Shown: positions 1 to 64,000 of the stretch, piece after piece
Layout: each line of letters opens with the position of its first letter
How positions within the stretch are numbered: the first letter of the stretch is position 1
NCBI RefSeq assembly: GCF_001999945.1
Contig: NZ_CP019650.1
Location: 620,001-684,000, forward strand
Direction: 5' to 3'
DNA from: Microbulbifer agarilyticus
GTDB taxonomy: Bacteria; Pseudomonadota; Gammaproteobacteria; Pseudomonadales; Cellvibrionaceae
Length of the DNA stretch: 64,000 nucleotides
The notes under the pieces: model-generated
The model's database searches: none
Told to the model about the DNA's origin: nothing
What the model saw: only the letters and a program-made list of their open reading frames with translations
Translations under genes and position numbers: made by a program

Positions 1-1
1 A

Positions 2-268
2 TTTATGGTTCAATATGCCGCATTGGCCTGGGCACAGCGCGCCCCATCAATCGTGCGGTATACCGATAATATTCGCATCCTTGAGAGCCTCACCGAGGCA
101 GGCCTGATGCCGGCCCATCAAGCCGCGCATTTGATCGACGCCTACAAAGCCTACCGATCTGAAGGTCATCGCCTGGCATTACAACAGCTGCCGGGGGTTG
201 TATCCGGTGACCAATTCGAAGCGGAAAGAAAGACCGTTACAACAACTTGGCAGCAGATGCTGGGCTAA
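2..268 (+). CDS. glnE: Glutamate-ammonia-ligase adenylyltransferase, C-terminal end (partial)
   Basis: This is the last 88 codons of a gene that enters from the left edge. The translation (QYAALAWAQ, YTDNIRILE, a LALQQLPG segment and a final WQQMLG) matches the C-terminus of GlnE. GlnE attaches and removes AMP on glutamine synthetase in response to PII, and so controls ammonia assimilation. The visible part belongs to the second nucleotidyltransferase half and its helical C-terminal tail; no catalytic residues are in view. The next gene is ilvE on the same strand, the order seen in Pseudomonas and relatives. The family assignment is firm, but the start cannot be given. Confidence 0.93.
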   Translation, partial: FMVQYAALAWAQRAPSIVRYTDNIRILESLTEAGLMPAHQAAHLIDAYKAYRSEGHRLALQQLPGVVSGDQFEAERKTVTTTWQQMLG

Positions 269-340
269 GCGAGTAAAGTCTCGCCAGCTACCCAGTAGTT
301 GTTCGCTGCCCGATTAAACTGTTTTTCATCAGGCTCTGTG

Positions 341-421
341 CTGTAGGAGCCTGCCTGCAGGCGAATTGGCTCGACCCGGCTCAGACCGTTCCGCTCCCCC
401 TCCAGCAGGCCGCTCCTACAG
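341..421. repeat. REP-like inverted repeat pair
   Basis: Two imperfect inverted copies of a GTAGGAGC-type unit face each other. The left unit (341-363) begins CTGTAGGAGCC. The right unit (399-421) ends GGCCGCTCCTACAG. They are separated by about 35 bases in the glnE-ilvE gap. The motif and arrangement resemble the extragenic palindromic (REP/BIME) elements common in pseudomonads and relatives. No other copy was found in this window. Confidence 0.6.
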
Positions 422-453
422 AGTGCGTATTTAGAATTTTGTAGGAGATTCCC

Positions 454-1410
454 ATGTCTTTTGCCGATAGAGACGGCGTTATCTGGTTTGACGGTGAACT
501 GGTTCCCTGGCGCGATGCCCGGGTCCACGTACTCACCCACACATTGCATTACGGAATGGGCGTATTTGAGGGCGTGCGCGCCTATCAAACCGCCGACGGT
601 GGCACCAGTATTTTCCGCCTGCAGGAACACACCCGCCGTTTGTTCCGCTCCGCCAAGATCATGAATATGAGCATGCCTTACGACGCGGAACAGCTGAATG
701 AAGCACAGCGTCTGGTGGTGCGTGAAAATGGCCTGGAAGAGGCCTACCTGCGTCCGATGGTGTTTTACGGATCGGAAGGTATGGGGCTGCGTGCCGATGC
801 TTTGAAGACCCACGTGATCGTGGCGGCGTGGGAGTGGCCGAGCTATATGACGCCGGAGGCGCGTGAACTGGGGATCAAGGTGAACACCTCTTCCTACACA
901 CGTCACCACGTGAATATTGCCATGTGTAAGGCCAAGGCCAATGGTAACTACATCAACTCCATGTTGGCGTTGCAGGAAGCCCTGCGTAACGGCTGTGAAG
1001 AGGCCCTGCTGCTGGACCCAGAGGGCTACGTAGCGGAAGGCAGTGGCGAAAACTTCTTCCTGGTTAGCGATGGTGTGATTTACACGCCGGAACTCACTTC
1101 CTGTCTCGACGGCATTACCCGCGCTTCTGTTATCCAGTTGGCCAATGAGTGCGGCTATAAGGTGGTGGAAAAGCGCATTACCCGCGACGAGGTTTATATT
1201 GCGGATGAGGCCTTCTTTACCGGTACCGCAGCAGAAGTGCTGCCGATCCGCATGCTGGATGGGCGCACCATCGGCGCGGGTCGCCGTGGTCCGATTACCA
1301 AGCGCCTGCAGCAGTTGTACTTCGATGTGGTGCAGGGCCGCAGTCAGGCTCATATGGGCTGGCTGAGCGATGTGCATGAAGGTTGTGAGGAAGTAGCGGC
1401 TTCTGCTTGA
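454..1410 (+). CDS. ilvE: Branched-chain amino acid aminotransferase
   Basis: This PLP-dependent, fold type IV aminotransferase catalyses the last step of valine, leucine and isoleucine synthesis, and the first step of their breakdown, using glutamate/2-oxoglutarate. The protein has 318 residues against 309 in E. coli IlvE. Visible signatures are HYGMGVFEGVRAY near residue 32, the KANGNY segment with the Schiff-base lysine at K161, the EGSGENFF stretch and the C-terminal GPITKRLQQ. The start ATG at 454 follows a GTAGGAG Shine-Dalgarno sequence. A strong intrinsic terminator lies 17 bases downstream, so the gene ends its own transcript. Its place beside glnE is typical of gammaproteobacteria. 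Confidence 0.96.
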   Translation: MSFADRDGVIWFDGELVPWRDARVHVLTHTLHYGMGVFEGVRAYQTADGGTSIFRLQEHTRRLFRSAKIMNMSMPYDAEQLNEAQRLVVRENGLEEAYLRPMVFYGSEGMGLRADALKTHVIVAAWEWPSYMTPEARELGIKVNTSSYTRHHVNIAMCKAKANGNYINSMLALQEALRNGCEEALLLDPEGYVAEGSGENFFLVSDGVIYTPELTSCLDGITRASVIQLANECGYKVVEKRITRDEVYIADEAFFTGTAAEVLPIRMLDGRTIGAGRRGPITKRLQQLYFDVVQGRSQAHMGWLSDVHEGCEEVAASA

Positions 1411-1426
1411 TTCTTCCATTCCTCAT

Positions 1427-1469
1427 ATAAAAAAGGGCGGGCATCGTGAGATGCCCGCCCTTTTTTATA
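1427..1469 (+). terminator. Intrinsic terminator after ilvE (bidirectional)
   Basis: A perfect stem with arms AAGGGCGGGCATC and GATGCCCGCCCTT and a four-base loop is flanked by an A-run on the left and a T-run on the right. It can stop ilvE transcription on the plus strand and transcription from the convergent ligase gene on the minus strand. Confidence 0.92.
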
Positions 1470-1512
1470 TATTTATTTTTTGGTGATGTTTGCCCAGTTT
1501 GGCATATGGTAA

Positions 1513-2781
1513 TTATTCTTTGATTTTGCGCTGTTCTCTGGATTTTGTGCTTCGTAGTTGGCTAAGAACCAATTGCACCGCGAGGGGGATCCAGTAGAAA
1601 AACCAAATGTAATTAGGCTTGGTTAGAGGTTGTTGAGCATAGACGAGCATGGCCAAAACGCCAAAGCTCAGCCATAAGAAAAATGTCACCCTCAACCAAT
1701 TGATCTGTGGGCGCTGCTTCAATAGGCTAGCGCAGACAGCTACCAGCTGCCATAAGAACGCCACAAGGCCTAGTAGGCCACAAAAGCGCACGATATCTAT
1801 CAGGTAGTTGTGTGGGTGTGGTAAGGTGGTGTGGACGTCTAGAAAGACTTTGTGTGACAGGCCTGCCCCGATCATTGGCGCCTGGGTAAAGCCTTCCAGC
1901 GCCTTGCTCCAGAGTTCAATGCGTACGGAGTAGGCGAGGCTCCTTTGCAAAAGAGGGAGCTCCCCGAATAGCAGTTGGTAGCTTAACGGAACTGCTGATA
2001 TGACAAGTAAGGCACAAGTAACCTTCACGGCCTTGTTTCCAAGTGTGCAGGCTGCTAGCAGCAAAGCTGTAGTGGCCATCACAATGGGGATCTTTGTTTG
2101 AGAAAATAGAATGTAAGTACAGCTTGCAGCTAGTGCTGCTAATGAGATCCAGCGCCAAAAGCGCGACTTAATGGTTAGTCCATAACAGCAGAATAAGGCA
2201 TGAAAGCCATGCAGCATTCCGGTCTTGTCGATATCCCCTTCGAGAGAAATCCCGCGAATTCGCCGAAAGTGAACAAATCCGCCGTCCGCCCCATAGGCTA
2301 ATAAAGAGGCTGTGGCAGAAATTAGCCCTGCAGGGATCAGCCACAATAGCCAGCCTTCAAGAGCCGCCTCTCCACGTCGTTCCAGTACGAAGTAAAGACA
2401 GCAGTAAAAGATGGCTAAGTAGGTAACAAGTTTGAGGTAATACTGTGGTTCACGGTAGACATCTGCTTGGGCTTTATCCGCCCACAGGGCCGATAAGGCG
2501 AGTATTAGGGGTGGCAACAAAAAGGTTGCAAACTGCCAGGATTTGAGGAAGTAAAAATCACGGCGCCAGCACAGTAATAAAAGTCCGGCTGGCAGGATAG
2601 TCAAGTAAAAAATGGTTTGGATTCGCGCGATTTTGGGTGCGAAGAAGTAGGCGCAGAGCATAACGATAAGAGCTGCACCGGCAAAGTTAATCAGTCCGTT
2701 TAGCCAGCGAGAACCTTGGTGCCGGAACAGCATTCTATTGGTGGGGCACGGCATTGAATAAATACTATTGGTTCCGGACAT
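1513..2781 (-). CDS. O-antigen ligase-like (Wzy/WaaL family) membrane protein
   Basis: This 422-residue polytopic inner-membrane protein has about ten or more hydrophobic segments. The C-terminal half holds a long hydrophilic stretch containing HPHNYL (H322, H324) followed by a GLLGL helix, the hallmark of the Wzy_C/O-antigen ligase family. WaaL enzymes move undecaprenyl-linked glycan onto lipid A-core in the periplasm. Sequence alone does not separate a ligase from a Wzy polymerase, so no symbol is given; its place in an LPS-core cluster favours a ligase. The start ATG at 2781 lies about 60 bases downstream of a good sigma70-like promoter. It is divergent from the glycosyltransferase at 3011. 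Confidence 0.75.
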   Translation of the reverse strand: MSGTNSIYSMPCPTNRMLFRHQGSRWLNGLINFAGAALIVMLCAYFFAPKIARIQTIFYLTILPAGLLLLCWRRDFYFLKSWQFATFLLPPLILALSALWADKAQADVYREPQYYLKLVTYLAIFYCCLYFVLERRGEAALEGWLLWLIPAGLISATASLLAYGADGGFVHFRRIRGISLEGDIDKTGMLHGFHALFCCYGLTIKSRFWRWISLAALAASCTYILFSQTKIPIVMATTALLLAACTLGNKAVKVTCALLVISAVPLSYQLLFGELPLLQRSLAYSVRIELWSKALEGFTQAPMIGAGLSHKVFLDVHTTLPHPHNYLIDIVRFCGLLGLVAFLWQLVAVCASLLKQRPQINWLRVTFFLWLSFGVLAMLVYAQQPLTKPNYIWFFYWIPLAVQLVLSQLRSTKSREQRKIKE

Positions 2782-2849
2782 CTGGTCACCGAATTTTTAG
2801 GCGTGGTAGTAAGGGGCTCTATAGCTTAGCGAGCCATTCATTGGTGGAA

Positions 2850-2877
2850 ATTATACTGTTGCGGGAGAGGCCTACAA
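2850..2877 (-). promoter_or_regulatory. Sigma70-like promoter for the O-antigen ligase-like gene
   Basis: Read on the minus strand there is a -35 TTGTAG (2877-2872), a 16-base spacer and a perfect -10 TATAAT (2855-2850). This places the transcript start about 60 bases before the ATG at 2781. The -35 box lies inside one arm of the inverted repeat at 2870-2893. Confidence 0.6.
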
Positions 2878-2905
2878 TATGGCCTTTGTAGGCTTTCTTT
2901 ATTTT
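2870..2905 (+). promoter_or_regulatory. Inverted repeat with following T-rich tract
   Basis: GCCTACAA (2870-2877) and TTGTAGGC (2886-2893) form an 8-bp stem with an 8-base loop, followed on the plus strand by TTTCTTTATTTTTC. It resembles an intrinsic terminator or attenuator ahead of the gene at 3011. One arm also covers the -35 box of the opposite promoter, so it could be an operator instead. Confidence 0.45.
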
Positions 2906-3010
2906 TCTTGACGTATATCTCAATGGGGGCAAGAGTGGTCGATGGACTTACTGTATGGTGGCGGGTACGCTCTCGGCGGAAGCTGTTGACCCTATGAATG
3001 GGAGAGATAA

Positions 3011-3928
3011 TTGATCAACCCGATACTGGAAATCGCTATTTGTACCTATCGACGCTTGCAGCCGCTCGAGAGTGTGCTAGCTAGTTTGTCGCAAATGGTG
3101 GCTCCTGAGTCCATGGATATTCAGGTTTCAGTTATTGATAACGATCCGGAGGGTGGTGCCAGAGCTATTGTTGATAATGTGTCTGCGGGGTTTCCGTTTA
3201 GGCTGCAGTATTGTCTTGAGCCGCGCCGAGGAATTGCCTGCGCGCGTAATCGGGCTATCGATGAGGCGCATCGGCAAGGGGCAAGCTATCTGGTGTTTAT
3301 TGATGACGATGAGAAGGTGGATAGAATGTGGTTGTTCCATCTTGTTCGGTGTGCGCTTGTATTCAATGGGAATTGTGTAATTAGCGGCAGGGTGCGCGCC
3401 CTGGTGCCAGAAGGTACTTCGCCAGTCATGGCTGAGTTTTTCGAGCGGAAATGCTATCGCACAGGGGAGCGTCGCCAGTATTGTGCAACGAACAATGTGC
3501 TGATCCCGATCGCAGTCACCCGTGACCTAAATTTGCGCTTTGATGAATCTCGCCCATTTGCTGGTGGAGAAGATACCTTGTTCTTTACAGAAGTGGTGAA
3601 AAAAGGTGTTGAGGTCGTGTTTTGCGCTGAGGCAGTCGTTTATGAGGTGATTCCTAGGGAGCGCATTAGTGTAGCCTGGCAGTCTCGCCGAAAGTTTTCT
3701 GTTGGCACGACTCAGGCGCTGCAAAAAATGTCATGCGGCCGCAGGCGGCCGCGCATATTATTGTCTGGCTTTTTGCAGTTGGTTGCATCCGTAGTGAAGA
3801 TGCCCCTGTTTCGCCTGTCTGGACGAGCAGATGATGCTTACCGTAGCTGGCTGAAAGCTTGCCGTTCCGCTGGCATTGTGGTCGGCGTTTTCGGTGTGCG
3901 ATCGGACTTCTATCGACCCGCGAGCTAA
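3011..3928 (+). CDS. Family 2 glycosyltransferase
   Basis: This 305-residue GT-A-fold glycosyltransferase probably adds one sugar to a lipid-linked or core glycan at the cytoplasmic face. It opens with the family pattern EIAICTYRR, has a VIDNDPEGG motif, and carries an acidic metal/nucleotide-sugar site FIDDDEK (D98-D100). A GGEDTLFF segment fits the catalytic acidic region. The start is TTG at 3011 behind GGGAGAG; no ATG fits the N-terminus, because the conserved first strand begins within seven residues. It is convergent with ugd, only 16 bases away. Donor and acceptor sugars cannot be read from the sequence. Confidence 0.85.
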   Translation: MINPILEIAICTYRRLQPLESVLASLSQMVAPESMDIQVSVIDNDPEGGARAIVDNVSAGFPFRLQYCLEPRRGIACARNRAIDEAHRQGASYLVFIDDDEKVDRMWLFHLVRCALVFNGNCVISGRVRALVPEGTSPVMAEFFERKCYRTGERRQYCATNNVLIPIAVTRDLNLRFDESRPFAGGEDTLFFTEVVKKGVEVVFCAEAVVYEVIPRERISVAWQSRRKFSVGTTQALQKMSCGRRRPRILLSGFLQLVASVVKMPLFRLSGRADDAYRSWLKACRSAGIVVGVFGVRSDFYRPAS

Positions 3929-3944
3929 GTCTTAGACGCTTCGT

Positions 3945-5294
3945 TTATTGCCCGGGGTTACGATTTGCTTGGGGTCTGCCTACGCAGTAATACTCGAATC
4001 CAGCCGCGGCCATATCCGTCGGGGCATACAGGTTGCGGCCATCGAACACTACAGGCTCTCGCAGGCTATTTTTGACGGTATTGCTGTCCAGTGATTTGAA
4101 CTGTTGCCATTCGGTAGCGATTAGTAGTGCGTCAGCGCCGGATAGGGCGCTGTCGCGTGTGCCGCAAAGTTGCATGTCGTCTCGGTTGCCGTATATACGT
4201 TCACATTCATGCATTGCTTCCGGGTCAAAAACGCGCACGTTGGCGCCCATCGCCCATAAATTCTCCATCAGTACACGGGCTGGCGCCTCGCGCATATCGT
4301 CGGTGTTGGGCTTGAATGAAAGGCCCCAAAGGGCGAAGGTCTTATCAGACAGGTCCTTGCCGTATCGCTCTACAACTTTTTCAAGTAGATAGTGCTTCTG
4401 GGTGTGGTTGCGCTCTTCCACCGCGTTCAGAATCTTGGGCTCAATGCCTAGTTTTGTAGCTGTAGTTTTCAGCGCTTGCACATCTTTGGGGAAGCAGGAG
4501 CCGCCGTAACCTATGCCTGGGTAAATAAAGTGGTAGCCGATACGTGGGTCGGAACCGATACCCTGGCGCACGGATTCAATATCGGCCCCCACGCGATCGG
4601 CGATGACTGCCATTTCATTCATAAAGCTGATCTTGGTGGCGAGCATGCAGTTGGCCGCGTATTTAGCTAATTCGGCACTGCGAACATCCATCACGATGAC
4701 TTTGTCGTGATTGCGATTGAACGGAGCGTACAGCTGGCGCATTTTCCGCTCGGATGCCTGTTCACTAGTGCCGATGATGATTCGGTCCGGCTTCATGCAG
4801 TCGGCCACAGCTGAGCCTTCCTTGAGAAACTCTGGATTGGAAATGACATCGAATTCCAAGTTTAGTGCATCGCGCTCCTGCAAGGTATGAATCACTTCTT
4901 CACGTACCTTGTCTGCTGTGCCAACAGGAACGGTGGATTTGTTAATAATGTATTTCTTGCCGCTCATATGCTTGGCAATAGTGCGGGCTACGGTCAAGAC
5001 ATACTGCAGGTCTGCAGAGCCGTCTTCATCTGGTGGAGTGCCAACCGCAATAAAGATCAGATCACCATGGGCCACACCCTCGGCAGCATTGGTAGAAAAG
5101 CTCAGGTTGCCGGATTCGTTGTTTCGCTTTACTAGTGGTTCCAGGCCGGGTTCGAAAATGGGGATATGGCCCTGCTTTAATCGCTCGATCTTGTTTTCGT
5201 CGATATCGATACAGGTGACACGGTGGCCGGCTTCTGCAAGGACCGCAGCTTGTACCAGTCCGACGTAGCCCGTACCAAATACAGTAACGTTCAT
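3945..5294 (-). CDS. ugd: UDP-glucose 6-dehydrogenase
   Basis: This enzyme oxidises UDP-glucose to UDP-glucuronate with two NAD+. The 449-residue protein begins with a Rossmann nucleotide-binding motif (VFGTGYVGLV). It carries the catalytic-cysteine motif GYGGSCFPKD with Cys267, and a C-terminal UDP-binding part (ALWGLSFKPNTDDMREAP). Length and motifs match the UDP-glucose/GDP-mannose dehydrogenase family. The ATG at 5294 follows GTGGAGAC. Together with the epimerase gene at 16609 it could supply UDP-glucuronate and UDP-galacturonate for acidic sugars in the LPS core or capsule. It follows the CgeB-like gene by 103 bases and may be co-transcribed with it. Confidence 0.95.
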   Translation of the reverse strand: MNVTVFGTGYVGLVQAAVLAEAGHRVTCIDIDENKIERLKQGHIPIFEPGLEPLVKRNNESGNLSFSTNAAEGVAHGDLIFIAVGTPPDEDGSADLQYVLTVARTIAKHMSGKKYIINKSTVPVGTADKVREEVIHTLQERDALNLEFDVISNPEFLKEGSAVADCMKPDRIIIGTSEQASERKMRQLYAPFNRNHDKVIVMDVRSAELAKYAANCMLATKISFMNEMAVIADRVGADIESVRQGIGSDPRIGYHFIYPGIGYGGSCFPKDVQALKTTATKLGIEPKILNAVEERNHTQKHYLLEKVVERYGKDLSDKTFALWGLSFKPNTDDMREAPARVLMENLWAMGANVRVFDPEAMHECERIYGNRDDMQLCGTRDSALSGADALLIATEWQQFKSLDSNTVKNSLREPVVFDGRNLYAPTDMAAAGFEYYCVGRPQANRNPGQ

Positions 5295-5397
5295 TCTTTT
5301 GTCTCCACTTTTAACTAGGCTTGGCTGTGCAGAAAATGTTGCGCAAATGCATTCACTTAAATTAAGCGCGCGAGCGCGTTTTTACTGCTTCGCAGGT

Positions 5398-6423
5398 TTA
5401 TTTGATCCACACGTAATTGTGGCTGAACTTTGTGCCAGTCGACGCTTCTACAATGTACTGGGCGTATAGTGTGTTATTTATTTCCCTATGGAAAAACTCT
5501 CTACACTTGTGCGCCCAATAGCATCGTTTTGCGTCGTCATGGTGATATTCTTGAGTTAGGCGTATTAGGGACTCTTCATCGTCAAAATACACTAATGTTT
5601 CTTTGGGGATGTATTCATCAAATGCGGCAGCACTGTGCGTGAATATTAGTAAACCGTTCCCGGCCATCTGAGCAATTCGTGCGGATGAGTACCACTGATA
5701 GCCTTCTTGTCGGTTTAGGTTCAGCCCCATTTTACTGGTGGCTAATTTGCGATCGTAATCTCTCCCCCAGAGGGTGGGTTGTCCGAACATACCTGGGGTG
5801 TGGAAGCGGAAATTGCTGGGAAGCTTTCCCTGCAGTTCGGTCACCAAGTGGCCGCGACTGGTGTGGTTGTCTGATTTGCTGCAAAATAGCAGATCCGTGT
5901 GTAGCTCTTGGTTGTCACTTGCGAGAGCGCTGGCATCGGCTGTTTCGATACAGGGGTCAACAGGGTTTGGCATGTGCCAAAGCTTTGCTCTATTGCCGGT
6001 GAATCGTGCTAGCTCTTTTGGGCCGGTCGAGACGAACATGGCATCGGCGACTAAGCAGCGTTCCGCGATGTTGGCAGCGTTTCGAGGTACAAACAAAGGG
6101 TCGTTATTGCATCCCGCCAATATAGTGTACGGGTGCCGGCGGCGGATCTCCAAAAATGTATCGTTGTCGATTAGGTCGCAGTGCCCGAAAATTATTAGCT
6201 CTGGCTGAAACGCGGCCACCGTCTGGAGTAGGCGCCTATTTGTCCTTTTTCTTCCGAGATCGCGGATGCCCAGAGGGGCCTCGAATTTAGCGACGTCACG
6301 GTCACTAAAAGCCAGTACATTATGCCCCGCACGTATCAGTCCCGAGTATAGCTTTAAAGCCCAGCTGACTCGAAGGTGGCCGTACTTCCGGTATTGATGG
6401 TGATCTATGTGAAGTATGCGCAT
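5398..6423 (-). CDS. CgeB-like glycosyltransferase (GT-B fold)
   Basis: The protein of 341 residues has the look of the CgeB/glycosyl-transferase group 1 family. The N-terminus MRILHIDHHQYRKYG is followed by alternating strand-helix segments, a C-terminal RIAQMAGNGLLIFTH segment and a DEYIPKETLVYFDD stretch that matches the donor-binding half of these enzymes. The C-terminal tail is helical. It probably glycosylates a cell-surface glycan; substrate unknown. A clear promoter lies upstream (6489-6516). It is divergent from the ELM1-like gene at 6666. The family is recognised from conserved C-terminal features, and the overall sequence is divergent. Confidence 0.7.
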   Translation of the reverse strand: MRILHIDHHQYRKYGHLRVSWALKLYSGLIRAGHNVLAFSDRDVAKFEAPLGIRDLGRKRTNRRLLQTVAAFQPELIIFGHCDLIDNDTFLEIRRRHPYTILAGCNNDPLFVPRNAANIAERCLVADAMFVSTGPKELARFTGNRAKLWHMPNPVDPCIETADASALASDNQELHTDLLFCSKSDNHTSRGHLVTELQGKLPSNFRFHTPGMFGQPTLWGRDYDRKLATSKMGLNLNRQEGYQWYSSARIAQMAGNGLLIFTHSAAAFDEYIPKETLVYFDDEESLIRLTQEYHHDDAKRCYWAHKCREFFHREINNTLYAQYIVEASTGTKFSHNYVWIK

Positions 6424-6488
6424 ATAGAAAGCGTGGCTAGGTAGGTAAGCTAGTTTTAGTTGACGGTCTTAGTTGAATGTTTCGGGGC

Positions 6489-6516
6489 ATTATACTGCGC
6501 TTGAAATAGTGTTCAA
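6489..6516 (-). promoter_or_regulatory. Sigma70 promoter for the CgeB-like gene
   Basis: On the minus strand a -35 TTGAAC (6516-6511), a 16-base spacer and a perfect -10 TATAAT (6494-6489) precede the start codon at 6423 by about 65 bases. This is one of the two best promoter matches in the glycan cluster. Confidence 0.7.
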
Positions 6517-6665
6517 TTCTAGGATAGGGGTTGAGTCATAATTTAGTTTCGTGGGTCGAATGCTGTAATGGCCAGTGGGCCTGAGGTAGCATTCAGGAGT
6601 AATTTCAGTTTTTACAGGTTTGGGTGCGAATGGATGCTCCTGAAGTTTAAGATGAGACTGGTAAG

Positions 6666-7580
6666 TTGTTGATAGTTTGGCGGTTTGTCGATGGTAATCG
6701 CGCCCACGAAAAGCAAAGTGCTGCATTGGTTAGTGGGTTAGGTGAGCTGTTGGGCGTTGAAAGTGTACGGTATTGCAACATCGACTGTAGTCGTTTTCGC
6801 TGGTGGCGGGCTGGGGCGCTGCAGCGGGCCCTGGAAGATGCTGGTGCGATGGCTTTTGGGCGGCCTGATTTTTTAGTCGGCGCTGGTCATCGTTGCCACT
6901 TTCCTCTTGTGGCTGCAAGGCGCAAGTTCGGTGGGCGTAGTGTTGTAATTATGAGGCCATCCTTACCCATAAGTTGGTTTGATTTTGCGATTATCCCCGA
7001 GCATGATCGCCCCCCGCCCCTGCCGAATGTATTGATAATTCGAGGGGCGTTAAGCGGACCGCTGCCTGTTAGGCCCTTTCAGGCAGCTAGTGGACTAATT
7101 TTGCTTGGTGGTCCTAGTAAGCATTTTTCGTGGGACCCAGTTGCGCTCGATCGAGATATTAAGCAGCTGGCAATGAGCTCTATCAATTGGACACTAACTG
7201 ACAGTCGAAGGACCCCAGAATTTGCCATGTCGAAATTGTCGCAGCCCAGTTTTTCCACTGTTCCTTGGCGCGAATGTCCGGATGACTGGCTGGAGCAGAA
7301 GTTGGCTTCTGTGGGGCATGTGTGGGTTACACGAGACAGTATCTCAATGGTCTTCGAGGCATTGCAGAGTCGGGCTCGCGTTGGTGTCCTGGGGCTCCCC
7401 TCGCGCACGCCAAAAAACAAAGTTAATTTAGCTATCCAGAGATTGGTTGATGAGGGGGTGGTGAGCGATCTTCCGCGCGAAGCCCAGATTTTTTCGAGTG
7501 CCCCACGACAGCCGTTAAACCAGTATCGAGCAATTGCAGCTGCCTTACTTAGCCGTTGTGGGATGGGTCTACTTCAATGA
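6666..7580 (+). CDS. ELM1-family (GT-B-like) protein
   Basis: This 304-residue protein resembles the bacterial members of the family named after plant ELM1 (PF06258). Features are an N-terminal IVWRFVDGNRAHEKQSAAL segment, a GRPDFLVGAGHR motif, a middle LILLGGPSKHFSWD and a C-terminal VTRDSISMVFEA segment. These proteins have a glycosyltransferase-like (GT-B) architecture and occur in LPS gene clusters; the exact reaction is not established. The start is TTG at 6666, since an in-frame stop sits six codons upstream and no ATG fits. Its stop overlaps the next start as ATGA, which indicates translational coupling with the glycosyltransferase at 7577. Confidence 0.75.
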   Translation: MLIVWRFVDGNRAHEKQSAALVSGLGELLGVESVRYCNIDCSRFRWWRAGALQRALEDAGAMAFGRPDFLVGAGHRCHFPLVAARRKFGGRSVVIMRPSLPISWFDFAIIPEHDRPPPLPNVLIIRGALSGPLPVRPFQAASGLILLGGPSKHFSWDPVALDRDIKQLAMSSINWTLTDSRRTPEFAMSKLSQPSFSTVPWRECPDDWLEQKLASVGHVWVTRDSISMVFEALQSRARVGVLGLPSRTPKNKVNLAIQRLVDEGVVSDLPREAQIFSSAPRQPLNQYRAIAAALLSRCGMGLLQ

Positions 7581-8599
7581 CTAAGAAATTTCCACGTAGT
7601 CTCTGCCACTTGTTTATGAGTAGTGAGTTTGGTGGGCTGGAAAAACATGTGATGGAGTTAGCTGCCTGGCAAGCAGCTAATAAGTGCGCGTCAATAGCGA
7701 TTATTGCTCACCCGCGCTATCGGCAGCATTGCCCAGAAAGTGTACGCTTTTTTCCCTTAGATACTGATCGGAGCCGCCGTAATCCGTTTCTCTTGATTGA
7801 GATAGTGCGAATTTGTCGGAAAATGCGGTTCGATCTACTTCATGGCCATGGTGGGAAGGCGGCTTGTGTTATGGCTACAGTGCGCAGTTTGATGCCCATC
7901 ATGCACGTGATTACTCGGCACAATGTGGTGCATCCAAAAGATCGGGTGGCGGCACATTTTTCTCGACGTATTGCAGTAAGTGAAAAAGCTATAGCTGAGT
8001 CTTCGTTGCATTGGGAAGTGATTCCCAACGGTACAGCTGCTCCCCGGCAAAGGCTGTCGTGTCCAAGCGGCTACGATGCGGGTTCGCGGGCTGTTCTTGC
8101 GGTGGCTCGGTTGGTGCCAGCTAAAGGCATAGACTTGCTGCTGGAAGCATGGGCCAACGTCAAGCCCCGTAATGCGTTGCTGTACTTGGTAGGTGATGGT
8201 CCGGATCGACGTAAGCTGGAGGATTTAACGCAAAGTTTTTGCCTAGATGGGAGTGTACGTTTCGTCGGGTACTCGAATGAGGTGGATGCTTGGATGCAGG
8301 TCGCGGAGTTTATGGTTGTCTCTTCATTCAAAGAGGGGGCGCCATATACAGTTGTGGAGGCACTCTTAAATCGTTGTCCGGTAATATCGACAGATGTGGG
8401 TAGTAACCGAGAGGTGCTACCGTCTGAATATATAGCGCAAGATGTCACCGCAGCCTCAATAGCCATGATTTTAACTAAGGCTCTGGAGTCGCCCGCAGGA
8501 TTGAGGCAAGTGTTTGAGCCGGTATTCCAATATGCTGAGAGACACTTGACCGTAAATGCGATGGCTAGAGCTACTTGGGCAGTATATGAGGCGCCCTAA
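7577..8599 (+). CDS. Family 4 glycosyltransferase
   Basis: This 340-residue GT-B glycosyltransferase shows the N-terminal acceptor motif EFGGLEKHVMELA, a mid-region VARLVPAKGIDLLLEAW, and the donor-site EX7E motif with E253 and E261 (SFKEGAPYTVVEAL). These are standard for retaining GT4 enzymes that build LPS cores and capsules. The ATG at 7577 was chosen because it overlaps the stop of the preceding gene in an ATGA arrangement; a TTG seven codons upstream is possible. It is convergent with the yrbL-like gene, 39 bases away. Sugar specificity cannot be stated. Confidence 0.88.
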   Translation: MTKKFPRSLCHLFMSSEFGGLEKHVMELAAWQAANKCASIAIIAHPRYRQHCPESVRFFPLDTDRSRRNPFLLIEIVRICRKMRFDLLHGHGGKAACVMATVRSLMPIMHVITRHNVVHPKDRVAAHFSRRIAVSEKAIAESSLHWEVIPNGTAAPRQRLSCPSGYDAGSRAVLAVARLVPAKGIDLLLEAWANVKPRNALLYLVGDGPDRRKLEDLTQSFCLDGSVRFVGYSNEVDAWMQVAEFMVVSSFKEGAPYTVVEALLNRCPVISTDVGSNREVLPSEYIAQDVTAASIAMILTKALESPAGLRQVFEPVFQYAERHLTVNAMARATWAVYEAP

Positions 8600-8638
8600 G
8601 TTGATTGGGGCCGGATTTAAGCTACTACTGGCCTTTTG

Positions 8639-9298
8639 TTATAATTTTTCCGCCGTTTTCCAAGGGATATTGCGGCCCGAAAGCTCCCAATGAATGCGTT
8701 TCCACATTCGTTCTATCCTGCGTTCGACGTAATGTTGACGAGGCGCCTCGAAATACTCTGGTAAGGGTATGGCTGCAGCGCATCCCAGGCCGTCTATTAA
8801 ATAAAGCTCGGGATGTTCGCTTTTTTCACAGATTACAAGGTTATGGGGTAGCAGGTTTTTGGTTAGCACCCCAGTAGTACGAAGCCAAACGCAGAATCGA
8901 TTTAGTGCCCCACGAATACGCGGGTTTAGGCCGAAATTTTGAAGATATACTTCAAGCGTCATTGCTGGCTGTCCGTAGTCATCCTGTATTAGCTCCGATA
9001 CTGCTCCGGGGCCTTCGCTCGTAGCAGTCACGCCATACCAGCGCGGCAGATGCTGCCATACAACATTGTCTGGAGCGGAATTTCTCAGTGCCCGTTGCTT
9101 GTAGCCTGTAACCTCTCGCAAGTTGTCATCGAAGTGCGAGTTCCCAGCTAGGCGTTTATACCAGGTAGCGCGTCGTCGCAATTCTGCAATTCGTCCTGGT
9201 ATCATGGTTTTGATGCATCGATTTGGGAAGAAAGGGTGCTGGAAGCACATTCGGTTGCCTCCTCGAGCAAAGGGTTTGCAGTTGCTGAGATCGATCAA
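8639..9298 (-). CDS. yrbL: YrbL-family kinase-like protein
   Basis: The 219-residue protein matches the YrbL family (PF10707, named for a PhoP-regulated E. coli protein). It has an N-terminal FARGGNRMCFQHP with a following CIKTM lysine, a central SELIQDDYG, and a kinase-like catalytic stretch TKNLLPHNLVI then LYLIDGLG. These resemble the catalytic-loop and metal-binding parts of small-molecule and LPS-core kinases (KdkA, WaaP), so a role in phosphorylating a core sugar is an inference. Its ATG overlaps the stop of the upstream glycosyltransferase gene as ATGA, so the two are translationally coupled. In enterobacteria yrbL stands alone, so this context is informative. Confidence 0.78.
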   Translation of the reverse strand: MIDLSNCKPFARGGNRMCFQHPFFPNRCIKTMIPGRIAELRRRATWYKRLAGNSHFDDNLREVTGYKQRALRNSAPDNVVWQHLPRWYGVTATSEGPGAVSELIQDDYGQPAMTLEVYLQNFGLNPRIRGALNRFCVWLRTTGVLTKNLLPHNLVICEKSEHPELYLIDGLGCAAAIPLPEYFEAPRQHYVERRIERMWKRIHWELSGRNIPWKTAEKL

Positions 9299-10479
9299 AC
9301 TGGAGCCTCTGGCGCATTTTTTTGGAGGAGTAGCTTCCGATAGAGTGCGATGGTACTTGCCGCCTGAGCGTCAAGTGTAAACTGCGAGGGGAGCGTTGGA
9401 GTCGCGCTAGATCTAAGCAGGGCTTGCGTGCGGCGGAAAAGTTCAGTGTGATTGCCGTTTTCTACAACCCCCTCGGGGAAGCAAGCGCTTAGCGATTCCG
9501 CGGGGCCTCCAATATCGTAGCCAATGATTGGTGTGCCCATGGCCGCAGCTTCGATAATTGTACGCCCGAAAGGCTCGGGAGTTTTTGATAAGTTGTAGAC
9601 TAAAGAGGAGTGCCGATACCATTCTCGTATATCGCTGCGGTGACCTGTGAAGGTTATTTTGTCCAGTACGCCCAACTCTGAAGCTAGTGCACGAAGTTCC
9701 TCTTCGAAGTGCTCTTTGTTCTTTTCTGCTCCACCCAGAACAACACCTTGGATATCGGGATAACGCTCACCTTGATCGCAGTCGTGCAGCTTGGCAATCA
9801 TGCGGATGAAGTCTTCTTGTCCTTTCCAGCGGGTTAGGCGCCCGGGTAGCAGGAGCCAGCGTCGATTACGGAGTTCTGGGAACTTCTTAAGAATTGTTTC
9901 TAGCCAGTTTGCTGATGGGGGGGTACTTGGCGAAAACTCGTTTTTATCCACGCCGCGATAGATCACCTGAGGCTCTACCTGTAGATCCGCAGCATAGTGA
10001 TCTATCAAGTACTGTTTGACGCACTCAGAAATCGCGATGACCTGCTCGCTCTTGGCCATGATGGCACTATATCTGTTGATTGAGTAAAGACCGTGAGCGG
10101 TACTCACCAGTCGCGGGCGAATCTGGGGGTCGAGCTTTTTCCACGCGAGGTATGTGAGCCATGCGGGTACTCGGGAGCGAACGTGCAAAATATCTGGTTG
10201 TATCTCCTGGATTAGGCGGCGGAGGGGGCGAACCTGAAACAGGCTGCTCGGGGACTTTTTGTGCACAGGCAAGGAGATGTGGTGGCTGCCTTCTCGCTCC
10301 AGTTGTTCGACCAATCGTCCCCCGTTGGAAATGACGATGGAATCGTGCCCCGCATGTGCCAGTGCGCGGGCCAAGTCCAAGGTGCCTCGCTCTACACCCC
10401 CGGCGTTCAGGGCAGGTAATAGCTGTACAACTTTCAGGGGGCACTCCTTTGTATGTTGGCGTAGGTAGTGAGGGTGCAT
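9295..10479 (-). CDS. Family 4 glycosyltransferase
   Basis: The protein is a GT-B glycosyltransferase with the acceptor-side motif LLPALNAGGVERGTLD, a STAHGLYS segment, RWLLLPGRLTRWKGQ in the linker, and the donor EX7E motif (E302 and E310 in the numbering used here). The start is uncertain. ATG at 10479 gives 394 residues with a 14-residue leader that the family usually lacks and has no clear ribosome site. A CTG at 10437 is preceded by AAAGGAG at six-base spacing and would start exactly at the conserved KVVQLLP. The gene is coupled to yrbL by an ATGA overlap and is divergent from waaA, with 92 bases between the ATG starts. Confidence 0.86.
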   Translation of the reverse strand: MHPHYLRQHTKECPLKVVQLLPALNAGGVERGTLDLARALAHAGHDSIVISNGGRLVEQLEREGSHHISLPVHKKSPSSLFQVRPLRRLIQEIQPDILHVRSRVPAWLTYLAWKKLDPQIRPRLVSTAHGLYSINRYSAIMAKSEQVIAISECVKQYLIDHYAADLQVEPQVIYRGVDKNEFSPSTPPSANWLETILKKFPELRNRRWLLLPGRLTRWKGQEDFIRMIAKLHDCDQGERYPDIQGVVLGGAEKNKEHFEEELRALASELGVLDKITFTGHRSDIREWYRHSSLVYNLSKTPEPFGRTIIEAAAMGTPIIGYDIGGPAESLSACFPEGVVENGNHTELFRRTQALLRSSATPTLPSQFTLDAQAASTIALYRKLLLQKNAPEAPV

Positions 10480-10571
10480 CAGTCGGAGTTAGAATAGGGT
10501 AGAATAATGCACCGAAAAACTTCTAAATGCACACTTCTCGGTGTTAGTAGCCATATTTTGATTTTGACCTG

Positions 10572-11954
10572 ATGCGTTTTCTTTATACTTGGTTCTTCCG
10601 TCTTGCACTGCCTCTGATGTTGCTGCATCTGTGGTGGCGTGGACGTTCGGATCCGGCGTATCGTAAGCGCTGGAGTGAACGTTTTGGCTTAGTGCCGTCG
10701 CGTCCTGGGACATTGCGCCGCTGGCGGGAGCGCTTTGGTGTTGTGCCGGATCGGGCTAGTCGTGCACCGTTGATCTGGATTCATTCCGTTTCTGTTGGGG
10801 AGACCTTGGCCGCGATTCCCCTCATCAAGGAGCTGGCCGCACGGCATCATCAATGGCAGTGGCTGGTGACTACTACTACACCGACTGGTTCGCAGCGTGT
10901 TCATGATGCTTTGGAGCCAATTCTCGATGGTCGGTTGCTGCATTACTACCTCCCTTTTGATCTGCCAGAGTGTCTTACTCCATTTCTCGAGGCGTTGAGG
11001 CCAAGTGTACTGATCACTATGGAGACTGAGTTGTGGCCAAATATGCTGGCGTTATGTGATAAGCGCAAAATACCCGTGGCACTGGTCAATGGGCGGTTGA
11101 GTGAGAAATCGGCGCGGGGCTACCGTCGATTTCCTCGTTTGAGCCGGAACATGATGAGCCATATTACCCGGGTATTGGCGCAATACCCAGCGGACGCATA
11201 TCGTTTTTCTGAGCTTGGCGTAGATCCCGAGCGGGTATCGGCGGTGGGCAATATCAAGTTTGATTTGCATATCGGGTCCGGCTTGATCAGCGAGGCTCAG
11301 GCGCTCTCCCATCAATGGGGGCACTCCGGAGCTCAGGTCAATAATGATGGGCGTAGCGGGCAGCATGGGCGCCCCGTATGGTTGGCTGCCAGTACTCATG
11401 CGGGTGAAGACGAAGTGGTGCTGGACGCGTTTGAGATACTGCGAGTTACCTTTCCGGATTTGCTCCTGGTGCTGGTACCGCGACATCCGGTGCGCTTTGA
11501 TAGTGCGGCGCGTATGTGTCGTGAGCGCGGCCTGCGTACGGTGCGCCGTAGTGATGGCGGCGTGCCCATGGCGTCGGATCAGATATTGCTGGGCGACACA
11601 ATGGGAGAGCTACTGCGCTTTTATGGCGCGTGTGATGTGGCCTTCGTTGGTGGCAGCCTGGTACCGGTGGGTGGGCACAATATGATCGAGCCTGCCGCCT
11701 GGGGGGTGCCGGTAGTGTGCGGCCCCCATCTGCACAACTTTAGTGTGGTTTCGGACCTGCTTAAAGAGGCGGGTGGCCTCAGGGTTGTGGATGATGCCGA
11801 GCAAATGGCGCAGCAGGTGGCGAGCTGGTTGGAGGATTCAGCAGGCCGTGTCGAAGCGGGTACCCGCGGGCGGGAAGTGGCGGCGCAGAATAGCGGCGCG
11901 CTCGAGCGCACCGTGGAGGCGGTCGAGTCTCTGATGCGCATGAAAAAATCTTGA
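10572..11954 (+). CDS. waaA: 3-deoxy-D-manno-octulosonic acid (Kdo) transferase
   Basis: WaaA (KdtA) moves Kdo from CMP-Kdo to lipid IVA, the first step of LPS core assembly, at the inner membrane. The 460-residue protein has an N-terminal membrane anchor (residues 4-22) and the conserved IWIHSVSVGE motif near residue 68. It also shows WLVTTTTPTGSQR, METELWPN and a C-terminal VGGSLVPVGGHNMIEPAAWG nucleotide-sugar site, all typical of the family. It is about 35 residues longer than the E. coli enzyme. Part of the excess is a small tandem duplication, RWSERFGLVP (33-42) and RWRERFGVVP (50-59). A strong terminator follows. Whether it adds one or two Kdo units cannot be read, but the kdkA gene nearby fits a mono-Kdo core. 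Confidence 0.95.
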   Translation: MRFLYTWFFRLALPLMLLHLWWRGRSDPAYRKRWSERFGLVPSRPGTLRRWRERFGVVPDRASRAPLIWIHSVSVGETLAAIPLIKELAARHHQWQWLVTTTTPTGSQRVHDALEPILDGRLLHYYLPFDLPECLTPFLEALRPSVLITMETELWPNMLALCDKRKIPVALVNGRLSEKSARGYRRFPRLSRNMMSHITRVLAQYPADAYRFSELGVDPERVSAVGNIKFDLHIGSGLISEAQALSHQWGHSGAQVNNDGRSGQHGRPVWLAASTHAGEDEVVLDAFEILRVTFPDLLLVLVPRHPVRFDSAARMCRERGLRTVRRSDGGVPMASDQILLGDTMGELLRFYGACDVAFVGGSLVPVGGHNMIEPAAWGVPVVCGPHLHNFSVVSDLLKEAGGLRVVDDAEQMAQQVASWLEDSAGRVEAGTRGREVAAQNSGALERTVEAVESLMRMKKS

Positions 11955-11966
11955 TCAAATTCTCTG

Positions 11967-12011
11967 AAAAGAAAAAGGCCGGATGAGTAACCATCCGGCC
12001 TTTTTCTTTTA
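11967..12011. terminator. Bidirectional terminator between waaA and a convergent glycosyltransferase
   Basis: A perfect stem with arms AAGGCCGGATG and CATCCGGCCTT and a six-base loop is flanked by A-rich sequence on the left and a T-run on the right. It can terminate waaA and the convergent gene ending at 12033. Confidence 0.92.
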
Positions 12012-12032
12012 CGCATCATATCTGCGAAGTGA

Positions 12033-12932
12033 TCAGTGTTTGTCGGTCGCCTGGCGCACACTGCTGCGGATCTGAGTGTTCAACTTGCTGCCGGTATAGC
12101 GCCCCTTGCTGATATGGCGAATCCGGTATACCGAAGGGATGTCCAGTGGCGTTCCCTGGGTGCCCAATAGCCAGCGGAAGGCTCGGTCTTCATGGGCCTT
12201 ACACCAACGCTCTGCTGGTTTCTGGTAGTAGCTGAGCGCATCGCAGTAGCCGCCGGCACGGGCCATGTCGCCGTGCGCAATCTGCAGGGGACCGGTGGCG
12301 CGGTCGCGGGTCTGCTCGACAAACCGAGTGTCATCAATATCCGCTAGTTGAACGTTGTTTGGGTCGAAATTCAACATGGGGTCGTCGTCTTCCAGCAGCG
12401 AAGTAATGCGTTCGCGCTCGGGAAATACCAGGCTGTCAGTGCGTCCCTGCAGCAACTCTGTCAGCTGATCCAGACAGTTTTCCCGGAACATCAGGTCGCA
12501 ATCAGTAAACCAAATCCAGTCCGCTTTGGTGGCGAGCGCGGCTTCATTGCGGCCAATAGCGCGGCGGTACAGAGATTCCTTGGGTAGCTCGCACCAGTTC
12601 CAAGTGATACCCGGAACCTGTTGTTTGCCGAAAAAATCTAACACTGCTGCTGTGCGGGTATCCTCACTGTTGTAGTACACGGTCATGGTTACCGTGGCCT
12701 TGGTCGGTGGAAACAACACCAGCGAGCTCAGCTGATAAATCAGAAAGTGTGAGTACTGCCAGCAATGGCTGACAATCTCGATATCCAACACTCCGGTACG
12801 TGCGGCGCGCTCACTTTTGCTTGGCAGCGGCTTCTGGAACAGGGAGGGTGGCACCAGGCCGCTGGCGGCCAGCCGCAGGAAGCGGCTTACGATGGGATCG
12901 GACCAGTGTTTGTTAACTTGCGATGCACTCAT
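12033..12932 (-). CDS. GT-A-type glycosyltransferase
   Basis: This 299-residue protein has a central glycosyltransferase-like core: TVTMTVYYNSEDTRT, then YRRAIGRNEAALATKADW leading into IWFTDCDLMF. The TDCD acidic cluster fits a DxD metal site. A later GDMARAGGYC and ERWCKAHEDRAFRW resemble the acceptor half of family 2/7 enzymes. A basic N-terminal part of about 60 residues precedes the core. It is the third gene of a minus-strand run (sulfotransferase, glycosyltransferase, this gene) with short gaps, so co-transcription is likely. The substrate is unknown. Confidence 0.72.
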   Translation of the reverse strand: MSASQVNKHWSDPIVSRFLRLAASGLVPPSLFQKPLPSKSERAARTGVLDIEIVSHCWQYSHFLIYQLSSLVLFPPTKATVTMTVYYNSEDTRTAAVLDFFGKQQVPGITWNWCELPKESLYRRAIGRNEAALATKADWIWFTDCDLMFRENCLDQLTELLQGRTDSLVFPERERITSLLEDDDPMLNFDPNNVQLADIDDTRFVEQTRDRATGPLQIAHGDMARAGGYCDALSYYQKPAERWCKAHEDRAFRWLLGTQGTPLDIPSVYRIRHISKGRYTGSKLNTQIRSSVRQATDKH

Positions 12933-12978
12933 GGGTGTCTTTCAACTGTAAAAAATGGAATGTCAGGGTCGCTGTGCG

Positions 12979-13815
12979 CTATTCCGCACGGTAGCCGGCT
13001 TCGGTGAGTTGGCGGATACCCTGTGGAGTCTCAATGATGCCCTCTTTGGCCACGCGCAGGCGCAGCGCCTTGTTGCGAGCAACAATTTCCGGGTCGGCAT
13101 AGCCACGTGGATGATCCAAGTGGATGCAGACCGCATCGAATCGCACATGGCGCGGCTTGATGCCGGCGTTCTCCAGGCGCACGCCAAATTCTCGATCCAG
13201 GCCGCCCCAGGCCATGCGCTCGTCAAACCCGTTTACCTTGAGGATATCTTCCCGCCATGCGGAAGCATTGGAGCCTTTCAGGTTGCAGGCGGTAGGGGTT
13301 ATCCGGTTGAGTAGCGGCGCCCAGCGGCGCGTAGCGCGCAGTTTTAGGGTTTTGCGGCGGTGCTTGAGACCGTTGGCCCGCAGCCACTGGTAGTCGAAGC
13401 AGCGCCCGGATTCGATATCGTTCCGGGTAATGGCCTCGCTAGTACTCATCGGTAGCTTGAAGTAGCTGCCTGACAGGAAGTGGCCGGGTTCGGCACGGTC
13501 TTTGTGTACCGCGAGAAAGTCTTTGCGCGGAATGCAGTCGCCGTCGGTGAACACGACATAATCACCACGGGCACAGAGGATCGCTTTGTTGAGGATGCGG
13601 CACTTGCGGAAGCCGTCGTCCTTTTGCCAGATGTGGCGGATATTCAAGCCGGTGTCTTCTCGCACCCGCTCAATCAGGGCGGCGGTTTCCGGGGTAGAGC
13701 CGTCATCGGCGACGATTACCTCATGAGGCTGCTCGCTCTGGCAGCTATAGCCCCACAGCACCTTCTCCAGCCACTCGGGCGAGTTATATGTGGTCATGAT
13801 GACGGACTGCTTCAT
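12979..13815 (-). CDS. Family 2 glycosyltransferase
   Basis: A 278-residue GT-A glycosyltransferase. The N-terminus MKQSVIMTTYNSPEWLEKVL and VIVADDGSTPET are standard family 2 motifs. The metal-binding DxD is D91-G-D93 in VVFTDGDCIP. The C-terminal half has VNGFDERMAWGGLDREFGVR, the galactosyltransferase-type (Glyco_transf_7C) signature. It probably acts on the LPS core or another surface glycan at the cytoplasmic face. It lies between the sulfotransferase and the gene at 12033, with gaps of 58 and 46 bases. Confidence 0.88.
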   Translation of the reverse strand: MKQSVIMTTYNSPEWLEKVLWGYSCQSEQPHEVIVADDGSTPETAALIERVREDTGLNIRHIWQKDDGFRKCRILNKAILCARGDYVVFTDGDCIPRKDFLAVHKDRAEPGHFLSGSYFKLPMSTSEAITRNDIESGRCFDYQWLRANGLKHRRKTLKLRATRRWAPLLNRITPTACNLKGSNASAWREDILKVNGFDERMAWGGLDREFGVRLENAGIKPRHVRFDAVCIHLDHPRGYADPEIVARNKALRLRVAKEGIIETPQGIRQLTEAGYRAE

Positions 13816-13873
13816 GGGGTCTCCACAGCAAGTTTCGGTAAAGCTGAGTGCGAATTGTACAGATTATTGAAGA

Positions 13874-14560
13874 TCAAAGGCTGTAACCGTAACGCTGGGC
13901 GGCCGCACTGAGGTCGGCGCGGGTCCCGTCGGACAACAGATCGAGAGTGATATCTTCGCGTTTTTGTCCGCGGGTGTTCACATTGGTGGGCAGTGCGCTG
14001 AACACCTGTTCGACCTGTGCGGGATCGTGGGGGAAGTCGAGCAACTGCAGGATCTCTTCCAGCTTCTCCAGATCGAAATCCTCAATACGGTAGCGTAAGT
14101 ATTGTTTGCCTGCAGCGCGGGCCTCGGCCAGCGCGTTCCAGTCAATCCAGAACCTGGCCAGCCAGTCAGCTTGCTCCGGCAGGGGCAGGGTGGCAAAGCG
14201 TGCTTTGTTCATGCGCGGAAAGTGCGGCAGGTGGCGGCTGCGAAAATAGCCGTGAACCCAGCCTTTTTTCTGGCGGGAGCGAATAAATTCCAGCGGGTGA
14301 CGCAGTTGGTGCAGCACCAGGATGTCGTCCGGCATACGTGGTAGCCAGGGTACAGCCTCCCAGGCTGCCTCACCGATGACTGGCGGCTGCCAGGCGAACT
14401 CGCGGAGGCCGAGTTGGGCCGCCAATCGTGTAAATACGCCGGGTTTGCTGCCGGTAAAGAAGACTTCGTGGTCGCAATGGCAGCCCAGCTCAGTCAGCAG
14501 TTTGGCAATATAGGTGGTGCCGGATCGGCCGCAGCCGGTTATGACGAAACGCTTGGTCAT
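13874..14560 (-). CDS. Sulfotransferase family protein
   Basis: The 228-residue protein has the 5'-phosphosulfate P-loop of PAPS-dependent sulfotransferases, TGCGRSGTTYIAKLL at residues 8-22, and a HQLRHPLEFIRS segment that fits the 3'-phosphate site (Arg-His-Pro with a downstream Ser). A helical C-terminal half follows. The likely role is to place sulfate from PAPS on a sugar of the surface glycan. ATG at 14560 was chosen because the P-loop normally lies within ten residues of the start; an upstream in-frame ATG at 14614 would add 18 basic residues. It appears to be the first gene of the minus-strand glycosyltransferase operon. Confidence 0.8.
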   Translation of the reverse strand: MTKRFVITGCGRSGTTYIAKLLTELGCHCDHEVFFTGSKPGVFTRLAAQLGLREFAWQPPVIGEAAWEAVPWLPRMPDDILVLHQLRHPLEFIRSRQKKGWVHGYFRSRHLPHFPRMNKARFATLPLPEQADWLARFWIDWNALAEARAAGKQYLRYRIEDFDLEKLEEILQLLDFPHDPAQVEQVFSALPTNVNTRGQKREDITLDLLSDGTRADLSAAAQRYGYSL

Positions 14561-14732
14561 GGAGGTCCCAGAGGGTAATTCGCGGAGCCGGGTCCTTGGC
14601 TTAAAAACCGGCAATTCTAAGGAGTTGGAGCAAGTTTTGCACTCCGGAATGTTGAAAGTCCGACGTGTAACACACTTATTTGGGGTGCAGAGTTCAGCTT
14701 AGCGATTGCGTGCCGAGACTGGTACCCTAGCT

Positions 14733-14759
14733 AGCTGCGACAGGAGTTAGGTCGCAGCT
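14733..14759 (+). promoter_or_regulatory. Perfect stem-loop in the leader of the gene at 14795
   Basis: AGCTGCGAC (14733-14741) and GTCGCAGCT (14751-14759) form a 9-bp perfect stem around the loop AGGAGTTAG, 35 bases before the ATG. The loop contains a ribosome-site-like AGGAG. It may be an operator or an mRNA structure, with no T-run to mark it as a terminator. Confidence 0.45.
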
Positions 14760-14794
14760 GAAGATGATTCCCACGGAACATTAGGGGGCAGAAA

Positions 14795-15691
14795 ATGCAT
14801 ATCTTCGTTTTTTCCTACAATCGCGGCGCCCAGCTGGAGAATTGTGTTCGCTCTATCGAGGCCTGCGCACCACAGTGCCAGTTAACCATTGTGGATGACG
14901 GCAGTGACGATCCAGCGACGCAAGCTGTGCTGAGAGAGGCTGCGTGTCGGCATCAAGTCATTGACCGCACGGCCGAGTCCGGGCACAAGCTGGGCGGCCT
15001 CTATGCCAATATGCAGGCGGCTTACGAGATGGCCAGTGCGGATGAGCTGATGTGCTTCCTGCAGGACGACACCCAGATGGTCAGACCGCTGACCGAAGAG
15101 GATATCGAGGCGTTGCGGGCCAGTTTTGCCAACCAGTCGGATCTGGGGTTTATTTCACCTGCGTTTGTGCGCGGTATTTCTCTCCGGAGAAAGGTGGATC
15201 GAGATTTCCGCTTTGATACCGACCGCAATTTCTGGTTCTGGTACCCGCGTAAACGCTCCACCGGTACCTGGTTCTCGGCTTTATTGATTGCCGATCCCAA
15301 GCGCCTGCGTAAACACAACTGGCAGTTTGAAGTGGGTGAGTCGGTGAACAATCGACGCGCAGCCAAGATGTTTTGCCGTATGGCCCGCATGCGCGTGCCT
15401 TTCGCTATGTGGCTGCCCAACGGTGGTGCCTATCGCGGCAAGCAGAAGTCCCTTGCGTTAAGGTTTGGCGAATGGGTGCGCAATTGCGGCCTTTATCCAC
15501 TGCAGGTGATGTCCGCCGTTGAGGTGAACGGTCTCGCTCAGGCTTCCCCGGTGCGACTGCCGGTGGCCGAAGAATTCCTTAAAACCGATAAGAAAGTGAG
15601 GCAGCCCTGGGCCTATGATCCGATGCAGGGTGCCGGCTGGCTGAAGCTACTGGACCGCATTGAGCGCAAGGTGCGAAAAATATTTTCCTGA
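14795..15691 (+). CDS. Family 2-like glycosyltransferase
   Basis: This 298-residue protein starts with MHIFVFSYNRGAQLENCV and TIVDDGSDDPAT (residues 31-42), the first two motifs of GT2 enzymes. A FLQDDTQMV acidic site (the DxD equivalent) follows near residue 86. The C-terminal half is basic and ends in an amphipathic helix, which may help membrane contact. The ATG at 14795 follows AGGGGGC. It is read in the same direction as kdkA (100 bases downstream), and both may act on the inner LPS core. Specificity is unknown. Confidence 0.8.
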   Translation: MHIFVFSYNRGAQLENCVRSIEACAPQCQLTIVDDGSDDPATQAVLREAACRHQVIDRTAESGHKLGGLYANMQAAYEMASADELMCFLQDDTQMVRPLTEEDIEALRASFANQSDLGFISPAFVRGISLRRKVDRDFRFDTDRNFWFWYPRKRSTGTWFSALLIADPKRLRKHNWQFEVGESVNNRRAAKMFCRMARMRVPFAMWLPNGGAYRGKQKSLALRFGEWVRNCGLYPLQVMSAVEVNGLAQASPVRLPVAEEFLKTDKKVRQPWAYDPMQGAGWLKLLDRIERKVRKIFS

Positions 15692-15791
15692 TCCTTGGGT
15701 ATAGGGATAAAACGATACTGGGGTACTGGCGGCGCAACGGTTAGAATGCGCAAAAATGGGAAGATTGTGCTTCAGGGTAAGACCGGTAAGC

Positions 15792-16562
15792 ATGTTTAGG
15801 GAGTACCCAGTGGGGTATCAGCAATTCAGGCATCAGCGCGCGACAGTCATTTATGATGACGAGGTACTTGGTACCGACTGTGAAAAACTGTTTCGGTCTG
15901 ATTGGCTGGCGGCAAATTGCGGTAGTGCTCAGGTGGAGCGTGGCAAGGCGGTGATGTTCTCCTATGCCGGCCATGACCTGGTATTCAAGCAGTACCACCG
16001 TGGTGGGCTGGCCGGACGTGTGGTGGAAAAGTCCTATCTGTATAGCCGCCTGCCCAATACCCGGGTGTGGCGGGAGTTCCATATGCTGCGTGAGATGCGT
16101 GCTCTAGGGTTGCCAGTGCCGCGTCCCGTTGCCGCGCGCTGTGTGAGCCTGCCGCCGCTGGCCTATCGCGGCGCACTGATCACCGAGCGAGTACCTAATT
16201 CTGAAACTCTGGCGCAGGTGCTGTGTAAGGGGCCTATGGATGAGCCTTTATGGCAATCGCTGGGTTGCCTGATTGCGCACTTTCATCAGCAAAATGTGTA
16301 TCACGCGGATCTTAACGTGCACAACATTCTGCTGTCCGGTGCTGATAGCGAGGAGCCGAGCTGGTATCTGATCGACTTCGATAAGGGGGCGATTCGCAAT
16401 CCTCTTTCGCGGCAGGCTGCAGAGAGCAATGTGGCGCGCCTGAGGCGTTCACTAGATAAAGAGCTGGTGAGGTTGCCCGACTTCCAGTTCCGCGAGCAAG
16501 ACTGGCAGGTGCTGGAAGGTGCCTACCGCAAGGCCCGCTCAGAACAAGGTCAGGATAAATAA
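15792..16562 (+). CDS. kdkA: 3-deoxy-D-manno-octulosonic acid (Kdo) kinase
   Basis: KdkA phosphorylates the single Kdo residue attached to lipid A. In the chosen frame of 256 residues the protein shows VFKQYHRGGL (ATP lysine), GLPVPRPVAA, YRGALITERVPNSETLA, the catalytic loop YHADLNVHN with D173, and the metal-binding LIDFDKG with D195. All are signatures of the KdkA/3-deoxy-D-manno-octulosonate kinase family. ATG at 15792 fits the usual length (about 240 residues) better than the in-frame ATG at 15756. Kdo-phosphate normally marks cores with one Kdo, as in Haemophilus. It is convergent with the epimerase gene, with 46 bases between them. Confidence 0.93.
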   Translation: MFREYPVGYQQFRHQRATVIYDDEVLGTDCEKLFRSDWLAANCGSAQVERGKAVMFSYAGHDLVFKQYHRGGLAGRVVEKSYLYSRLPNTRVWREFHMLREMRALGLPVPRPVAARCVSLPPLAYRGALITERVPNSETLAQVLCKGPMDEPLWQSLGCLIAHFHQQNVYHADLNVHNILLSGADSEEPSWYLIDFDKGAIRNPLSRQAAESNVARLRRSLDKELVRLPDFQFREQDWQVLEGAYRKARSEQGQDK

Positions 16563-16608
16563 GACCGACTGTCGGTTACCTGGTCGGGCGGCGGGTATCG
16601 CCTAACGG

Positions 16609-17631
16609 TTAAACCTCGTAGTAGTCCCGATACCAATCCACAAATCGCTGCACGCCATCCACCACGCTGGTGTCTGGGCGATAACCCACCGCCTGCTCCA
16701 GCTTACCGGTATCCGCATGGGTATCCGGAATATCTCCCGGCTGCATAGGCAGCATTTCGCGAATCGCCTTTTTCCCCAGCGCTTGTTCCAGCGCATCGAT
16801 ATAGTCCGACAACTGCGCGGGATTGCCGTTGCCGATATTGAACACCCGAAAAGGGGCGTTGCTTGTGGCCGGCTCCGGCTGCGCGCTGGACCAGCTTGTA
16901 TCGGGTGCCGCGATTTGATCGCTGGACTTGATCACACCTTGCACAATGTCGTCGATATAGGTGAAGTCGCGGGTGTGGTGGCCGTGGTTAAACACCGGGG
17001 TCGGCTTGCCCTCGAGGATCAGGCGGGTGAACTTGAACAGAGCCATGTCCGGGCGCCCCCAGGGGCCGTATACGGTGAAGAAACGCAGTCCAGTGGTGGG
17101 CAGGCGGAACAGGTGGCTATAGCTGTGTGCCATCAGTTCGTTGGCGCGCTTGGTCGCGGCGTAAAACTGCAGCGGGTGGTCCACCCCGTGATCTTCGCTG
17201 AACGGCATGGTGGTATTGCCGCCGTAGACACTGCTGGTACTGGCGTAGCTCAGGTGCGGAGCCTTGGCCTGGCGGCAGACTTCAAGCAGGTTGGAGAAAC
17301 CCACCAGATTGCTCTCTACATAGGATTCCGGGTGCTCGATGGAGTGGCGTACCCCGGCTTGGGCCGCCAGATGGATTACCCGGTCAAACTCGTGCTCGGC
17401 AAAGCAGCGATCCAGCGCAGCGCGATCAGCAATGTTGGCGCGGACAAACTGGTAGGCAACCCCGTGTTGCTGGGCGGTACTCTCAAGCTTCCGCAGACGG
17501 GCTTCTTTGAGGCTGGTTTCGTAGTAATCGTTGACGTTGTCGATACCAACGACTTCGTCGCCCCGGGCCATCAGAGTGCGAGCAACGTGGAAGCCAATAA
17601 AGCCGGCGTTGCCGGTGATCAGATACTTCAT
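16609..17631 (-). CDS. NAD-dependent epimerase, UDP-glucuronate 4-epimerase type
   Basis: This 340-residue extended short-chain dehydrogenase has [12 protein letters not shown] at the start (NAD binding), YASTSSVYG, the catalytic YxxxK pair Y157/K161, and the [10 protein letters not shown] and [10 protein letters not shown] stretches typical of UDP-glucuronate 4-epimerases (CapI/LspL type). The reaction would give UDP-galacturonate from the product of Ugd, encoded at 3945 in the same cluster. An insert after [10 protein letters not shown] is rich in Ser, Pro and Ala and may be a surface loop. Galacturonate in the core would add negative charge. A UDP-GlcNAc epimerase activity cannot be excluded by sequence. 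Confidence 0.85.
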
Positions 17632-17746
17632 GGATGTCTTGAGCGCAGTTCAGGGTGGTAAACGGGCATTTGGCTAGTGTAGTCAGTGGCTTGCCGAAAC
17701 TGGCAATTACTGCCCGATCCGCAAGCCGACGCATTTTGCCCAGGCC

Positions 17747-17778
17747 GAAAAAAGGCCGGAACTATAGCAGTACCGGCC
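17747..17778 (-). terminator. Intrinsic terminator after tolC
   Basis: On the minus strand GGCCGG and CCGGCC pair around a 13-base loop and are followed by six T residues. The hairpin ends about 80 bases downstream of the tolC stop codon. Confidence 0.85.
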
Positions 17779-17831
17779 CTGTATTTCTGCGCGCAGTGCG
17801 CAATATTGGCTTTTATTCGGCCTTCATTAAC

Positions 17832-19361
17832 TTATTTACTAAAGCCCGGGGCGCCGCTATCGAGGATGTGCGCGCGGGATACCGGCATGCTCGGGTTCAG
17901 GCTGGCATCCAGTTCTTGCAGGTCGTCCGGTCCCAGCAGGCCCGCTACTAGCTTCAGATTCAGGGTGTTGAGGATGTAGTCGTACAGCGCATTGGCGTAA
18001 TCGGTTTGAGAGAGTGCCAGGGTGCGCTGTGCCAGTAGCACGTCAACAATGTTACGAGTACCTACCTCATAGCCGGCCTGGGTCGCATCCAGTGCGCTTT
18101 TCGCGGAAATCACCGCCTGTTCACGGGCTTCTACCCGGCTGGTGTCGGTGGTCACCGCGCGGTGCAGGGTGCGGGTGTTCTGAATGGTGTTGCGCTCGGT
18201 CAGGTTGCGCAGGTCCTGTGCCTGGAATGCCAGGTTGCGCGCTTCGCGACGGCTGGCGCTGAGGCGGCCGCCAGAATAAATCGGCATTTCCAGTGTGATG
18301 GCCGCAATTTTGGTCTCGATGGTTTCGTCGACGGGCAGCTCTGATGTGAAGGGATCGAAATCCGGGAAACGGGTGGCACCGGAACTTTTACCGTCACGCT
18401 TGAGCTTGTCGTATGCCAGTGAGCCGTACAGCGTTGGCAGGTGGTCGGCCGCCGCAGCGCGTGCGTTGTAGCGCGAAGCATCCGACTGCAGGCGAGCTGC
18501 CTTCAGGGTGAAGTTGTTGGTCAGTGCAAACTCGACCCAGGCGGCGCGGTCAGAGGGGTTTGGCGGTGCGACGGTAAAGGTGTCTTGCAGCGGCGCTACG
18601 TCATTGTGGTCCTTGCCTGTCAGTACTGACAGTGCGTCGAAGCGGCTCAGCAGGTCGTCCTGCGCGGTGAGGCGACGCGCCACAGAGCTGTCGTAAGCTG
18701 AGCGGGAGTCGTAGACGTCCGTGATTGCGGTCAGTCCCACCTCAAAACGCTGCTGTGTTTGCTCCAGCTGTTTGGCCAGGGCCTCTTCTTCGGCAATGGC
18801 CGCATCCAGCACGTCGTGGGCGCGTAGTACGTCGAAGTAAGCGCTGGCCACACGCAGCATCATATCTTGCTGATCGGCACTAAATTCGGCGGCTGCCTGC
18901 TCGCTGACAATTTTGCCCTGCTTGTAGCCGAACCAGGCAGGCAGGTCGAAGATGGCTTGGTCCAGGCGCGCACCGTAGTTAAAGCTGTCGATACTAGTGT
19001 CGCCAGTCGCGGTACCGTCGATCAAGTCTTCCTGCGGACACAGGCGTGTGCCATCGGGGCAGGTTTGTGTCAGTGACTCTGAGTCGGTGCTAATCGTCCG
19101 GTAGTCTGCACTGGAATTGATTTGTGGAAGCAGCGCGGAGCGGCCGAGGTTCTTCGCCTCCAGGCCTGCGCGGTAGGCAGCGCGATCCGCAGCCAGTTGC
19201 GGGTCGTTGTCCAGAGACTGCAGGTAGATTTCCCACAGAGTATCGGCTTGCGCCTGCACGGCGCTCAGGCCAGTCCCCAGACCCAGTACGGTCGCGGCGA
19301 GCAGGGATTTCATTGGGCGGCTCAGTTTGCGAGCGATGGGCCCTTTTGCACTTCTTGTCAT
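17832..19361 (-). CDS. tolC: TolC-family outer-membrane efflux/secretion channel
   Basis: TolC forms the trimeric outer-membrane duct for multidrug efflux pumps and type I secretion. The protein (509 residues from ATG 19361) has an extended signal peptide with a hydrophobic core (residues 18-34, ending AVQAQA). DTLWEIYLQSLDNDPQLAADRAAY follows, the classic first repeat of the family. The internal duplication shows as two QAI-type helix/strand repeats, including QQRFEVGLTAITDVYDSR and ATQAGYEVGTRNIVDVLLAQ. ATG 19361 has AGGAAA upstream; ATG 19313 would give a shorter signal peptide with no ribosome site. In E. coli tolC lies beside nudF, as it does here apart from the pqi insertion. Confidence 0.93.
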   Translation of the reverse strand: MTRSAKGPIARKLSRPMKSLLAATVLGLGTGLSAVQAQADTLWEIYLQSLDNDPQLAADRAAYRAGLEAKNLGRSALLPQINSSADYRTISTDSESLTQTCPDGTRLCPQEDLIDGTATGDTSIDSFNYGARLDQAIFDLPAWFGYKQGKIVSEQAAAEFSADQQDMMLRVASAYFDVLRAHDVLDAAIAEEEALAKQLEQTQQRFEVGLTAITDVYDSRSAYDSSVARRLTAQDDLLSRFDALSVLTGKDHNDVAPLQDTFTVAPPNPSDRAAWVEFALTNNFTLKAARLQSDASRYNARAAAADHLPTLYGSLAYDKLKRDGKSSGATRFPDFDPFTSELPVDETIETKIAAITLEMPIYSGGRLSASRREARNLAFQAQDLRNLTERNTIQNTRTLHRAVTTDTSRVEAREQAVISAKSALDATQAGYEVGTRNIVDVLLAQRTLALSQTDYANALYDYILNTLNLKLVAGLLGPDDLQELDASLNPSMPVSRAHILDSGAPGFSK

Positions 19362-19857
19362 TACGTTTGCTTTCCTATGACAGCTGCGGTCTTCAAGTTT
19401 TCGGTGGCGTCTTGGGTGACGACTTGGGCAACCCGCGCCTGCGGTGTTGCTGTATACCCTGCTCCACCTTTTGCGCTGAGTGTTGCTATATACGCGCAAA
19501 AATCGGATTTGGAGCCAGTCTGTTGTTTGCTCTGAAGGCAGCGCTGGCTTCGGCCGTATTACCCTTTGTTTCCGTTTGAGACGGAGTTCGAGTTTGCGGT
19601 CGCGAGAGTGTACCGTCCGCCTGCGAGAGCGTCGAGGCGACGCTTCCGGCAAATTGGTATATCTTCGTTAAACGGACGCGAATGTGCGTCCAGTGACCAA
19701 ATCCGAGCCTTTCAGCGGGCTTTACGTCGTTTCCGCTCCATCTGACGCGACAATGTCGGCAATTGGATGCAGGGAGTGCGAAAACCGCCCGCATACCGGT
19801 GAAAATACTTCGCTGGCCAGGGCGGGACGACGTGTGAGGTATCAGTAAAGGCGGGGC
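19362..19857. other. Long divergent control region between tolC and the pqi operon
   Basis: These 496 bases hold no credible gene; the long reading frame running upstream from tolC on the minus strand is Arg/Ser-rich and lacks conservation signs. A 13-base direct repeat (listed separately) is the only clear structure. Promoters for both tolC and pqiA must lie here, but no strong -35/-10 pair was recognised. Confidence 0.6.
19445..19493. repeat. Direct repeat TGTTGCT(G/A)TATAC, two copies
   Basis: TGTTGCTGTATAC (19445-19457) and TGTTGCTATATAC (19481-19493) differ at one base and are 36 bases apart. They lie 84-132 bases upstream of the tolC start and over 360 bases from pqiA, so a tolC regulator site is the more likely reading. 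Confidence 0.5.
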
Positions 19858-20586
19858 ATGGAGCAGTCTTCTCAATATCAAGAGCTGTCTGATGAGCACG
19901 AGGTAGTCTGGAAGAGGGCCTGTCATCAGTGCGATCTGCTACTCACGCGCTCTCACGCGCCAGTGGGGCAGCGCCTGCAATGTCCTCGATGTGGGGCAAT
20001 ACTGCACCGCAACATGTACCGGAGTGTGGCGCACACGGCTGCACTGAGCCTGACGGGGCTGCTGCTGTTTATTCCCACCGCAACACTGCCACTTATTGAG
20101 TTTTCACTGTTCACGTTTGGCGCAGAAAACACTCTGATGAACGGGGTGATGGCCTTGTTTTCGGCGGGCTATCTCTGGCTTGCCTCTATTGTATTGTTTT
20201 GCAGTGTGCTGGCGCCGTTAGCCAAGTTTTTACTGTTGGGATTTATCTGCTGGGGCAGCGCCTGGGTCAGCATGGCGAAGCCGGTGGCGAAAGCGCTGCG
20301 CTGGTACCACCATTTGCAGGAGTGGGGAATGCTCGATGTGTATATGTTGGGCATCCTGGTGGCGCTGGTGAAGATGTCGGATCTCGGAAAGATGACGATT
20401 GAGCCTGGGCTCTACTGCTTTGCGGCAATGATGGTGATTTCCAGCGCGACGACTGTGTCGTTCGATGCCGAAACGGTCTGGGCGCGACTTGCCCGTCGCG
20501 CCCAGATCCCGCGCAAGCCGGTCGTGGAACCTGAGGAAGATGCCGGCGACGATTCTGAGCAGGGCTCGGGGGAGGGGGTCGCGTGA
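19858..20586 (+). CDS. pqiA: Paraquat-inducible protein A family membrane protein
   Basis: PqiA-type proteins are polytopic inner-membrane partners of MCE lipid-transport proteins. This 242-residue copy has a zinc-ribbon-like N-terminus with C22xxC25 and C42xxC45, then four hydrophobic helices between about residues 60 and 200. It shows the family motif TATLPLIEFSLFTFG and the WGMLDVYMLGILVALVK segment. It corresponds to one half of the E. coli PqiA, which carries both halves in a single chain. The stop overlaps the next start (GTGA), so it is coupled with the second pqiA-like gene. It is divergent from tolC. Confidence 0.9.
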   Translation: MEQSSQYQELSDEHEVVWKRACHQCDLLLTRSHAPVGQRLQCPRCGAILHRNMYRSVAHTAALSLTGLLLFIPTATLPLIEFSLFTFGAENTLMNGVMALFSAGYLWLASIVLFCSVLAPLAKFLLLGFICWGSAWVSMAKPVAKALRWYHHLQEWGMLDVYMLGILVALVKMSDLGKMTIEPGLYCFAAMMVISSATTVSFDAETVWARLARRAQIPRKPVVEPEEDAGDDSEQGSGEGVA

Positions 20587-21272
20587 ACCGACCCGCCCGT
20601 GCACTGTCTCATGGTTTCTGGACGTGTCTGGGGTGTCGCCAGCTGGTGCGTGTGAAGCCCGGTATCCATACCTGCTTTTGCCCCCGCTGCGGCGCGCGCA
20701 TGCACGGCCGGGTGGAGGCGAGCCTGATGTTGACTTGGGCGCTGACCATTACGGGCGCGCTGTTGTTGATACCGGCGAACGTGTTGCCGGTAATGACGGT
20801 GATTTATCTGGGGGCGGGCGATCCCAGTACCATCATTGGCGGTGTGTTTGAGTTATACCACGCGGGTTTCTGGGGCATTGCGCTGATCGTGTTTATCGCG
20901 AGTATCGCGGTTCCGGTGATGAAACTGGTGGGGCTGGTGATTTTGTGCCTGGTGGTCCAGTTGCGCCTCAATGTTCCGCCGCGTCAGTCCATGCGGATTT
21001 ACCGGGTGGTGAGCGCCATTGGCCGCTGGTCACTGCTGGATCTGTTTATGATCTCGATACTGGTGGCGCTTGTGGATATGGGTGCCATTGCCGAGGTTGC
21101 TGCAGGGCCGGGCAGTACCGCATTTGCCACCGTGGTGATCGTTACCATGTTTGCGGTGCGTGCGTTTGATCCGCGGCTGGTATGGGATGTATACGAGTCG
21201 AAGACGGCTGAATCCAGTGTGCAATCGATGCCTTCGGATCAGCCGTCTCAGGTTCGCGAGCTGGATAGCTAA
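20583..21272 (+). CDS. pqiA: Paraquat-inducible protein A family membrane protein, second copy
   Basis: This is a second PqiA-domain protein (229 residues) starting at GTG 20583, which overlaps the stop of the first copy by four bases. It has its own zinc-ribbon cysteines (C15, C18, C33, C36, with C31 extra), four transmembrane helices, PANVLPVMTVIYLG and RWSLLDLFMISILVALVDMG, the paralogous counterparts of motifs in the first copy. Together the two equal one full-length E. coli PqiA split into separate chains. It leads directly into the MCE gene, 22 bases downstream, and all three should form one transport machine. Confidence 0.9.
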   Translation: MNRPARALSHGFWTCLGCRQLVRVKPGIHTCFCPRCGARMHGRVEASLMLTWALTITGALLLIPANVLPVMTVIYLGAGDPSTIIGGVFELYHAGFWGIALIVFIASIAVPVMKLVGLVILCLVVQLRLNVPPRQSMRIYRVVSAIGRWSLLDLFMISILVALVDMGAIAEVAAGPGSTAFATVVIVTMFAVRAFDPRLVWDVYESKTAESSVQSMPSDQPSQVRELDS

Positions 21273-21294
21273 TTAGCAAGTACAGGGAGTTTGG

Positions 21295-23658
21295 ATGAGC
21301 GAATCGCCGATGGATTACGACGTCCCGCCCGCAGGGGTGGCGCGCCGCAGTCGCGGTATTTCGCTGGTATGGCTGTTGCCATTGATTGCTGCGGCGATTG
21401 CTGTCTGGCTACTCTACGAAGACTTCACCCAGGGCGATATCAAAGCGACCATTTTGTTTTCCAGTGGTGATGGCCTGGTCAAGGGTAAGACCGTGGTGAA
21501 GTACTCCGGGGTGGAGATCGGCGTGGTCGAGGATTTCCGTCTGGTACCCAGTTCCAAGGAACTGGACGGGCAGGACGGTGTGATTGCCGAGGTTCGCTTC
21601 AACCACAGCGCGGCTTACTTGTTGACTCGAGGCAGCAAGTTCTGGCTGGTGAAGCCGGAAGTTTCCCTCACCGGGGTGCGAGGTCTCGAGGCGTTGGTGT
21701 CGGGTAATTTTATTGCCATCGAGCCGGGTAGTGGCCCCGCGCAGAAACACTTTGTCGCGGTAACTGAGCCGCCCACCTATGTGCGCGGTGACGGTCTTCG
21801 TGTCATTCTCAAATCTCCACGTCTCGCCTCTTTAAACCGCGGTTCACCGGTGTACTACCGCCAGTTGGAAGTGGGCAAGGTCGAAAACTACCAGCTGACC
21901 GACGATGCCAGTGAAGTGGAGGTTAGCCTGTTTATCCGCCGTCCATACGCGCACCTGGTACGCCGCGGTAGCCGCTTCTGGAATACCTCGGGGATCTCTA
22001 TCCAGGGGGGTATTGGTGGGGTGAATGTGGAACTGGAATCCCTGGCCTCGCTGATTGCGGGTGGGGTCAGCTTTTACACCCCGGATACCCAGCGCCATTC
22101 ACCAGAAGCTGTGGATGGCAATGCCTTCAAACTCTACAAAAACTTTGCTGCAGCGGATGCCGGTATTCCCGTCACTTTGAACTTTGACCGCGGTGTGAGC
22201 CTGTCGGAAGGGGCCACCGAAGTGATTTATGAGGGCATCAAGGTGGGCGAAGTCAGCCGGGTAAAGGCCAAGCCGGACATAGAAGGGATGTCAGTCGAGG
22301 TGCTGATGGACCCGATAACCGATGACCTACTCAGCGAGAACACCCGCTTCTGGTTGGCGCCACCGACTCTGGATTTCACGTCCGGGGTCAACGACCTGCT
22401 GAAGGGCAATCGTATCGAAGTGGACCTGCGCAAGGGTAAACGCTCGATGCGGACTTTCAGCGCCGCGTCAAAACCGCCACAGCGCGACCCCCGTGTACCA
22501 GGGCTACACCTTACCTTAACTGCGCGCAGCACTGGTTCGTTGCAGCGTGGGGCGGCGGTGTATTACCGCCATGTGGAAGTCGGCAAGGTACAGGGTATGT
22601 CGCTGATGCCCGATGGCTCCGGAGTCGAGGTATACATCGTAATTGACCCGCCCTATGCGCATCTGGTCAATAGTGACAGCCGCTTCTGGAATGTCAGCGG
22701 GGTGCGCGCCAGTGCGAGCCTACAGGAAGGGATCGAGGTGGAAACCGACTCTCTGTTGTCTGTGGTACGCGGTGGTATTGCCTTTGGCACTGGCCCCCAC
22801 CACAGCAAAAATGCCGAGCGTGCCCGCAATGGTGACAACTTCCGACTCTATCGCAGCCGCGATGACGCACAGGAAGAGGGGATTAATATCTATATCGACC
22901 TCCAGGGCGACGAGGGTCTGAAGGTCGGTACGCCACTGCGTTATCGGGGAATTCAGGTAGGTGAAATTACCCGCATGCGTCTGACTCTGGAAATGGATGG
23001 TGTGCGTGCACGGGCGCGCTTATACCGTCGGGCAGAGCGTTTTGCGCGTACGGGCACCCGAGTCTGGGTAGTGGGCCCGAAGCTTGGGCTCGACGGAGTG
23101 AGCAACCTGGAAACCCTGGTGACCGGCCCCTATCTCGAGTTAGACCCGGGAAGCGGCAACGACCCACAGACCGAGTTTGTCGCGATGTCCGCCAAGCCAG
23201 AGCCTGACCTCGCGGATACCATGATGATGCCGGGCCTGGCTCTGATTCTGAATGCGCCACGGCGAGGCTCGCTCAATCGCGGCAGCCCGGTGTATTACCG
23301 GCAGGTGAAGGTTGGGCAGGTCACCGGATATCAGCTTGGGGAACTGGCGGACCGGGTTTACATCTATGTTTATATTGAGCCTCATTTCCGCACACTGGTG
23401 CGCGAGCACTCAAGGTTCTGGAACGCCAGCGGCGTAGATGTGAATTTTGGGCTGAAGACCGGGCTCGATGTGCATACGGAATCCACCCAGTCCCTACTGG
23501 CGGGTGGGATAGCCTTTGCCACGCCCAATAACCCAGAAATGGGGCGTGAGGTAGAATCCGGCAGTCACTATCCGTTATACGGTAAGCCGGAAGATGAGTG
23601 GCTGCTGTGGAGCCCGAAAATCGAGCTTTACCCGGCTCTGGAAGACAGTTTCAAATAG
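21295..23658 (+). CDS. pqiB: MCE (MlaD)-domain intermembrane lipid-transport protein, six domains
   Basis: This 787-residue protein bridges the inner and outer membranes for lipid movement, as PqiB and LetB do. One N-terminal transmembrane helix (residues 24-40, LVWLLPLIAAAIAVWLL) is followed by six MCE domains starting near residues 49, 167, 290, 403, 529 and 647. Each has a GxxVYYRxxxVGxV-like strand (for example GSPVYYRQLEVGKV). E. coli PqiB has three such domains and LetB (YebT) has seven, so this is intermediate in number; the pqiAA neighbours favour the PqiB name. The usual third gene, the PqiC lipoprotein, may be replaced by the DUF4136 lipoproteins that follow. The ATG at 21295 follows AGGGAG. 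Confidence 0.88.
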   Translation: MSESPMDYDVPPAGVARRSRGISLVWLLPLIAAAIAVWLLYEDFTQGDIKATILFSSGDGLVKGKTVVKYSGVEIGVVEDFRLVPSSKELDGQDGVIAEVRFNHSAAYLLTRGSKFWLVKPEVSLTGVRGLEALVSGNFIAIEPGSGPAQKHFVAVTEPPTYVRGDGLRVILKSPRLASLNRGSPVYYRQLEVGKVENYQLTDDASEVEVSLFIRRPYAHLVRRGSRFWNTSGISIQGGIGGVNVELESLASLIAGGVSFYTPDTQRHSPEAVDGNAFKLYKNFAAADAGIPVTLNFDRGVSLSEGATEVIYEGIKVGEVSRVKAKPDIEGMSVEVLMDPITDDLLSENTRFWLAPPTLDFTSGVNDLLKGNRIEVDLRKGKRSMRTFSAASKPPQRDPRVPGLHLTLTARSTGSLQRGAAVYYRHVEVGKVQGMSLMPDGSGVEVYIVIDPPYAHLVNSDSRFWNVSGVRASASLQEGIEVETDSLLSVVRGGIAFGTGPHHSKNAERARNGDNFRLYRSRDDAQEEGINIYIDLQGDEGLKVGTPLRYRGIQVGEITRMRLTLEMDGVRARARLYRRAERFARTGTRVWVVGPKLGLDGVSNLETLVTGPYLELDPGSGNDPQTEFVAMSAKPEPDLADTMMMPGLALILNAPRRGSLNRGSPVYYRQVKVGQVTGYQLGELADRVYIYVYIEPHFRTLVREHSRFWNASGVDVNFGLKTGLDVHTESTQSLLAGGIAFATPNNPEMGREVESGSHYPLYGKPEDEWLLWSPKIELYPALEDSFK

Positions 23659-23738
23659 CCGGGTCGGTAAGAAACGCTGAAAATGGATCCAAGTCCGGGT
23701 CTGGCAACGTATTTAAGAACGTATCTAAGGAAGAATCG

Positions 23739-24302
23739 ATGCGCAAAATCATTTCCACCCTTCTGATCGGGTTGTTCCTGCTGATTGGATTCACAGGGTG
23801 CGGCACGCCCACCAAAATTGAGCGTATCCAGCCGCAAGCGGCACCGGTAAGTTTTCAAACCTACGCCTGGGGTACCGAGGCCCTGACGGCGGACTCTGGC
23901 GCACCGGCACAGTTGGTTGAGCTGGATACCGAGCTGCGCCAGGCGGTGAGCGCGCTGATGCAGTCGAAGGGCTACATGCAGGTAGCGAGGCCTGAAGATG
24001 CGCAAATGGTAGTGGATTACCAGGTAGCGGTAGTAGAAGAAGAATTTGCCAGCGATGACAAGAATGAAAGCTGGGATGCCCAGTTTGACAGCAACGCCCA
24101 GCGCGGTGTGGTGGAACTGCCGGATCGCAGTGGCGCGCCGCGCGTAACCTTGTCTGTGGGCATTGGCCCGCAAAATGGCATGCCTATCTGGGGTGGTAGT
24201 GCCACCAAGCTGATGGCGCGCCCGGAAGATAAGAACGAGCGCCAGCGGATTCTGAACAATGCGGTGGGCGAACTGCTCAGGGACCTGCCGCCTGCGGCCT
24301 GA
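23739..24302 (+). CDS. DUF4136-type lipoprotein
   Basis: This 187-residue protein starts at ATG 23739 (behind AAGGAAG) and has a lipoprotein signal peptide ending in LIGFTGC with the lipid-bearing cysteine near residue 21. The mature part has the DUF4136 pattern: a FQTYAW motif early on, LVELDTELRQAVSALMQSKGY, and a VVDYQVAVVEEE strand. Such proteins are small periplasmic or outer-membrane lipoproteins of unknown role. It is the next gene after the MCE gene, 80 bases downstream, and could be the PqiC-like anchor for the transport system; that is inference from position. Confidence 0.85.
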   Translation: MRKIISTLLIGLFLLIGFTGCGTPTKIERIQPQAAPVSFQTYAWGTEALTADSGAPAQLVELDTELRQAVSALMQSKGYMQVARPEDAQMVVDYQVAVVEEEFASDDKNESWDAQFDSNAQRGVVELPDRSGAPRVTLSVGIGPQNGMPIWGGSATKLMARPEDKNERQRILNNAVGELLRDLPPAA

Positions 24303-24418
24303 TTGGGGATAAACTCCAGCCGTGTGCGGTAGCATTTACCCATACCTATACCCACACCCAATTCCAATAACGTTTCGGCAAGGATGCCGGTACTCTCACT
24401 GAACGACCGGGAGAAGAC

Positions 24419-24985
24419 ATGGCTTCATTGCGAAAATTTATAACCACGGCCACTCTGGGGCTGATAGCTGCCCTAATCCTTGGGGGGTGTGCTGCACCCA
24501 ATCCGGTGGCGGTCGACTATGACCCCAATTTCAAGTTCGCCAACCTACGCAGCTATCACCTGCTAGACACCCTCGCCAATGGTCCTGTGTCTCCGTTTGA
24601 AAGCAAGCGTGCCAGTCAGGCAGTGGACGATGTGCTGAAAGGGCGTTACCAGCCCGCAGACAGCCGCGAGACCGCGGACTTTCTGGTACGGGTGCAGTTA
24701 TTCAGCGCCGATAAGGTCGCAGTACACGAAGACCCTTTTTCCATCTATGGCGGCTACGGCTATTTTGGCTTCGGCTGGCGTCCGCCGCTGCGGGTGCGGG
24801 AGTACCGCGAGACCACGCTGATCGTGGATGTGCTGTCCCCGGAAAATGCACCGCTGTGGCGCGGTTCCATGCCTTCTAGCGCTGGTCGACAACAGTCGCC
24901 AGAGCAGCAATTGTTCCGCTTGCGTGAAGAAGCCGGCCAGATTCTGGCGAGCTTCCCACCCTACACAGATGTAGGTTACGACTGA
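24419..24985 (+). CDS. DUF4136-type lipoprotein
   Basis: A second 188-residue DUF4136 lipoprotein. The signal peptide ends with LILGGC (lipid cysteine near residue 24) and the mature start is AAPNPVAVDYDPNFKFANLR, a classic DUF4136 opening. A glycine/tyrosine-rich loop (YGGYGYFGFGWRPP) sits mid-protein, then strands ending in the EEAGQILASFPP helix. GGGAGAAG precedes the ATG. It is paralogous to the preceding gene and separated by 116 bases that contain only short CCCATA-type repeats. Function unknown. Confidence 0.85.
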   Translation: MASLRKFITTATLGLIAALILGGCAAPNPVAVDYDPNFKFANLRSYHLLDTLANGPVSPFESKRASQAVDDVLKGRYQPADSRETADFLVRVQLFSADKVAVHEDPFSIYGGYGYFGFGWRPPLRVREYRETTLIVDVLSPENAPLWRGSMPSSAGRQQSPEQQLFRLREEAGQILASFPPYTDVGYD

Positions 24986-25019
24986 TCCTGGTTGTAAGAA
25001 TTTCCTAGGAACGAACTGA

Positions 25020-25643
25020 ATGAGTGATAACAAGGACCTGCGCCCGCAGTTTACCCGGGGCGCAGTGGATGTCGTTGAGCGCAAAAGTGCTTACAACGGT
25101 TTTTTCAAACTGGACAAGCTGCGCCTGCGTCACCGCCTTTTTCGCGGTGGTTGGGGCAGCGAGATGGAACGTGAACTGTTTGTGCGGGGCGATGCAGTGG
25201 GTGTGTTGCTGTATGACCCCGAACACCAACTGGTGGCGCTGACTGAGCAGTTCCGTGTTGGTGCGCTGGAGCGAGAAGCCGGCCCCTGGTGCCTGGAAGT
25301 GGTTGCCGGGATGGTCGAAGAAGGTGAATCACTGGAAGACGTGGCCCGCCGCGAGTTACAAGAGGAGGCCGGTGTCACCGCGCAGGAACTGCACTTTATC
25401 CGCAGTTACCTTCCCAGTCCTGGCGGCACTTGTGAGCGCATGCACCTTTTTTGTGCCTGCGTAGACCTGCGTGATCGCGAGGGATTGTTTGGGCTGGCCG
25501 ATGAGCATGAGGATATTCGCTTGCGGGTATTCCCGCTGGAGACAGTGATGGCGGCCGTGGATAGCGGTGACAGTGCCATCGACAACGCGGCCAGCATCAT
25601 CAGCCTGCAGTGGCTGCAGCTGAACCGGGAACGGCTGCGCTGA
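25020..25643 (+). CDS. nudF: ADP-ribose pyrophosphatase (Nudix hydrolase)
   Basis: NudF hydrolyses ADP-ribose to AMP and ribose-5-phosphate. The 207-residue protein carries the complete Nudix box at residues 97-119 (GMVEEGE, REL, EEAGV), plus the N-terminal strand LFRGGWGSEMERELFVRGDA and the VALTEQFRVGA motif of this subfamily. The ATG at 25020 has AGGAAC upstream. It stands 34 bases after the second DUF4136 gene. It begins the conserved order nudF-yqiB-cpdA-yqiA-parE known from E. coli. Confidence 0.95.
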   Translation: MSDNKDLRPQFTRGAVDVVERKSAYNGFFKLDKLRLRHRLFRGGWGSEMERELFVRGDAVGVLLYDPEHQLVALTEQFRVGALEREAGPWCLEVVAGMVEEGESLEDVARRELQEEAGVTAQELHFIRSYLPSPGGTCERMHLFCACVDLRDREGLFGLADEHEDIRLRVFPLETVMAAVDSGDSAIDNAASIISLQWLQLNRERLR

Positions 25644-25899
25644 GTCATGGAAATGGATCCGGCTTTCGGGTCACAGCTAAACAGTTCCGGTCGATAGCGA
25701 ATCTCAAATAGCTAGATGTGGCGGATGGTGCCAAGCTAGTAAATGGTCACTTTTTCGCTCGGCTCGTGATGGTGCTATGCGTACTCGCTATGTCTTGGGT
25801 GGTTTTTGTCCAGGCTTCGAGCTCGGTAGCCGCAATTTACATTTGTCGCAGACAAATTGAGAGCTGAGTCACGGCGTGAACACAACAGGAGTGTCGATA

Positions 25900-26448
25900 A
25901 TGGCAGTACCGGCAGACGCAGGCCGACCGCAAACTGTGGCGCCCGCAGGCAAGCCCCGGGAGGCTCAGGTAAGCGGTGGTCGAGCGCGCTATCGCGTGGA
26001 CCTGACGACCTATCACGCAGACTGCGACGCGAACTACCTGCGCCTGTGTAAATTAATGCCGGAGCTCGCGACCAATCAAAACTGGCGCTACCAGATACCT
26101 CAGGGAATCCTGGAAATGGCGGTGCTAGATCGCAGTCGCTACACCACCGAGGTCAGCTTGCGTGCCTCGGCGGCGGCCTCGAGTGATCGAGGCGATGGTT
26201 GGCTGACGCCACCCCCGATTACCGTGCGCCTGTATCACGATGCGCGCATGGCGGAAGTGGTCGCGATAAATGGACAAGGGCCTGTGGGGGGGGACGGATT
26301 GAACTTCCGCTACCCAAACCCGGCCATGCATAACGAAGATGAACGCCAACAGGTCAACCGTTATTTAAGTGAATGGTTGGCCCACTGCCTGGCAAATGCC
26401 CGTGCGGAATTTACGCTTCCAGCGGGTATTAACGGCAAGTCCGAGTAG
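25900..26448 (+). CDS. yqiB: DUF1249 protein YqiB
   Basis: The 182-residue protein has the DUF1249 core: YHADCDANYLRLCKLMPEL, then TVRLYHDARMAEVVAI and NEDERQQVNRYLSEWLAHCL. In E. coli the homologue YqiB lies between nudF and cpdA, as here, but its function is not established. ATG 25900 was chosen because CAGGAG sits at a nine-base distance; an upstream GTG at 25876 is possible. The 256-base gap before it holds no gene I can support. Confidence 0.92.
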   Translation: MAVPADAGRPQTVAPAGKPREAQVSGGRARYRVDLTTYHADCDANYLRLCKLMPELATNQNWRYQIPQGILEMAVLDRSRYTTEVSLRASAAASSDRGDGWLTPPPITVRLYHDARMAEVVAINGQGPVGGDGLNFRYPNPAMHNEDERQQVNRYLSEWLAHCLANARAEFTLPAGINGKSE

Positions 26449-26511
26449 GCCGGGCTGCCGTATAGCAAAAGGAATAGCAGGCAGACACGGACGTAGCGGC
26501 AAGGTGAGATA

Positions 26512-27315
26512 GTGAGTAACCATCCAGAAAAAGCAGTACATCGACTGATCCAGATTACCGACCCCCATATTGGTGGCCGGCCGGATTATCAGTTGCTCGG
26601 TCTGGATACCGGCCACACCCTCGACGAGGTTCTTTCGGTCCTTGAGGGCGGCGCCGTGCCGCCTGAAGTGATGGTGGTGACTGGCGATGTATCTGCCAAT
26701 AGCTCAGAGGCCGCCTACCGCCGCTTTTTGCACAAGATGCAGCGGGTGACCTCGCCCTGGTACTGGATTCCTGGTAATCACGACAACCCGCAACGTATGG
26801 ATCAACTGGCGCCCCGGCGCCGTCCGGAAGTTGTTGAGCTTGGTAACTGGCGGTTGCTGCTGCTGGACACCAGTGTACCCGGGCAAATCTGCGGTGGCTT
26901 CAGCACCGAGGAACTCACCCGAATCGAACAGTTGATCGCCAGCCATAACGACTCCCACCTACTGCTGATGATGCATCACCAACCGGTGCCGGTGGGCAGC
27001 CACTGGATCGACGGCCATATGTTACGGGAAGGCTGTGATGCCTTTATCGAGCTGGTGCGCGGTGCGCCAAACGTGCGTGCGATCACCTGGGGGCACGTAC
27101 ACCAGCAGTACGACAGCCACCTCGGCAGCGTCGGCCTGCATGCGACACCTTCCACTTCTGTGCAGTTCACCCCGGGTAGCGGCCCGTTCGCGGTGGATGA
27201 CCAGATGCCCGGTTACCGCTGGTTCGACCTGCACCAGGACGGCAGCTATGAAACCGGCGTGGAGCGGGTGGCCATCGCCGAATACAGCGTTGATCTGGCT
27301 TCCTCAGGTTACTGA
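26512..27315 (+). CDS. cpdA: 3',5'-cyclic-AMP phosphodiesterase
   Basis: CpdA is a class III phosphodiesterase of the metallophosphoesterase fold that lowers cAMP and so affects CRP-dependent genes. The 267-residue chain shows the metal-binding motifs: ITDPHIGG (D17, H19), TGDVSANSS, PGNHDN, MHHQP and GHVHQ, in the proper order. The GTG start at 26512 follows AAGGTGAGA. It sits in the conserved yqiB-cpdA-yqiA block, with a lipoprotein gene between cpdA and yqiA. Confidence 0.94.
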   Translation: MSNHPEKAVHRLIQITDPHIGGRPDYQLLGLDTGHTLDEVLSVLEGGAVPPEVMVVTGDVSANSSEAAYRRFLHKMQRVTSPWYWIPGNHDNPQRMDQLAPRRRPEVVELGNWRLLLLDTSVPGQICGGFSTEELTRIEQLIASHNDSHLLLMMHHQPVPVGSHWIDGHMLREGCDAFIELVRGAPNVRAITWGHVHQQYDSHLGSVGLHATPSTSVQFTPGSGPFAVDDQMPGYRWFDLHQDGSYETGVERVAIAEYSVDLASSGY

Positions 27316-27525
27316 TTCCGGCTTCCCTCTCGCGCACAGAGTAATCTCCCCTTTGCGCTTCTTAACCTGTCGTTGATGACTACACGGCCAGCTGTCTATT
27401 ATAAAATGGCACCTGAATTCGCGGTTTGGTGGTACCGGATTCGTGCGGAGAGGCTAGTGGTCTGCTACAAGGCGACGACTGGCGGCCCCGCAGCCCTAAC
27501 ACATTCATCAGGAAGTGAGGTCACC

Positions 27526-28185
27526 ATGCACAAACGTTATTCCTATATTCTCTCCCTGTTGGTCGCCACAGTATTGGTTGCCGGTTGTGTGCAAACCCCG
27601 GTTGTGTCGCAGGCGGATGAGCAAGACGGTCTTGTCCCGCGCCAAACCGGCCTCGATAGCGTCAGCGCGGCGTTTGCCTTCGATCTCAGCGGTGCCAAGG
27701 TTTACCTGGAGCCGGTTGCGGTTGAGTACAGCAAGCGTCACCCCAATGCGACCTCGCCTCTGCGCGCCAAGGACTACGAACTGCGCGATAAAGATATGCT
27801 CAGGTTGCAGGAGTTACTGGGCGAAACCCTGAGTGAGCGCTTCCTGCTGCCCCGTCAGAGTCAGCTGGTTGCCGACCGTGCAGAAGCGGATTATGTGATG
27901 CAACTGGATCTGAGTCGCTTCGCACTCGGTGCACCCATTGACCCGCTAGTGTCGCCTTGGCGTACCTACACCACCCAGAGCGCCCACGGTGTGCTGTCCG
28001 GTGAGTTGACTGATAGTAATGGCAACCCCGTTATGCGTTTCAGCGATCGCCGCGACATCGGGGAAAACTTTGGCAGTTTCGGGCCCAGTGGCCGCCTCGA
28101 GCGCTTCAATAACGTGACTTTCTGGCACGATATGCGAGTGGACCTGCGCCGGGCCTTTGCCAGCCTGGACGAATCCCTGCGCTAA
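27526..28185 (+). CDS. Lipoprotein of unknown function, DUF3313-like
   Basis: This 219-residue protein has a clear lipoprotein signal peptide ending in VLVAGC (lipid cysteine near residue 21). The mature part has ADYVMQLDLSRFALG, a GVLSGELTDSNGNPVMRFSDR strand pair and a closing WHDMRVDLRRAF helix. That pattern resembles the DUF3313 group of small bacterial lipoproteins, but the match is made by eye. ATG 27526 follows CAGGAAGTGAGG. It sits between cpdA and yqiA, an insertion compared with E. coli. Confidence 0.72.
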   Translation: MHKRYSYILSLLVATVLVAGCVQTPVVSQADEQDGLVPRQTGLDSVSAAFAFDLSGAKVYLEPVAVEYSKRHPNATSPLRAKDYELRDKDMLRLQELLGETLSERFLLPRQSQLVADRAEADYVMQLDLSRFALGAPIDPLVSPWRTYTTQSAHGVLSGELTDSNGNPVMRFSDRRDIGENFGSFGPSGRLERFNNVTFWHDMRVDLRRAFASLDESLR

Positions 28186-28198
28186 GAGATCTGATGAC

Positions 28199-28224
28199 TG
28201 CCGCCGGTACTTCTGCCGGCGGCA
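28199..28224 (+). promoter_or_regulatory. Stem-loop followed by a TATAAT box ahead of yqiA
   Basis: TGCCGCCGG and CCGGCGGCA pair around a short loop, and a perfect TATAAT hexamer follows at 28229-28234, eight bases before the preferred yqiA ATG. The hairpin sits inside the N-terminal extension predicted by the upstream ATG at 28194, which argues for the downstream start. A matching -35 element is weak. Confidence 0.4.
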
Positions 28225-28241
28225 TCGTTATAATCCCCTGC

Positions 28242-28871
28242 ATGTCGCAATCTGATACCCAAGCCAGCCAAGATCGCCCCTTGCTTGTTTACCTGCACGG
28301 GTTCCTGTCTTCACCGCAGTCGTTTAAATGTCAGCAACTGAAACAGTGGCTGCAGGCTACCCGCCCGGATATTGTGTTCTACGCGCCGTTGATTTCGCCT
28401 TATCCAGCCGAGGCTGCCGCAGCGCTGGGTAAGGCGCTGGAAGATTTCACCGTGCAGCACCAGGGGCCCATCGGCCTTGTGGGTAGCTCCATGGGTGGTT
28501 TCTGGAGCACCTGGCTGGCGGAACAGCACAAGCTGCCGGCGGTGGTGGTGAACCCCGCGGTGACGCCTTCGCGCTTTATGCCGAACTATATCGGCCAGGA
28601 CCTGAAGCCCTATAGTGGTGAGGATTTTACCTACCGCTTGCAGCGCGAAGATGTGGATAATATGCAGCGTCTGGAGGCGGAAATTCCCGGCACATTGGGT
28701 GGCCGCTACTGGCTGCTTGCCCAGCGCGGTGATGAAACCCTGGATTGCCGCGAAGCCGAGCAGTTTTACCTGGGCCATCGCCAGACCGTCGAGGATGGTG
28801 GCGATCACAGTTTTCAGGGATTTGATCGCTATATGGCACCACTGGTAGATTTCCTGTTTGCAGATAGCTGA
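28242..28871 (+). CDS. yqiA: YqiA-type alpha/beta-hydrolase (esterase)
   Basis: The 209-residue protein (from ATG 28242) is a small alpha/beta hydrolase of the UPF0227/YqiA family. It has LLVYLHGFLSSPQSFK near the start (oxyanion region), the nucleophile elbow GSSMGG with Ser83, PAVTPSRFMP, and a C-terminal GGDHSFQGF with the catalytic His. YqiA of E. coli is an esterase acting on palmitoyl-CoA and p-nitrophenyl esters. An upstream ATG at 28194 would add 16 residues and includes the stem-loop, so it is less likely. It precedes parE by 88 bases, the usual arrangement. Confidence 0.92.
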   Translation: MSQSDTQASQDRPLLVYLHGFLSSPQSFKCQQLKQWLQATRPDIVFYAPLISPYPAEAAAALGKALEDFTVQHQGPIGLVGSSMGGFWSTWLAEQHKLPAVVVNPAVTPSRFMPNYIGQDLKPYSGEDFTYRLQREDVDNMQRLEAEIPGTLGGRYWLLAQRGDETLDCREAEQFYLGHRQTVEDGGDHSFQGFDRYMAPLVDFLFADS

Positions 28872-28892
28872 CGACACCCATTTAGACTCTGT

Positions 28893-28928
28893 ACAACACC
28901 TATTACAACACCCATAACAACACCCAAG
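28893..28928 (+). repeat. 12-base tandem repeat with ACAACACC core before parE
   Basis: Three copies of ACAACACC lie at exact 12-base spacing (28893, 28905, 28917), with a related ACGACACC at 28871. They sit in the 88-base yqiA-parE gap. A protein-binding array or a replication slip are both possible. Confidence 0.6.
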
Positions 28929-28959
28929 CAGTAGGCGCCGGCCACGGCGAACAAAATCT

Positions 28960-30846
28960 ATGGCCAATTACTCCGCAGAAGATATCGAGGTACTGACGGG
29001 ACTCGACCCGGTGAAAAAGCGCCCGGGGATGTATACCGAAACCACCCGTCCCAACCACCTCGCCCAGGAAGTGATCGACAACAGTGTCGATGAAGCCCTC
29101 GCCGGGCATGCGAAAAAGATTGAAGTGGTGTTGCACAAGGACCACTCCATCTCGGTAAGTGATGATGGCCGCGGTATGCCGGTGGATATCCACCCGGAAC
29201 AGGGGCGTCCCGGTGTGGAGGTGATCCTGTCGACGCTGCACGCGGGCGGTAAGTTCTCCAATAATAATTACCAGTTCTCCGGCGGCCTGCACGGGGTGGG
29301 TGTGTCCGTGGTGAATGCCCTGTCCAAAGTGCTCGAGGTTACTATTCAGCGCGATGGCAAGGTCCACCGTATTGGTTTTCAGGACGGTGAAAAAGCCTCT
29401 GACCTGGAAGTGGTGGGCGAGTGTGGCAAGCGCACCACCGGCACCAGCGTGCGTTTCCTGCCGGATCCGAAGTATTTCGATTCCTTCAAATTCTCGGTGC
29501 CGCGCCTGCGTCACCTGTTGCGCGCTAAAGCGGTACTGTGCCCCGGTCTCAGCGTCACCTTTATCAATGAGCAGGACGGTGAGTCCGACCAGTGGTTTTA
29601 TGAGGATGGTCTCAAGGATTACCTTGCCGCCGCAAACCAGGGTTGGGAAGTACTGCCGGCAGAACCGTTCGTGGGCAACTTCGCGGCGGAAACCGAAGCG
29701 GCCGATTGGGCGGTGCAGTGGCTGCCTGAAGGCGGCGAGGTTACCGCCGAATCCTATGTGAACCTGATTCCTACCGCGCAGGGTGGTACCCATGTGAACG
29801 GCCTGCGTGCGGGCCTGCTGGATGCCATGCGCGAGTACTGCGAAATCCGCAACCTGTTACCCCGTGGGGTAAAACTGGGTCCGGAAGATATTTGGAACCA
29901 GTGTTCTTACGTGCTTTCTGCCAAACTGGCTGACCCACAGTTTTCCGGGCAGACCAAGGAGCGTTTGAGCTCCCGTGAAGCCACCGCATTTATCTCTGGT
30001 GTGGCCAAAGATGCATTCGGCCTGTGGTTGAACCAACACACCGAAGACGGCGATAAACTTGCTGAGCTGTGTATCAGTAATGCACAGAAACGTTTGCGTT
30101 CGGCGAAAAAGGTTGCGCGGAAGAAAGTGACTCAAGGCCCTGCACTGCCGGGCAAGCTCGCCGATTGTTCCAGCGGTGATACCAATCGCTCCGAACTGTT
30201 CCTGGTGGAGGGGGATTCCGCGGGTGGTTCCGCCAAGCAGGCGAGGGATCGCGAATTCCAGGCGATCATGCCACTGCGCGGTAAGATCCTGAATACCTGG
30301 GAAGTGGACTCCAGTGAAATCCTCGCCAGCCAGGAAGTGCATGATATTGCCGTGGCGCTGGGCGTGGATCCGGGTAGCGACAACTTGGAAGGCCTGCGCT
30401 ACAACAAAATCTGTATCCTCGCGGATGCGGACTCCGATGGTCTGCACATTGCCACCCTGTTGTGTGCACTGTTCCTGCGTCACTTCCGCCCGCTGATTAC
30501 TGCCGGCCATGTGTATGTTGCCATGCCGCCGCTGTTCCGTATCGATATCGGAAAGGAGGTCTACTACGCCCTCGACGATGCCGAGCGCCAGGGTATTCTC
30601 GATCGCATTGCAGCAGAAAAAAAGAAAGGCAAAATTCAGGTAACGCGATTCAAGGGGCTGGGTGAAATGAACCCGCTGCAGCTGCGCGAAACCACCATGG
30701 ACCCGAACACCCGTCGTCTGGTGCAGCTGTACATTGAGTCTGGTGACGACAGCAACCAGTTGCTGGATATGCTGCTGGCGAAAAAGCGTGCGAGTGATCG
30801 CAAGCAGTGGCTGGAAAGCAAGGGCAACCTCGCCGAGGTCGGTTAA
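28960..30846 (+). CDS. parE: DNA topoisomerase IV subunit B
   Basis: ParE is the ATPase subunit of topoisomerase IV, which unlinks replicated chromosomes. The 628-residue chain begins with the GHKL ATPase domain (RPGMYTETTRPNHLAQEVID, the N-box; SDDGRGMP; GGLHGVGVSVVNALS), then the transducer. The C-terminal TOPRIM part has VEGDSAGGSAKQ, LADADSDG and a final TRFKGLGEMNPLQL region. Length equals the E. coli enzyme (630). The ATG start at 28960 follows a weak ribosome site. A terminator lies 12 bases after the stop. The partner gene parC is not in this window. Confidence 0.97.
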   Translation: MANYSAEDIEVLTGLDPVKKRPGMYTETTRPNHLAQEVIDNSVDEALAGHAKKIEVVLHKDHSISVSDDGRGMPVDIHPEQGRPGVEVILSTLHAGGKFSNNNYQFSGGLHGVGVSVVNALSKVLEVTIQRDGKVHRIGFQDGEKASDLEVVGECGKRTTGTSVRFLPDPKYFDSFKFSVPRLRHLLRAKAVLCPGLSVTFINEQDGESDQWFYEDGLKDYLAAANQGWEVLPAEPFVGNFAAETEAADWAVQWLPEGGEVTAESYVNLIPTAQGGTHVNGLRAGLLDAMREYCEIRNLLPRGVKLGPEDIWNQCSYVLSAKLADPQFSGQTKERLSSREATAFISGVAKDAFGLWLNQHTEDGDKLAELCISNAQKRLRSAKKVARKKVTQGPALPGKLADCSSGDTNRSELFLVEGDSAGGSAKQARDREFQAIMPLRGKILNTWEVDSSEILASQEVHDIAVALGVDPGSDNLEGLRYNKICILADADSDGLHIATLLCALFLRHFRPLITAGHVYVAMPPLFRIDIGKEVYYALDDAERQGILDRIAAEKKKGKIQVTRFKGLGEMNPLQLRETTMDPNTRRLVQLYIESGDDSNQLLDMLLAKKRASDRKQWLESKGNLAEVG

Positions 30847-30858
30847 ATAACCAGTCAC

Positions 30859-30887
30859 AAAAAAGCCCCGCATTGCTGGGCTTTTTT
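30859..30887 (+). terminator. Intrinsic terminator after parE
   Basis: AAAAAAGCCC and GGGCTTTTTT pair around a nine-base loop, with the T-run as the 3' arm. It would also work for the small membrane-protein gene reading the other way. Confidence 0.88.
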
Positions 30888-30939
30888 GTTTGCATAAATA
30901 AAAAAGAAATCGTGCTCGATGTCTGTCGCAAAAAATAGG

Positions 30940-31380
30940 TTAATACTTTTCTACATCCGCGATTGCAGGCCAAACCAGGCCGAAACGTATACCTGCCAAT
31001 AGAATGACAAAGGAAGTTTCCAAAGCGAGAAAGGTGCCGATGGGATGCCCGGGCACGCCGCGCACCATCAGGTAAATTAAATACACTGCTGCAATCAGGT
31101 TGGCTGCGAGCGTCAGGTTGATTGCGTAATCCCGTCGCTGCCAGAGTGATTTGCACAGTAATAAATTTAGTGCCGCGGTACCGGCGAGCATTACGCCGGG
31201 CAGTATCAGCAGTAAGCGTCGGGAAATGCCAGTCGAGTCGTCGGATAGCAGTGGCCAGACGGCGACAAAATGTCCGCGGGCGCCGAGAACCAGCAGCAAA
31301 CCGAGAAGCACGGCACCGACTGCTGCGAGGTTATACAGGGCGTTGCGCTGAGAATCGCGCGTTGCACTAAAAGCCGACAT
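30940..31380 (-). CDS. Small four-helix membrane protein of the two-component operon
   Basis: This 147-residue protein has four hydrophobic segments (around residues 19-36, 57-76, 92-108 and 120-139) and no recognised domain. The ATG at 31380 lies within the 3' end of the response-regulator gene (14-base overlap), behind GGGAGAG, so it is translationally coupled to it. Position suggests it is the output target or an accessory sensor of the kinase-regulator pair. I do not recognise the family. Confidence 0.7.
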   Translation of the reverse strand: MSAFSATRDSQRNALYNLAAVGAVLLGLLLVLGARGHFVAVWPLLSDDSTGISRRLLLILPGVMLAGTAALNLLLCKSLWQRRDYAINLTLAANLIAAVYLIYLMVRGVPGHPIGTFLALETSFVILLAGIRFGLVWPAIADVEKY

Positions 31381-32044
31381 CGTGCTCTCCCGGGGTCGCC
31401 AAACCACATTCGTAAGCGAAGACTACTGCCTGGGCACGATCACGCAGCCCTAGCTTTGACAGTAAGCTGGAGACATGACTTTTTACCGTGGCCGCACCAA
31501 TAAACAGGGCTTCGGCAATCTCGGCATTGCTTTTACCCGCGGCGATTGCCGTCAGTACTTCGCGTTCGCGGGATGTCAGCCGCTGCAGACGTTCGGCCAG
31601 GTTGCGTTCGGTTCCCAACTTTTGCGCGAACTGGCTGATCAGGCGTTGGGTGATGCCGGGGGCGAGCATGGCACCGCCCTCGGCGACCGTGCGTACCGCG
31701 TCGACGAGGGCTTCCGGCGGGATGTCTTTTAGTACAAAGCCACTGGCGCCCGCGCGCAGTGCGCGAAACACGTATTCGTCGGGATCAAAAGTGGTGAGGA
31801 TGATGACTCGGCATGCTGTGTCGCCGGTTTCCAGGATGCGCGCGGTGGCTTCCAGGCCATCCATCTCTGGCATACGGATATCCATCAAAATAACATCCGG
31901 CTGCTGAGTGCGTGCGGCCTCGATCGCTTCTACACCGGTGCCGGCCTCGGCGACTACTTCAATGTCGGGCTCGTTATCCAACACCAGGGCAAAACCACGC
32001 CGCACCAGGGCCTGGTCGTCCACCACCATGACTCGCAACATCAT
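31367..32044 (-). CDS. NarL/LuxR-type response regulator
   Basis: The 225-residue protein has a CheY-like receiver domain (residues 4-120) with the acidic pair D9/D10 and the phospho-acceptor D55 in VILMDIRMPEMDG. A LuxR-type helix-turn-helix follows: LTSREREVLTAIAAGKSNAEIAEAL, then ATVKSHVSSLLSKLG. Such regulators bind DNA as dimers after phosphorylation. The ATG overlaps the stop of the kinase gene as ATGA (32041-32044), so kinase and regulator are co-produced. The targets are not visible. Confidence 0.93.
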   Translation of the reverse strand: MMLRVMVVDDQALVRRGFALVLDNEPDIEVVAEAGTGVEAIEAARTQQPDVILMDIRMPEMDGLEATARILETGDTACRVIILTTFDPDEYVFRALRAGASGFVLKDIPPEALVDAVRTVAEGGAMLAPGITQRLISQFAQKLGTERNLAERLQRLTSREREVLTAIAAGKSNAEIAEALFIGAATVKSHVSSLLSKLGLRDRAQAVVFAYECGLATPGEHDVGF

Positions 32045-33333
32045 CTTCCCCCTGTCGCTGTGGGTAATTGCGCAGTTATTTCAAATCCGCCATGAGCGAG
32101 CACCCCCGCGTGTAAGTGGCCGCCGAGCAATTCTGCACGCTCACGCATACCGGCAATACCATGTCCGGTATGAGGCCCGGAATGAGGCCCGGTACTAGGC
32201 TCGTCGCCAAATTTAGTGTCGCCGCTTGGCTCAGCGGTGCTGTGTCCATCGTCGCAAACACGAATGGATAGGCAATCGTTTTCTTTCTTTACGCTCACGT
32301 ACACGCTGGCCTTCGAGCCGACATGCTTAACCACGTTGGTCAAAGACTCCTGAACAATGCGATAGGCGGCAAGCGAAACACTGGTGGGGACCGATTCCAG
32401 ATCACCCTGCCTGTCGTATTCCACCTTGGGTACTACCAAGCGTACTTTTTCGATCAAGGCTGTCAGGTCATCCAGGTCCGGTTGTGGTGCGAGGGCGGCT
32501 GCATCGCTGGCGGGGCGCAACACACCGAGTAAATCCCGCATTTCTGCCATGGCCTGGCGACCTGCCGTTTCGACCGCGGCCAATGCTTCACTCGCTGCTT
32601 CGGGGTTGTTGCGACTGATCGCTCTGGCAGCGCCGGCCTGAACCGTCATCAGGCTAACCTGGTGCGCCACCACGTCGTGCATCTCGCGCGCAATGCGCGT
32701 GCGTTCCGCGGCCACCGCGCGTTCGGCCTCGGCGTTGCGTTCGCGTTCCAGGTAATCCGCCCGTTCTTCCAATAAACGCAGGTATTCGCCGCGAAAACGC
32801 AGTCGGCGACCGATGTACCAGAGCGCCCAAACCAACATCACCGTTACAGTGCCGCCGGCTGTGGGTTCAACCAGGGTGTTTTGATCGATTGCCACGAACA
32901 AGATGGCGGCAATAACCCCAATGAAAGTGGCCCGAGTATTCGCCTCATAGCGGCCGAGCGCGTAGAGAGAAAATGCCAGGGCGACGATGCCATCGACGGG
33001 CAAGCCCAGCTCCAGTATCAGCATGGCGGCAAGCACAACCGTATGCACCTGCCAGGGGTGCGTGCGACGCCACAACAGGGCGAAGCAGCCTATGAAGCCG
33101 CACTGGAAAGCCGCCACGTCCCACAGGCTTTGTAACGCGAGCACTTCGCCAGTGCGCGACCACATCAGCAGGGTTAATAACAAGGCGAGTATGGCGAGCA
33201 ACAGATCGGTTAGGTGCGGCCAGCGCTCGAAGGGCCCACGGATTGGCTGCCATACCGGCCGTTTGGACAATTCTGTATGGATGTAAGAGGTGTCGGGGGT
33301 GTCCGACGTTGGTGTGTGGGGGCGCGATCTCAT
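32041..33333 (-). CDS. Sensor histidine kinase of the HisKA_3 (DesK/NarX-like) type
   Basis: The 430-residue kinase has a hydrophobic N-terminal half with several membrane segments (about residues 42-175) and no obvious periplasmic domain. A short coiled coil is followed by the phospho-acceptor region ERTRIAREMHDVVAHQVSLM with His219, and then the HATPase lobe (RIVQESLTNVVKHV, GHGIAGMRERAELLGG). The phospho-acceptor segment and intramembrane-sensing layout look much like kinases common in Actinobacteria. Transfer from such a group is possible, but I have no tree to show it. It is the first gene of the kinase-regulator-membrane protein operon. Confidence 0.9.
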   Translation of the reverse strand: MRSRPHTPTSDTPDTSYIHTELSKRPVWQPIRGPFERWPHLTDLLLAILALLLTLLMWSRTGEVLALQSLWDVAAFQCGFIGCFALLWRRTHPWQVHTVVLAAMLILELGLPVDGIVALAFSLYALGRYEANTRATFIGVIAAILFVAIDQNTLVEPTAGGTVTVMLVWALWYIGRRLRFRGEYLRLLEERADYLERERNAEAERAVAAERTRIAREMHDVVAHQVSLMTVQAGAARAISRNNPEAASEALAAVETAGRQAMAEMRDLLGVLRPASDAAALAPQPDLDDLTALIEKVRLVVPKVEYDRQGDLESVPTSVSLAAYRIVQESLTNVVKHVGSKASVYVSVKKENDCLSIRVCDDGHSTAEPSGDTKFGDEPSTGPHSGPHTGHGIAGMRERAELLGGHLHAGVLAHGGFEITAQLPTATGGR

Positions 33334-33522
33334 TTGTGCATGCTAAACCAGGCGTGGGGAGCTGTCATGAGCCTTGCGGTGGAGTCGCCAGCCGGTGCGT
33401 CTCCTCCTTTTGGGGGAGAGCAAAATCCTGCTTTTGGCGGATGTGTGGCGACCTGCAGAAGAGGATCATGCTTCGCAGTCACATTCAGTCCCAACCCAGA
33501 TGTAAACACCTGGAGAAACCCC

Positions 33523-34350
33523 ATGAACGAAGCTGTGCTCAGCCCCTCCTTGCCCAAACCTTTTGATGCCCGGCGGGCGGTCACACTTACGGTAAAAAGC
33601 TGGTTTACTGCCGCAGCGATCGGCCACGCGATTTTTGTTGTGTACATTCTCGCAGTTTTTTATCCGCCCATTGCCCTGTCCGGGTTGCACGGCCTGGAGG
33701 GGCTGCATCTGCCGGGAGGTTTTCGCGAGGGGGACACCCTGGGCAATCTGGCAGCGGTAAGCCACGTGTTGTTGGCGGTTGTTGTGATTGGCGGCGGACC
33801 TCTGCAGCTGATTCCCGCCGTACGCCGCTCCGCGCCGAATTTCCACCGTTGGTTGGGGCGCAGTTACTTATTCGCCGCCGTATTTAGTAGCATTGCCGGC
33901 CTGTACATGACCTGGACGCGGCACACCATCGGTAACCTCATGTCTCAGATCACCATATCGATTGATGGTGTGCTAATACTCGTGTTTGCCTTTCTGGCAT
34001 TGCGCACGGCAATGGCTGGCCGGTTCAGCGAACATCGCCGCTGGGCTTTGCGACTGTTTATGGCGGCCAGTGCGGTATGGTTCTTCCGTGTGGCGCTGAT
34101 GGGGTGGGCGATGCTCACCGGTGGCTGGGGTATCGACTGGAAATCCTTCACGGGGCCTTTCCTGTACTTTCTTGGATTTGCGCAGTACCTGCTTCCACTG
34201 GCCATGCTGGAATGGTATTTCCATTGTCAAAAGCCTGTTGCCCGGCAGCATACCCAGATTGCTTTCGTGGGCACCTTGGTACCACTGACCATTTTCATGG
34301 CCATCGGAATCTTTGCTGCGACCATGGGAATGTGGTTGCCGCGGATGTAA
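33523..34350 (+). CDS. DUF2306 membrane protein
   Basis: This 275-residue polytopic protein has about seven hydrophobic segments and the DUF2306 pattern HRWLGRSYLFAAVFSSIAGLYMT, followed by RWALRLFMAASAVWFFRV. The His and Arg residues facing the membrane resemble haem- or quinone-binding layouts of similar proteins, but no function is established. The ATG at 33523 follows TGGAGAAAC. It is divergent from the kinase operon with a 189-base gap. Confidence 0.85.
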   Translation: MNEAVLSPSLPKPFDARRAVTLTVKSWFTAAAIGHAIFVVYILAVFYPPIALSGLHGLEGLHLPGGFREGDTLGNLAAVSHVLLAVVVIGGGPLQLIPAVRRSAPNFHRWLGRSYLFAAVFSSIAGLYMTWTRHTIGNLMSQITISIDGVLILVFAFLALRTAMAGRFSEHRRWALRLFMAASAVWFFRVALMGWAMLTGGWGIDWKSFTGPFLYFLGFAQYLLPLAMLEWYFHCQKPVARQHTQIAFVGTLVPLTIFMAIGIFAATMGMWLPRM

Positions 34351-34468
34351 GCCGACAGAGCGGGCATGTCGATGAGAGGGGCTAGCTAAAAAGCTAACGC
34401 TGGCTTAGCGCAAGAGGACGTAATCACCGCAATACGGTCTTAACATCGTGATACTGCAGAGAGGGTTG

Positions 34469-34501
34469 CCAGCTCCTCACCAGCGGGTGGTCAGGAGCTG
34501 G
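34469..34501 (-). terminator. Stem-loop after the penicillin-acylase-family gene
   Basis: CCAGCTCCT-ACCA and TGGT-AGGAGCTGG form a nearly perfect 13-bp stem with one mismatch. It lies 12 bases beyond the stop codon of the acylase gene. No U-run follows, so termination or mRNA protection are both possible. Confidence 0.55.
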
Positions 34502-34513
34502 ACTTGGCTTGTC

Positions 34514-36904
34514 TTACTTAGGCGAAAGCGTCAGCGTATGAGTCACCGCTCCCGGAAGCAGCGGAGTATTTTCTGCATTGACCCAGTCGGCGTGGCCGGC
34601 GGTATAGAAATCGGAAAGTGGGTGGCCACTCTGTCCACCGGGCATAATCAGGAAGCCATCTTGTTCTTTACCCGGGCTTACTACAAAGCGCATGGACTGG
34701 CCATGCTTGGGGCGCTGCGCCAACGGCATGTAACTGTCACCGGCCTGTTCGCTCGCCGGCATATTCAAATGGTCGCCGAGGAACGCGGGCAGTGCCGAGG
34801 CCAGTGGGTGGTGCATTTGCAGCGCGTTGTGTTTACCCCAGTTTGCCTGCGCTAGCGCACCGTGTTTCTCAACCAGTTCGGACAGTACCGATTGCAACAC
34901 CGAGCGCTGGAACGCGAGCCAGTTGTCAAAGCCCTCAGGTAGCCAGTGTGTTGGTTGCTGGTCACGGATCTTGGCCAGGGCGCCCTCACTGTTACTGTTG
35001 AACAGCCATACCTCATCGTGTTCCGCAGAAATCACTTCGTTGTTTACCAGGGTTTCCTGCAGCGCGCGGTTCATTGCGCGAGAGAATTCGCGCTGGTATT
35101 CGCGCGCCACGGTGTAGCCGACATCGTCAACGGCTGCCCGTGCGGTCCAGTCAGTGAGGGCTGTCAGTGCGCCGTGCTCTTCTGCGGACAAGTCTTGCAG
35201 CGACTCCATCCAGCTCAGCAGGTGGTCGCGCCAACCGGTGACGGTTTCCGCCCGGTTGTTCTGCAGCATTTCGGTCATGCGCAGTTCGTCGAAGCGCTGG
35301 GTGGCAATCAGGTCCTGCTCGATCAACCAGCCACGGGTGCCCAGGGCATAGGTGCCGCGCCCGATCTGGTCGCGCATCTTGTCCCCGACGATGCGGTTGT
35401 TTGCGGTCCAGATGTAATCCAGTTGTTCGCTGGTAATCATCGGGTAGTCCGCAGGCTGCAACCAGCCGCGCCAGGTATCGTCCACCTCCTGCCAGGGCAC
35501 CAGACGCTCGCTCGGCACGCTGCCGCGCTCGGGAATACGGCCGAGAATCGTCCACAGGATTTCCCCTGCGCTGTCCGCGACCACAAAGTTAAACGGGCTG
35601 ATGCCGGAGCGATGGGCGATGTCTGCAGCTTCTGCTGCGGTCACCGCATCGTCCAGGTTCAGGAACGGCAGCGGGTTCAATGCTTCCGCGTAATGTACTA
35701 GCCAGCGGTAGGCCGCACGCTGCCCATCTTCCAGTGAGACGGCAGGGCCCCAGATGGTGTTGTCGATCTCCAGCGTCAGCGGCTCTTCGCCTTTGACGAG
35801 GATGGTTTCGGTCTGGCGATCGAATGCCTGGCGGCCCTGTGGGGCTTGGTACTGGGTTTCATCGTGGTCCAGCACGATGTAGTCGGCCCAGTCACCCGCC
35901 GAGTTGGTCATGCTCCAGGCGACGTTGCCATTGGTGCCGATGGCCATGGCCGGCATACCGGGGAAGCTCACGCCGTTCATGTGTACCGCATTGCCCGCGG
36001 TATTGGTGTAATTGAGCTGCACGCGGTACCAGATATGCGGAATGGCCATACCCAGGTGTGGGTCATTGGATAACAGCGCACCACCGTGGCTGGTCTTGGC
36101 GCCGCTGATTGCCCAGCTGTTGGAGCCGTTCATGGGGCCAGGTTCGGGGGATACGGCGGCCAGCTCGTTGGTCTCGCTGGGTTCACTCGTACCGTTAATC
36201 GCAAAGGTGGCCTCAGGCGGGATTGTCGGCGTTGCATACTTGGTGCCGTCAATCGCGGTATCCCATTGGGTCCCCTGGGGCTGGATGAATTCCAGCAGGG
36301 TTTCACCGCCGGCGCGCAATAACAGGTCCCGGGCGTAATCCGATTGCGCCAGCTTGCCGGTCATCTGGATGAACATCGACATGGACACCAGCATGGACTC
36401 GGTCGGGGACCACTGTTTGGGCTCGACACGCAACAAGTGATACTCGAAAGGCTTGCTGCCGAGACTGGCGAGTCCCGCATTCACACCCTCAGCGTAGATA
36501 TCCAGAATGGCGCGATCCGCGGCGGGGATCTGCGCAAGCGCTTCATCGGCGCGGCGGCGCAGCTGGTGCACGCGATATTTCTTGTCGGCTTCAACCGCGA
36601 TGTTGCCAAACAGCTCTGCAAGCTCACCGCTGGCGAGACGGGAGGCCAGGTCCATTTGGAAGAAACGGTCCTGCCCGTGGGCAAAGCCCATCGCATAGGC
36701 CGCATCCAGTCGGTTGGCCGCGGTAATTACCGCGATGCCTTTGTCGTCACGGGCCAGTGTCGCCGGGGCGCCGAGACCCGAGCTCACCGCAATCTCACCG
36801 TCGAGTGTTGGCAGGCTCGCGCGCAGGGTAAAGGTGACGAAGGTGCCGATCGCGAGCACCAAAATGAACACTGCAGCGGTAAGCTGCTTCAACCAACGTG
36901 GCAT
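34514..36904 (-). CDS. Penicillin acylase family N-terminal nucleophile hydrolase
   Basis: The 796-residue precursor belongs to the penicillin G acylase/AHL acylase family, which self-cleaves into alpha and beta chains in the periplasm. A signal or anchor helix spans residues 8-29. The autoprocessing site GPMNGSNSWAISG places the nucleophile Ser261 at the start of the beta chain, and SNDPHLGM and the later WTANNR are family motifs. Related enzymes cleave beta-lactams, N-acyl-homoserine lactones or other N-acyl amides, and sequence alone does not decide. No quorum-sensing gene lies nearby. Two overlapping palindromes (36933-36963) lie just upstream. Confidence 0.92.
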   Translation of the reverse strand: MPRWLKQLTAAVFILVLAIGTFVTFTLRASLPTLDGEIAVSSGLGAPATLARDDKGIAVITAANRLDAAYAMGFAHGQDRFFQMDLASRLASGELAELFGNIAVEADKKYRVHQLRRRADEALAQIPAADRAILDIYAEGVNAGLASLGSKPFEYHLLRVEPKQWSPTESMLVSMSMFIQMTGKLAQSDYARDLLLRAGGETLLEFIQPQGTQWDTAIDGTKYATPTIPPEATFAINGTSEPSETNELAAVSPEPGPMNGSNSWAISGAKTSHGGALLSNDPHLGMAIPHIWYRVQLNYTNTAGNAVHMNGVSFPGMPAMAIGTNGNVAWSMTNSAGDWADYIVLDHDETQYQAPQGRQAFDRQTETILVKGEEPLTLEIDNTIWGPAVSLEDGQRAAYRWLVHYAEALNPLPFLNLDDAVTAAEAADIAHRSGISPFNFVVADSAGEILWTILGRIPERGSVPSERLVPWQEVDDTWRGWLQPADYPMITSEQLDYIWTANNRIVGDKMRDQIGRGTYALGTRGWLIEQDLIATQRFDELRMTEMLQNNRAETVTGWRDHLLSWMESLQDLSAEEHGALTALTDWTARAAVDDVGYTVAREYQREFSRAMNRALQETLVNNEVISAEHDEVWLFNSNSEGALAKIRDQQPTHWLPEGFDNWLAFQRSVLQSVLSELVEKHGALAQANWGKHNALQMHHPLASALPAFLGDHLNMPASEQAGDSYMPLAQRPKHGQSMRFVVSPGKEQDGFLIMPGGQSGHPLSDFYTAGHADWVNAENTPLLPGAVTHTLTLSPK

Positions 36905-36932
36905 GTTGAAACCTAATTATTTGTTTTGTGCG

Positions 36933-36963
36933 CGGTGATCATATCACCGATTTTTTAATCGGC
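36933..36963. promoter_or_regulatory. Overlapping palindromes upstream of the acylase gene
   Basis: CGGTGAT-CAT-ATCACCG (36933-36949) is directly followed by CCGATT-TTTT-AATCGG (36948-36963). Read on the plus strand the first hairpin plus TTTTTT looks like a terminator; read towards the acylase it lies 29-59 bases before the start codon and could be an operator. The rest of the gap up to 37218 holds nothing I recognise. Confidence 0.5.
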
Positions 36964-37218
36964 TACCGTCGACTATATATCCACAAACAGTGTATTGGAT
37001 TAGCCAACAGCGATACGTTGATTGGCGGTCATCAGCCTGCCGAAATTTATATTTTCCGTATATGTGTTTGACTGGTTGGTCAGCTGTGGGCAGGTGGTCT
37101 GGATTTATATTGGTTTCAGATGCGTGCGTGGGGCAACGTCAGGTGCTCGTTAAGATTCTATGTAAATTGCCAATAGCGAGTTGAAATGCATTGTGGGCAA
37201 ATGGGGAGGCTCGGCTGA

Positions 37219-37563
37219 ATGGAAAGATTGTTTATATATGGTTCTCTGGGGCCGGGAAGAAAGAATCATCACGTGGTCGAGGTCATACCCGGAATCTGGG
37301 AGGCGGCTACGGCCAAGGGGAAGTTGCAATACGAGGGCTGGGGTGCCGAGCTGGGCTTTCCCGGATTTGTGCCCGTTCAGGACGGTGAAGACGGCGAGGA
37401 AGTTCAGGGGTTCTTATTGTCGTCCGAAGAGCTATCTGCGTATTGGGCAATACTAGATGAGTTTGAGGGCAGCGAGTACGAGCGCATTGAGATTACGGTA
37501 AAAACAGAAAACGGAGAGATAGTAACGGCCAGTATCTATTCTCTCCGCCAGCTGAATACTTGA
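37219..37563 (+). CDS. Gamma-glutamylcyclotransferase-like (AIG2/GGCT) protein
   Basis: The 114-residue protein has the BtrG/AIG2 fold signature: an N-terminal LFIYGSLGPG motif (the substrate cradle), a mid-segment GFPGFVPV, and LDEFEGSEYERIEITV with the acidic residue used as catalyst in the family. These small proteins cleave gamma-glutamyl groups as 5-oxoproline or act on related peptides. It stands alone between the acylase and the cupin gene. The start ATG has no strong Shine-Dalgarno; the YGSL motif at residue 7 supports it. Confidence 0.82.
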   Translation: MERLFIYGSLGPGRKNHHVVEVIPGIWEAATAKGKLQYEGWGAELGFPGFVPVQDGEDGEEVQGFLLSSEELSAYWAILDEFEGSEYERIEITVKTENGEIVTASIYSLRQLNT

Positions 37564-37611
37564 AGCATGCAAACCTTCACGAACGTTGTTAACCAATTAA
37601 GTTTTTACTGC

Positions 37612-38280
37612 TTATGACGGTAAGTGCCCGGTCTTCACATAGATCAATGCGCCATCCTCTTTCGTAAACGGGGTATGCCGACTGAAGTGCGGGCTGCGCA
37701 ACCAGGAGCCTGCCGGGTAGCTGCCGTACTCGTCGTGAAAGGTGCCCTCTATTACGAAAATTTCTTCACCGCCCCAGTGTTGGTGGCTGTTGAATTGCGT
37801 ATTGGGGGCCCACTTTACCAGCGCGACACGCTCGGTGCCGTATTCGTGCAGCGGCATAACTTGCAGCCCGCCTACCAGCCCCGGAAGCCAGGGTTGTGTA
37901 CTGGTGTCGATTACCTTCTGCTCTTTGTCGGCTTCGTCGAATTGATGCAGCTTGACGAAAATGGTCGCGCCCTCTGCGCCAATTTTTGGTGTGTGGGAGG
38001 TGCCGATTGGGTTGCGTACGTAACTGCCTTTGCCATAGTCCCGGTGCTCATCGGAAAAGACGCCCTCCAGCACCAGGAATTCTTCACCACCCGAGTGGAT
38101 GTGGGGTGAGAATGCACTGTTTGGTGCGTAGCGAACAATCGAGGTGGCTCTCGCAACCTCGTCGCCAATCCGGTCCAGCATCATGCGTTCCACACCGGGC
38201 ATCGGCGATGCTACCCAATCATACTGCTCCGGGCGGACTACCACTCTTTGGGAAAAATCGGCGTTGATACGCGTTGTCAT
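37612..38280 (-). CDS. Double-cupin (ChrR-like) protein
   Basis: This 222-residue protein has two cupin barrels. The first has HIHSGGEEFLVLEGVFSDE (metal-binding His and Glu), the second HQHWGGEEIFVIEGTFHDE. Both resemble the ChrR cupin-like domain that occurs in anti-sigma factors. The Zn-binding N-terminal anti-sigma domain of true ChrR is not present, so it is a stand-alone cupin, perhaps an acetylacetone-dioxygenase-like or storage protein. No sigma-factor gene lies nearby. ATG 38280 was chosen over the 10-codon-longer start. Confidence 0.85.
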   Translation of the reverse strand: MTTRINADFSQRVVVRPEQYDWVASPMPGVERMMLDRIGDEVARATSIVRYAPNSAFSPHIHSGGEEFLVLEGVFSDEHRDYGKGSYVRNPIGTSHTPKIGAEGATIFVKLHQFDEADKEQKVIDTSTQPWLPGLVGGLQVMPLHEYGTERVALVKWAPNTQFNSHQHWGGEEIFVIEGTFHDEYGSYPAGSWLRSPHFSRHTPFTKEDGALIYVKTGHLPS

Positions 38281-38485
38281 ATAAGTGCCTGAATACTCAA
38301 GTTTGATCAATCTATCGCAAGTTATTGGAGGGCGGGTACAAGTTATGTGTTGATGCCATTCCGTATAACTAGTCGAGGTTTCATTATATATTAATCCGCT
38401 ATTGGCAAGATGGACGCGCTGCTGCTATTCGTGATTAAAACGATACGGACGGCTGGTAAATTGGCTGTACAAAACGGTGTATCAG

Positions 38486-38995
38486 ATGGACATAACAAAA
38501 ACTCTCCAGGATTCGGTGATCGAGATCGCCAAGCTACAGGCGTCCGACTTCGATGGTTTGTACCGGGTGGCTAACGACAAGGCGCTGTGGGCAGATCATC
38601 CGGCAAAAGATCGCTATAAACGTAGTGAATTTGAAAAATGGTTTGAGTCCGCGATGGATTATGGTTCTACGCTGAAGATTGTCGATCGGACTACCGGCGA
38701 GATAATTGGCAGCACGCGGTATTACGATTATCAGCCGGAGCGGGAAGTGGCGATTGGCTATACCTTCCTTTCGCGCAAACATTGGGGTGGGGAAACGAAC
38801 GGGCGCGTAAAGAAACTCATGTTTGACTATGCGTTCCAGCATGTGGAACGCATCTGGTTACACATCGGTCCCGATAATATCCGTTCACTGAAAGCGGCGG
38901 AAAAGGTCGGTGCAGTGTTTTCGCATTCGGAAACCAAGGAGCTGGCGGGGAGCTCGCTGGAATACTGTTGTTACCGCGTCGACAAGCCTGCCTGA
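38486..38995 (+). CDS. GNAT-family N-acetyltransferase (RimJ/RimL type)
   Basis: A 169-residue GNAT-fold acetyltransferase. It has IIGSTRYYDYQPE as the central beta strands, VAIGYTFLSRKHWGGETN as the acetyl-CoA region of RimJ/RimL enzymes, and RIWLHIGPDNIRSLKAAEKVGAV as the last conserved motif. Substrate unknown. ATG 38486 is the first ATG in frame; a GTG three codons earlier is an alternative. A terminator follows at 39023. Confidence 0.88.
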   Translation: MDITKTLQDSVIEIAKLQASDFDGLYRVANDKALWADHPAKDRYKRSEFEKWFESAMDYGSTLKIVDRTTGEIIGSTRYYDYQPEREVAIGYTFLSRKHWGGETNGRVKKLMFDYAFQHVERIWLHIGPDNIRSLKAAEKVGAVFSHSETKELAGSSLEYCCYRVDKPA

Positions 38996-39022
38996 TGTTG
39001 CGGTTGATGGGTGGTGAAATAC

Positions 39023-39052
39023 AAAAGGGGCCGGCATAAGCCGACCCCTTTT
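39023..39052. terminator. Bidirectional terminator between two convergent genes
   Basis: AAAAGGGGCCGGC and GCCGACCCCTTTT pair with one mismatch around a four-base loop, flanked by A- and T-tracts. It lies between the GNAT gene and the convergent symporter gene. Confidence 0.85.
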
Positions 39053-39074
39053 CGATATCAGTGTATTCGCGTTG

Positions 39075-39980
39075 TTAGGTGGGATTGAGCCGATCTTCGT
39101 AGGTGCCAGTTGCCTCTCCCTGCTTAACCACGCGGCGCCCATAGGCTACCAGCATAAAGCCGATTGGGAACATGATGACCCCGTAGATTGCCGACGGCAC
39201 AGACATCTCATTGGAATGCATCAGGGTCAGCGTCACCATCAGGCCGAGAGTGCCGTTTTTAATCCCCAGCTCAGTGGCTACGGCCAATCCCTCACGTTTG
39301 CCGAGTCCCACCAGCTTCGCGCTGAGGAAGCCCAGTGCTATGCCCAGCACGTTCAGGGCAATGGTGGCGGGGCCGGCCTGTGCCATCAGGTCAAAGATAC
39401 GGTCGCGCACGCCGTAAACAATGCCCACAACCAGTAACACCAGTACCAGCCCGCCGAAGATACTCACAAAACCCTCAGCGCGCTCCGCGAACGCGGGGCG
39501 CAATGCCTTGACGGTCATACCGATGGCAACCGGCAGCAGCACGATTGCGGACAGCATCAACACGGTACGCCCGAACGGCAGGGCAATCTCCTGTTGTGCG
39601 CCGTAATACAGTTGCAGCGCGTAGTTGGCGAACACCGGCAGCGTCATGATCGTAATCAGGCTGGCCGAGATGGTAAGCACAATAGACAGGGCGACATTGC
39701 CGCGCGCCAGCATGGTAAACAGGTTGGAAGTGGTGCCGCCGGGGCAGGCTGCGATGATCACAAGGCCCACCGCCATGGCCGGTGGCAGGGTCAGCGCCCA
39801 CGCCAGAGCAAAGGCAATGGCTGGCATCAAAAGGATTTGGGTGATGCTGCCGAGGATTAGCCCGGCTGGCTTGACGGTGACCTGGTGGAAATCCCTGGCC
39901 GTCAGGGTCATGCCAATACCGATCATGATGATAAACAGTGAGATCGGCAGGCCGATAGAGATTAGGGGGCTCGATTCCAT
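39075..39980 (-). CDS. Bile acid:sodium symporter family transporter
   Basis: The 301-residue protein has nine or ten hydrophobic helices and the two key motifs of the SBF/ASBT family: ACPGGTTSNLFT, which ends the fourth segment, and ELGIKNGTLG near the C-terminus, both forming the crossed-helix Na+ site. In bacteria these carriers move bile acids, pantoate or other organic anions; the substrate here cannot be told. It reads convergent with the GNAT gene before it. Confidence 0.9.
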   Translation of the reverse strand: MESSPLISIGLPISLFIIMIGIGMTLTARDFHQVTVKPAGLILGSITQILLMPAIAFALAWALTLPPAMAVGLVIIAACPGGTTSNLFTMLARGNVALSIVLTISASLITIMTLPVFANYALQLYYGAQQEIALPFGRTVLMLSAIVLLPVAIGMTVKALRPAFAERAEGFVSIFGGLVLVLLVVGIVYGVRDRIFDLMAQAGPATIALNVLGIALGFLSAKLVGLGKREGLAVATELGIKNGTLGLMVTLTLMHSNEMSVPSAIYGVIMFPIGFMLVAYGRRVVKQGEATGTYEDRLNPT

Positions 39981-40131
39981 GGGAAACTCCGGAAATTATT
40001 ATTAGCTGTTGTTATATATAGCCCAGAACAGCGTTCTTTATCGCTTGGCGTACCCTAGAAAACCCTCTGGCGGCGACAATGTCAACGGTTTCTCGCCTCG
40101 CCGGGGCGCAGTTGCCGGCCACACAAAATTG

Positions 40132-40185
40132 GGCCCCCGATGTTACTGGTTAGTATTGGCTAATACAGGCTAGTAACAGGGGGCC
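40132..40185 (-). terminator. Long inverted repeat after the GNAT gene
   Basis: GGCCCCC-GA-TGTTACT and AGTAACA-GGGGGCC form a long stem (with a two-base bulge and inner pairing of TTAGTATT with AATAC). It is followed on the minus strand by CAATTTTGTG, which contains a short U-tract. It lies 40 bases beyond the stop codon of the gene at 40225. Confidence 0.6.
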
Positions 40186-40224
40186 GTATATTGCATTTAC
40201 ACACCGTAATGGCAGAGTTAGAGA

Positions 40225-40806
40225 TTAGTGCAGGGCCAGGCTATAGCGGACCATGGTGTAGTCGCCGGGATCGGACTTACAGGTGAAGCCCAGCTCCCTG
40301 GCCAAGTGGTCGATGGCCGAGTTGCTGGCCGAATCCAGTGAGTAGATTTCATCGAGCCCGTCCAGTTTTGCCGCCTCTACCAGGTCCTGCAGCAGGTATT
40401 TGCCCAGCCCCGAACGCTGCCAATCGTCTGCGACAACAACCGCGCATTCGCAACGGCTGCCGTCCGGGTCACAGGCAAAGTTCGCCACGCCGACTGCCTG
40501 TTGGGTACCCTCCTGAGTGGTGGTAAGGGCAATGAAGGCCTCGTGCTGGGCGTCGTTGTCACTGAGAATTTGTAACAGCTGGCGCGAGACCTGACCGATA
40601 CCACCGAGAAAACGCATACGACTGCTATCGGCAGACAAACGCTCGATCAATTCCCGTTCAAGCTCTCCATCCGATGCCCGCACGGGGCGAATCAATACCT
40701 CCCGCCCATCGGCCAGCGTGTAGTGGTTTTCGTTCCAAATGGACTCCGGATCGACCTGCCTGAGCGGCGCGGGCTGCGAGTGCCCATTGCTTTTACTGAC
40801 TGTCAT
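40225..40806 (-). CDS. GNAT-family N-acetyltransferase
   Basis: This 193-residue acetyltransferase has the GNAT core: EVLIRPVRASDGE as an entry strand, CECAVVVADDWQRSGLGKYL with the Q/RxxGxG acetyl-CoA loop, and a C-terminal LGFTCKSDPGDYTMVRY. This layout recalls the C-terminal GNAT domain of protein lysine acetyltransferases such as Pat/YfiQ, but the large acyl-CoA synthetase part is absent. ATG 40806 has GGGGAGGG upstream at a suitable distance; ATG 40824 would add six residues. Target unknown. Confidence 0.86.
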   Translation of the reverse strand: MTVSKSNGHSQPAPLRQVDPESIWNENHYTLADGREVLIRPVRASDGELERELIERLSADSSRMRFLGGIGQVSRQLLQILSDNDAQHEAFIALTTTQEGTQQAVGVANFACDPDGSRCECAVVVADDWQRSGLGKYLLQDLVEAAKLDGLDEIYSLDSASNSAIDHLARELGFTCKSDPGDYTMVRYSLALH

Positions 40807-40997
40807 AAACCAAACCCTCCCCATCGCACAACAAATGGATCAATAGCCACCGGGCCACGACCATCGCGCGGTGTGAGATACAGGCTACGCTGCACAGTTG
40901 TGGGCTCACAGGTTCCACGGGCTTGAGCCATGGGTCACGGGCCAGATAGTGCAAAGCGGGCGAGCGTAAAATTAAAACTAGGCAGTCCGTCGCGCTG

Positions 40998-41092
40998 TGG
41001 TATAGTGCCGCGGCTGGCGATATCGCCAGAAGCGTCATCTGTAGGCCGGACCATTTCCCGGCTCATTTCTAGAACACTGTTCTCATCAGTGT
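40998..41092 (+). promoter_or_regulatory. Putative rhlE promoter and structured leader
   Basis: An extended -10 (TGGTATAGT, 40998-41006) has no clear -35. Just after it lies a perfect 16-base palindrome CTGGCGATATCGCCAG (41014-41029), then GCCGG-N8-CCGGC (41045-41062) and the hairpin ACACTG-N7-CAGTGT (41074-41092). A transcript from here would have a leader of about 260 bases before the rhlE ATG. The rest of the 40807-41274 gap shows no gene. Confidence 0.5.
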
Positions 41093-41274
41093 GCCTGAAC
41101 TCTTCCTACTGAATGCCGCACCCAGCCGAATACGAATTTTCGGCCTACGCCTAAGGCGGCAACTCGAAACCGACTGTGGAACATTGCAATTTTTTGCGGT
41201 TTCAGTATGAGTTTCACGAATTTACCTCTGGTTGACCCGGTGCCGAACTGCGGTCGCCTGCAAGAAGATACATT

Positions 41275-42744
41275 ATGTTGTTTGAAGATCTCGGCCTCGA
41301 GCCGGAAATTGCCCGCGCCGTGGCGGAGCAGGGCTATACCCAACCTACCCCTATCCAGCAGCAAGCCATTCCGGTGGTGATGCGCGGTGGCGACGTCATG
41401 GCGGCCGCACAGACCGGTACCGGTAAAACGGCTGGTTTTACCCTGCCACTATTGCACCGGCTGAGCGCCGGCCCGCGCGCGCGCAACAATCAGGTGCGTG
41501 CGCTGGTACTGACCCCGACGCGCGAGCTCGCTGCGCAGGTGTTCGACAATGTGCAGAGCTACAGTGAGCACCTGCCCATGCGACACTCCGTGGTGTTCGG
41601 TGGGGTAAAAATCAATCCACAAATGATGCGCCTGCGCGGTGGTGCGGACATCTTGGTGGCCACTCCCGGTCGCCTGCTGGACCTTTACAATCAGCGCGCG
41701 ATCAAATTCGATCGCCTGGAAACGCTGGTGTTGGATGAAGCCGATCGCATGCTCGATATGGGTTTTATTCACGACATCAAAAAAATTCTGCGCGTACTGC
41801 CAGCGAAGCGTCAGAACCTGCTGTTCTCCGCGACCTTCTCGCCGGAAATTCGCGGCTTGGCCAAAGGCCTGGTGAACGACCCGGTTGAAATCGATGTGGC
41901 GCCGCGCAACAGCACCACCAAAACCGTAATGCAAAAGCTGCATCCGGTGGATAAGTCCCGCAAGGCATCTTTGCTGTGTCACCTGATCAAGGAAAATGAC
42001 TGGCACCAGGCACTGGTCTTCAGCCGCACCAAGCACGGTGCCAACCGTCTGGCCAAGCAATTGGAACAGCATCGTATTCCTGCGGCGGCGATTCACGGCA
42101 ACAAAAGCCAGAATGCGCGAACTAAAGCACTGGCAGATTTTAAAAATGGCAAGGTGCAGATTCTGGTGGCCACGGATATCGCCGCGCGCGGTATCGACAT
42201 CGACCAGTTGCCGCAAGTGGTAAACTTCGATCTGCCCAATGTGCCGGAAGATTATGTGCACCGAATTGGTCGTACCGGTCGTGCCGGCGCATCCGGACAC
42301 GCGGTATCTCTGGTGTCTGCCGACGAAATCAAGCAGTTGCGTGATATCGAAAGACTGATCCAGAAGCCGATCGAGCGTGAAGAAATTGAGGGCTTTGAAC
42401 CGGACCACGTGGTGCCGGAATCCGGCGGCAAAGTCGGCAAAGGTTCACAGGTTCGCCGCGGCGGTAGTGGGCGCAGCAAGTCGGGCAACGGCAAGGCTGG
42501 CGGTAACAAACCTTCCGGCAATAAGTCTGGTGGAAACAAGCCGTCTGGGAATCGTAGCGCTTCCAGCAACCGCGCCAATGGTAATCATTCGGAAGGTCGC
42601 AACGGCAATGAGCGCAACGGCAATGGCCGCAGTGGCAACAGCCGTTCAGGTAATCGTGCTGCCAATGGTAATAGCAATGGCAATACGGCGGCCAAGCCGG
42701 GGCAGCGCCGTCGCCGCCCACAACGCCGTACCGAGTCGGCGTAA
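41275..42744 (+). CDS. rhlE: DEAD-box ATP-dependent RNA helicase RhlE
   Basis: The 489-residue helicase unwinds short RNA duplexes, in ribosome assembly and cold adaptation. All motifs are present in order: Q-motif [18 protein letters not shown] (45-52), [19 protein letters not shown] (154-157), [36 protein letters not shown]. The core ends near residue 375. After that come about 105 residues of Gly/Asn/Ser-rich low-complexity sequence with scattered Arg/Lys, ending in [13 protein letters not shown]. Such tails bind RNA and may drive condensation. The ATG at 41275 is confirmed by the conserved F-D-L opening. A long structured leader precedes it. Confidence 0.95.
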
Positions 42745-42777
42745 GCGTAGAGTTTTTTGCTCAGGCGCTATAAATAG

Positions 42778-42806
42778 AAAAGGCGATCGCAAGATCGCCT
42801 TTTTTA
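42778..42806 (+). terminator. Bidirectional terminator after rhlE
   Basis: AAAAGGCGATC and GATCGCCTTTT pair around GCAA, followed by a T-run. It separates rhlE from the convergent amidohydrolase gene. Confidence 0.9.
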
Positions 42807-42816
42807 TTGCCAACTG

Positions 42817-44127
42817 TTACTGATTTTTCTGCCTGTCCAGATAATCGATGGCCAGTTGGGTAATCGCCTTGGTGCCAATTTTTAGGGCGCCCTCATCCAC
42901 GTAAAACTGCGGTGAGTGATTGCTGGCAGCGGTGGAAGGATCTGTACCCTTGGGGGTAACCCCAAGAAAATAGTAGAAGCCCGGAATTTCATTGGCGAAG
43001 AAGGAGAAATCCTCAGCGCCGGTAATTTTCGGAATCACCATTACCTTGTCGTCGCCAGCGGCGGCTTTTAGCGCGGGAATGGCTTCTTCAGTGAGTGCCG
43101 GGTTGTTGACGGTTACCGGGTAGCCCTCAAGAATTTCTACTTTTGCCTCGGCGCCACTGGCTTCGGCAATTTTCTCCGCTGTCACCTTCAAGCGTTTAAA
43201 AATTTCCTGGCGGTTATCCATATCGAAATTGCGAATGGTGCCGTTCATGTACACGCTGTCGGGAATAATATTGTTGCGCACACCACCGTCGATAATGCCG
43301 AAGGAAACCACGGCAGGTTCTTTGGTGATATCAATCTGACGGCTAACCAGCGTCTGTGTACCCATCACGATCTGCGCTGACGCAGTAATTGGATCGACGC
43401 CGCCCCAGGGGCGGGAGCCGTGGGTCTGGCGGCCATGCACATGAATTTTGAACTGATCGGAACTCGCCATCAGTGGCCCGGAACGGTAGCCAATGACACC
43501 AGAGGGTAGGCTGGAGGTTACGTGCTGGCCGAATGCCACTGCGGGCTTGTACTTCTTGAATAAGCCTTCTTTCAGCATTAACTCGGCACCGCCTTCTTCG
43601 CCGTCTGGTGCACCTTCTTCGGCGGGCTGGAAGATAAACAGGATATTGCCGGCAAGTTCGTCGCGCATACCGGCCAGCACTTCGGCGGCCCCCATCAACA
43701 TGGCCACGTGGGTGTCGTGCCCACAGGCGTGCATCACACCAACCTCTTCACCGTTGTACTGGGTGGTGGCTTTTGAAGCGAAGGGGATGTCCACCTGCTC
43801 GGTCACTGGCAGCGCGTCCATATCCGCGCGTAGCGCTAGGGTGGGGCCCGGTTTGCCGCCCTTGAGGAACCCGACTACGCCGGTGTGGGCGATACCGGTT
43901 TCCACTTCGATACCGAGGGCTTTCAGGTGCTGGGTGATGTACTTGGCGGTTTCAAATTCGCGATTGCCCAGTTCCGGGTTCTGGTGGATATGGCGTCGCC
44001 ACTCGATCACGTTGGGCTCGGATTTCTTGAGTGCCGCGTCGAGAGTGTTTGATTGTGTCTGCGCGAAAGCGCCGTGGCTGACAAAGGCCAGGGCGGAAAG
44101 GGAGAGGGAGATTAGGGGCTTTTTCAC
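42817..44127 (-). CDS. M20-family amidohydrolase (secreted)
   Basis: This 436-residue zinc-dependent amidohydrolase belongs to the M20D/N-acyl-amino-acid hydrolase group (hippurate hydrolase and AbgA/B relatives). The signal peptide (KKPLISLSLSALAFVSHGAFAQ) exports it to the periplasm. Metal motifs are HACGHDTHVAML (Cys and His), FQPAEEG, and a C-terminal TGAEDFSFFA segment. The start is GTG 44127, with AGGAA at a good distance; a longer upstream frame has no export signal. The AbgT-type transporter gene lies 159 bases upstream on the same strand. Periplasmic hydrolysis followed by uptake of p-aminobenzoyl-glutamate-like or acyl-amino-acid products is plausible. Confidence 0.88.
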   Translation of the reverse strand: MKKPLISLSLSALAFVSHGAFAQTQSNTLDAALKKSEPNVIEWRRHIHQNPELGNREFETAKYITQHLKALGIEVETGIAHTGVVGFLKGGKPGPTLALRADMDALPVTEQVDIPFASKATTQYNGEEVGVMHACGHDTHVAMLMGAAEVLAGMRDELAGNILFIFQPAEEGAPDGEEGGAELMLKEGLFKKYKPAVAFGQHVTSSLPSGVIGYRSGPLMASSDQFKIHVHGRQTHGSRPWGGVDPITASAQIVMGTQTLVSRQIDITKEPAVVSFGIIDGGVRNNIIPDSVYMNGTIRNFDMDNRQEIFKRLKVTAEKIAEASGAEAKVEILEGYPVTVNNPALTEEAIPALKAAAGDDKVMVIPKITGAEDFSFFANEIPGFYYFLGVTPKGTDPSTAASNHSPQFYVDEGALKIGTKAITQLAIDYLDRQKNQ

Positions 44128-44286
44128 AAGAACATTCCTGTTTTGCGGTGTATGGCTCCAGAGAAGCAAACCATGCACCGCGGCAGGAATCAATCTTTGT
44201 GATTCTTTGTTCTTACTCGTGTCCTTACTCTGCGTCCTCGCCATGTGCGCATAGCGATATGCGCACAAGGCTGTTTTACTTTGGTT

Positions 44287-45888
44287 TTACATAGTGAAGT
44301 AAGTCGCCGCGCCCGGTCCTACCGGCATGCCCGCAACAAATACCCACAGGAAGAACAACGCAGTCCAGCCGACGAAGAAGAAGATGGAGTAGGGAATCAT
44401 CGTTGCGATCAGCGTACCCATACCCAGGTCTTTCTTGTAACGGGTAGCGAAGGACACGATCAGGCCGAAGTAGCTCATCATCGGGGTAATGATGTTGGTG
44501 ACAGAATCGCCGATCCGGTAGGCCGCCTGAATGACTTCCGGCGCGTAGCCCAGCAGCATCAGCATGGGCACGAAGATCGGCGCAGTCACCGCCCACTGAG
44601 CCGAGGCGCTGCCAAGGCTCAGGTTCACCACACCACACATCATGATAAAGAACAGGAATAGAATCGGACCGGTCAGGCCGATACTCTGCAGGGCCTCGGC
44701 ACCCAGTACCGCAAAGATGGTGCCCAGGTTGGTCATTTTGAAGAAGGCCACAAACTGCGCGGCGAAGAACACCAGCACGATGTACATGCCCATGGTGCCC
44801 ATGCTTCGGGACATGGCGTCGATCACATCGCGATCATTCTTCATGGTGCCCACGGTCTTGCCGTACACGAAGCCCGGAACCGCAAAGAACACCACGATCA
44901 GTGCCACAATGCCTTTCAGGAACGGGGAACCTGCCACGGCACCGGTTTCCTGGTTGCGCAGCACACCCCACTCGGGAACGATGGTGAGCGCCAGCAAACC
45001 GCACACGCCCAGAACCGCAAAGCCTGCATATTTGAGGCCGCGCTTCTCATCACCGGTAAGCTCGGTCATCTTGTCCTGGGACAGGTCGACGGAGGCTTCG
45101 CTGTTATCGTATTTACCCAGCTTCGGCTCCACGATCGCCAGGGTTACCCAGCTGCCCACGATGGTGATCAGGAAGGTACTGATAATCATGAAGTACCAGT
45201 TTACTTCCGGGCCCACCACATAGTTGGGATCGATCATATGTGCGGCGGATTCGGTGATGCCTGAAAGCAGTGGGTCAACGGTGCCCAGCAACAGGTTGGC
45301 GCTGTAACCGCCGGAGACACCCGCAAACGCGGCGGCCAGGCCCGCCAGTGGGTGGCGGCCGAGGGAGTGGAAGATCATCGCTGCTAGCGGGATCAGCACC
45401 ACGTAACCCAGTTCAGACGCGGTATTGGAGATGATGCCGGCGAACACCACGATCACGGTCACGGTGCGTTTGGAGGCCTTCAATACCATGCCGCGCACGG
45501 CCGCGGAGAGCAGGCCGGAATGTTCCGCGATCCCCACACCCAGCAATGCCACCAGCACCGTGCCCAGCGGGGCGAAGCCGGTAAAGTTGGTGACCAGGGT
45601 GGTAACAATTGTCCTGAGACCCTCACCGGACAGCAGGTTCACCACATGGATAACACCGTCGGCAGAGCGGCCAGCGGCGCCTTCCGGGCGCGGATCCACC
45701 ACAGAAAGCCCGAAGAACGATGCCACACCGCTCAGTACGATTACGCCGAGGGCAAACATGGCGAACAGGGTAATGGGGTGGGGCAGCAGATTACCCAGCC
45801 ATTCCACGGTATCGAGGAAGCGGGTAAAGGCGGTTTTTTTGCCGGAGGCTCCGGGTTGGATCTCGCTGGGGGAGGTGGATGTCGTCAT
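44287..45888 (-). CDS. abgT: AbgT-family transporter
   Basis: A 533-residue membrane protein with a dozen or so hydrophobic segments and the AbgT family signatures: LLPHPITLFAMFALGVIV, GVGIAEHSGLLSA, and the re-entrant-loop-like GYSANLLLGTVDPLLSGIT. E. coli AbgT imports p-aminobenzoyl-glutamate; marine and Gram-negative homologues such as MtrF and YdaH also expel sulfonamides. The ATG at 45888 has AGAGGAGAC before it. The M20 amidohydrolase downstream suggests a link with amide substrates. No folate gene is nearby to choose between uptake and efflux. Confidence 0.92.
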   Translation of the reverse strand: MTTSTSPSEIQPGASGKKTAFTRFLDTVEWLGNLLPHPITLFAMFALGVIVLSGVASFFGLSVVDPRPEGAAGRSADGVIHVVNLLSGEGLRTIVTTLVTNFTGFAPLGTVLVALLGVGIAEHSGLLSAAVRGMVLKASKRTVTVIVVFAGIISNTASELGYVVLIPLAAMIFHSLGRHPLAGLAAAFAGVSGGYSANLLLGTVDPLLSGITESAAHMIDPNYVVGPEVNWYFMIISTFLITIVGSWVTLAIVEPKLGKYDNSEASVDLSQDKMTELTGDEKRGLKYAGFAVLGVCGLLALTIVPEWGVLRNQETGAVAGSPFLKGIVALIVVFFAVPGFVYGKTVGTMKNDRDVIDAMSRSMGTMGMYIVLVFFAAQFVAFFKMTNLGTIFAVLGAEALQSIGLTGPILFLFFIMMCGVVNLSLGSASAQWAVTAPIFVPMLMLLGYAPEVIQAAYRIGDSVTNIITPMMSYFGLIVSFATRYKKDLGMGTLIATMIPYSIFFFVGWTALFFLWVFVAGMPVGPGAATYFTM

Positions 45889-46132
45889 TATGTCTCCTCT
45901 GGTTCACCTGCCGGCTAAAAAATAGTCAGTTGGCGCGCAATCATACATGAAAATGGCAGCGATGACTTCGCGGGCAGTGATACGGATGCGTATTCTGCCA
46001 CTTCATCTGCTTTTGGCCATTTGGCGTCGACGCCGGGGTGCCCAATTATCGGCATATAAAAGCAGCTATCGCCAGAGGAGTGGCGCCGAATCCAATGTTT
46101 GTCTGGGGGATGCCGCGGGCGGAGTGAGGAGA

Positions 46133-46157
46133 GGGGAGAAGGGAAAGGGTAAAGGGG
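46133..46157 (+). other. G-quadruplex-type motif upstream of abgT
   Basis: Four G-runs (GGGG, GGG, GGG, GGGG) separated by AGAA, AAA and TAAA fit the G-quadruplex pattern. They lie in a purine-rich stretch (46120-46162) about 245-270 bases upstream of the abgT ATG. The rest of the 306-base gap between abgT and ompW holds no gene I can support. Confidence 0.5.
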
Positions 46158-46165
46158 AGAGTTGT

Positions 46166-46185
46166 GCGGGCGCTATCGCGCCCGC
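46166..46185 (-). terminator. GC-rich hairpin after ompW
   Basis: GCGGGCG(C) and (G)CGCCCGC pair around a short loop 10 bases beyond the ompW stop codon. There is no T-run, so termination is likely but not certain. Confidence 0.55.
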
Positions 46186-46194
46186 GGGAACAGC

Positions 46195-46938
46195 CTAGAA
46201 CTTGTAGCCGATACCAATCGAGTAAACAAAGGGGTCGATATCTACATCGGCAGTAATGCGGGTAAAGGTATCGCCGCGGCTGCGGAAGTCGATTTTCGCC
46301 TCGGTGTCGATATCCAGGTACCAGACGGCCGCATTGAACAGCCAGTTGCTGTCTGGCCCGAACATTACATCCACACCGATTTCGCCGGCGAGCCCCCAGG
46401 AGTCGTCGAGCCGGAGGTTCGCGCGGCTAACGGCCCCGAGCACATCCGCGAAGTAGTCATTGGCAACGGTGCTGATGCTTTCGTCCGAGAAAGTGGTGAA
46501 ATTCACCCCGAGGCCGAAATACGGCTGTACCCAGGACTCTTTGCACGTGGGGAACCACTGTACGGTAAGCGTGGGTGGCAGGTGCTCGATACTGCCCAGG
46601 TCCACCTTGCCGAGTCGGGCATTGAGGTTGTCGGGGTTGGGCAAGCCAATGACATCAAGGTCGTGCTCAAACGGCAGCGCCGCCAGTAACCCAAGGCCGA
46701 AGTGGTCTGCGAACATCCAGGTGCCGGTAATGGTCGCGCTATCGCCATCGTCCACAAGGACCCGGGTGTTGGTCAGTTCGACGGTGTTGTCGATCAGCAG
46801 CGGGTCGGAATCATCATCCGGATCCACCAGTCCCCAGCCAATGCGGACAATAAAGTCGCCTTGCTCCAGATCGGCCAGGCAGTGGCTGCTGGCGAGGGTG
46901 GCGGCGAGGAATGCGGCGGCCAGACTGAGTTTCTTCAT
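46195..46938 (-). CDS. ompW: OmpW-family outer-membrane protein
   Basis: OmpW forms a narrow eight-stranded outer-membrane barrel with a hydrophobic channel. The 247-residue precursor has a signal peptide (MKKLSLAAAFLAATLASSHCLA) and mature DLEQGDFIVRIGWGLVDPDDDS, the typical OmpW opening. Later features are GLGLLAALPFEHDLDV, PTLTVQWF, the PYFGLGVNFTTF hairpin and a C-terminal phenylalanine (YSIGIGYKF) that BAM recognises. ATG 46938 has AAGGAGCG upstream. The cysteine near the signal-peptide end is not in a full lipobox. Confidence 0.93.
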   Translation of the reverse strand: MKKLSLAAAFLAATLASSHCLADLEQGDFIVRIGWGLVDPDDDSDPLLIDNTVELTNTRVLVDDGDSATITGTWMFADHFGLGLLAALPFEHDLDVIGLPNPDNLNARLGKVDLGSIEHLPPTLTVQWFPTCKESWVQPYFGLGVNFTTFSDESISTVANDYFADVLGAVSRANLRLDDSWGLAGEIGVDVMFGPDSNWLFNAAVWYLDIDTEAKIDFRSRGDTFTRITADVDIDPFVYSIGIGYKF

Positions 46939-47154
46939 AAGATCGCTCCTTGAACTTCCTAGCGGTGCGACAATGCAGTCCGGCATTGCCATTTTGCACG
47001 ACACTTTCAGTCTAGCTGTCTGTCGAATGGAGAAACTTTCTTGCGTTTGATTGGGTGACATTTGGATCTGGGCTTGTGGCCGGCGTGCACTGCGGCAATA
47101 ATGTGATCACAAAAATGATCCTGGTTGGTAATTGGCCTGTATATGGGTGAAGTA

Positions 47155-47862
47155 ATGAAGATTGGTGTTCTTAAAACGGACGATGTGCGCCCGCAGCTGG
47201 TGGCCGAATTCGGTGAGTACCCGGAGATGTTTGCGGCGCTGCTGAAGCGTGAGGATGACGCGCTGGAGTTTGTCACCTACGAGGTGCAGCACGGTGAATA
47301 CCCGGCGGATATCGACGAAGTCGATGCCTACCTGATTACCGGCAGTAAAACCGGGGTCTACGACGATCAGCCGTGGATTGCGCCGCTGATGGAGTTTGTG
47401 CGCGAGTTGCGCCGCCGTGAGAAGCCGACCCTGGGCATCTGCTTTGGTCACCAGATTATTGCCCACGCTCTGGGTGGTGAGGCGCGCAAGTCAGAAAATG
47501 GCTGGGGTGTCGGGGTGCACAGCTACGAAGTGCAGGAGACGCCAGCGTGGATGGTGGAACCGCAGCCGCAATTCAGCCTGCTGGTCAGCCACCAGGACCA
47601 GGTGGTGGCACTACCGCCAGAGACCAAAGTGATTGCCTCCAGCGACTTCTGCCCCTATGCGATGCTGCAAGTCGGTGGGCACATGCTTACCATGCAGGCG
47701 CATCCGGAATTCACCAAGCCATACTCCAAGGGCTTGATGGAATTGCGTAAAGAAGTATTCGGCGAAGATATGGTCGAGAAGGGCAAGGAATCTCTGCACA
47801 ATGACATTCATGAGAGCGCGGTAGCGCGCTGGATGCTGGCGTTCCTGAAGAGCGCCGCTTAG
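47155..47862 (+). CDS. Class I glutamine amidotransferase-like protein
   Basis: A stand-alone class I amidotransferase domain of 235 residues, similar to the GMP synthase amidotransferase part. It has the nucleophile elbow GICFGHQ with Cys96, and the catalytic His183 and Glu185 in QAHPEF. Stand-alone members hydrolyse gamma-glutamyl compounds or have an unknown partner. ATG 47155 follows GGGTGAAG and gives the family's usual first strand MKIGVLKTDD; longer starts are possible. It is divergent from ompW. Confidence 0.88.
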   Translation: MKIGVLKTDDVRPQLVAEFGEYPEMFAALLKREDDALEFVTYEVQHGEYPADIDEVDAYLITGSKTGVYDDQPWIAPLMEFVRELRRREKPTLGICFGHQIIAHALGGEARKSENGWGVGVHSYEVQETPAWMVEPQPQFSLLVSHQDQVVALPPETKVIASSDFCPYAMLQVGGHMLTMQAHPEFTKPYSKGLMELRKEVFGEDMVEKGKESLHNDIHESAVARWMLAFLKSAA

Positions 47863-47879
47863 CACTGGAATGCGTCTTT

Positions 47880-47924
47880 AGAATGTTCCCGGTGTCAATA
47901 CCGAGGCAATACCGGGAACATTCT
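47880..47924. terminator. Perfect 14-bp inverted repeat between convergent genes
   Basis: AGAATGTTCCCGGT (47880-47893) and ACCGGGAACATTCT (47911-47924) are exact inverse copies around a 17-base loop. The loop itself can pair as CGGT/ACCG. It fills the gap between the amidotransferase and the convergent thioredoxin-fold gene. It has no T-run, so its role as a terminator is assumed from position. Confidence 0.6.
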
Positions 47925-47932
47925 GTCACCAA

Positions 47933-48481
47933 TTACTTCCACTTAATGTTGCAGCCAATCGACGCCACCTGATCGTCTGCAGGTTTCTCCCCCGCCAACA
48001 CCGCATTCACTGCAGCGTGTAAATCCTTACCATTGACCGGCGCATCGTTGCCCGGGCGGCTGTCATCAAACTGTCCGCGGTACGCGAGCTTCCTGTCTCG
48101 GTCGAACAGAAAAAAGTCCGGCGTGCAGGCTGCGTCAAATGCCTTGGCCACGGACTGATCCTCGTCCACCAAATATTCAAATTCATATCCCCGCAATGCG
48201 ATCTCTTCACGCATTTTGGCCGGGCTGTCCGCCGGGTAGCTGGCGAAGTCATTACTGTTGATGGCCACAACGTTAACGCCCTTGGCCACCGCGTCCTTGC
48301 CAAACGCAGCCAGCCCATCTGCGATGTGCTTTACGAACGGGCAGTGGTTGCAGATAAACATCACTACCAGCGGCTTTTCATCAAGTGCATTGCTGTCGAC
48401 CGCCTTTCCATCCGCGTTGGGTAGCGCGAATGCCGGCATGGGGGTGCCGAGGGGAATCATGGTGGATGGAGTCAGGGCCAT
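47933..48481 (-). CDS. Thioredoxin-fold (AhpC/TSA-like) redox protein
   Basis: The 182-residue protein is a thioredoxin-like, peroxiredoxin-related protein. It has the CxxC motif C44-N-H-C47 in VVMFICNHCPFVKH, a following VNVVAINSND strand, and FEYLVDEDQSVAKAFDAACTPDFFLFD with the cis-proline region TPDFF. No signal peptide is present, so it is cytoplasmic. It is probably a thiol reductase or peroxidase; the substrate is unknown. It is divergent from ureD with a 186-base gap that holds the 48565-48580 palindrome. Confidence 0.9.
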   Translation of the reverse strand: MALTPSTMIPLGTPMPAFALPNADGKAVDSNALDEKPLVVMFICNHCPFVKHIADGLAAFGKDAVAKGVNVVAINSNDFASYPADSPAKMREEIALRGYEFEYLVDEDQSVAKAFDAACTPDFFLFDRDRKLAYRGQFDDSRPGNDAPVNGKDLHAAVNAVLAGEKPADDQVASIGCNIKWK

Positions 48482-48564
48482 GGAGTGCTCCTTGCAAGGT
48501 GGGTGGCATCAAAGTGTATCGAATTTCCCGCAGTTTGGGGTTGCCGGAGTCGGCGGCACTTAAC

Positions 48565-48580
48565 TACGTCAATTGACGCA
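48565..48580. promoter_or_regulatory. Candidate operator (7-2-7 inverted repeat) upstream of ureD
   Basis: TACGTCA-AT-TGACGCA contains the perfect 12-base palindrome CGTCAATTGACG (48567-48578). It lies 87 bases before the ureD ATG. A near copy, ACCGTCA-AA-TGACGTA, lies in the kinase/porin promoter at 58764-58779. The two-heptamer geometry with a two-base spacer is that of sites bound by NarL-type regulators, and such a regulator is encoded at 54186. Confidence 0.65.
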
Positions 48581-48667
48581 TACCGTCGTTCCACAATTCT
48601 TGCTTCCATTGTCCTCTAATCCAACCAATCGACGGCAGTCGTGGGCTGCCTTGCATGTACGTCTTTG

Positions 48668-49576
48668 ATGAATCAGCTCGCTACATTACGAAGTTCAGAA
48701 GGCCTTGGTTGCTCCGATAGTGCGGGAAGTAGTGCGGGTCGCTGGTTGGCAGGACTGGAACTGGTATTTGAGCATGATGCGCGGGGTTGTCGCCTGGCAA
48801 GGAATCATCATCGGGGTCCGCTGTATGTACAGAAACCGTTCTTTCCCGAAGGACGGGATCTGGCTCACATATATCTGCTGCACCCTCCGGGTGGCCTGGT
48901 TTCCGGGGATCAACTGGATGTCCGTATAACCGTCGCAGAGCGCGCGCGGGCATTGGTGACCACAACCGGTGCCGGGCGTGTGTACAGGGCACGCGGTGAC
49001 GGACTGTTACAGCGGCAAAACACCCTGTTGCAAATTGCCGCTGGCGCGAGTCTTGAGTGGTTGCCTCTGGAGAACATCGCTTATCCCGGTGCCAATGGCT
49101 CCATGCACACCCGCGTGAACCTGGAACCGGGAGCGCTATTTGCGGGGTGGGAGGTGACGTCACTGGGGTTGCCAGCCCGAGGAGAATCGTTTCACAAGAG
49201 TCGATTGCATCAACGTCTGGAAATTTTTCTGGATGGTATGCCGTTGCTGCTGGACTCGCTGCGTTTGGGGGACCCCGCGGTTGACATACTGCGCTGCAAA
49301 GCCGGGCTGAGTAATTTTCCGGTAAACGGGATGATGGTAATGGGGCCCTTTCCCGAGGCGGTTTGCGATGATGCGATGGCGGAATGCCGCCGGATTTTAA
49401 TGCGTGGCAATACGCACGGCCTTGGCGGAGTCACCCTTGTGGCCAATATGCTGGTGGTGCGCGTGCTGGGGCGTTGTGCATTTGAAGTACGTGAATTGTT
49501 GAGCCAAACGTGGTGCTACATGCGTCCGCAGCTACTCGGGCGCAGTGCCTGTGCACCGAGGATTTGGCGCACATGA
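48668..49576 (+). CDS. ureD: Urease accessory protein UreD
   Basis: UreD (UreH) binds apo-urease and, with UreF and UreG, delivers nickel to the active site. The 302-residue protein shows RGPLYVQKPFFPEGRDLAHIYLLHPPGGLVSGD, the longest conserved block of the family, plus TTTGAGRVYRA and LEWLPLENIAYPGA. The ATG at 48668 is the first in-frame ATG after the operator; a GTG at 48641 could add nine residues. It starts the run ureDABCEFG, in which several starts overlap stops, so one operon is likely. Accessory UreD at the head is the common order. Confidence 0.95.
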   Translation: MNQLATLRSSEGLGCSDSAGSSAGRWLAGLELVFEHDARGCRLARNHHRGPLYVQKPFFPEGRDLAHIYLLHPPGGLVSGDQLDVRITVAERARALVTTTGAGRVYRARGDGLLQRQNTLLQIAAGASLEWLPLENIAYPGANGSMHTRVNLEPGALFAGWEVTSLGLPARGESFHKSRLHQRLEIFLDGMPLLLDSLRLGDPAVDILRCKAGLSNFPVNGMMVMGPFPEAVCDDAMAECRRILMRGNTHGLGGVTLVANMLVVRVLGRCAFEVRELLSQTWCYMRPQLLGRSACAPRIWRT

Positions 49577-49603
49577 AATCAATAAAATAATTGCGGGTTT
49601 TCC

Positions 49604-49906
49604 ATGGAATTATTGCCCAGAGAAAAAGATAAATTACTGGTGTTTACCGCCGCACTATTGGCCGAGCGACGTCTCGCTCGTGGCTTGAAGTTGAATTACC
49701 CGGAAGCGGTGGCATTGATTTCAATGGAAATTATTGAAGGCGCACGCGATGGAAAAAGTGTCGCGGAGCTAATGGGTTTTGGCCGTGAAATCTTGCGCGC
49801 AGATCAGGTGATGGAAGGTGTCGCCGATCTGGTACACGAAGTACAGGTAGAGGCTACCTTCCCCGATGGAACCAAACTCGTGACGGTGCATAACCCCATC
49901 AGCTAA
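49604..49906 (+). CDS. ureA: Urease gamma subunit
   Basis: The 100-residue gamma subunit of urease has [23 protein letters not shown] at its start and [28 protein letters not shown], the family signature. It closes with [20 protein letters not shown]. It assembles with the beta and alpha subunits as a trimer of trimers in the cytoplasm. Length equals the Klebsiella subunit (100). It follows ureD by 27 bases. Confidence 0.97.
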
Positions 49907-49921
49907 CGCGGAGGCAGCAAG

Positions 49922-50257
49922 ATGATTCCCGGAGAAATTCAGGTCGCCGCAGACAGAGGCGATATTCAGCTTAATCCAGGGCGTGAAACACGGACCCTGC
50001 GTGTAGAAAACACCGGTGATCGGCCTGTGCAGGTCGGCTCTCACTATCACTTTTACGAGGTAAACCCCGCGCTGCGATTCGAGCGCGAACGTGCCCGTGG
50101 TTTTCACTTGAATATTGCATCCGGGACGGCGGTTCGGTTTGAACCCGGCCAAGGGCGCGAAGTGGAGCTGGTGGCCTATGCAGGTGCTCGCAAAGTGTAT
50201 GGATTCCGCGGTGAGGTCATGGGTGCACTCGATGCTGAGGAGGTATGCGAGCCATGA
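49922..50257 (+). CDS. ureB: Urease beta subunit
   Basis: The 111-residue beta subunit shows [31 protein letters not shown] and [16 protein letters not shown], all typical. The SHYHF segment supports the active-site flap region. Its stop overlaps the ureC start by four bases (ATGA at 50254-50257), so alpha and beta are co-translated. It lies 15 bases after ureA, behind GGAGGCAGC. Confidence 0.97.
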
Positions 50258-51969
50258 GCCAAATGGATCGGGAAAGTTATGCACAGATGTTCGGCCCAAC
50301 CACCGGTGACCGGGTTCGTCTTGGCGACACCGAACTGTGGCTGCAGGTGGAAAAAGATTTCACTCGCTACGGCGACGAAGTGAAATTTGGCGGTGGCAAA
50401 GTTATTCGTGACGGAATGGGACAGAGTCAGCGTTCGTGTGAGGAAACGCCCGATCTGGTGATTACCAATGCACTGATTCTCGACCACTGGGGCGTGGTAA
50501 AGGCCGATGTATCGGTGAAAAACGGCCGAATTACCGCTGTTGGTAAAGCCGGTAATCCCGATGTGCAGGAGGCGGTTGATATTGTCATTGGCCCCGGGAC
50601 GGAAATTATTGCCGGTGAGGGTTCAATTCTTACCGCAGGTGCCATCGATGCGCACATTCACTTTATTTGTCCACAGCAGGTGGAGGAAGCGTTGATGTCG
50701 GGTGTCACCACCATGATTGGTGGGGGTACCGGCCCCGCTACCGGAACCAATGCCACAACGTGCACACCCGGCCCTTGGAATATTGGAAAAATGCTGCAGG
50801 CCACCGACAGCCTGCCAATGAATTTTGGCTTCCTCGGCAAAGGTAATGGCAGTTTGCCAAAGGCCATCGAAGAGCAAGTCGAAGCCGGGGCTTGTGGGCT
50901 CAAATTGCACGAAGACTGGGGGACTACCCCGGCGGCGATCGATTGTTGTCTGAGCGTTGCAGAAAAATACGATGTGCAGGTGGCAATACACACCGACACC
51001 CTGAATGAATCCGGCTTTGTTGATGACACGCTGGAGGCGTTCAAGGGGCGCGCGATTCACACCTACCACACGGAGGGCGCCGGTGGTGGTCATGCACCGG
51101 ATATTATCAAGGCCTGTGCTTCGGCCAATGTCCTGCCCTCGTCGACCAACCCTACACGGCCATACACGATTAATACCGTCGATGAGCATCTGGATATGCT
51201 GATGGTATGCCACCATCTGGATACCAGTATTCCGGAAGACATCGCTTTTGCTGATTCGCGTATTCGCAAGGAAACAATCGCCGCGGAAGACCTGTTCCAC
51301 GATCTGGGTGCTTTCAGCATGATTGCATCCGATTCACAGGCGATGGGGCGTGTGGGCGAGGTCATTACGCGCACCTGGCAAACCGCACACAAAATGAAAG
51401 TCCAGCGGGGAACGCTGCAGGAAGATCGTTCCGGCGATGCCGCTGGTGCAGATAATTTTCGCGCGCGTCGTTACATAGCTAAATACACCATCAATCCCGC
51501 CATCACCCATGGTATTGCCCATGAAGTCGGTTCCATCGAAAAGGGAAAGCTGGCGGACCTGGTGTTGTGGAAGCCGGCCTTTTTCGGCATCAAGCCATCC
51601 ATGATTATCAAAGGTGGCATGATCGCCGCAGCCCCAATGGGGGATCCAAACGCGTCAATCCCTACACCGCAGCCGGTGCACTACCGTCCGATGTTCGGTG
51701 CGTACGGTATTGCTGCAGCAAAGACCTCTCTAACGTTTGTTTCACAAATTGCGATGGAACGTGATCTCGGGAGAAAGCTCGGGCTCGCACGTACGCTTGC
51801 GCCATGTAAAAACACCCGCAGCGTACGCAAGAAAGATATGTTGCTAAACGACTGGCAGCCAGATGTGAGTGTGGACCCGCAAACCTATGAAGTGCGTGCC
51901 GATGGCGAGCTACTTACCTGCGAACCCGCCACAGAACTCCCCCTGGCGCAACGCTATTGCCTGTTCTGA
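50254..51969 (+). CDS. ureC: Urease alpha (catalytic) subunit
   Basis: The 571-residue catalytic subunit hydrolyses urea to ammonia and carbamate with a dinickel centre. All key residues fall at the same numbers as in the Klebsiella enzyme: His134 and His136 (IDAHIHFI), the carbamylated Lys217 (GLKLHEDWG), His219, His246, Cys319 and His320 (VCHHLD) and Asp360 (ASDSQAMGR). The enzyme should be active. ATG 50254 overlaps the ureB stop; an ATG nine bases earlier is less likely. Sequence length and all motifs are intact. Confidence 0.98.
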
Positions 51970-51986
51970 TTCCAAAGGAGATCTGT

Positions 51987-52523
51987 GTGAAATTGGATGT
52001 ATATCAACGGCTCGGAATTCGAACCGACGTAGCTGTAACGGAGCAGGTTGTTCTCGACCATCTGCAGCGTGACCGCGGGCGGCTGCGTGCAACTACACTA
52101 GGCGGCCACGAAATTCGAATTTTTTTGGAGCGCGGCAAGCCGCTGTTGGTAGGCGAAATCTTGCAGAGTGAATGTGGCAAGAACATTCAGGTGGTGGGCG
52201 CGGACGAACCAGTAACAACCGCCTACGCAGCGGACTGGCAGACGTTTAGCCGCGCTTGCTACCACCTGGGCAATCGTCACGTAAAGCTGCAGATTGCTAG
52301 TGCGGATGGTGAGCGTTGGTTACGTATTACCCCGGATCATGTGTTGGAAGAGATGCTCGGACTACTGGGGTTGACGTTAGAAAGTGAGTGCGCGGTATTC
52401 GTACCCGAATCCGGTGCCTACAGTGGCGGCCACGGGCACGCTAGCTCTCACAGCCATTCCCACGACCATTCCCATGGCCACTCGAATAATGCTGACGCAG
52501 CCCATGAGCATCACCACCACTGA
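51987..52523 (+). CDS. ureE: Urease accessory nickel metallochaperone UreE
   Basis: UreE carries nickel to the UreD-F-G complex. The 178-residue protein has the peptide-binding N-terminal domain (residues 1-70) and the metal-binding C-terminal domain with RACYHLGNRHVKLQI. The last 31 residues (148-178) are a His-rich tail with 13 histidines in HSHSHDHSHGH-like runs, typical of metal-buffering UreE tails as in Klebsiella. The GTG start at 51987 follows AAAGGAG six bases away. The 3' end overlaps the start of ureF by 20 bases. Confidence 0.95.
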   Translation: MKLDVYQRLGIRTDVAVTEQVVLDHLQRDRGRLRATTLGGHEIRIFLERGKPLLVGEILQSECGKNIQVVGADEPVTTAYAADWQTFSRACYHLGNRHVKLQIASADGERWLRITPDHVLEEMLGLLGLTLESECAVFVPESGAYSGGHGHASSHSHSHDHSHGHSNNADAAHEHHHH

Positions 52524-53193
52524 TACGGCACTACTGCGTTTACTGCAGCTATCCAGTGCGAGCCTGCCGGTAGGCGGCTATGCGTTTTCACAAGGATTGG
52601 AATTCGCTGTAGAGGCTGGTTGGGTAACCGACCTCGCCGGTGCCCGTGAATGGCTGTCGGTGCAGCTGCTGGAATCCATCGCAGGCGTAGATTGCCCGCT
52701 GCTACTGCGCTGCCATAGAGCGTTACAGGTGGACGGCGCAGCAGCGGGAGAAAACCACGAACTCGCATATTGGAATCAGTACACCCTGGCATGTCGTGAA
52801 ACCCGCGAATTACGACTCACGGATACTGCAACAGGTGCGGCGTTGATGCGTCTGCTGACACAGCTGGATATTGTGCAAACGCATTTGGATGGTGATGTCA
52901 GCTTTGTCGCAGCCTTTGCTGTTGCGGCGTATCACTGGCAACTCAACGAGGAGGCGGCCATGCTGGGGTTTGTGTGGTCCTGGCTTGAAAACCAGGTCGC
53001 CGCCGCGACCAAGCTGGTACCTCTTGGGCAGACTCAGGCGCAACAGTTGATTGGCGAGCTGCAGCGGGAAGTGCCGACAGCGATACAACGAGCGCGACAA
53101 CTTGAGGACCATGACCTTGGTGCTGGCCTGCCAATGCTGGCGATTGCCAGTGCCCGTCATGAAACCCAATACAGCCGCCTGTTCCGGTCTTAA
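52504..53193 (+). CDS. ureF: Urease accessory protein UreF
   Basis: UreF links UreD to the GTPase UreG during nickel insertion. The 229-residue all-helical protein has [24 protein letters not shown], the family's first motif, and conserved [19 protein letters not shown]. The C-terminal tail ends in [13 protein letters not shown], as expected for the segment that contacts UreG. ATG 52504 lies inside the His-rich tail coding region of ureE, so the ends of the two genes share 20 bases in different frames. Alternative in-frame ATGs upstream would add unconserved residues. Confidence 0.94.
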
Positions 53194-53221
53194 AAATCTC
53201 AAAAGTAATTCGGGGATAACC

Positions 53222-53863
53222 ATGACTTCACAAAAAAAACAAACCCTACGTGTTGGAATTGGCGGGCCGGTAGGCTCGGGTAAAACCGCATTATTGCGGG
53301 AACTGTGTGCCGCGATGCGCAACCACTACCAGATTGCTGTAGTAACCAATGATATTTACACACAGGAAGACGCACAGTTTCTCACTCGGCATGAAGCGCT
53401 GGACGCGGACCGAATTATTGGTGTGGAAACCGGTGGTTGCCCCCATACAGCTATCCGGGAAGATGCTTCCATGAACCTTGCCGCAATTGATGAATTGATT
53501 GCCCGTCATGGCGCGCTGGATGTCGTATTTGTGGAGAGCGGTGGTGACAATCTCAGCGCTACGTTTAGCCCGGAGTTGTCGGATCTCACTATTTACGTCA
53601 TCGATGTTTCCGCCGGTGACAAGATTCCTCGCAAGGGTGGCCCCGGTATTACCCGCTCGGATCTTCTGATGATCAATAAGATTGATCTCGCACCGCTAGT
53701 GGGCGCGTCGCTAGAGGTAATGGATCGGGATGCCAAAAAAATGCGTGGCGAGCGCCCATTTGTGTTTTCGAACCTGAAAGCGCAGCAGGGGTTAAAGGAT
53801 ATTATTCACTTTATTGTGCGCGAGGGGATGTTGGAGGAAAAAGCGATTCCAGAGATTACTTAG
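53222..53863 (+). CDS. ureG: Urease accessory GTPase UreG
   Basis: UreG is the SIMIBI-class GTPase that powers nickel delivery. The 213-residue protein has the P-loop GGPVGSGKT (residues 14-22), [12 protein letters not shown], the nickel-binding C73-P-H75 motif ([15 protein letters not shown]), the [17 protein letters not shown] segment, and the NKID base-specificity motif. Everything expected is intact. ATG 53222 precedes the conserved first strand [14 protein letters not shown] by eight residues. It ends the ure operon; no terminator is seen in the next 100 bases. Confidence 0.97.
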
Positions 53864-53965
53864 TTAAGCAAACTCCACAAAGCCAGAAGGATCCTGATGT
53901 AGAAGTTGGATTGAGAAAGTAGTGATTAGTTAACGATTTGAGAAAACTGTTAGGAAGAAAGTCGT

Positions 53966-54175
53966 ATGAAAATGCAGTTGATTTTAAAGTTAGTGGCGAT
54001 ATGGATAGCTATGTCCATAAGTCTTATTGTGCATGCTCACGAAGGGCATGCTCCATCTGGTGTGGTGCACGACCTGCATCATGCATTGTGGGTTGCGATG
54101 GCACTGGCAGTTAGCGCCGTAGCAGTGTTTTTGTTGAGAAAAAGTAGTAACAAGCAGGAAAAGTCAGAAGACTAA
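53966..54175 (+). CDS. Small His-rich membrane peptide next to the urease genes
   Basis: This 69-residue protein has a signal peptide ending IVHA (likely cut after A24). The mature N-terminus HEGHAPSGVVHDLHHAL has five histidines in 15 residues. One transmembrane helix (41-57) and a basic/acidic cytoplasmic tail complete it. AGGAAG precedes the ATG at 53966, 102 bases after ureG. The HEGHAP start followed by a helix recalls the first segment of HupE/UreJ nickel permeases, so a nickel-capture or chaperone role is suggested. I do not recognise the family itself. Confidence 0.7.
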   Translation: MKMQLILKLVAIWIAMSISLIVHAHEGHAPSGVVHDLHHALWVAMALAVSAVAVFLLRKSSNKQEKSED

Positions 54176-54185
54176 CCGGCTGCGA

Positions 54186-55142
54186 TTACGAGTCCGGATT
54201 CAAAGTGCGTATGGCAATGCCTGCCGCGGCGGTCCGGTTCTCAACACCCAATTTTGAAAATATGCCCTCCAGATGCTTGTTGACGGTACGCGGGCTCACC
54301 TCAAGGATCTCACCTATCTCCCGATTGGTTTTGCCATTGGCAATCCAAAACAGGACTTCTGACTCGCGCTTGGTAAGCGTGAGCTTTTCGCGCAGGATTT
54401 CTTCTCCTGCCGGTCCATCATCGTCCACTAGTTTTAGCAAGCAAGTCGTAGCATCCCGTCGCTCAAGAAATACTACTGACATTGTTTTTTTGAGTCCATC
54501 CAGCTTTAATTTGTTGCCAGCCGCGGGATCGCGTTGCAGCCAAATTTGCAGTGAGACGAGGAGCTTCTGTTTTGCGTCATCCTGCAGCGCTCCGGCACTA
54601 TCCAATAGTGTGTAGGTTTGTGGTGTCGCCCACTGCATTTGTCCCGTCAAATCTACGGTAAACAAAAACTGCCCGGTGGAGTCCAGTGCCTGGTGCGCAC
54701 TGGATGTCAGTCGCGCATTACTTAAATGCACTTTTATGCGGGCAATTAATTCAGTGGGCTGTATAGGTTTGGTCAGGTAATCCACTCCACCACTTTCCAG
54801 GCCGCGCACAATATCAGCAGAATCGGTGAGTCCGGTCATAAAAATAACCGGGATTGCCGCAAGAGTCGGATCGGCCTTGAGTCGACGGCAGGTCTCAAAT
54901 CCGTCCAGTCCCGGCATGACGGCATCCAGTAGAATCATATCCGGCCGTAACCTCTGGGCAATATTCAATGCCTGGCTGCCATCTAGTGCCACCAAGGCAT
55001 CGATTCCCGCTTGCTCAAGAGTGTCATTAATCAGGCTCAAGGTATCCGGAGAATCATCGACTACTAGTACGATATCCCCCGAGCGGCGCACAGGTCTTGT
55101 TGATTTTGCTGGCGAAGTCTCGACATCGTCGCAGGTGGTCAT
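54186..55142 (-). CDS. Response regulator with receiver, PAS-like linker and LuxR HTH
   Basis: The 318-residue regulator begins with a receiver domain (residues 22-140) with the phospho-acceptor Asp73 in MILLDAVMPGLDG. A central segment (about 148-240, FLFTVDLTGQMQWATPQ) looks like a degenerate PAS fold, which is unusual for such regulators. It ends with a LuxR HTH (LTLTKRESEVLFWIANGKTNREIGEIL, then RTVNKHLEGIFSKLG). The ATG overlaps the stop of the giant kinase gene as ATGA, so the two are coupled. Its likely targets are the ure and porin/urt promoters, from the shared operator (48565 and 58764). It converges with the small His-rich gene. Confidence 0.92.
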   Translation of the reverse strand: MTTCDDVETSPAKSTRPVRRSGDIVLVVDDSPDTLSLINDTLEQAGIDALVALDGSQALNIAQRLRPDMILLDAVMPGLDGFETCRRLKADPTLAAIPVIFMTGLTDSADIVRGLESGGVDYLTKPIQPTELIARIKVHLSNARLTSSAHQALDSTGQFLFTVDLTGQMQWATPQTYTLLDSAGALQDDAKQKLLVSLQIWLQRDPAAGNKLKLDGLKKTMSVVFLERRDATTCLLKLVDDDGPAGEEILREKLTLTKRESEVLFWIANGKTNREIGEILEVSPRTVNKHLEGIFSKLGVENRTAAAGIAIRTLNPDS

Positions 55143-58100
55143 GGGTATTCCTCTGATGCGTGTGTCGTGGGTTCACGCGAATGGTTTGCAAGCGACTCGC
55201 TCAAACGTTCAAAGCGCATACTGTTCGCCAGTTCGCGGAACTCGTCCAGCTGCTGCTCGCTGACGATGCCTGCAGCGGCAACTTTGTCCAAGATTCGTTG
55301 CACGCCACTACGGTAGCCGATCCGTGTGTAGGCCAGTAGCTCGACCAGTAGGGGGTGCTTGGGGAGTATGTCCGTTTGTGTATCTTCTGGGCAGGATGTC
55401 TCGGACTCTGAACTAACGATGATGTCTGCAGGAGAATCCAAGTCAGAATCAAAACGCCATTCCAGCGCCAACAGCTCCGCCATGGTGTCATAGAGCTTTT
55501 GGTTGACCAGGGGTTTAACCAGATAGGCGTCGTGGTGGGATTTAGGAGAGTCACCCGGCTGTAGGTGATGCTCTTTTGCTTCCGCCGATAGCATGACAAT
55601 TGGGCCATTAAACGCACGCTCACGCAAGGTCTTCGCCAGCGTTAGTCCATCCATACCGGGCATGCTTACGTCCAGCAAGAAGAGGTCGGGATTGCCCTGT
55701 TTAAGCTGAGCCAGGCAGTCTTCAGCGCTCCGGGCTTCACGAAGGATAAACCCAAGAGGCGAGAGCAATTCGCTAATTAGACCCCGATGTACCGGTTCAT
55801 CGTCCACCACCATGATGGTTTGCCGCGGCCCTTGGTAACCGGTGAGCTGTTGTGTTGGGATTTCACGTGGTAGCTCTGCATCTACCCACGACAACAGTAA
55901 TGAGACGGTGAAGCGACTCCCTCTACCCGGCGTGCTCTCCATCCGCAGTTCGCCGCCCATAATCTCCGCGAGTAAATAAGCAATAGTGAGGCCGAGACCC
56001 GTACCGGTTACCGAGGGACTGTCGCCATTACGCACTCGTTCGAAGGGTTTTAAAATGCGCGCTTGATGTTCGGGGTGAATACCGACTCCCGTGTCGGCAA
56101 TCGTGAATTCAGCTACCTGATTGCGATAGCGGATATGGAAATCGACTTTGCCAATGCGTGTGTACTTGATTGCATTCGATAGCAAATTGATCAGGATCTG
56201 TCGCAGACGCTTCTCATCGGCGATGACTGTAGAGGGCAATGTACTGTGAATGTGACAGTGCAACTGAATTCCTTTGGCTTCAGCCTGCGGCCCAAACATG
56301 TCCACCATCTGTTCGATTAGTTCAGGTAAACGCACGCGATTGCGGTATATATCCAGGCGCCCGGCCTCGATTTTGGAGATATCCAGTAGCCCTTCAATAA
56401 GATCGGTCAGATATTCTCCACTGCGTTTAATAATTCGCAGCCCGTTACGGTGTTTGTCGGGGATATCGGTCTGCTGGTTGAGTAGCTGGGCATAGCCGAG
56501 AATCGACTGCAGTGGCGTGCGCAGCTCATGGCTGATACCGGACAGGTAGCGGCTTTTTGCACTGTTCGCGCTTTCCGCCTCTTCCTTGGCCAGTTGCAGG
56601 GCGCGGTCGGTTTCCTTGTGCGCTTCAATTTCGCTGATGAGCAAGCGGGTTTGTCGGTTGGATTCCAGCTGGGCCACGACGCGGCTGTCATGGGTGAGCA
56701 GGAACAGCCAACACAAGACACCGGCAATTAGCATCAGCACCACAAACAGTGTCCAGAACGTTTGTTGCAGTACATCGGCGGCCGCAGGCAGAGTGGGGGC
56801 TATTTGTCCGTATATCAGCGATAGCATCCCCGCGATACAGGAGCCTGCGCCGATCAGCAATACGGTAAAGCGCCCGAGCCGGGAGTCGATGCCGTCGGCG
56901 ACCTGATCTGGCACCAGCATTTTGATCAGCGCAAGCAATTGCTGAGAGAAGTGTGCGTCGGGCTTGCACGCATCCATACAGCGGGAATCCAGCGAACAAC
57001 AAAGTGAACAGATTGGTCCCTGATAAGCGGGGCAAGAGCTTACATCTGCCGGTTCGAAGTCATTCTGGCAGATACAACAGGTCTTGCTCGACTGGAATGT
57101 GCCGGAGTCGGCTTGGGAATCGTCATCTGGAATGTTGCGGCGCACCGCCAGGTAAAAATGCCCGCGGGTCACCACGCCGAGAAATGGCACCATCACAAAA
57201 CAGATTGCCAAACTAATAAAGCTGGCAAAATTCTTTGCTCCTTCACCAAAGTGGCCGAGATAACACAGAATGCCGATGATAGACGCGAGCAACATCGAGC
57301 CCACGCCCACCGGGTTAAAGTCATATAGATGCGAGCGTTTAAACTCTACGTAAGATGGACTGATTCCTAGTGGCTTGTTGATCATCAAGTCTGCAGCCAG
57401 GCATCCTAGCCAGCTGATCGCGACGAGTGAAAAAATACCCAATACACCCTCCAACGCACCGTAGATACCCAGTTCCATCAGGATCAGCGCAATACTCACA
57501 TTGAACACCAGCCAAACTACTCGCCCGGGATGGCTACGGGTCAGGCGTGAGAAAAAGTTCGACCAGGCGATGGAGCCGGCATAGGCGTTGGTCACATTAA
57601 TCTTCATCTGCGAGACCACTACCATAATCCCGGCAAGAATCAGTGCCATGGTGGGAGATTGGGTGATGTAGTTGAAGACCATTTGGTACATGTACACCGG
57701 GTCCGCCGCTTGCAGACTGGAGGCACCGCGGGTGATTGCCAGGTAAGCGAGGAAGGAGCCGAAGAGCATCTTGATCACGCCGATCACAATCCACCCCGGC
57801 CCGGCAAGGGTGAGCCAGAACCACCAGCGCTTACGGTTCTCGCGGGTTTTTTCGGGCATAAATCGCAGGTAATCCACCTGTTCACCGATTTGCGCCACCA
57901 TTGCGAAAAAGACCGCACTGGCTGCACCAAATAGCATCCAGTTGAATTCGGCGCCTTGCGGGTTGTGTTGCGGTGCGTAGCGTGTCCAGTCCTCAACTCG
58001 AGATAGTTCAAACCAGGCGGCGATAGCGAGGGCGAGGCACTGCAAAAATAGCCATACCGGTTGTGTGCCAATTTGGAATTTGCTGATCGTTTGAATGCCG

Positions 58101-58690
58101 TGGGTGACGATAGGGATTACCGCAACGGCACAGAGTATGTAACCGATGGCCGGTGGAATCCCCAGTAGTGCGTGTAACGCGGAGGTGAGGATGGCCGCTT
58201 CAATCGCAAAGAAGATAAACGTAAATGAGGCGTAGATCAGCGATGTGATGGTGGAGCCGAGATAGCCGAAGCCGGCACCACGGGTAAGCAAGTCAATATC
58301 GAGCCCGTGTTTGGCTGCGTAGTAACTAATGGGAAAGCCGGTAATAAAGATCACCGCGGCTACGGCAAGCATCGCCGTGACGGTATTGATAAAACCGTAA
58401 TTTAGCGTCACCGCTGCCGCAATTGCTTCGAGAGCCAGGAACGCGGTGGCTCCCAGTGCGGTCTTTGCCACTTGTTCGATGGTAAAACGGCGCCCGCGCA
58501 CCGCGGTAAAGCGCAGTGCGAAGTCTTCGAGTGTCTCGTCTCCCACCCACTTGTTGTAGGTCCGCCTTACGCGGAAAACCTGTTGTGCGGGGCGCATAGC
58601 CTGTTGTTCGTTGTCGTTATCGTTGCCCGTAACTACGTTAACCACCGGGATTTGCCTGTCACTGCCAGAATATTCCTGTTTTTCATGCAA
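55139..58690 (-). CDS. Transporter-fused hybrid histidine kinase (NCS1-type permease, Cys cluster, HisKA, HATPase, receiver)
   Basis: This 1183-residue protein combines a nucleobase/allantoin-type permease (about residues 45-520, roughly twelve hydrophobic helices, with MVAQIGEQVDYLRFMP and NVTNAYAGSIAWSNFF) with a hybrid kinase. Nine cysteines lie in residues 538-575 (CCIC, then C553, C561, CC564-565, C571, C575), a possible metal or Fe-S site. Two more helices (about 609-671), a coiled coil, HisKA with His721 (SGISHELRTPLQ), HATPase (GTGLGLTIAYLLAE) and a receiver with Asp1007 (LFLLDVSMPGMDG) follow. The start codon is uncertain: TTG 58690 has a stop just upstream; ATG 58597 is the alternative. 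Probably it senses urea or a urea precursor during transport. Confidence 0.88.
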   Translation of the reverse strand: MHEKQEYSGSDRQIPVVNVVTGNDNDNEQQAMRPAQQVFRVRRTYNKWVGDETLEDFALRFTAVRGRRFTIEQVAKTALGATAFLALEAIAAAVTLNYGFINTVTAMLAVAAVIFITGFPISYYAAKHGLDIDLLTRGAGFGYLGSTITSLIYASFTFIFFAIEAAILTSALHALLGIPPAIGYILCAVAVIPIVTHGIQTISKFQIGTQPVWLFLQCLALAIAAWFELSRVEDWTRYAPQHNPQGAEFNWMLFGAASAVFFAMVAQIGEQVDYLRFMPEKTRENRKRWWFWLTLAGPGWIVIGVIKMLFGSFLAYLAITRGASSLQAADPVYMYQMVFNYITQSPTMALILAGIMVVVSQMKINVTNAYAGSIAWSNFFSRLTRSHPGRVVWLVFNVSIALILMELGIYGALEGVLGIFSLVAISWLGCLAADLMINKPLGISPSYVEFKRSHLYDFNPVGVGSMLLASIIGILCYLGHFGEGAKNFASFISLAICFVMVPFLGVVTRGHFYLAVRRNIPDDDSQADSGTFQSSKTCCICQNDFEPADVSSCPAYQGPICSLCCSLDSRCMDACKPDAHFSQQLLALIKMLVPDQVADGIDSRLGRFTVLLIGAGSCIAGMLSLIYGQIAPTLPAAADVLQQTFWTLFVVLMLIAGVLCWLFLLTHDSRVVAQLESNRQTRLLISEIEAHKETDRALQLAKEEAESANSAKSRYLSGISHELRTPLQSILGYAQLLNQQTDIPDKHRNGLRIIKRSGEYLTDLIEGLLDISKIEAGRLDIYRNRVRLPELIEQMVDMFGPQAEAKGIQLHCHIHSTLPSTVIADEKRLRQILINLLSNAIKYTRIGKVDFHIRYRNQVAEFTIADTGVGIHPEHQARILKPFERVRNGDSPSVTGTGLGLTIAYLLAEIMGGELRMESTPGRGSRFTVSLLLSWVDAELPREIPTQQLTGYQGPRQTIMVVDDEPVHRGLISELLSPLGFILREARSAEDCLAQLKQGNPDLFLLDVSMPGMDGLTLAKTLRERAFNGPIVMLSAEAKEHHLQPGDSPKSHHDAYLVKPLVNQKLYDTMAELLALEWRFDSDLDSPADIIVSSESETSCPEDTQTDILPKHPLLVELLAYTRIGYRSGVQRILDKVAAAGIVSEQQLDEFRELANSMRFERLSESLANHSREPTTHASEEYP

Positions 58691-58763
58691 GTTTCATGCA
58701 ACAAGAATACCGAATCGATCCTTTTCTTACTTCTTTAGTTTATCCACCACGGATTACCTGAGA

Positions 58764-58779
58764 ACCGTCAAATGACGTA
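58764..58779. promoter_or_regulatory. Candidate operator (7-2-7 inverted repeat) between kinase and porin
   Basis: ACCGTCA-AA-TGACGTA has the core CGTCA-AA-TGACG, 73 bases upstream of the kinase start and 106 bases upstream of the porin ATG. Its right half-site is the exact inverse of the left half-site at ureD (TACGTCA). A TATAGC -10-like box at 58800-58805 would place the repeat about 40 bases before the porin transcript start, a usual activator distance. Confidence 0.62.
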
Positions 58780-58885
58780 GTCCTGTGCCCTTATTCGCGT
58801 ATAGCGCCTCTGGTTCGCCAATCGAATAATCGATAGCAGCAAAAAATAACCAATCGAGACCACAACGACGACTAAGGGGATATCC

Positions 58886-60043
58886 ATGGAAACACCGACA
58901 GAGAGTACGCGACTGAACCATCAACCGCGGTCTAAGAAATTACTCGGCCGCGCAAGCTGTGCGGCGGCCATCTTGGCGCTGAGCTCCGTGTCGCTTCCCG
59001 CACTGGCCAAACAGTATGAGTCTGAAGGGGGCCAGACCTTCAGTATCGGAGCAGGCTTCCGCTCGCAGTTCCAAACGGTAGAGGGTGACAGTGACTTCAC
59101 CTTGCCGGATATTCGCGTGTATACCTCAGGCCAACTGAACGACACCGTCAAGTTCACCTTTAACCTGCAACAGCGTGACGGAGACACCGTCGATGTGCTG
59201 GATGCTATTGCCCAATTTGAATTCACTCCTGAATTCAATATCTGGGTTGGGCATATGCTGACGCCGGCCGACCGTATCGAAATGAGTGGGCCTTACTACG
59301 CACTCAGCTGGAATCAGTATCGCCAGCCTTTGTATGCCTCTGACCAAGGTGGTCAGGCAGGTCTCATCGGGCGTGATGAGGGTGTTACCTTCTGGGGTAC
59401 TGCAGGAAAATTCCAGTATGCGGTGGGTACATTCGCAGGCGTGGATGGCTTCAGTAACGAAGATGATAATCCGCTGTACGCAGCGCGCTTCGCCTACAAC
59501 TTCCTGAACATGGAATCCAACCCAGGCTACTACACCAGCTCTACCTACTATGGTGGCCTGGGCAATATCTTCACCCTTGCTCTTTCCATGCAAAGCCAGG
59601 AAGACGGTGTGGGTAGTGCATCTGAAGCTGGCGATTTCTCCGGTTGGACTATCGATATGTTGTCCGAAACCGTACTCGGCGGCGGTGGAGTGGTGACCGT
59701 AGAGGGCGAATACAAAAGCTTCGATGCAGATTACACCCTGGCCTCGATGCCGGCGGCCGATGATTGTTTCTGCCTATTCGACGGCGAGTCCGTTTTCGCT
59801 ACTGCTGCCTACCTGTTTCCCAACGATGTGGGCCCCGGCAAATTCCAGCCTTACCTGAGACTGGTCGAGAACAGCCCGTCTGATGCCTCCAGCAGCAGTT
59901 CTACCGAACTGGGCCTTAACTATGTGGTGAACGGCCACAACACGCGCCTCAATCTCAGTTTCGTCTCCGGTGATGCCAATGCTTCTGGCTATGCGGGTGA
60001 CGACGTCGACGTATTGAGCCTGGGTATGCAGGTCCAGCTGTAA
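58886..60043 (+). CDS. Outer-membrane porin (OprO/P-like barrel), candidate urea porin
   Basis: The 385-residue precursor has a long N-terminus ending in a signal peptide (SCAAAILALSSVSLPALA, cut after A41). The mature barrel begins QYESEGGQTFSIGAGFRSQF and has alternating strands such as LPDIRVYTSGQLNDTVKFTF, typical of the phosphate-selective-porin-like O/P family. It ends with a terminal leucine. The ATG follows AAGGGGATATCC. It is the first gene before urtA (40 bases), so a role in admitting urea or short amides through the outer membrane is probable. Confidence 0.83.
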   Translation: METPTESTRLNHQPRSKKLLGRASCAAAILALSSVSLPALAKQYESEGGQTFSIGAGFRSQFQTVEGDSDFTLPDIRVYTSGQLNDTVKFTFNLQQRDGDTVDVLDAIAQFEFTPEFNIWVGHMLTPADRIEMSGPYYALSWNQYRQPLYASDQGGQAGLIGRDEGVTFWGTAGKFQYAVGTFAGVDGFSNEDDNPLYAARFAYNFLNMESNPGYYTSSTYYGGLGNIFTLALSMQSQEDGVGSASEAGDFSGWTIDMLSETVLGGGGVVTVEGEYKSFDADYTLASMPAADDCFCLFDGESVFATAAYLFPNDVGPGKFQPYLRLVENSPSDASSSSSTELGLNYVVNGHNTRLNLSFVSGDANASGYAGDDVDVLSLGMQVQL

Positions 60044-60083
60044 GTCCTGATCAACGCTTCAAAATCAATAAAGGAATTTATTA

Positions 60084-61370
60084 ATGAATGTAAAAAAAAT
60101 GATCGCCAGTATCGCCCTGGCGGCGGGCACGAGCGTCATCAGTAGTGTGGCGCTGGCGGCAGAGACCATCAAAGTCGGAGTATTGCACTCCTTGTCCGGC
60201 ACTATGGCCATCAGTGAGACCACGCTGAAGGACACCGTGTTGATGATGGTCGACGAGCAAAACCGTAAGGGTGGTCTACTCGGTAAAAAACTCGAAGCTG
60301 TGGTGGTAGACCCCGCGTCTGACTGGCCACTGTTCGCAGAGAAAGCACGCGAGCTGCTGACCAAAGAGGAAGTAGATGTAATTTTCGGTTGCTGGACATC
60401 TGTTTCCCGTAAATCCGTGCTGCCGGTGGTGGAAGAGCTGAACGGTCTTATGTTCTACCCGGTGCAGTATGAGGGTGAAGAGTCCTCCAAAAACGTGTTT
60501 TACACCGGCGCCTCACCCAATCAGCAGGCCATTCCCGCGGTGGATTACCTGATGTCTGATCTAGAAGTAGAGCGCTGGGTACTGGCCGGCACCGACTATG
60601 TCTATCCGCGTACCACTAACAAGATTTTGGAAGCCTACCTGAAGGCTGCAGGTGTTGCCGAAGAAGACATCATGATCAGCTACACCCCGTTCGGCCATTC
60701 TGACTGGCAGGGTATCGTTTCTGATATCAAAAAATTCGGCGGCGAGGGTAAGAAAACCGCTGTTGTTTCCACCATCAACGGTGACGCCAACGTGCCTTTC
60801 TACAAGGAGCTGGGTAACCAGGGTGTAAGCTCAGAGGACATTCCCGTAGTGGCCTTCTCTGTGGGTGAAGAAGAGCTCTCCGGTATTGATACTGGCCCGC
60901 TGGTTGGTCATCTCGCCGCCTGGAACTACTTCCAGGGTATCGATAGCGAAGCTAATGAGTATTTCGTGGAGCAGTGGAAGGCGTTTATCGGCGACGAGAA
61001 GCGCGTAACCAACGACCCGATGGAAGCGACCTATATCGGCTTCAATATGTGGGCCAAAGCGGTAGAGAAAGCGGGTACTACTGAAGTTGACGCGGTCGAG
61101 CAGGCGATGATCGGAATTGAGTTCCCGAATCTGACGGGTGGCATAGCGAAGATGAACAAGAATCATCACCTGTCGAAGCCAGTGTTTATCGGTGAGATCC
61201 AGGATGACGGCCAGTTCGAAGTAGTTTGGGAAACCGACGGTGTCGTTGCCGGTGATGCCTGGTCCGATTTCCTGCCTGGTTCCAAGGATCTGATTGCCGA
61301 TTGGACAGCACCGATCAAGTGCGGCAACTACAACACCAAGTCCAAGGCATGTAGCGGTCAGGTTCAGTAA
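60084..61370 (+). CDS. urtA: Urea ABC transporter substrate-binding protein
   Basis: UrtA binds urea in the periplasm for the UrtBCDE importer. The 428-residue precursor has a signal peptide (residues 1-25/26) and the mature start ETIKVGVLHSLSGTMAISE, the type 1 periplasmic-binding fold. Segments such as VDVIFGCWTSVSRKSVLPV, LFYPVQYEGEE-like LMFYPVQYEGEESS, AGTDYVYPRTTNKILEAYL and PFGHSDWQ are hallmarks of UrtA rather than of amino-acid binding relatives. AAAGGAATTTATTA precedes the ATG. It follows the porin gene. Confidence 0.96.
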   Translation: MNVKKMIASIALAAGTSVISSVALAAETIKVGVLHSLSGTMAISETTLKDTVLMMVDEQNRKGGLLGKKLEAVVVDPASDWPLFAEKARELLTKEEVDVIFGCWTSVSRKSVLPVVEELNGLMFYPVQYEGEESSKNVFYTGASPNQQAIPAVDYLMSDLEVERWVLAGTDYVYPRTTNKILEAYLKAAGVAEEDIMISYTPFGHSDWQGIVSDIKKFGGEGKKTAVVSTINGDANVPFYKELGNQGVSSEDIPVVAFSVGEEELSGIDTGPLVGHLAAWNYFQGIDSEANEYFVEQWKAFIGDEKRVTNDPMEATYIGFNMWAKAVEKAGTTEVDAVEQAMIGIEFPNLTGGIAKMNKNHHLSKPVFIGEIQDDGQFEVVWETDGVVAGDAWSDFLPGSKDLIADWTAPIKCGNYNTKSKACSGQVQ

Positions 61371-61395
61371 GTCGAACGGGATAGCGGAGAACGTA

Positions 61396-63027
61396 GTGAA
61401 CGCATTACTACACAAGCTTTGGTCGGTTGCGATTGTACTGTTGTTGTTACCGACCGGCAGTCCGCTGGCACAGTCAGAGCCCGCAGGAATCTCTGCGGAC
61501 TCTGTACTCCAGCAGTTGCCCGGGGCAAGTCTGAAAAAAACAGGCGAATTGATCGGGCAGCTGGAGCAAGCTGGGGGCGCAGAAATGCGGCCCCTTTTTG
61601 AGGTTATGCTGGCTGGTGAACTCTACTTTATTAAAGAGAGTAAACAGATTATTGCTATTACCAAAACAGAACGCCGTACGTACATGGGCCGTGATGTGTT
61701 TGGTGGGGCTACCCTTGGTGAGTTCACATCACGGGAAATTAAGAAGATTCGTGTTAATAACCGGCTTCGCAGTCAGTTGCGCGAGACCCTAGCGCGCATT
61801 GATCTACTGCATGGCAGAAAAATTGCGCAAAAGCAGGCCGTACTGGCGATGCTGGATGATCTGAATGAACAGAATATGCGGCTGCTGACAGTGGCGCAGC
61901 AAGGCGGTGTTGACGGTGAGGTGGCACGCCTGATCGATCTTGCCGCAGCGATGGTGCAGTTGCGCGATAGCCGTGTTTCCGAAGAGCGACTAGAGGCTAT
62001 AGGCATCATGACTGGGCAGCTGGAGCCCGCGGTGCGTAACCAGTTACAGCGCTTGGTGAACGATGCGCAAGAACAGGACTTGGCCGTACGAGCTGCCGCA
62101 CAAAAAGCGCTAGACAAAATATCCGAGCGTATAGAATTCTTTGGCCAGTTAGAGCAGCTATTCTTTGGCCTAAGCCTGGGGTCGGTACTGCTGTTGGCAG
62201 CCATTGGCCTCGCCATCACATTTGGCGTAATGGGTGTGATTAATATGGCCCATGGCGAAATGATCATGCTGGGGGCCTACACCACGTATGTTATCCAGCA
62301 GCTATTCCCAGGGGCCATTGCATACTCACTTTTGATTGCTGTACCTGCGGCGTTCCTGGTTTCCGGCAGTGTGGGAGTGCTGATCGAGCGAGGTGTTATT
62401 CGCCACTTACAGGGGCGCCCGTTAGAAACGCTCCTCGCTACTTTCGGTATCAGTCTGATACTGCAGCAGGCTGTGCGCAGTATCTTTTCGCCACTCAATA
62501 TGCAGGTGGTCACGCCAAACTGGATGAGCGGCTCGCTGGTGATTAATCCAGTTTTTTCGGTTACCTATAACCGCTTGTATATATTGCTCTTTGCGCTGGC
62601 GATCTTTGCCGCCCTGGTCGTTGTACTGAAAAAGTCCTCGCTTGGCTTGAATGTACGTGCCGTATCGCAAAACCGCGATATGGCCAAGGCGATGGGTGTG
62701 CGCACCGAGATGGTAGATGCCATGACTTTTGGTCTTGGCTCCGGTATTGCCGGTGTGGCTGGGGTTGCCTTGTCACAGCTGACCAATGTTGGGCCAAACC
62801 TGGGCCAGTCTTACATTATTGATTCTTTTATGGTGGTGGTCTTCGGCGGGGTCGGGAACCTGTTGGGTACGCTGGTGGGAGGCTTTTCCCTTGGCGTAGC
62901 AAATAAATTCCTTGAGCCCTCCATGGGTGCGGTACTGGCGAATATTATTGTACTTGTTGGCTTGATCCTGTTTATCCAGAAGCGACCGAAAGGGTTGTTT
63001 CCACAGCGCGGGAGGGCAGCGGAATGA
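61396..63027 (+). CDS. urtB: Urea ABC transporter permease UrtB
   Basis: UrtB is one of the two membrane subunits of the urea importer. The 543-residue protein has a signal-like N-terminus (to about residue 26), a periplasmic helical domain of about 230 residues typical of proteobacterial UrtB, then eight or more helices with the LivH-like core (NMAHGEMIMLGAYTTYVIQQ, ATFGISLILQQAVR, VRAVSQNRDMAKAMGV). The GTG start at 61396 follows CGGAGAAC at a suitable distance. Its stop overlaps urtC as ATGA. Confidence 0.95.
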   Translation: MNALLHKLWSVAIVLLLLPTGSPLAQSEPAGISADSVLQQLPGASLKKTGELIGQLEQAGGAEMRPLFEVMLAGELYFIKESKQIIAITKTERRTYMGRDVFGGATLGEFTSREIKKIRVNNRLRSQLRETLARIDLLHGRKIAQKQAVLAMLDDLNEQNMRLLTVAQQGGVDGEVARLIDLAAAMVQLRDSRVSEERLEAIGIMTGQLEPAVRNQLQRLVNDAQEQDLAVRAAAQKALDKISERIEFFGQLEQLFFGLSLGSVLLLAAIGLAITFGVMGVINMAHGEMIMLGAYTTYVIQQLFPGAIAYSLLIAVPAAFLVSGSVGVLIERGVIRHLQGRPLETLLATFGISLILQQAVRSIFSPLNMQVVTPNWMSGSLVINPVFSVTYNRLYILLFALAIFAALVVVLKKSSLGLNVRAVSQNRDMAKAMGVRTEMVDAMTFGLGSGIAGVAGVALSQLTNVGPNLGQSYIIDSFMVVVFGGVGNLLGTLVGGFSLGVANKFLEPSMGAVLANIIVLVGLILFIQKRPKGLFPQRGRAAE

Positions 63028-64000
63028 ATGTGCTCAATAGCCTCGCGCAGGCGTCGTACCGTCTTTTGGCTGCAATGCGTCAACCGGGGCGCGGTACCTC
63101 CTGGTTGGTGGGGATACTACTGGTGGTGACGCTGGCAATGTCTGCAGCGAACCTCCTGTTGCCGGCCGACTCTCCCTTTTATGTGAGTACCTACACCATT
63201 ACGTTGATGGGCAAATATCTCTGTTTCGCCATGTTGGCGATGGCGGTGGATATTGTCTGGGGCTACTGCGGAATACTGAGTCTTGGCCATGGGGCTTTTT
63301 TTGCGCTCGGCGGCTATGGCATGGGTATGTACCTGATGCGTCAAATCGGTGATCGCGGTGTGTATGGAAATCCGAATCTGCCAGACTTTATGGTATTTCT
63401 GAATTGGCAAGAACTCCCCTGGTATTGGTTCGGTATGGACCAGTTCTGGTTCGCCATATTTATGGCACTGCTGGTGCCTGGAACTCTGGCCTTTGTATTT
63501 GGTTGGTTGGCATTTCGCTCGCGGGTAACAGGTGTTTACCTTTCGATTATGACACAGGCACTGACCTACGCTCTCATGCTCGCATTTTTTCGCAATGAGA
63601 TGGGGTTTGGCGGTAACAACGGACTGACAGACTTCAAAGATATTCTTGGTTTTGATCTGCAGGCAGATGCCACTCGTGTAGCCTTGCTTCTAGTTACAAC
63701 TTTTTTTGTGGTAGTTACCTTCTTGGTGAGCCGTACAATCGTGCAGTCGCGTCTGGGGCGGGTGATCGTCGCGGTAAGGGATGCGGAGGCCCGTACACGT
63801 TTCCTCGGCTATCGTACCGAGCATTACAAGGTATGGCTGTTTGTGTACTCGGCATTGATTGCTGCAGTAGCCGGTATGCTTTATGTGCCGCAGGTCGGCA
63901 TTATCAATCCGGGGGAGTTTTCCCCACTCAATTCCATTGAAGTGGTGGTGTGGGTAGCTGTTGGCGGCCGCGGTACATTGTACGGTGCCATTGTCGGCGC
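63024..64000 (+). CDS. urtC: Urea ABC transporter permease UrtC (partial, runs off the right edge)
   Basis: The second permease of the urea importer starts at ATG 63024, overlapping the urtB stop by four bases. About 325 residues are visible. They include a LivM-like core: AMLAMAVDIVWGYCGILSLG, GHGAFFALGGYGMGMYLMRQ, VTGVYLSIMTQALTYAL, and VRDAEARTRFLGYRTEHYKV, with the late PGEFSPLNSIEVVVWVAVGG. The C-terminus and the ATPase genes urtD and urtE lie beyond the window if the operon is complete. Confidence 0.95.
   Translation, partial: MNVLNSLAQASYRLLAAMRQPGRGTSWLVGILLVVTLAMSAANLLLPADSPFYVSTYTITLMGKYLCFAMLAMAVDIVWGYCGILSLGHGAFFALGGYGMGMYLMRQIGDRGVYGNPNLPDFMVFLNWQELPWYWFGMDQFWFAIFMALLVPGTLAFVFGWLAFRSRVTGVYLSIMTQALTYALMLAFFRNEMGFGGNNGLTDFKDILGFDLQADATRVALLLVTTFFVVVTFLVSRTIVQSRLGRVIVAVRDAEARTRFLGYRTEHYKVWLFVYSALIAAVAGMLYVPQVGIINPGEFSPLNSIEVVVWVAVGGRGTLYGAIVG

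Follow-up and report, generated by a model that had tools for sequence, protein, structure and literature searches.

The window, which is the whole stretch of 64,000 nucleotides analysed here, contains a gene for a transporter-like membrane domain fused to a hybrid histidine kinase. The gene is divergent from a group consisting of porin-urtA-urtB-urtC, and the urease genes ureDABCEFG are located beyond the regulator gene. The link to urea pointed out in a preliminary description of this DNA is supported. The following features were assigned:

48564..48581, no strand assigned: predicted operator CTACGTCAATTGACGCAT upstream of ureD, 24.8 bits
48641..53863, plus strand: urease genes ureDABCEFG (Pfam UreD, Urease gamma, beta, alpha, UreE, UreF, cobW/UreG)
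54186..55142, minus strand: probable cognate response regulator, receiver and LuxR-type HTH, its start overlapping the kinase stop by 4 nt
55139..58597, minus strand: NCS1-like permease/hybrid histidine kinase, probably 1152 aa from M32
55487..55816, minus strand: receiver domain, residues 959-1068, with D1007 (PF00072, 75.3 bits)
55895..56218, minus strand: HATPase_c, residues 825-932 (PF02518, 90.3 bits)
56360..56560, minus strand: HisKA, residues 711-777, phospho-acceptor H721 (PF00512, 62.7 bits)
56681..56890, minus strand: two further membrane-spanning helices at about residues 601-670, seen in the mean hydropathy of the kinase rows
56966..57079, minus strand: cysteine module C538-C575 with two proposed four-Cys sites, {538,541,561,564} and {553,565,571,575}
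57131..58558, minus strand: NCS1-like membrane domain comprising residues 45-520, with about 12 helices predicted
58763..58780, no strand assigned: predicted operator AACCGTCAAATGACGTAG between the kinase and porin-urtA, 17.6 bits
58886..60043, plus strand: porin-like protein, first of the divergent group (NCBIfam porin_ExtI, 72.6 bits, below the cut-off of 150; no convincing Pfam match)
60084..61370, plus strand: UrtA, urea ABC transporter binding protein (TIGR03407, 571.9 bits, cut-off 492.75)
61294..63027, plus strand: UrtB frame (PF02653, 148.1 bits)
63024..63998, plus strand: UrtC by position, cut by the end of the window

Several starts in this list are those of open frames. The UrtB frame overlaps urtA, and the frames of UreE, UreF and UreG (51957-53863) overlap by about 140 bases each, so that the true starts of UrtB, UreF and UreG are probably located downstream. 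For the permease-kinase, the open frame comprises 55139-58690 on the minus strand (1183 aa), with a TTG at 58690 as its upstream end. In an alignment of 44 sequences, M32 was identified as the nearly invariant first residue, which makes a protein of 1152 aa likelier than one starting at the TTG; the true start is probably residue 32.

The kinase half carries the elements of a hybrid histidine kinase, namely HisKA with its His, HATPase and a receiver with its Asp. All three were found by Pfam where the preliminary description had placed them, and the two further helices that it had described behind the cysteine cluster are present by hydropathy. Conservation was analysed on 78 kinase rows, consisting of the window protein and 77 relatives (one of two copies from L078 was left out, and L139 is cut by a contig end). 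The position of H721 is occupied by His in 77 of these rows, and the position of D1007 by Asp in 74, with three gaps and one Ala. With residues 1-700 as query at least 8000 homologue matches were obtained, the closest protein among the matches listed being from Microbulbifer agarilyticus with 98% identity. The mean identity to the window protein is 58% for the transporter part, 58% for the cysteine module, 55% for the kinase, 43% for the receiver and 39% for the helix-linker part. Since there are at least 8000 homologues and conservation is highest in the transporter part and the cysteine module, a chance architecture was dismissed.

Of 398 genomes sampled from the phylum, 52 (the own genome counted) have the kinase family; one further match, the 53rd, is to a stand-alone protein that is only distantly related. 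Fused copies also exist in L217 (Okeania) and L227 (Phormidium), two records titled as cyanobacteria, in which no urea or amide gene was recognised in the stretch read. Two shorter forms, L092 and L140, have open frames of 894 and 899 aa near FmdA; their match to the window protein stops at the HATPase, and they are apparently devoid of a receiver.

The membrane half was the more difficult part to assign. The preliminary description had suggested an NCS1-type transporter and had proposed a Pfam search, which identified HisKA, HATPase_c and Response_reg as expected but not Transp_cyt_pur: at E<=1, neither PF02133 nor any other model was found anywhere in residues 1-700, and no STAC linker was listed among the Pfam models. 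A search of the own genome with PF02133 gave no match at the position of the permease-kinase, and profile searches of the PDB, run with A1 and A3, were likewise without a match. About 12 hydrophobic segments are present if one long hydrophobic stretch is counted as two. Judged by Pfam, residues 45-520 thus match no transporter profile, a result that the preliminary description had named as speaking against its proposal; it was overturned by profile-profile comparison. When residues 40-530 of the profile from the 78 kinases were compared by hhalign, NCS1 (PF02133 proteins, 8 rows including one fragment of 19 aa) was matched over 444 columns with a probability of 98.9 and an E of 1.5e-17, as against 2.6 for SSS (15 rows including one fragment of 32 aa) and 44.5 for AGCS. 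Membership of SSS or AGCS was rejected on these values, and the NCS1-type assignment was borne out. Of the stand-alone relatives, two of four passed the PF02133 cut-off of 23.5 bits (L073 with 36.4 and L076 with 31.8), and L074 and L075 gave no match in the same scan. By these routes the membrane half is recognisable as NCS1 kin, which becomes visible only through profile-profile comparison and the stand-alone relatives. Weak matches to what we take to be AGCS proteins (four of six read) were set aside as a distant LeuT-fold likeness.

Common motifs of NCS1 and the kinase were located around helices 3, 6 and 8. In an alignment to Mhp1 that runs through one intermediate, L274, Mhp1 Q121, N314 and N318 correspond to E164, N365 and N368 of the kinase, and S312 corresponds to K363. 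The residues E164, Q267, E270, Q271, Q361, K363, N365, N368 and Y370 are the same in all 161 kinase rows and all 132 stand-alone rows. At the positions of Mhp1 S312 and T313, presumably sodium-site residues in Mhp1, K363 is present in 161 of 161 kinases and I364 in 160 of 161, and sodium site residues of the Mhp1 type are not kept in the kinases. A sodium site need not occur in every NCS1 member. Read together, E164, N365, N368 and K363 may make up a pocket that is independent of sodium and suited to a small polar ligand. Some residues differ between kinases in urea and amide contexts, the strongest including L478, L175, F261, D330 and A263; owing to common ancestry these differences are taken as suggestive.

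For the region between the membrane domain and the two helices, the preliminary description had reported nine cysteines. They are all present in the window protein, and eight of them (C538, C541, C553, C561, C564, C565, C571 and C575) stand unchanged in all 78 kinase rows; the ninth, C539, is kept in only 23 of them. The conservation in homologues on which that description had made its proposal depend was therefore found for eight positions. A set of 132 stand-alone rows was available, composed of 119 of the best 120 of 4207 proteins and 13 locus proteins, some probably being duplicates; P0231 (940 aa) was left out. All eight cysteines are present in 121 of these, and exactly 538, 541, 561 and 564 in the other 11, with no intermediates. 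Because the 11 rows are without exactly one set of four, the eight cysteines are suggested to form two four-cysteine metal sites, the 11 rows being one clade and the loss maybe one event. No family match was obtained when the cysteine region of three proteins was searched with Pfam.

The stand-alone relatives were searched for with the window domain and four stand-alone proteins. Among the best 120 of 4207 matches, 119 are stand-alone proteins of about 550 aa; many are from acidophiles, and several are named purine-cytosine permease family protein. Thirteen stand-alone loci, derived from two genome families, were read (the more distant L073 and L074 and the fragment from G804 were left out). 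Six of them are located in ureDABCEFG operons, in five of which a NiCoT gene was seen, six have a kinase-regulator pair divergent from permease-FmdA-AmiE, and one has neither arrangement. In permease-FmdA-AmiE, the stand-alone permease occupies the place of the ABC importer, which is the best hint that the fold handles urea and amides. In a quick tree, midpoint-rooted and supported by SH-aLRT only, a branch with a value of 98 parts 10 stand-alone from 161 fused rows, a topology compatible with one fusion event. On this tree, 24 changes are needed to account for the context labels.

Neighbourhoods were compared for 160 kinase instances from 162 loci, a kinase being defined as a frame of over 750 aa. 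The loci were fetched from homology searches, with 80 places in one round and 80 of 578 loci kept in another; L264, L266, L267, L271 and L272 entered through a stand-alone permease neighbour and all others by kinase homology. For 126 kinases, 8 kb were available on both sides. Genes for uptake or hydrolysis of urea or amides are present near 117 of these 126, or near 113 of 122 without the four full-flank loci derived from permeases. The 126 consist of 28 with a UrtA of at least 60% identity nearby (class U), 72 with a more distant UrtA-like protein (class F), 70 of which have the formamidase FmdA, 10 with urease genes alone (class E), 7 with FmdA and no ABC importer (class P), and 9 with no linked gene within the limits used (class N), among the class-N loci being L161 and L164 with a UrtA just outside the limit. 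Two F-type binding proteins that were tested both pass the NCBIfam cut-off for UrtA. None of the 33 U loci contains FmdA, and none of the 87 F loci contains ureABC. An ABC importer gene is located near 100 of the 126 kinases, with the kinase divergent from urtA in 96 of the 100, and in 119 of 126 a relative of the regulator is encoded downstream of the kinase, on the strand of the kinase gene. These locus counts are not independent, since near-duplicates from Bradyrhizobium and Microbulbifer are included, and a de novo clustering of neighbours was dominated by shadow frames.

In 37 genomes of the genus, including the own one, the kinase, UrtA and UreC are jointly present in 12 and jointly absent in 25. 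In 21 other genomes of the order, UrtA was identified in 14, with an identity of 39-41% in two of these, and the kinase was identified in 2, showing that the urt genes can do without the kinase. The preliminary description had considered urea or a purine/allantoin precursor as ligand; by the 117 of 126 neighbourhoods the urea part is supported and the range is narrowed to urea and short-chain amides. In these neighbourhoods, which were searched for urea and amide genes, no sign of purines or allantoin was noticed. Evidence from neighbourhoods cannot separate urea from another signal of the same state.

A common DNA site was sought in the divergent regions of these loci. The set comprised 120 regions, namely those of 138 U, F, P and E kinases which have an annotated divergent gene within 900 bases. 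An exact 6-N4-6 dyad is present in 29 of the 120, compared to at most 2 for any dyad in shuffles. With a weight matrix the palindrome aTaCGtcANNTgaCGtAt was identified at 10 bits or more in 115 of 120 regions as against 0.5% of shuffled ones, an in-sample value in that seed consensus and matrix were derived from the same 120 regions. A matrix refined on the F loci alone identified the site in 30 of the 33 other regions at 8 bits or more (null 1.3%) and in 23 of 33 at 10 or more (null 0.6%); one refined on the non-F regions recovered it in 84 of the 87 from F loci (null 3.3%), with the seed consensus of all 120 as the starting point in both cases. In 107 of 120 loci, the highest-scoring site overall is the one in the divergent region. 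The palindrome is absent from L077, L126 and L232, which are divergent from ureA and whose regulators may read another site. In the E-class loci L093, L095 and L155 no site above 10.6 bits was found, and in the stretches fetched for stand-alone permeases in urease operons none above 13.5 bits. A second site, their own, is located before 15 of 80 scored F-class FmdA genes, for example at L096:18054, L097:17470 and L110:1480.

The site upstream of ureD lies in a kind of place outside the training set. In the 4.26 Mb genome the core TACGTCANNTGACG occurs without mismatch exactly twice, before ureD and between the kinase and porin-urtA, where about 0.5 occurrences are expected. With up to two mismatches the motif is not rare in the genome, 147 places being found as against 361 for the reversed pattern, and with up to three mismatches the window contains 2 places compared to 1.42 expected. 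The ureD-upstream site is present with 22.5-24.9 bits in all 12 kinase-bearing genomes of the genus, the own one included. In 13 kinase-free genomes of the order, 20 of 21 regions upstream of urtA or ureD are without the palindrome. G049, which has the kinase, contains a 17.7-bit site before the porin, and its ureD upstream region scores 3.6 bits. In G037 no such kinase was found, yet a 17.8-bit site precedes ureD (L360, site at 6135); chance, a relic or an incomplete assembly are options for its origin.

Some minor features of these regions were recorded. The 8-mer CCAATCGA, which is present in both window promoters, was dropped because it is not conserved in congeners. In four of seven congener loci read (L145, L146, L149 and L150), ATACGCGTAT follows the palindrome at a distance of 12 bases towards the porin; at the corresponding place of the window, about 58790-58805, the sequence is TTCGCGTAT. 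Promoter scans of both promoter regions of the window gave no sigma-70-like site, and a scan identified two terminator-like sites inside the kinase start region.

Taken from domain order, NCS1 kinship, the invariant pocket-like residues and cysteines, gene linkage and the placement of the palindrome, the window protein is proposed, with a probability of roughly three in four, to be a sensor kinase for urea or short-chain amides built on an NCS1-like permease, of the kind of CbrA and Ks-Amt5, which would switch on uptake and breakdown genes through a shared DNA site. We infer the ligand, the direction of the response, the metal, the contact of regulator and palindrome, the signal path and any transport by the domain. 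The NCS1-like domain would bind urea, or a short-chain amide (formamide or acetamide, for example) in relatives, and a conformational change would reach the hybrid kinase by way of the two-helix hairpin and, before it, the cysteine module, which would be cytoplasmic and probably stabilised by zinc. The kinase would then phosphorylate the LuxR-type regulator encoded behind its gene, and the regulator would bind aTaCGtcANNTgaCGtAt and activate both the porin-urtABC group and the separate urease operon. A more far-reaching proposal, to which slightly less than an even chance is given, is that the NCS1-like domain with its two-site cysteine module represents a previously unrecognised permease for urea and short-chain amides, sodium-independent by virtue of K363, which would occur alone in some bacteria (including acidophiles, in urease or formamidase-amidase operons) and would have been fused once to a kinase, giving rise to a transceptor for urea and amides that is widespread in proteobacteria and has a DNA site and a regulon of its own.

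Whether the fused domain still transports is a question within the sensor reading and not opposed to it. In a true transceptor, urea or amides would be carried and the kinase would read the transport cycle, as in the model proposed for CbrA in the available part of PMC13022988. The transporter part is among the best conserved and keeps the residues invariant in stand-alone permeases. However, according to the part of the source seen, Ks-Amt5 binds ammonium without translocation, so that conservation is no proof of transport, and with an ABC importer gene near 100 of 126 kinases transport by the kinase would be unneeded; continued transport is considered possible, with the balance somewhat against it. 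The status of a candidate transceptor, which had been suggested from the sequence at the outset, is supported alongside the NCS1-type membrane half and the hybrid kinase. It is much less probable that sensing (of nickel, iron or redox state) is done by the cysteine module and that the permease part is an anchor. Eight cysteines invariant in every kinase row would suit such a sensor, but kinases from loci with formamidase have the same eight, as do 121 of the 132 stand-alone rows, which have no kinase, and the remaining 11 rows are without exactly one set of four, as is expected of a structural site. Sensing of nickel or iron, as put forward in the preliminary description, is not preferred, since the cysteines are just as invariant beside a formamidase where urease is not nearby.

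A classical NCS1 ligand, such as a nucleobase, allantoin or hydantoin sensed as a precursor of urea, would agree with the kinship and with the name purine-cytosine permease-like that some databases give to relatives. This is very unlikely, because the gene found in 70 of 72 full-flank F-class loci is for formamidase and not for a purine enzyme, and in kinases the position of Mhp1 W117 is occupied by F or L and that of Q121 by E. An equally slight chance is given to a vestigial permease domain in a kinase responding to nitrogen status or ammonium. Repression of the Methylophilus fmd operon by high ammonia (PMC10781810, accessible part) would be in line with it, but the same passage names formamide and urea as inducers, and the NCS1-like domain and its pocket-like residues are strongly conserved.

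Among known systems, the SLC5/STAC kinases CbrA, CrbS and RpuS likewise have a transporter-type membrane domain fused to a kinase. They differ from the window protein in that its membrane half is NCS1-like and not SSS (98.9 versus 2.6), that it contains a cysteine module and two helices before the kinase, and that it adjoins genes for urea or amides, not acetate or histidine. In the available text of a 2026 preprint (PMC13022988), CbrA is described as a rare transceptor, and the terms NCS, nucleobase and urea are absent from that text. CrbS is a hybrid kinase which acts with a LuxR-type regulator; for CrbR, the accessible part of PMC5715377 describes the requirement of an imperfect inverted repeat, the ACTU motif, the sequence of which is different from that of the window palindrome. 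Ks-Amt5 is similar in that a transporter for a nitrogen compound was recruited as a kinase sensor, but the transporter is of the Amt/Rh family and, in the part of the source available, its response regulator is yet to be identified. To the NCS1 permeases Mhp1 and CodB (PF02133), the likeness consists of a full-length profile match and motifs around helices 3, 6 and 8; in contrast to them, the window protein is fused to a kinase, has K363/I364 at S312/T313 and ends its permease part with the cysteine module. Among the matches listed for open-access PMC, no paper describing an NCS1-like permease-kinase was found. If the sensor reading is true, a third transporter family besides SLC5 and Amt would be added to the transporter-kinase transceptors, a named sensor, regulator and DNA site would be proposed through which urea and formamide could induce their own uptake, and a candidate family of urea/amide permeases would be at hand.

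For Methylophilus methylotrophus, the accessible part of PMC10781810 describes the operon fmdCABDEF, coding for a porin, a formamidase and a urea/amide ABC importer, which is induced by formamide and urea. A similar gene set is located beside many relatives of the window kinase. The difference is that a putative positive regulator is encoded inside the Methylophilus operon and that no kinase is named in that part of the paper. A hybrid histidine kinase and a LuxR-type regulator were also drawn among the urea genes in one genome paper, for which the figure legend is the source and membership of the present family is not implied.
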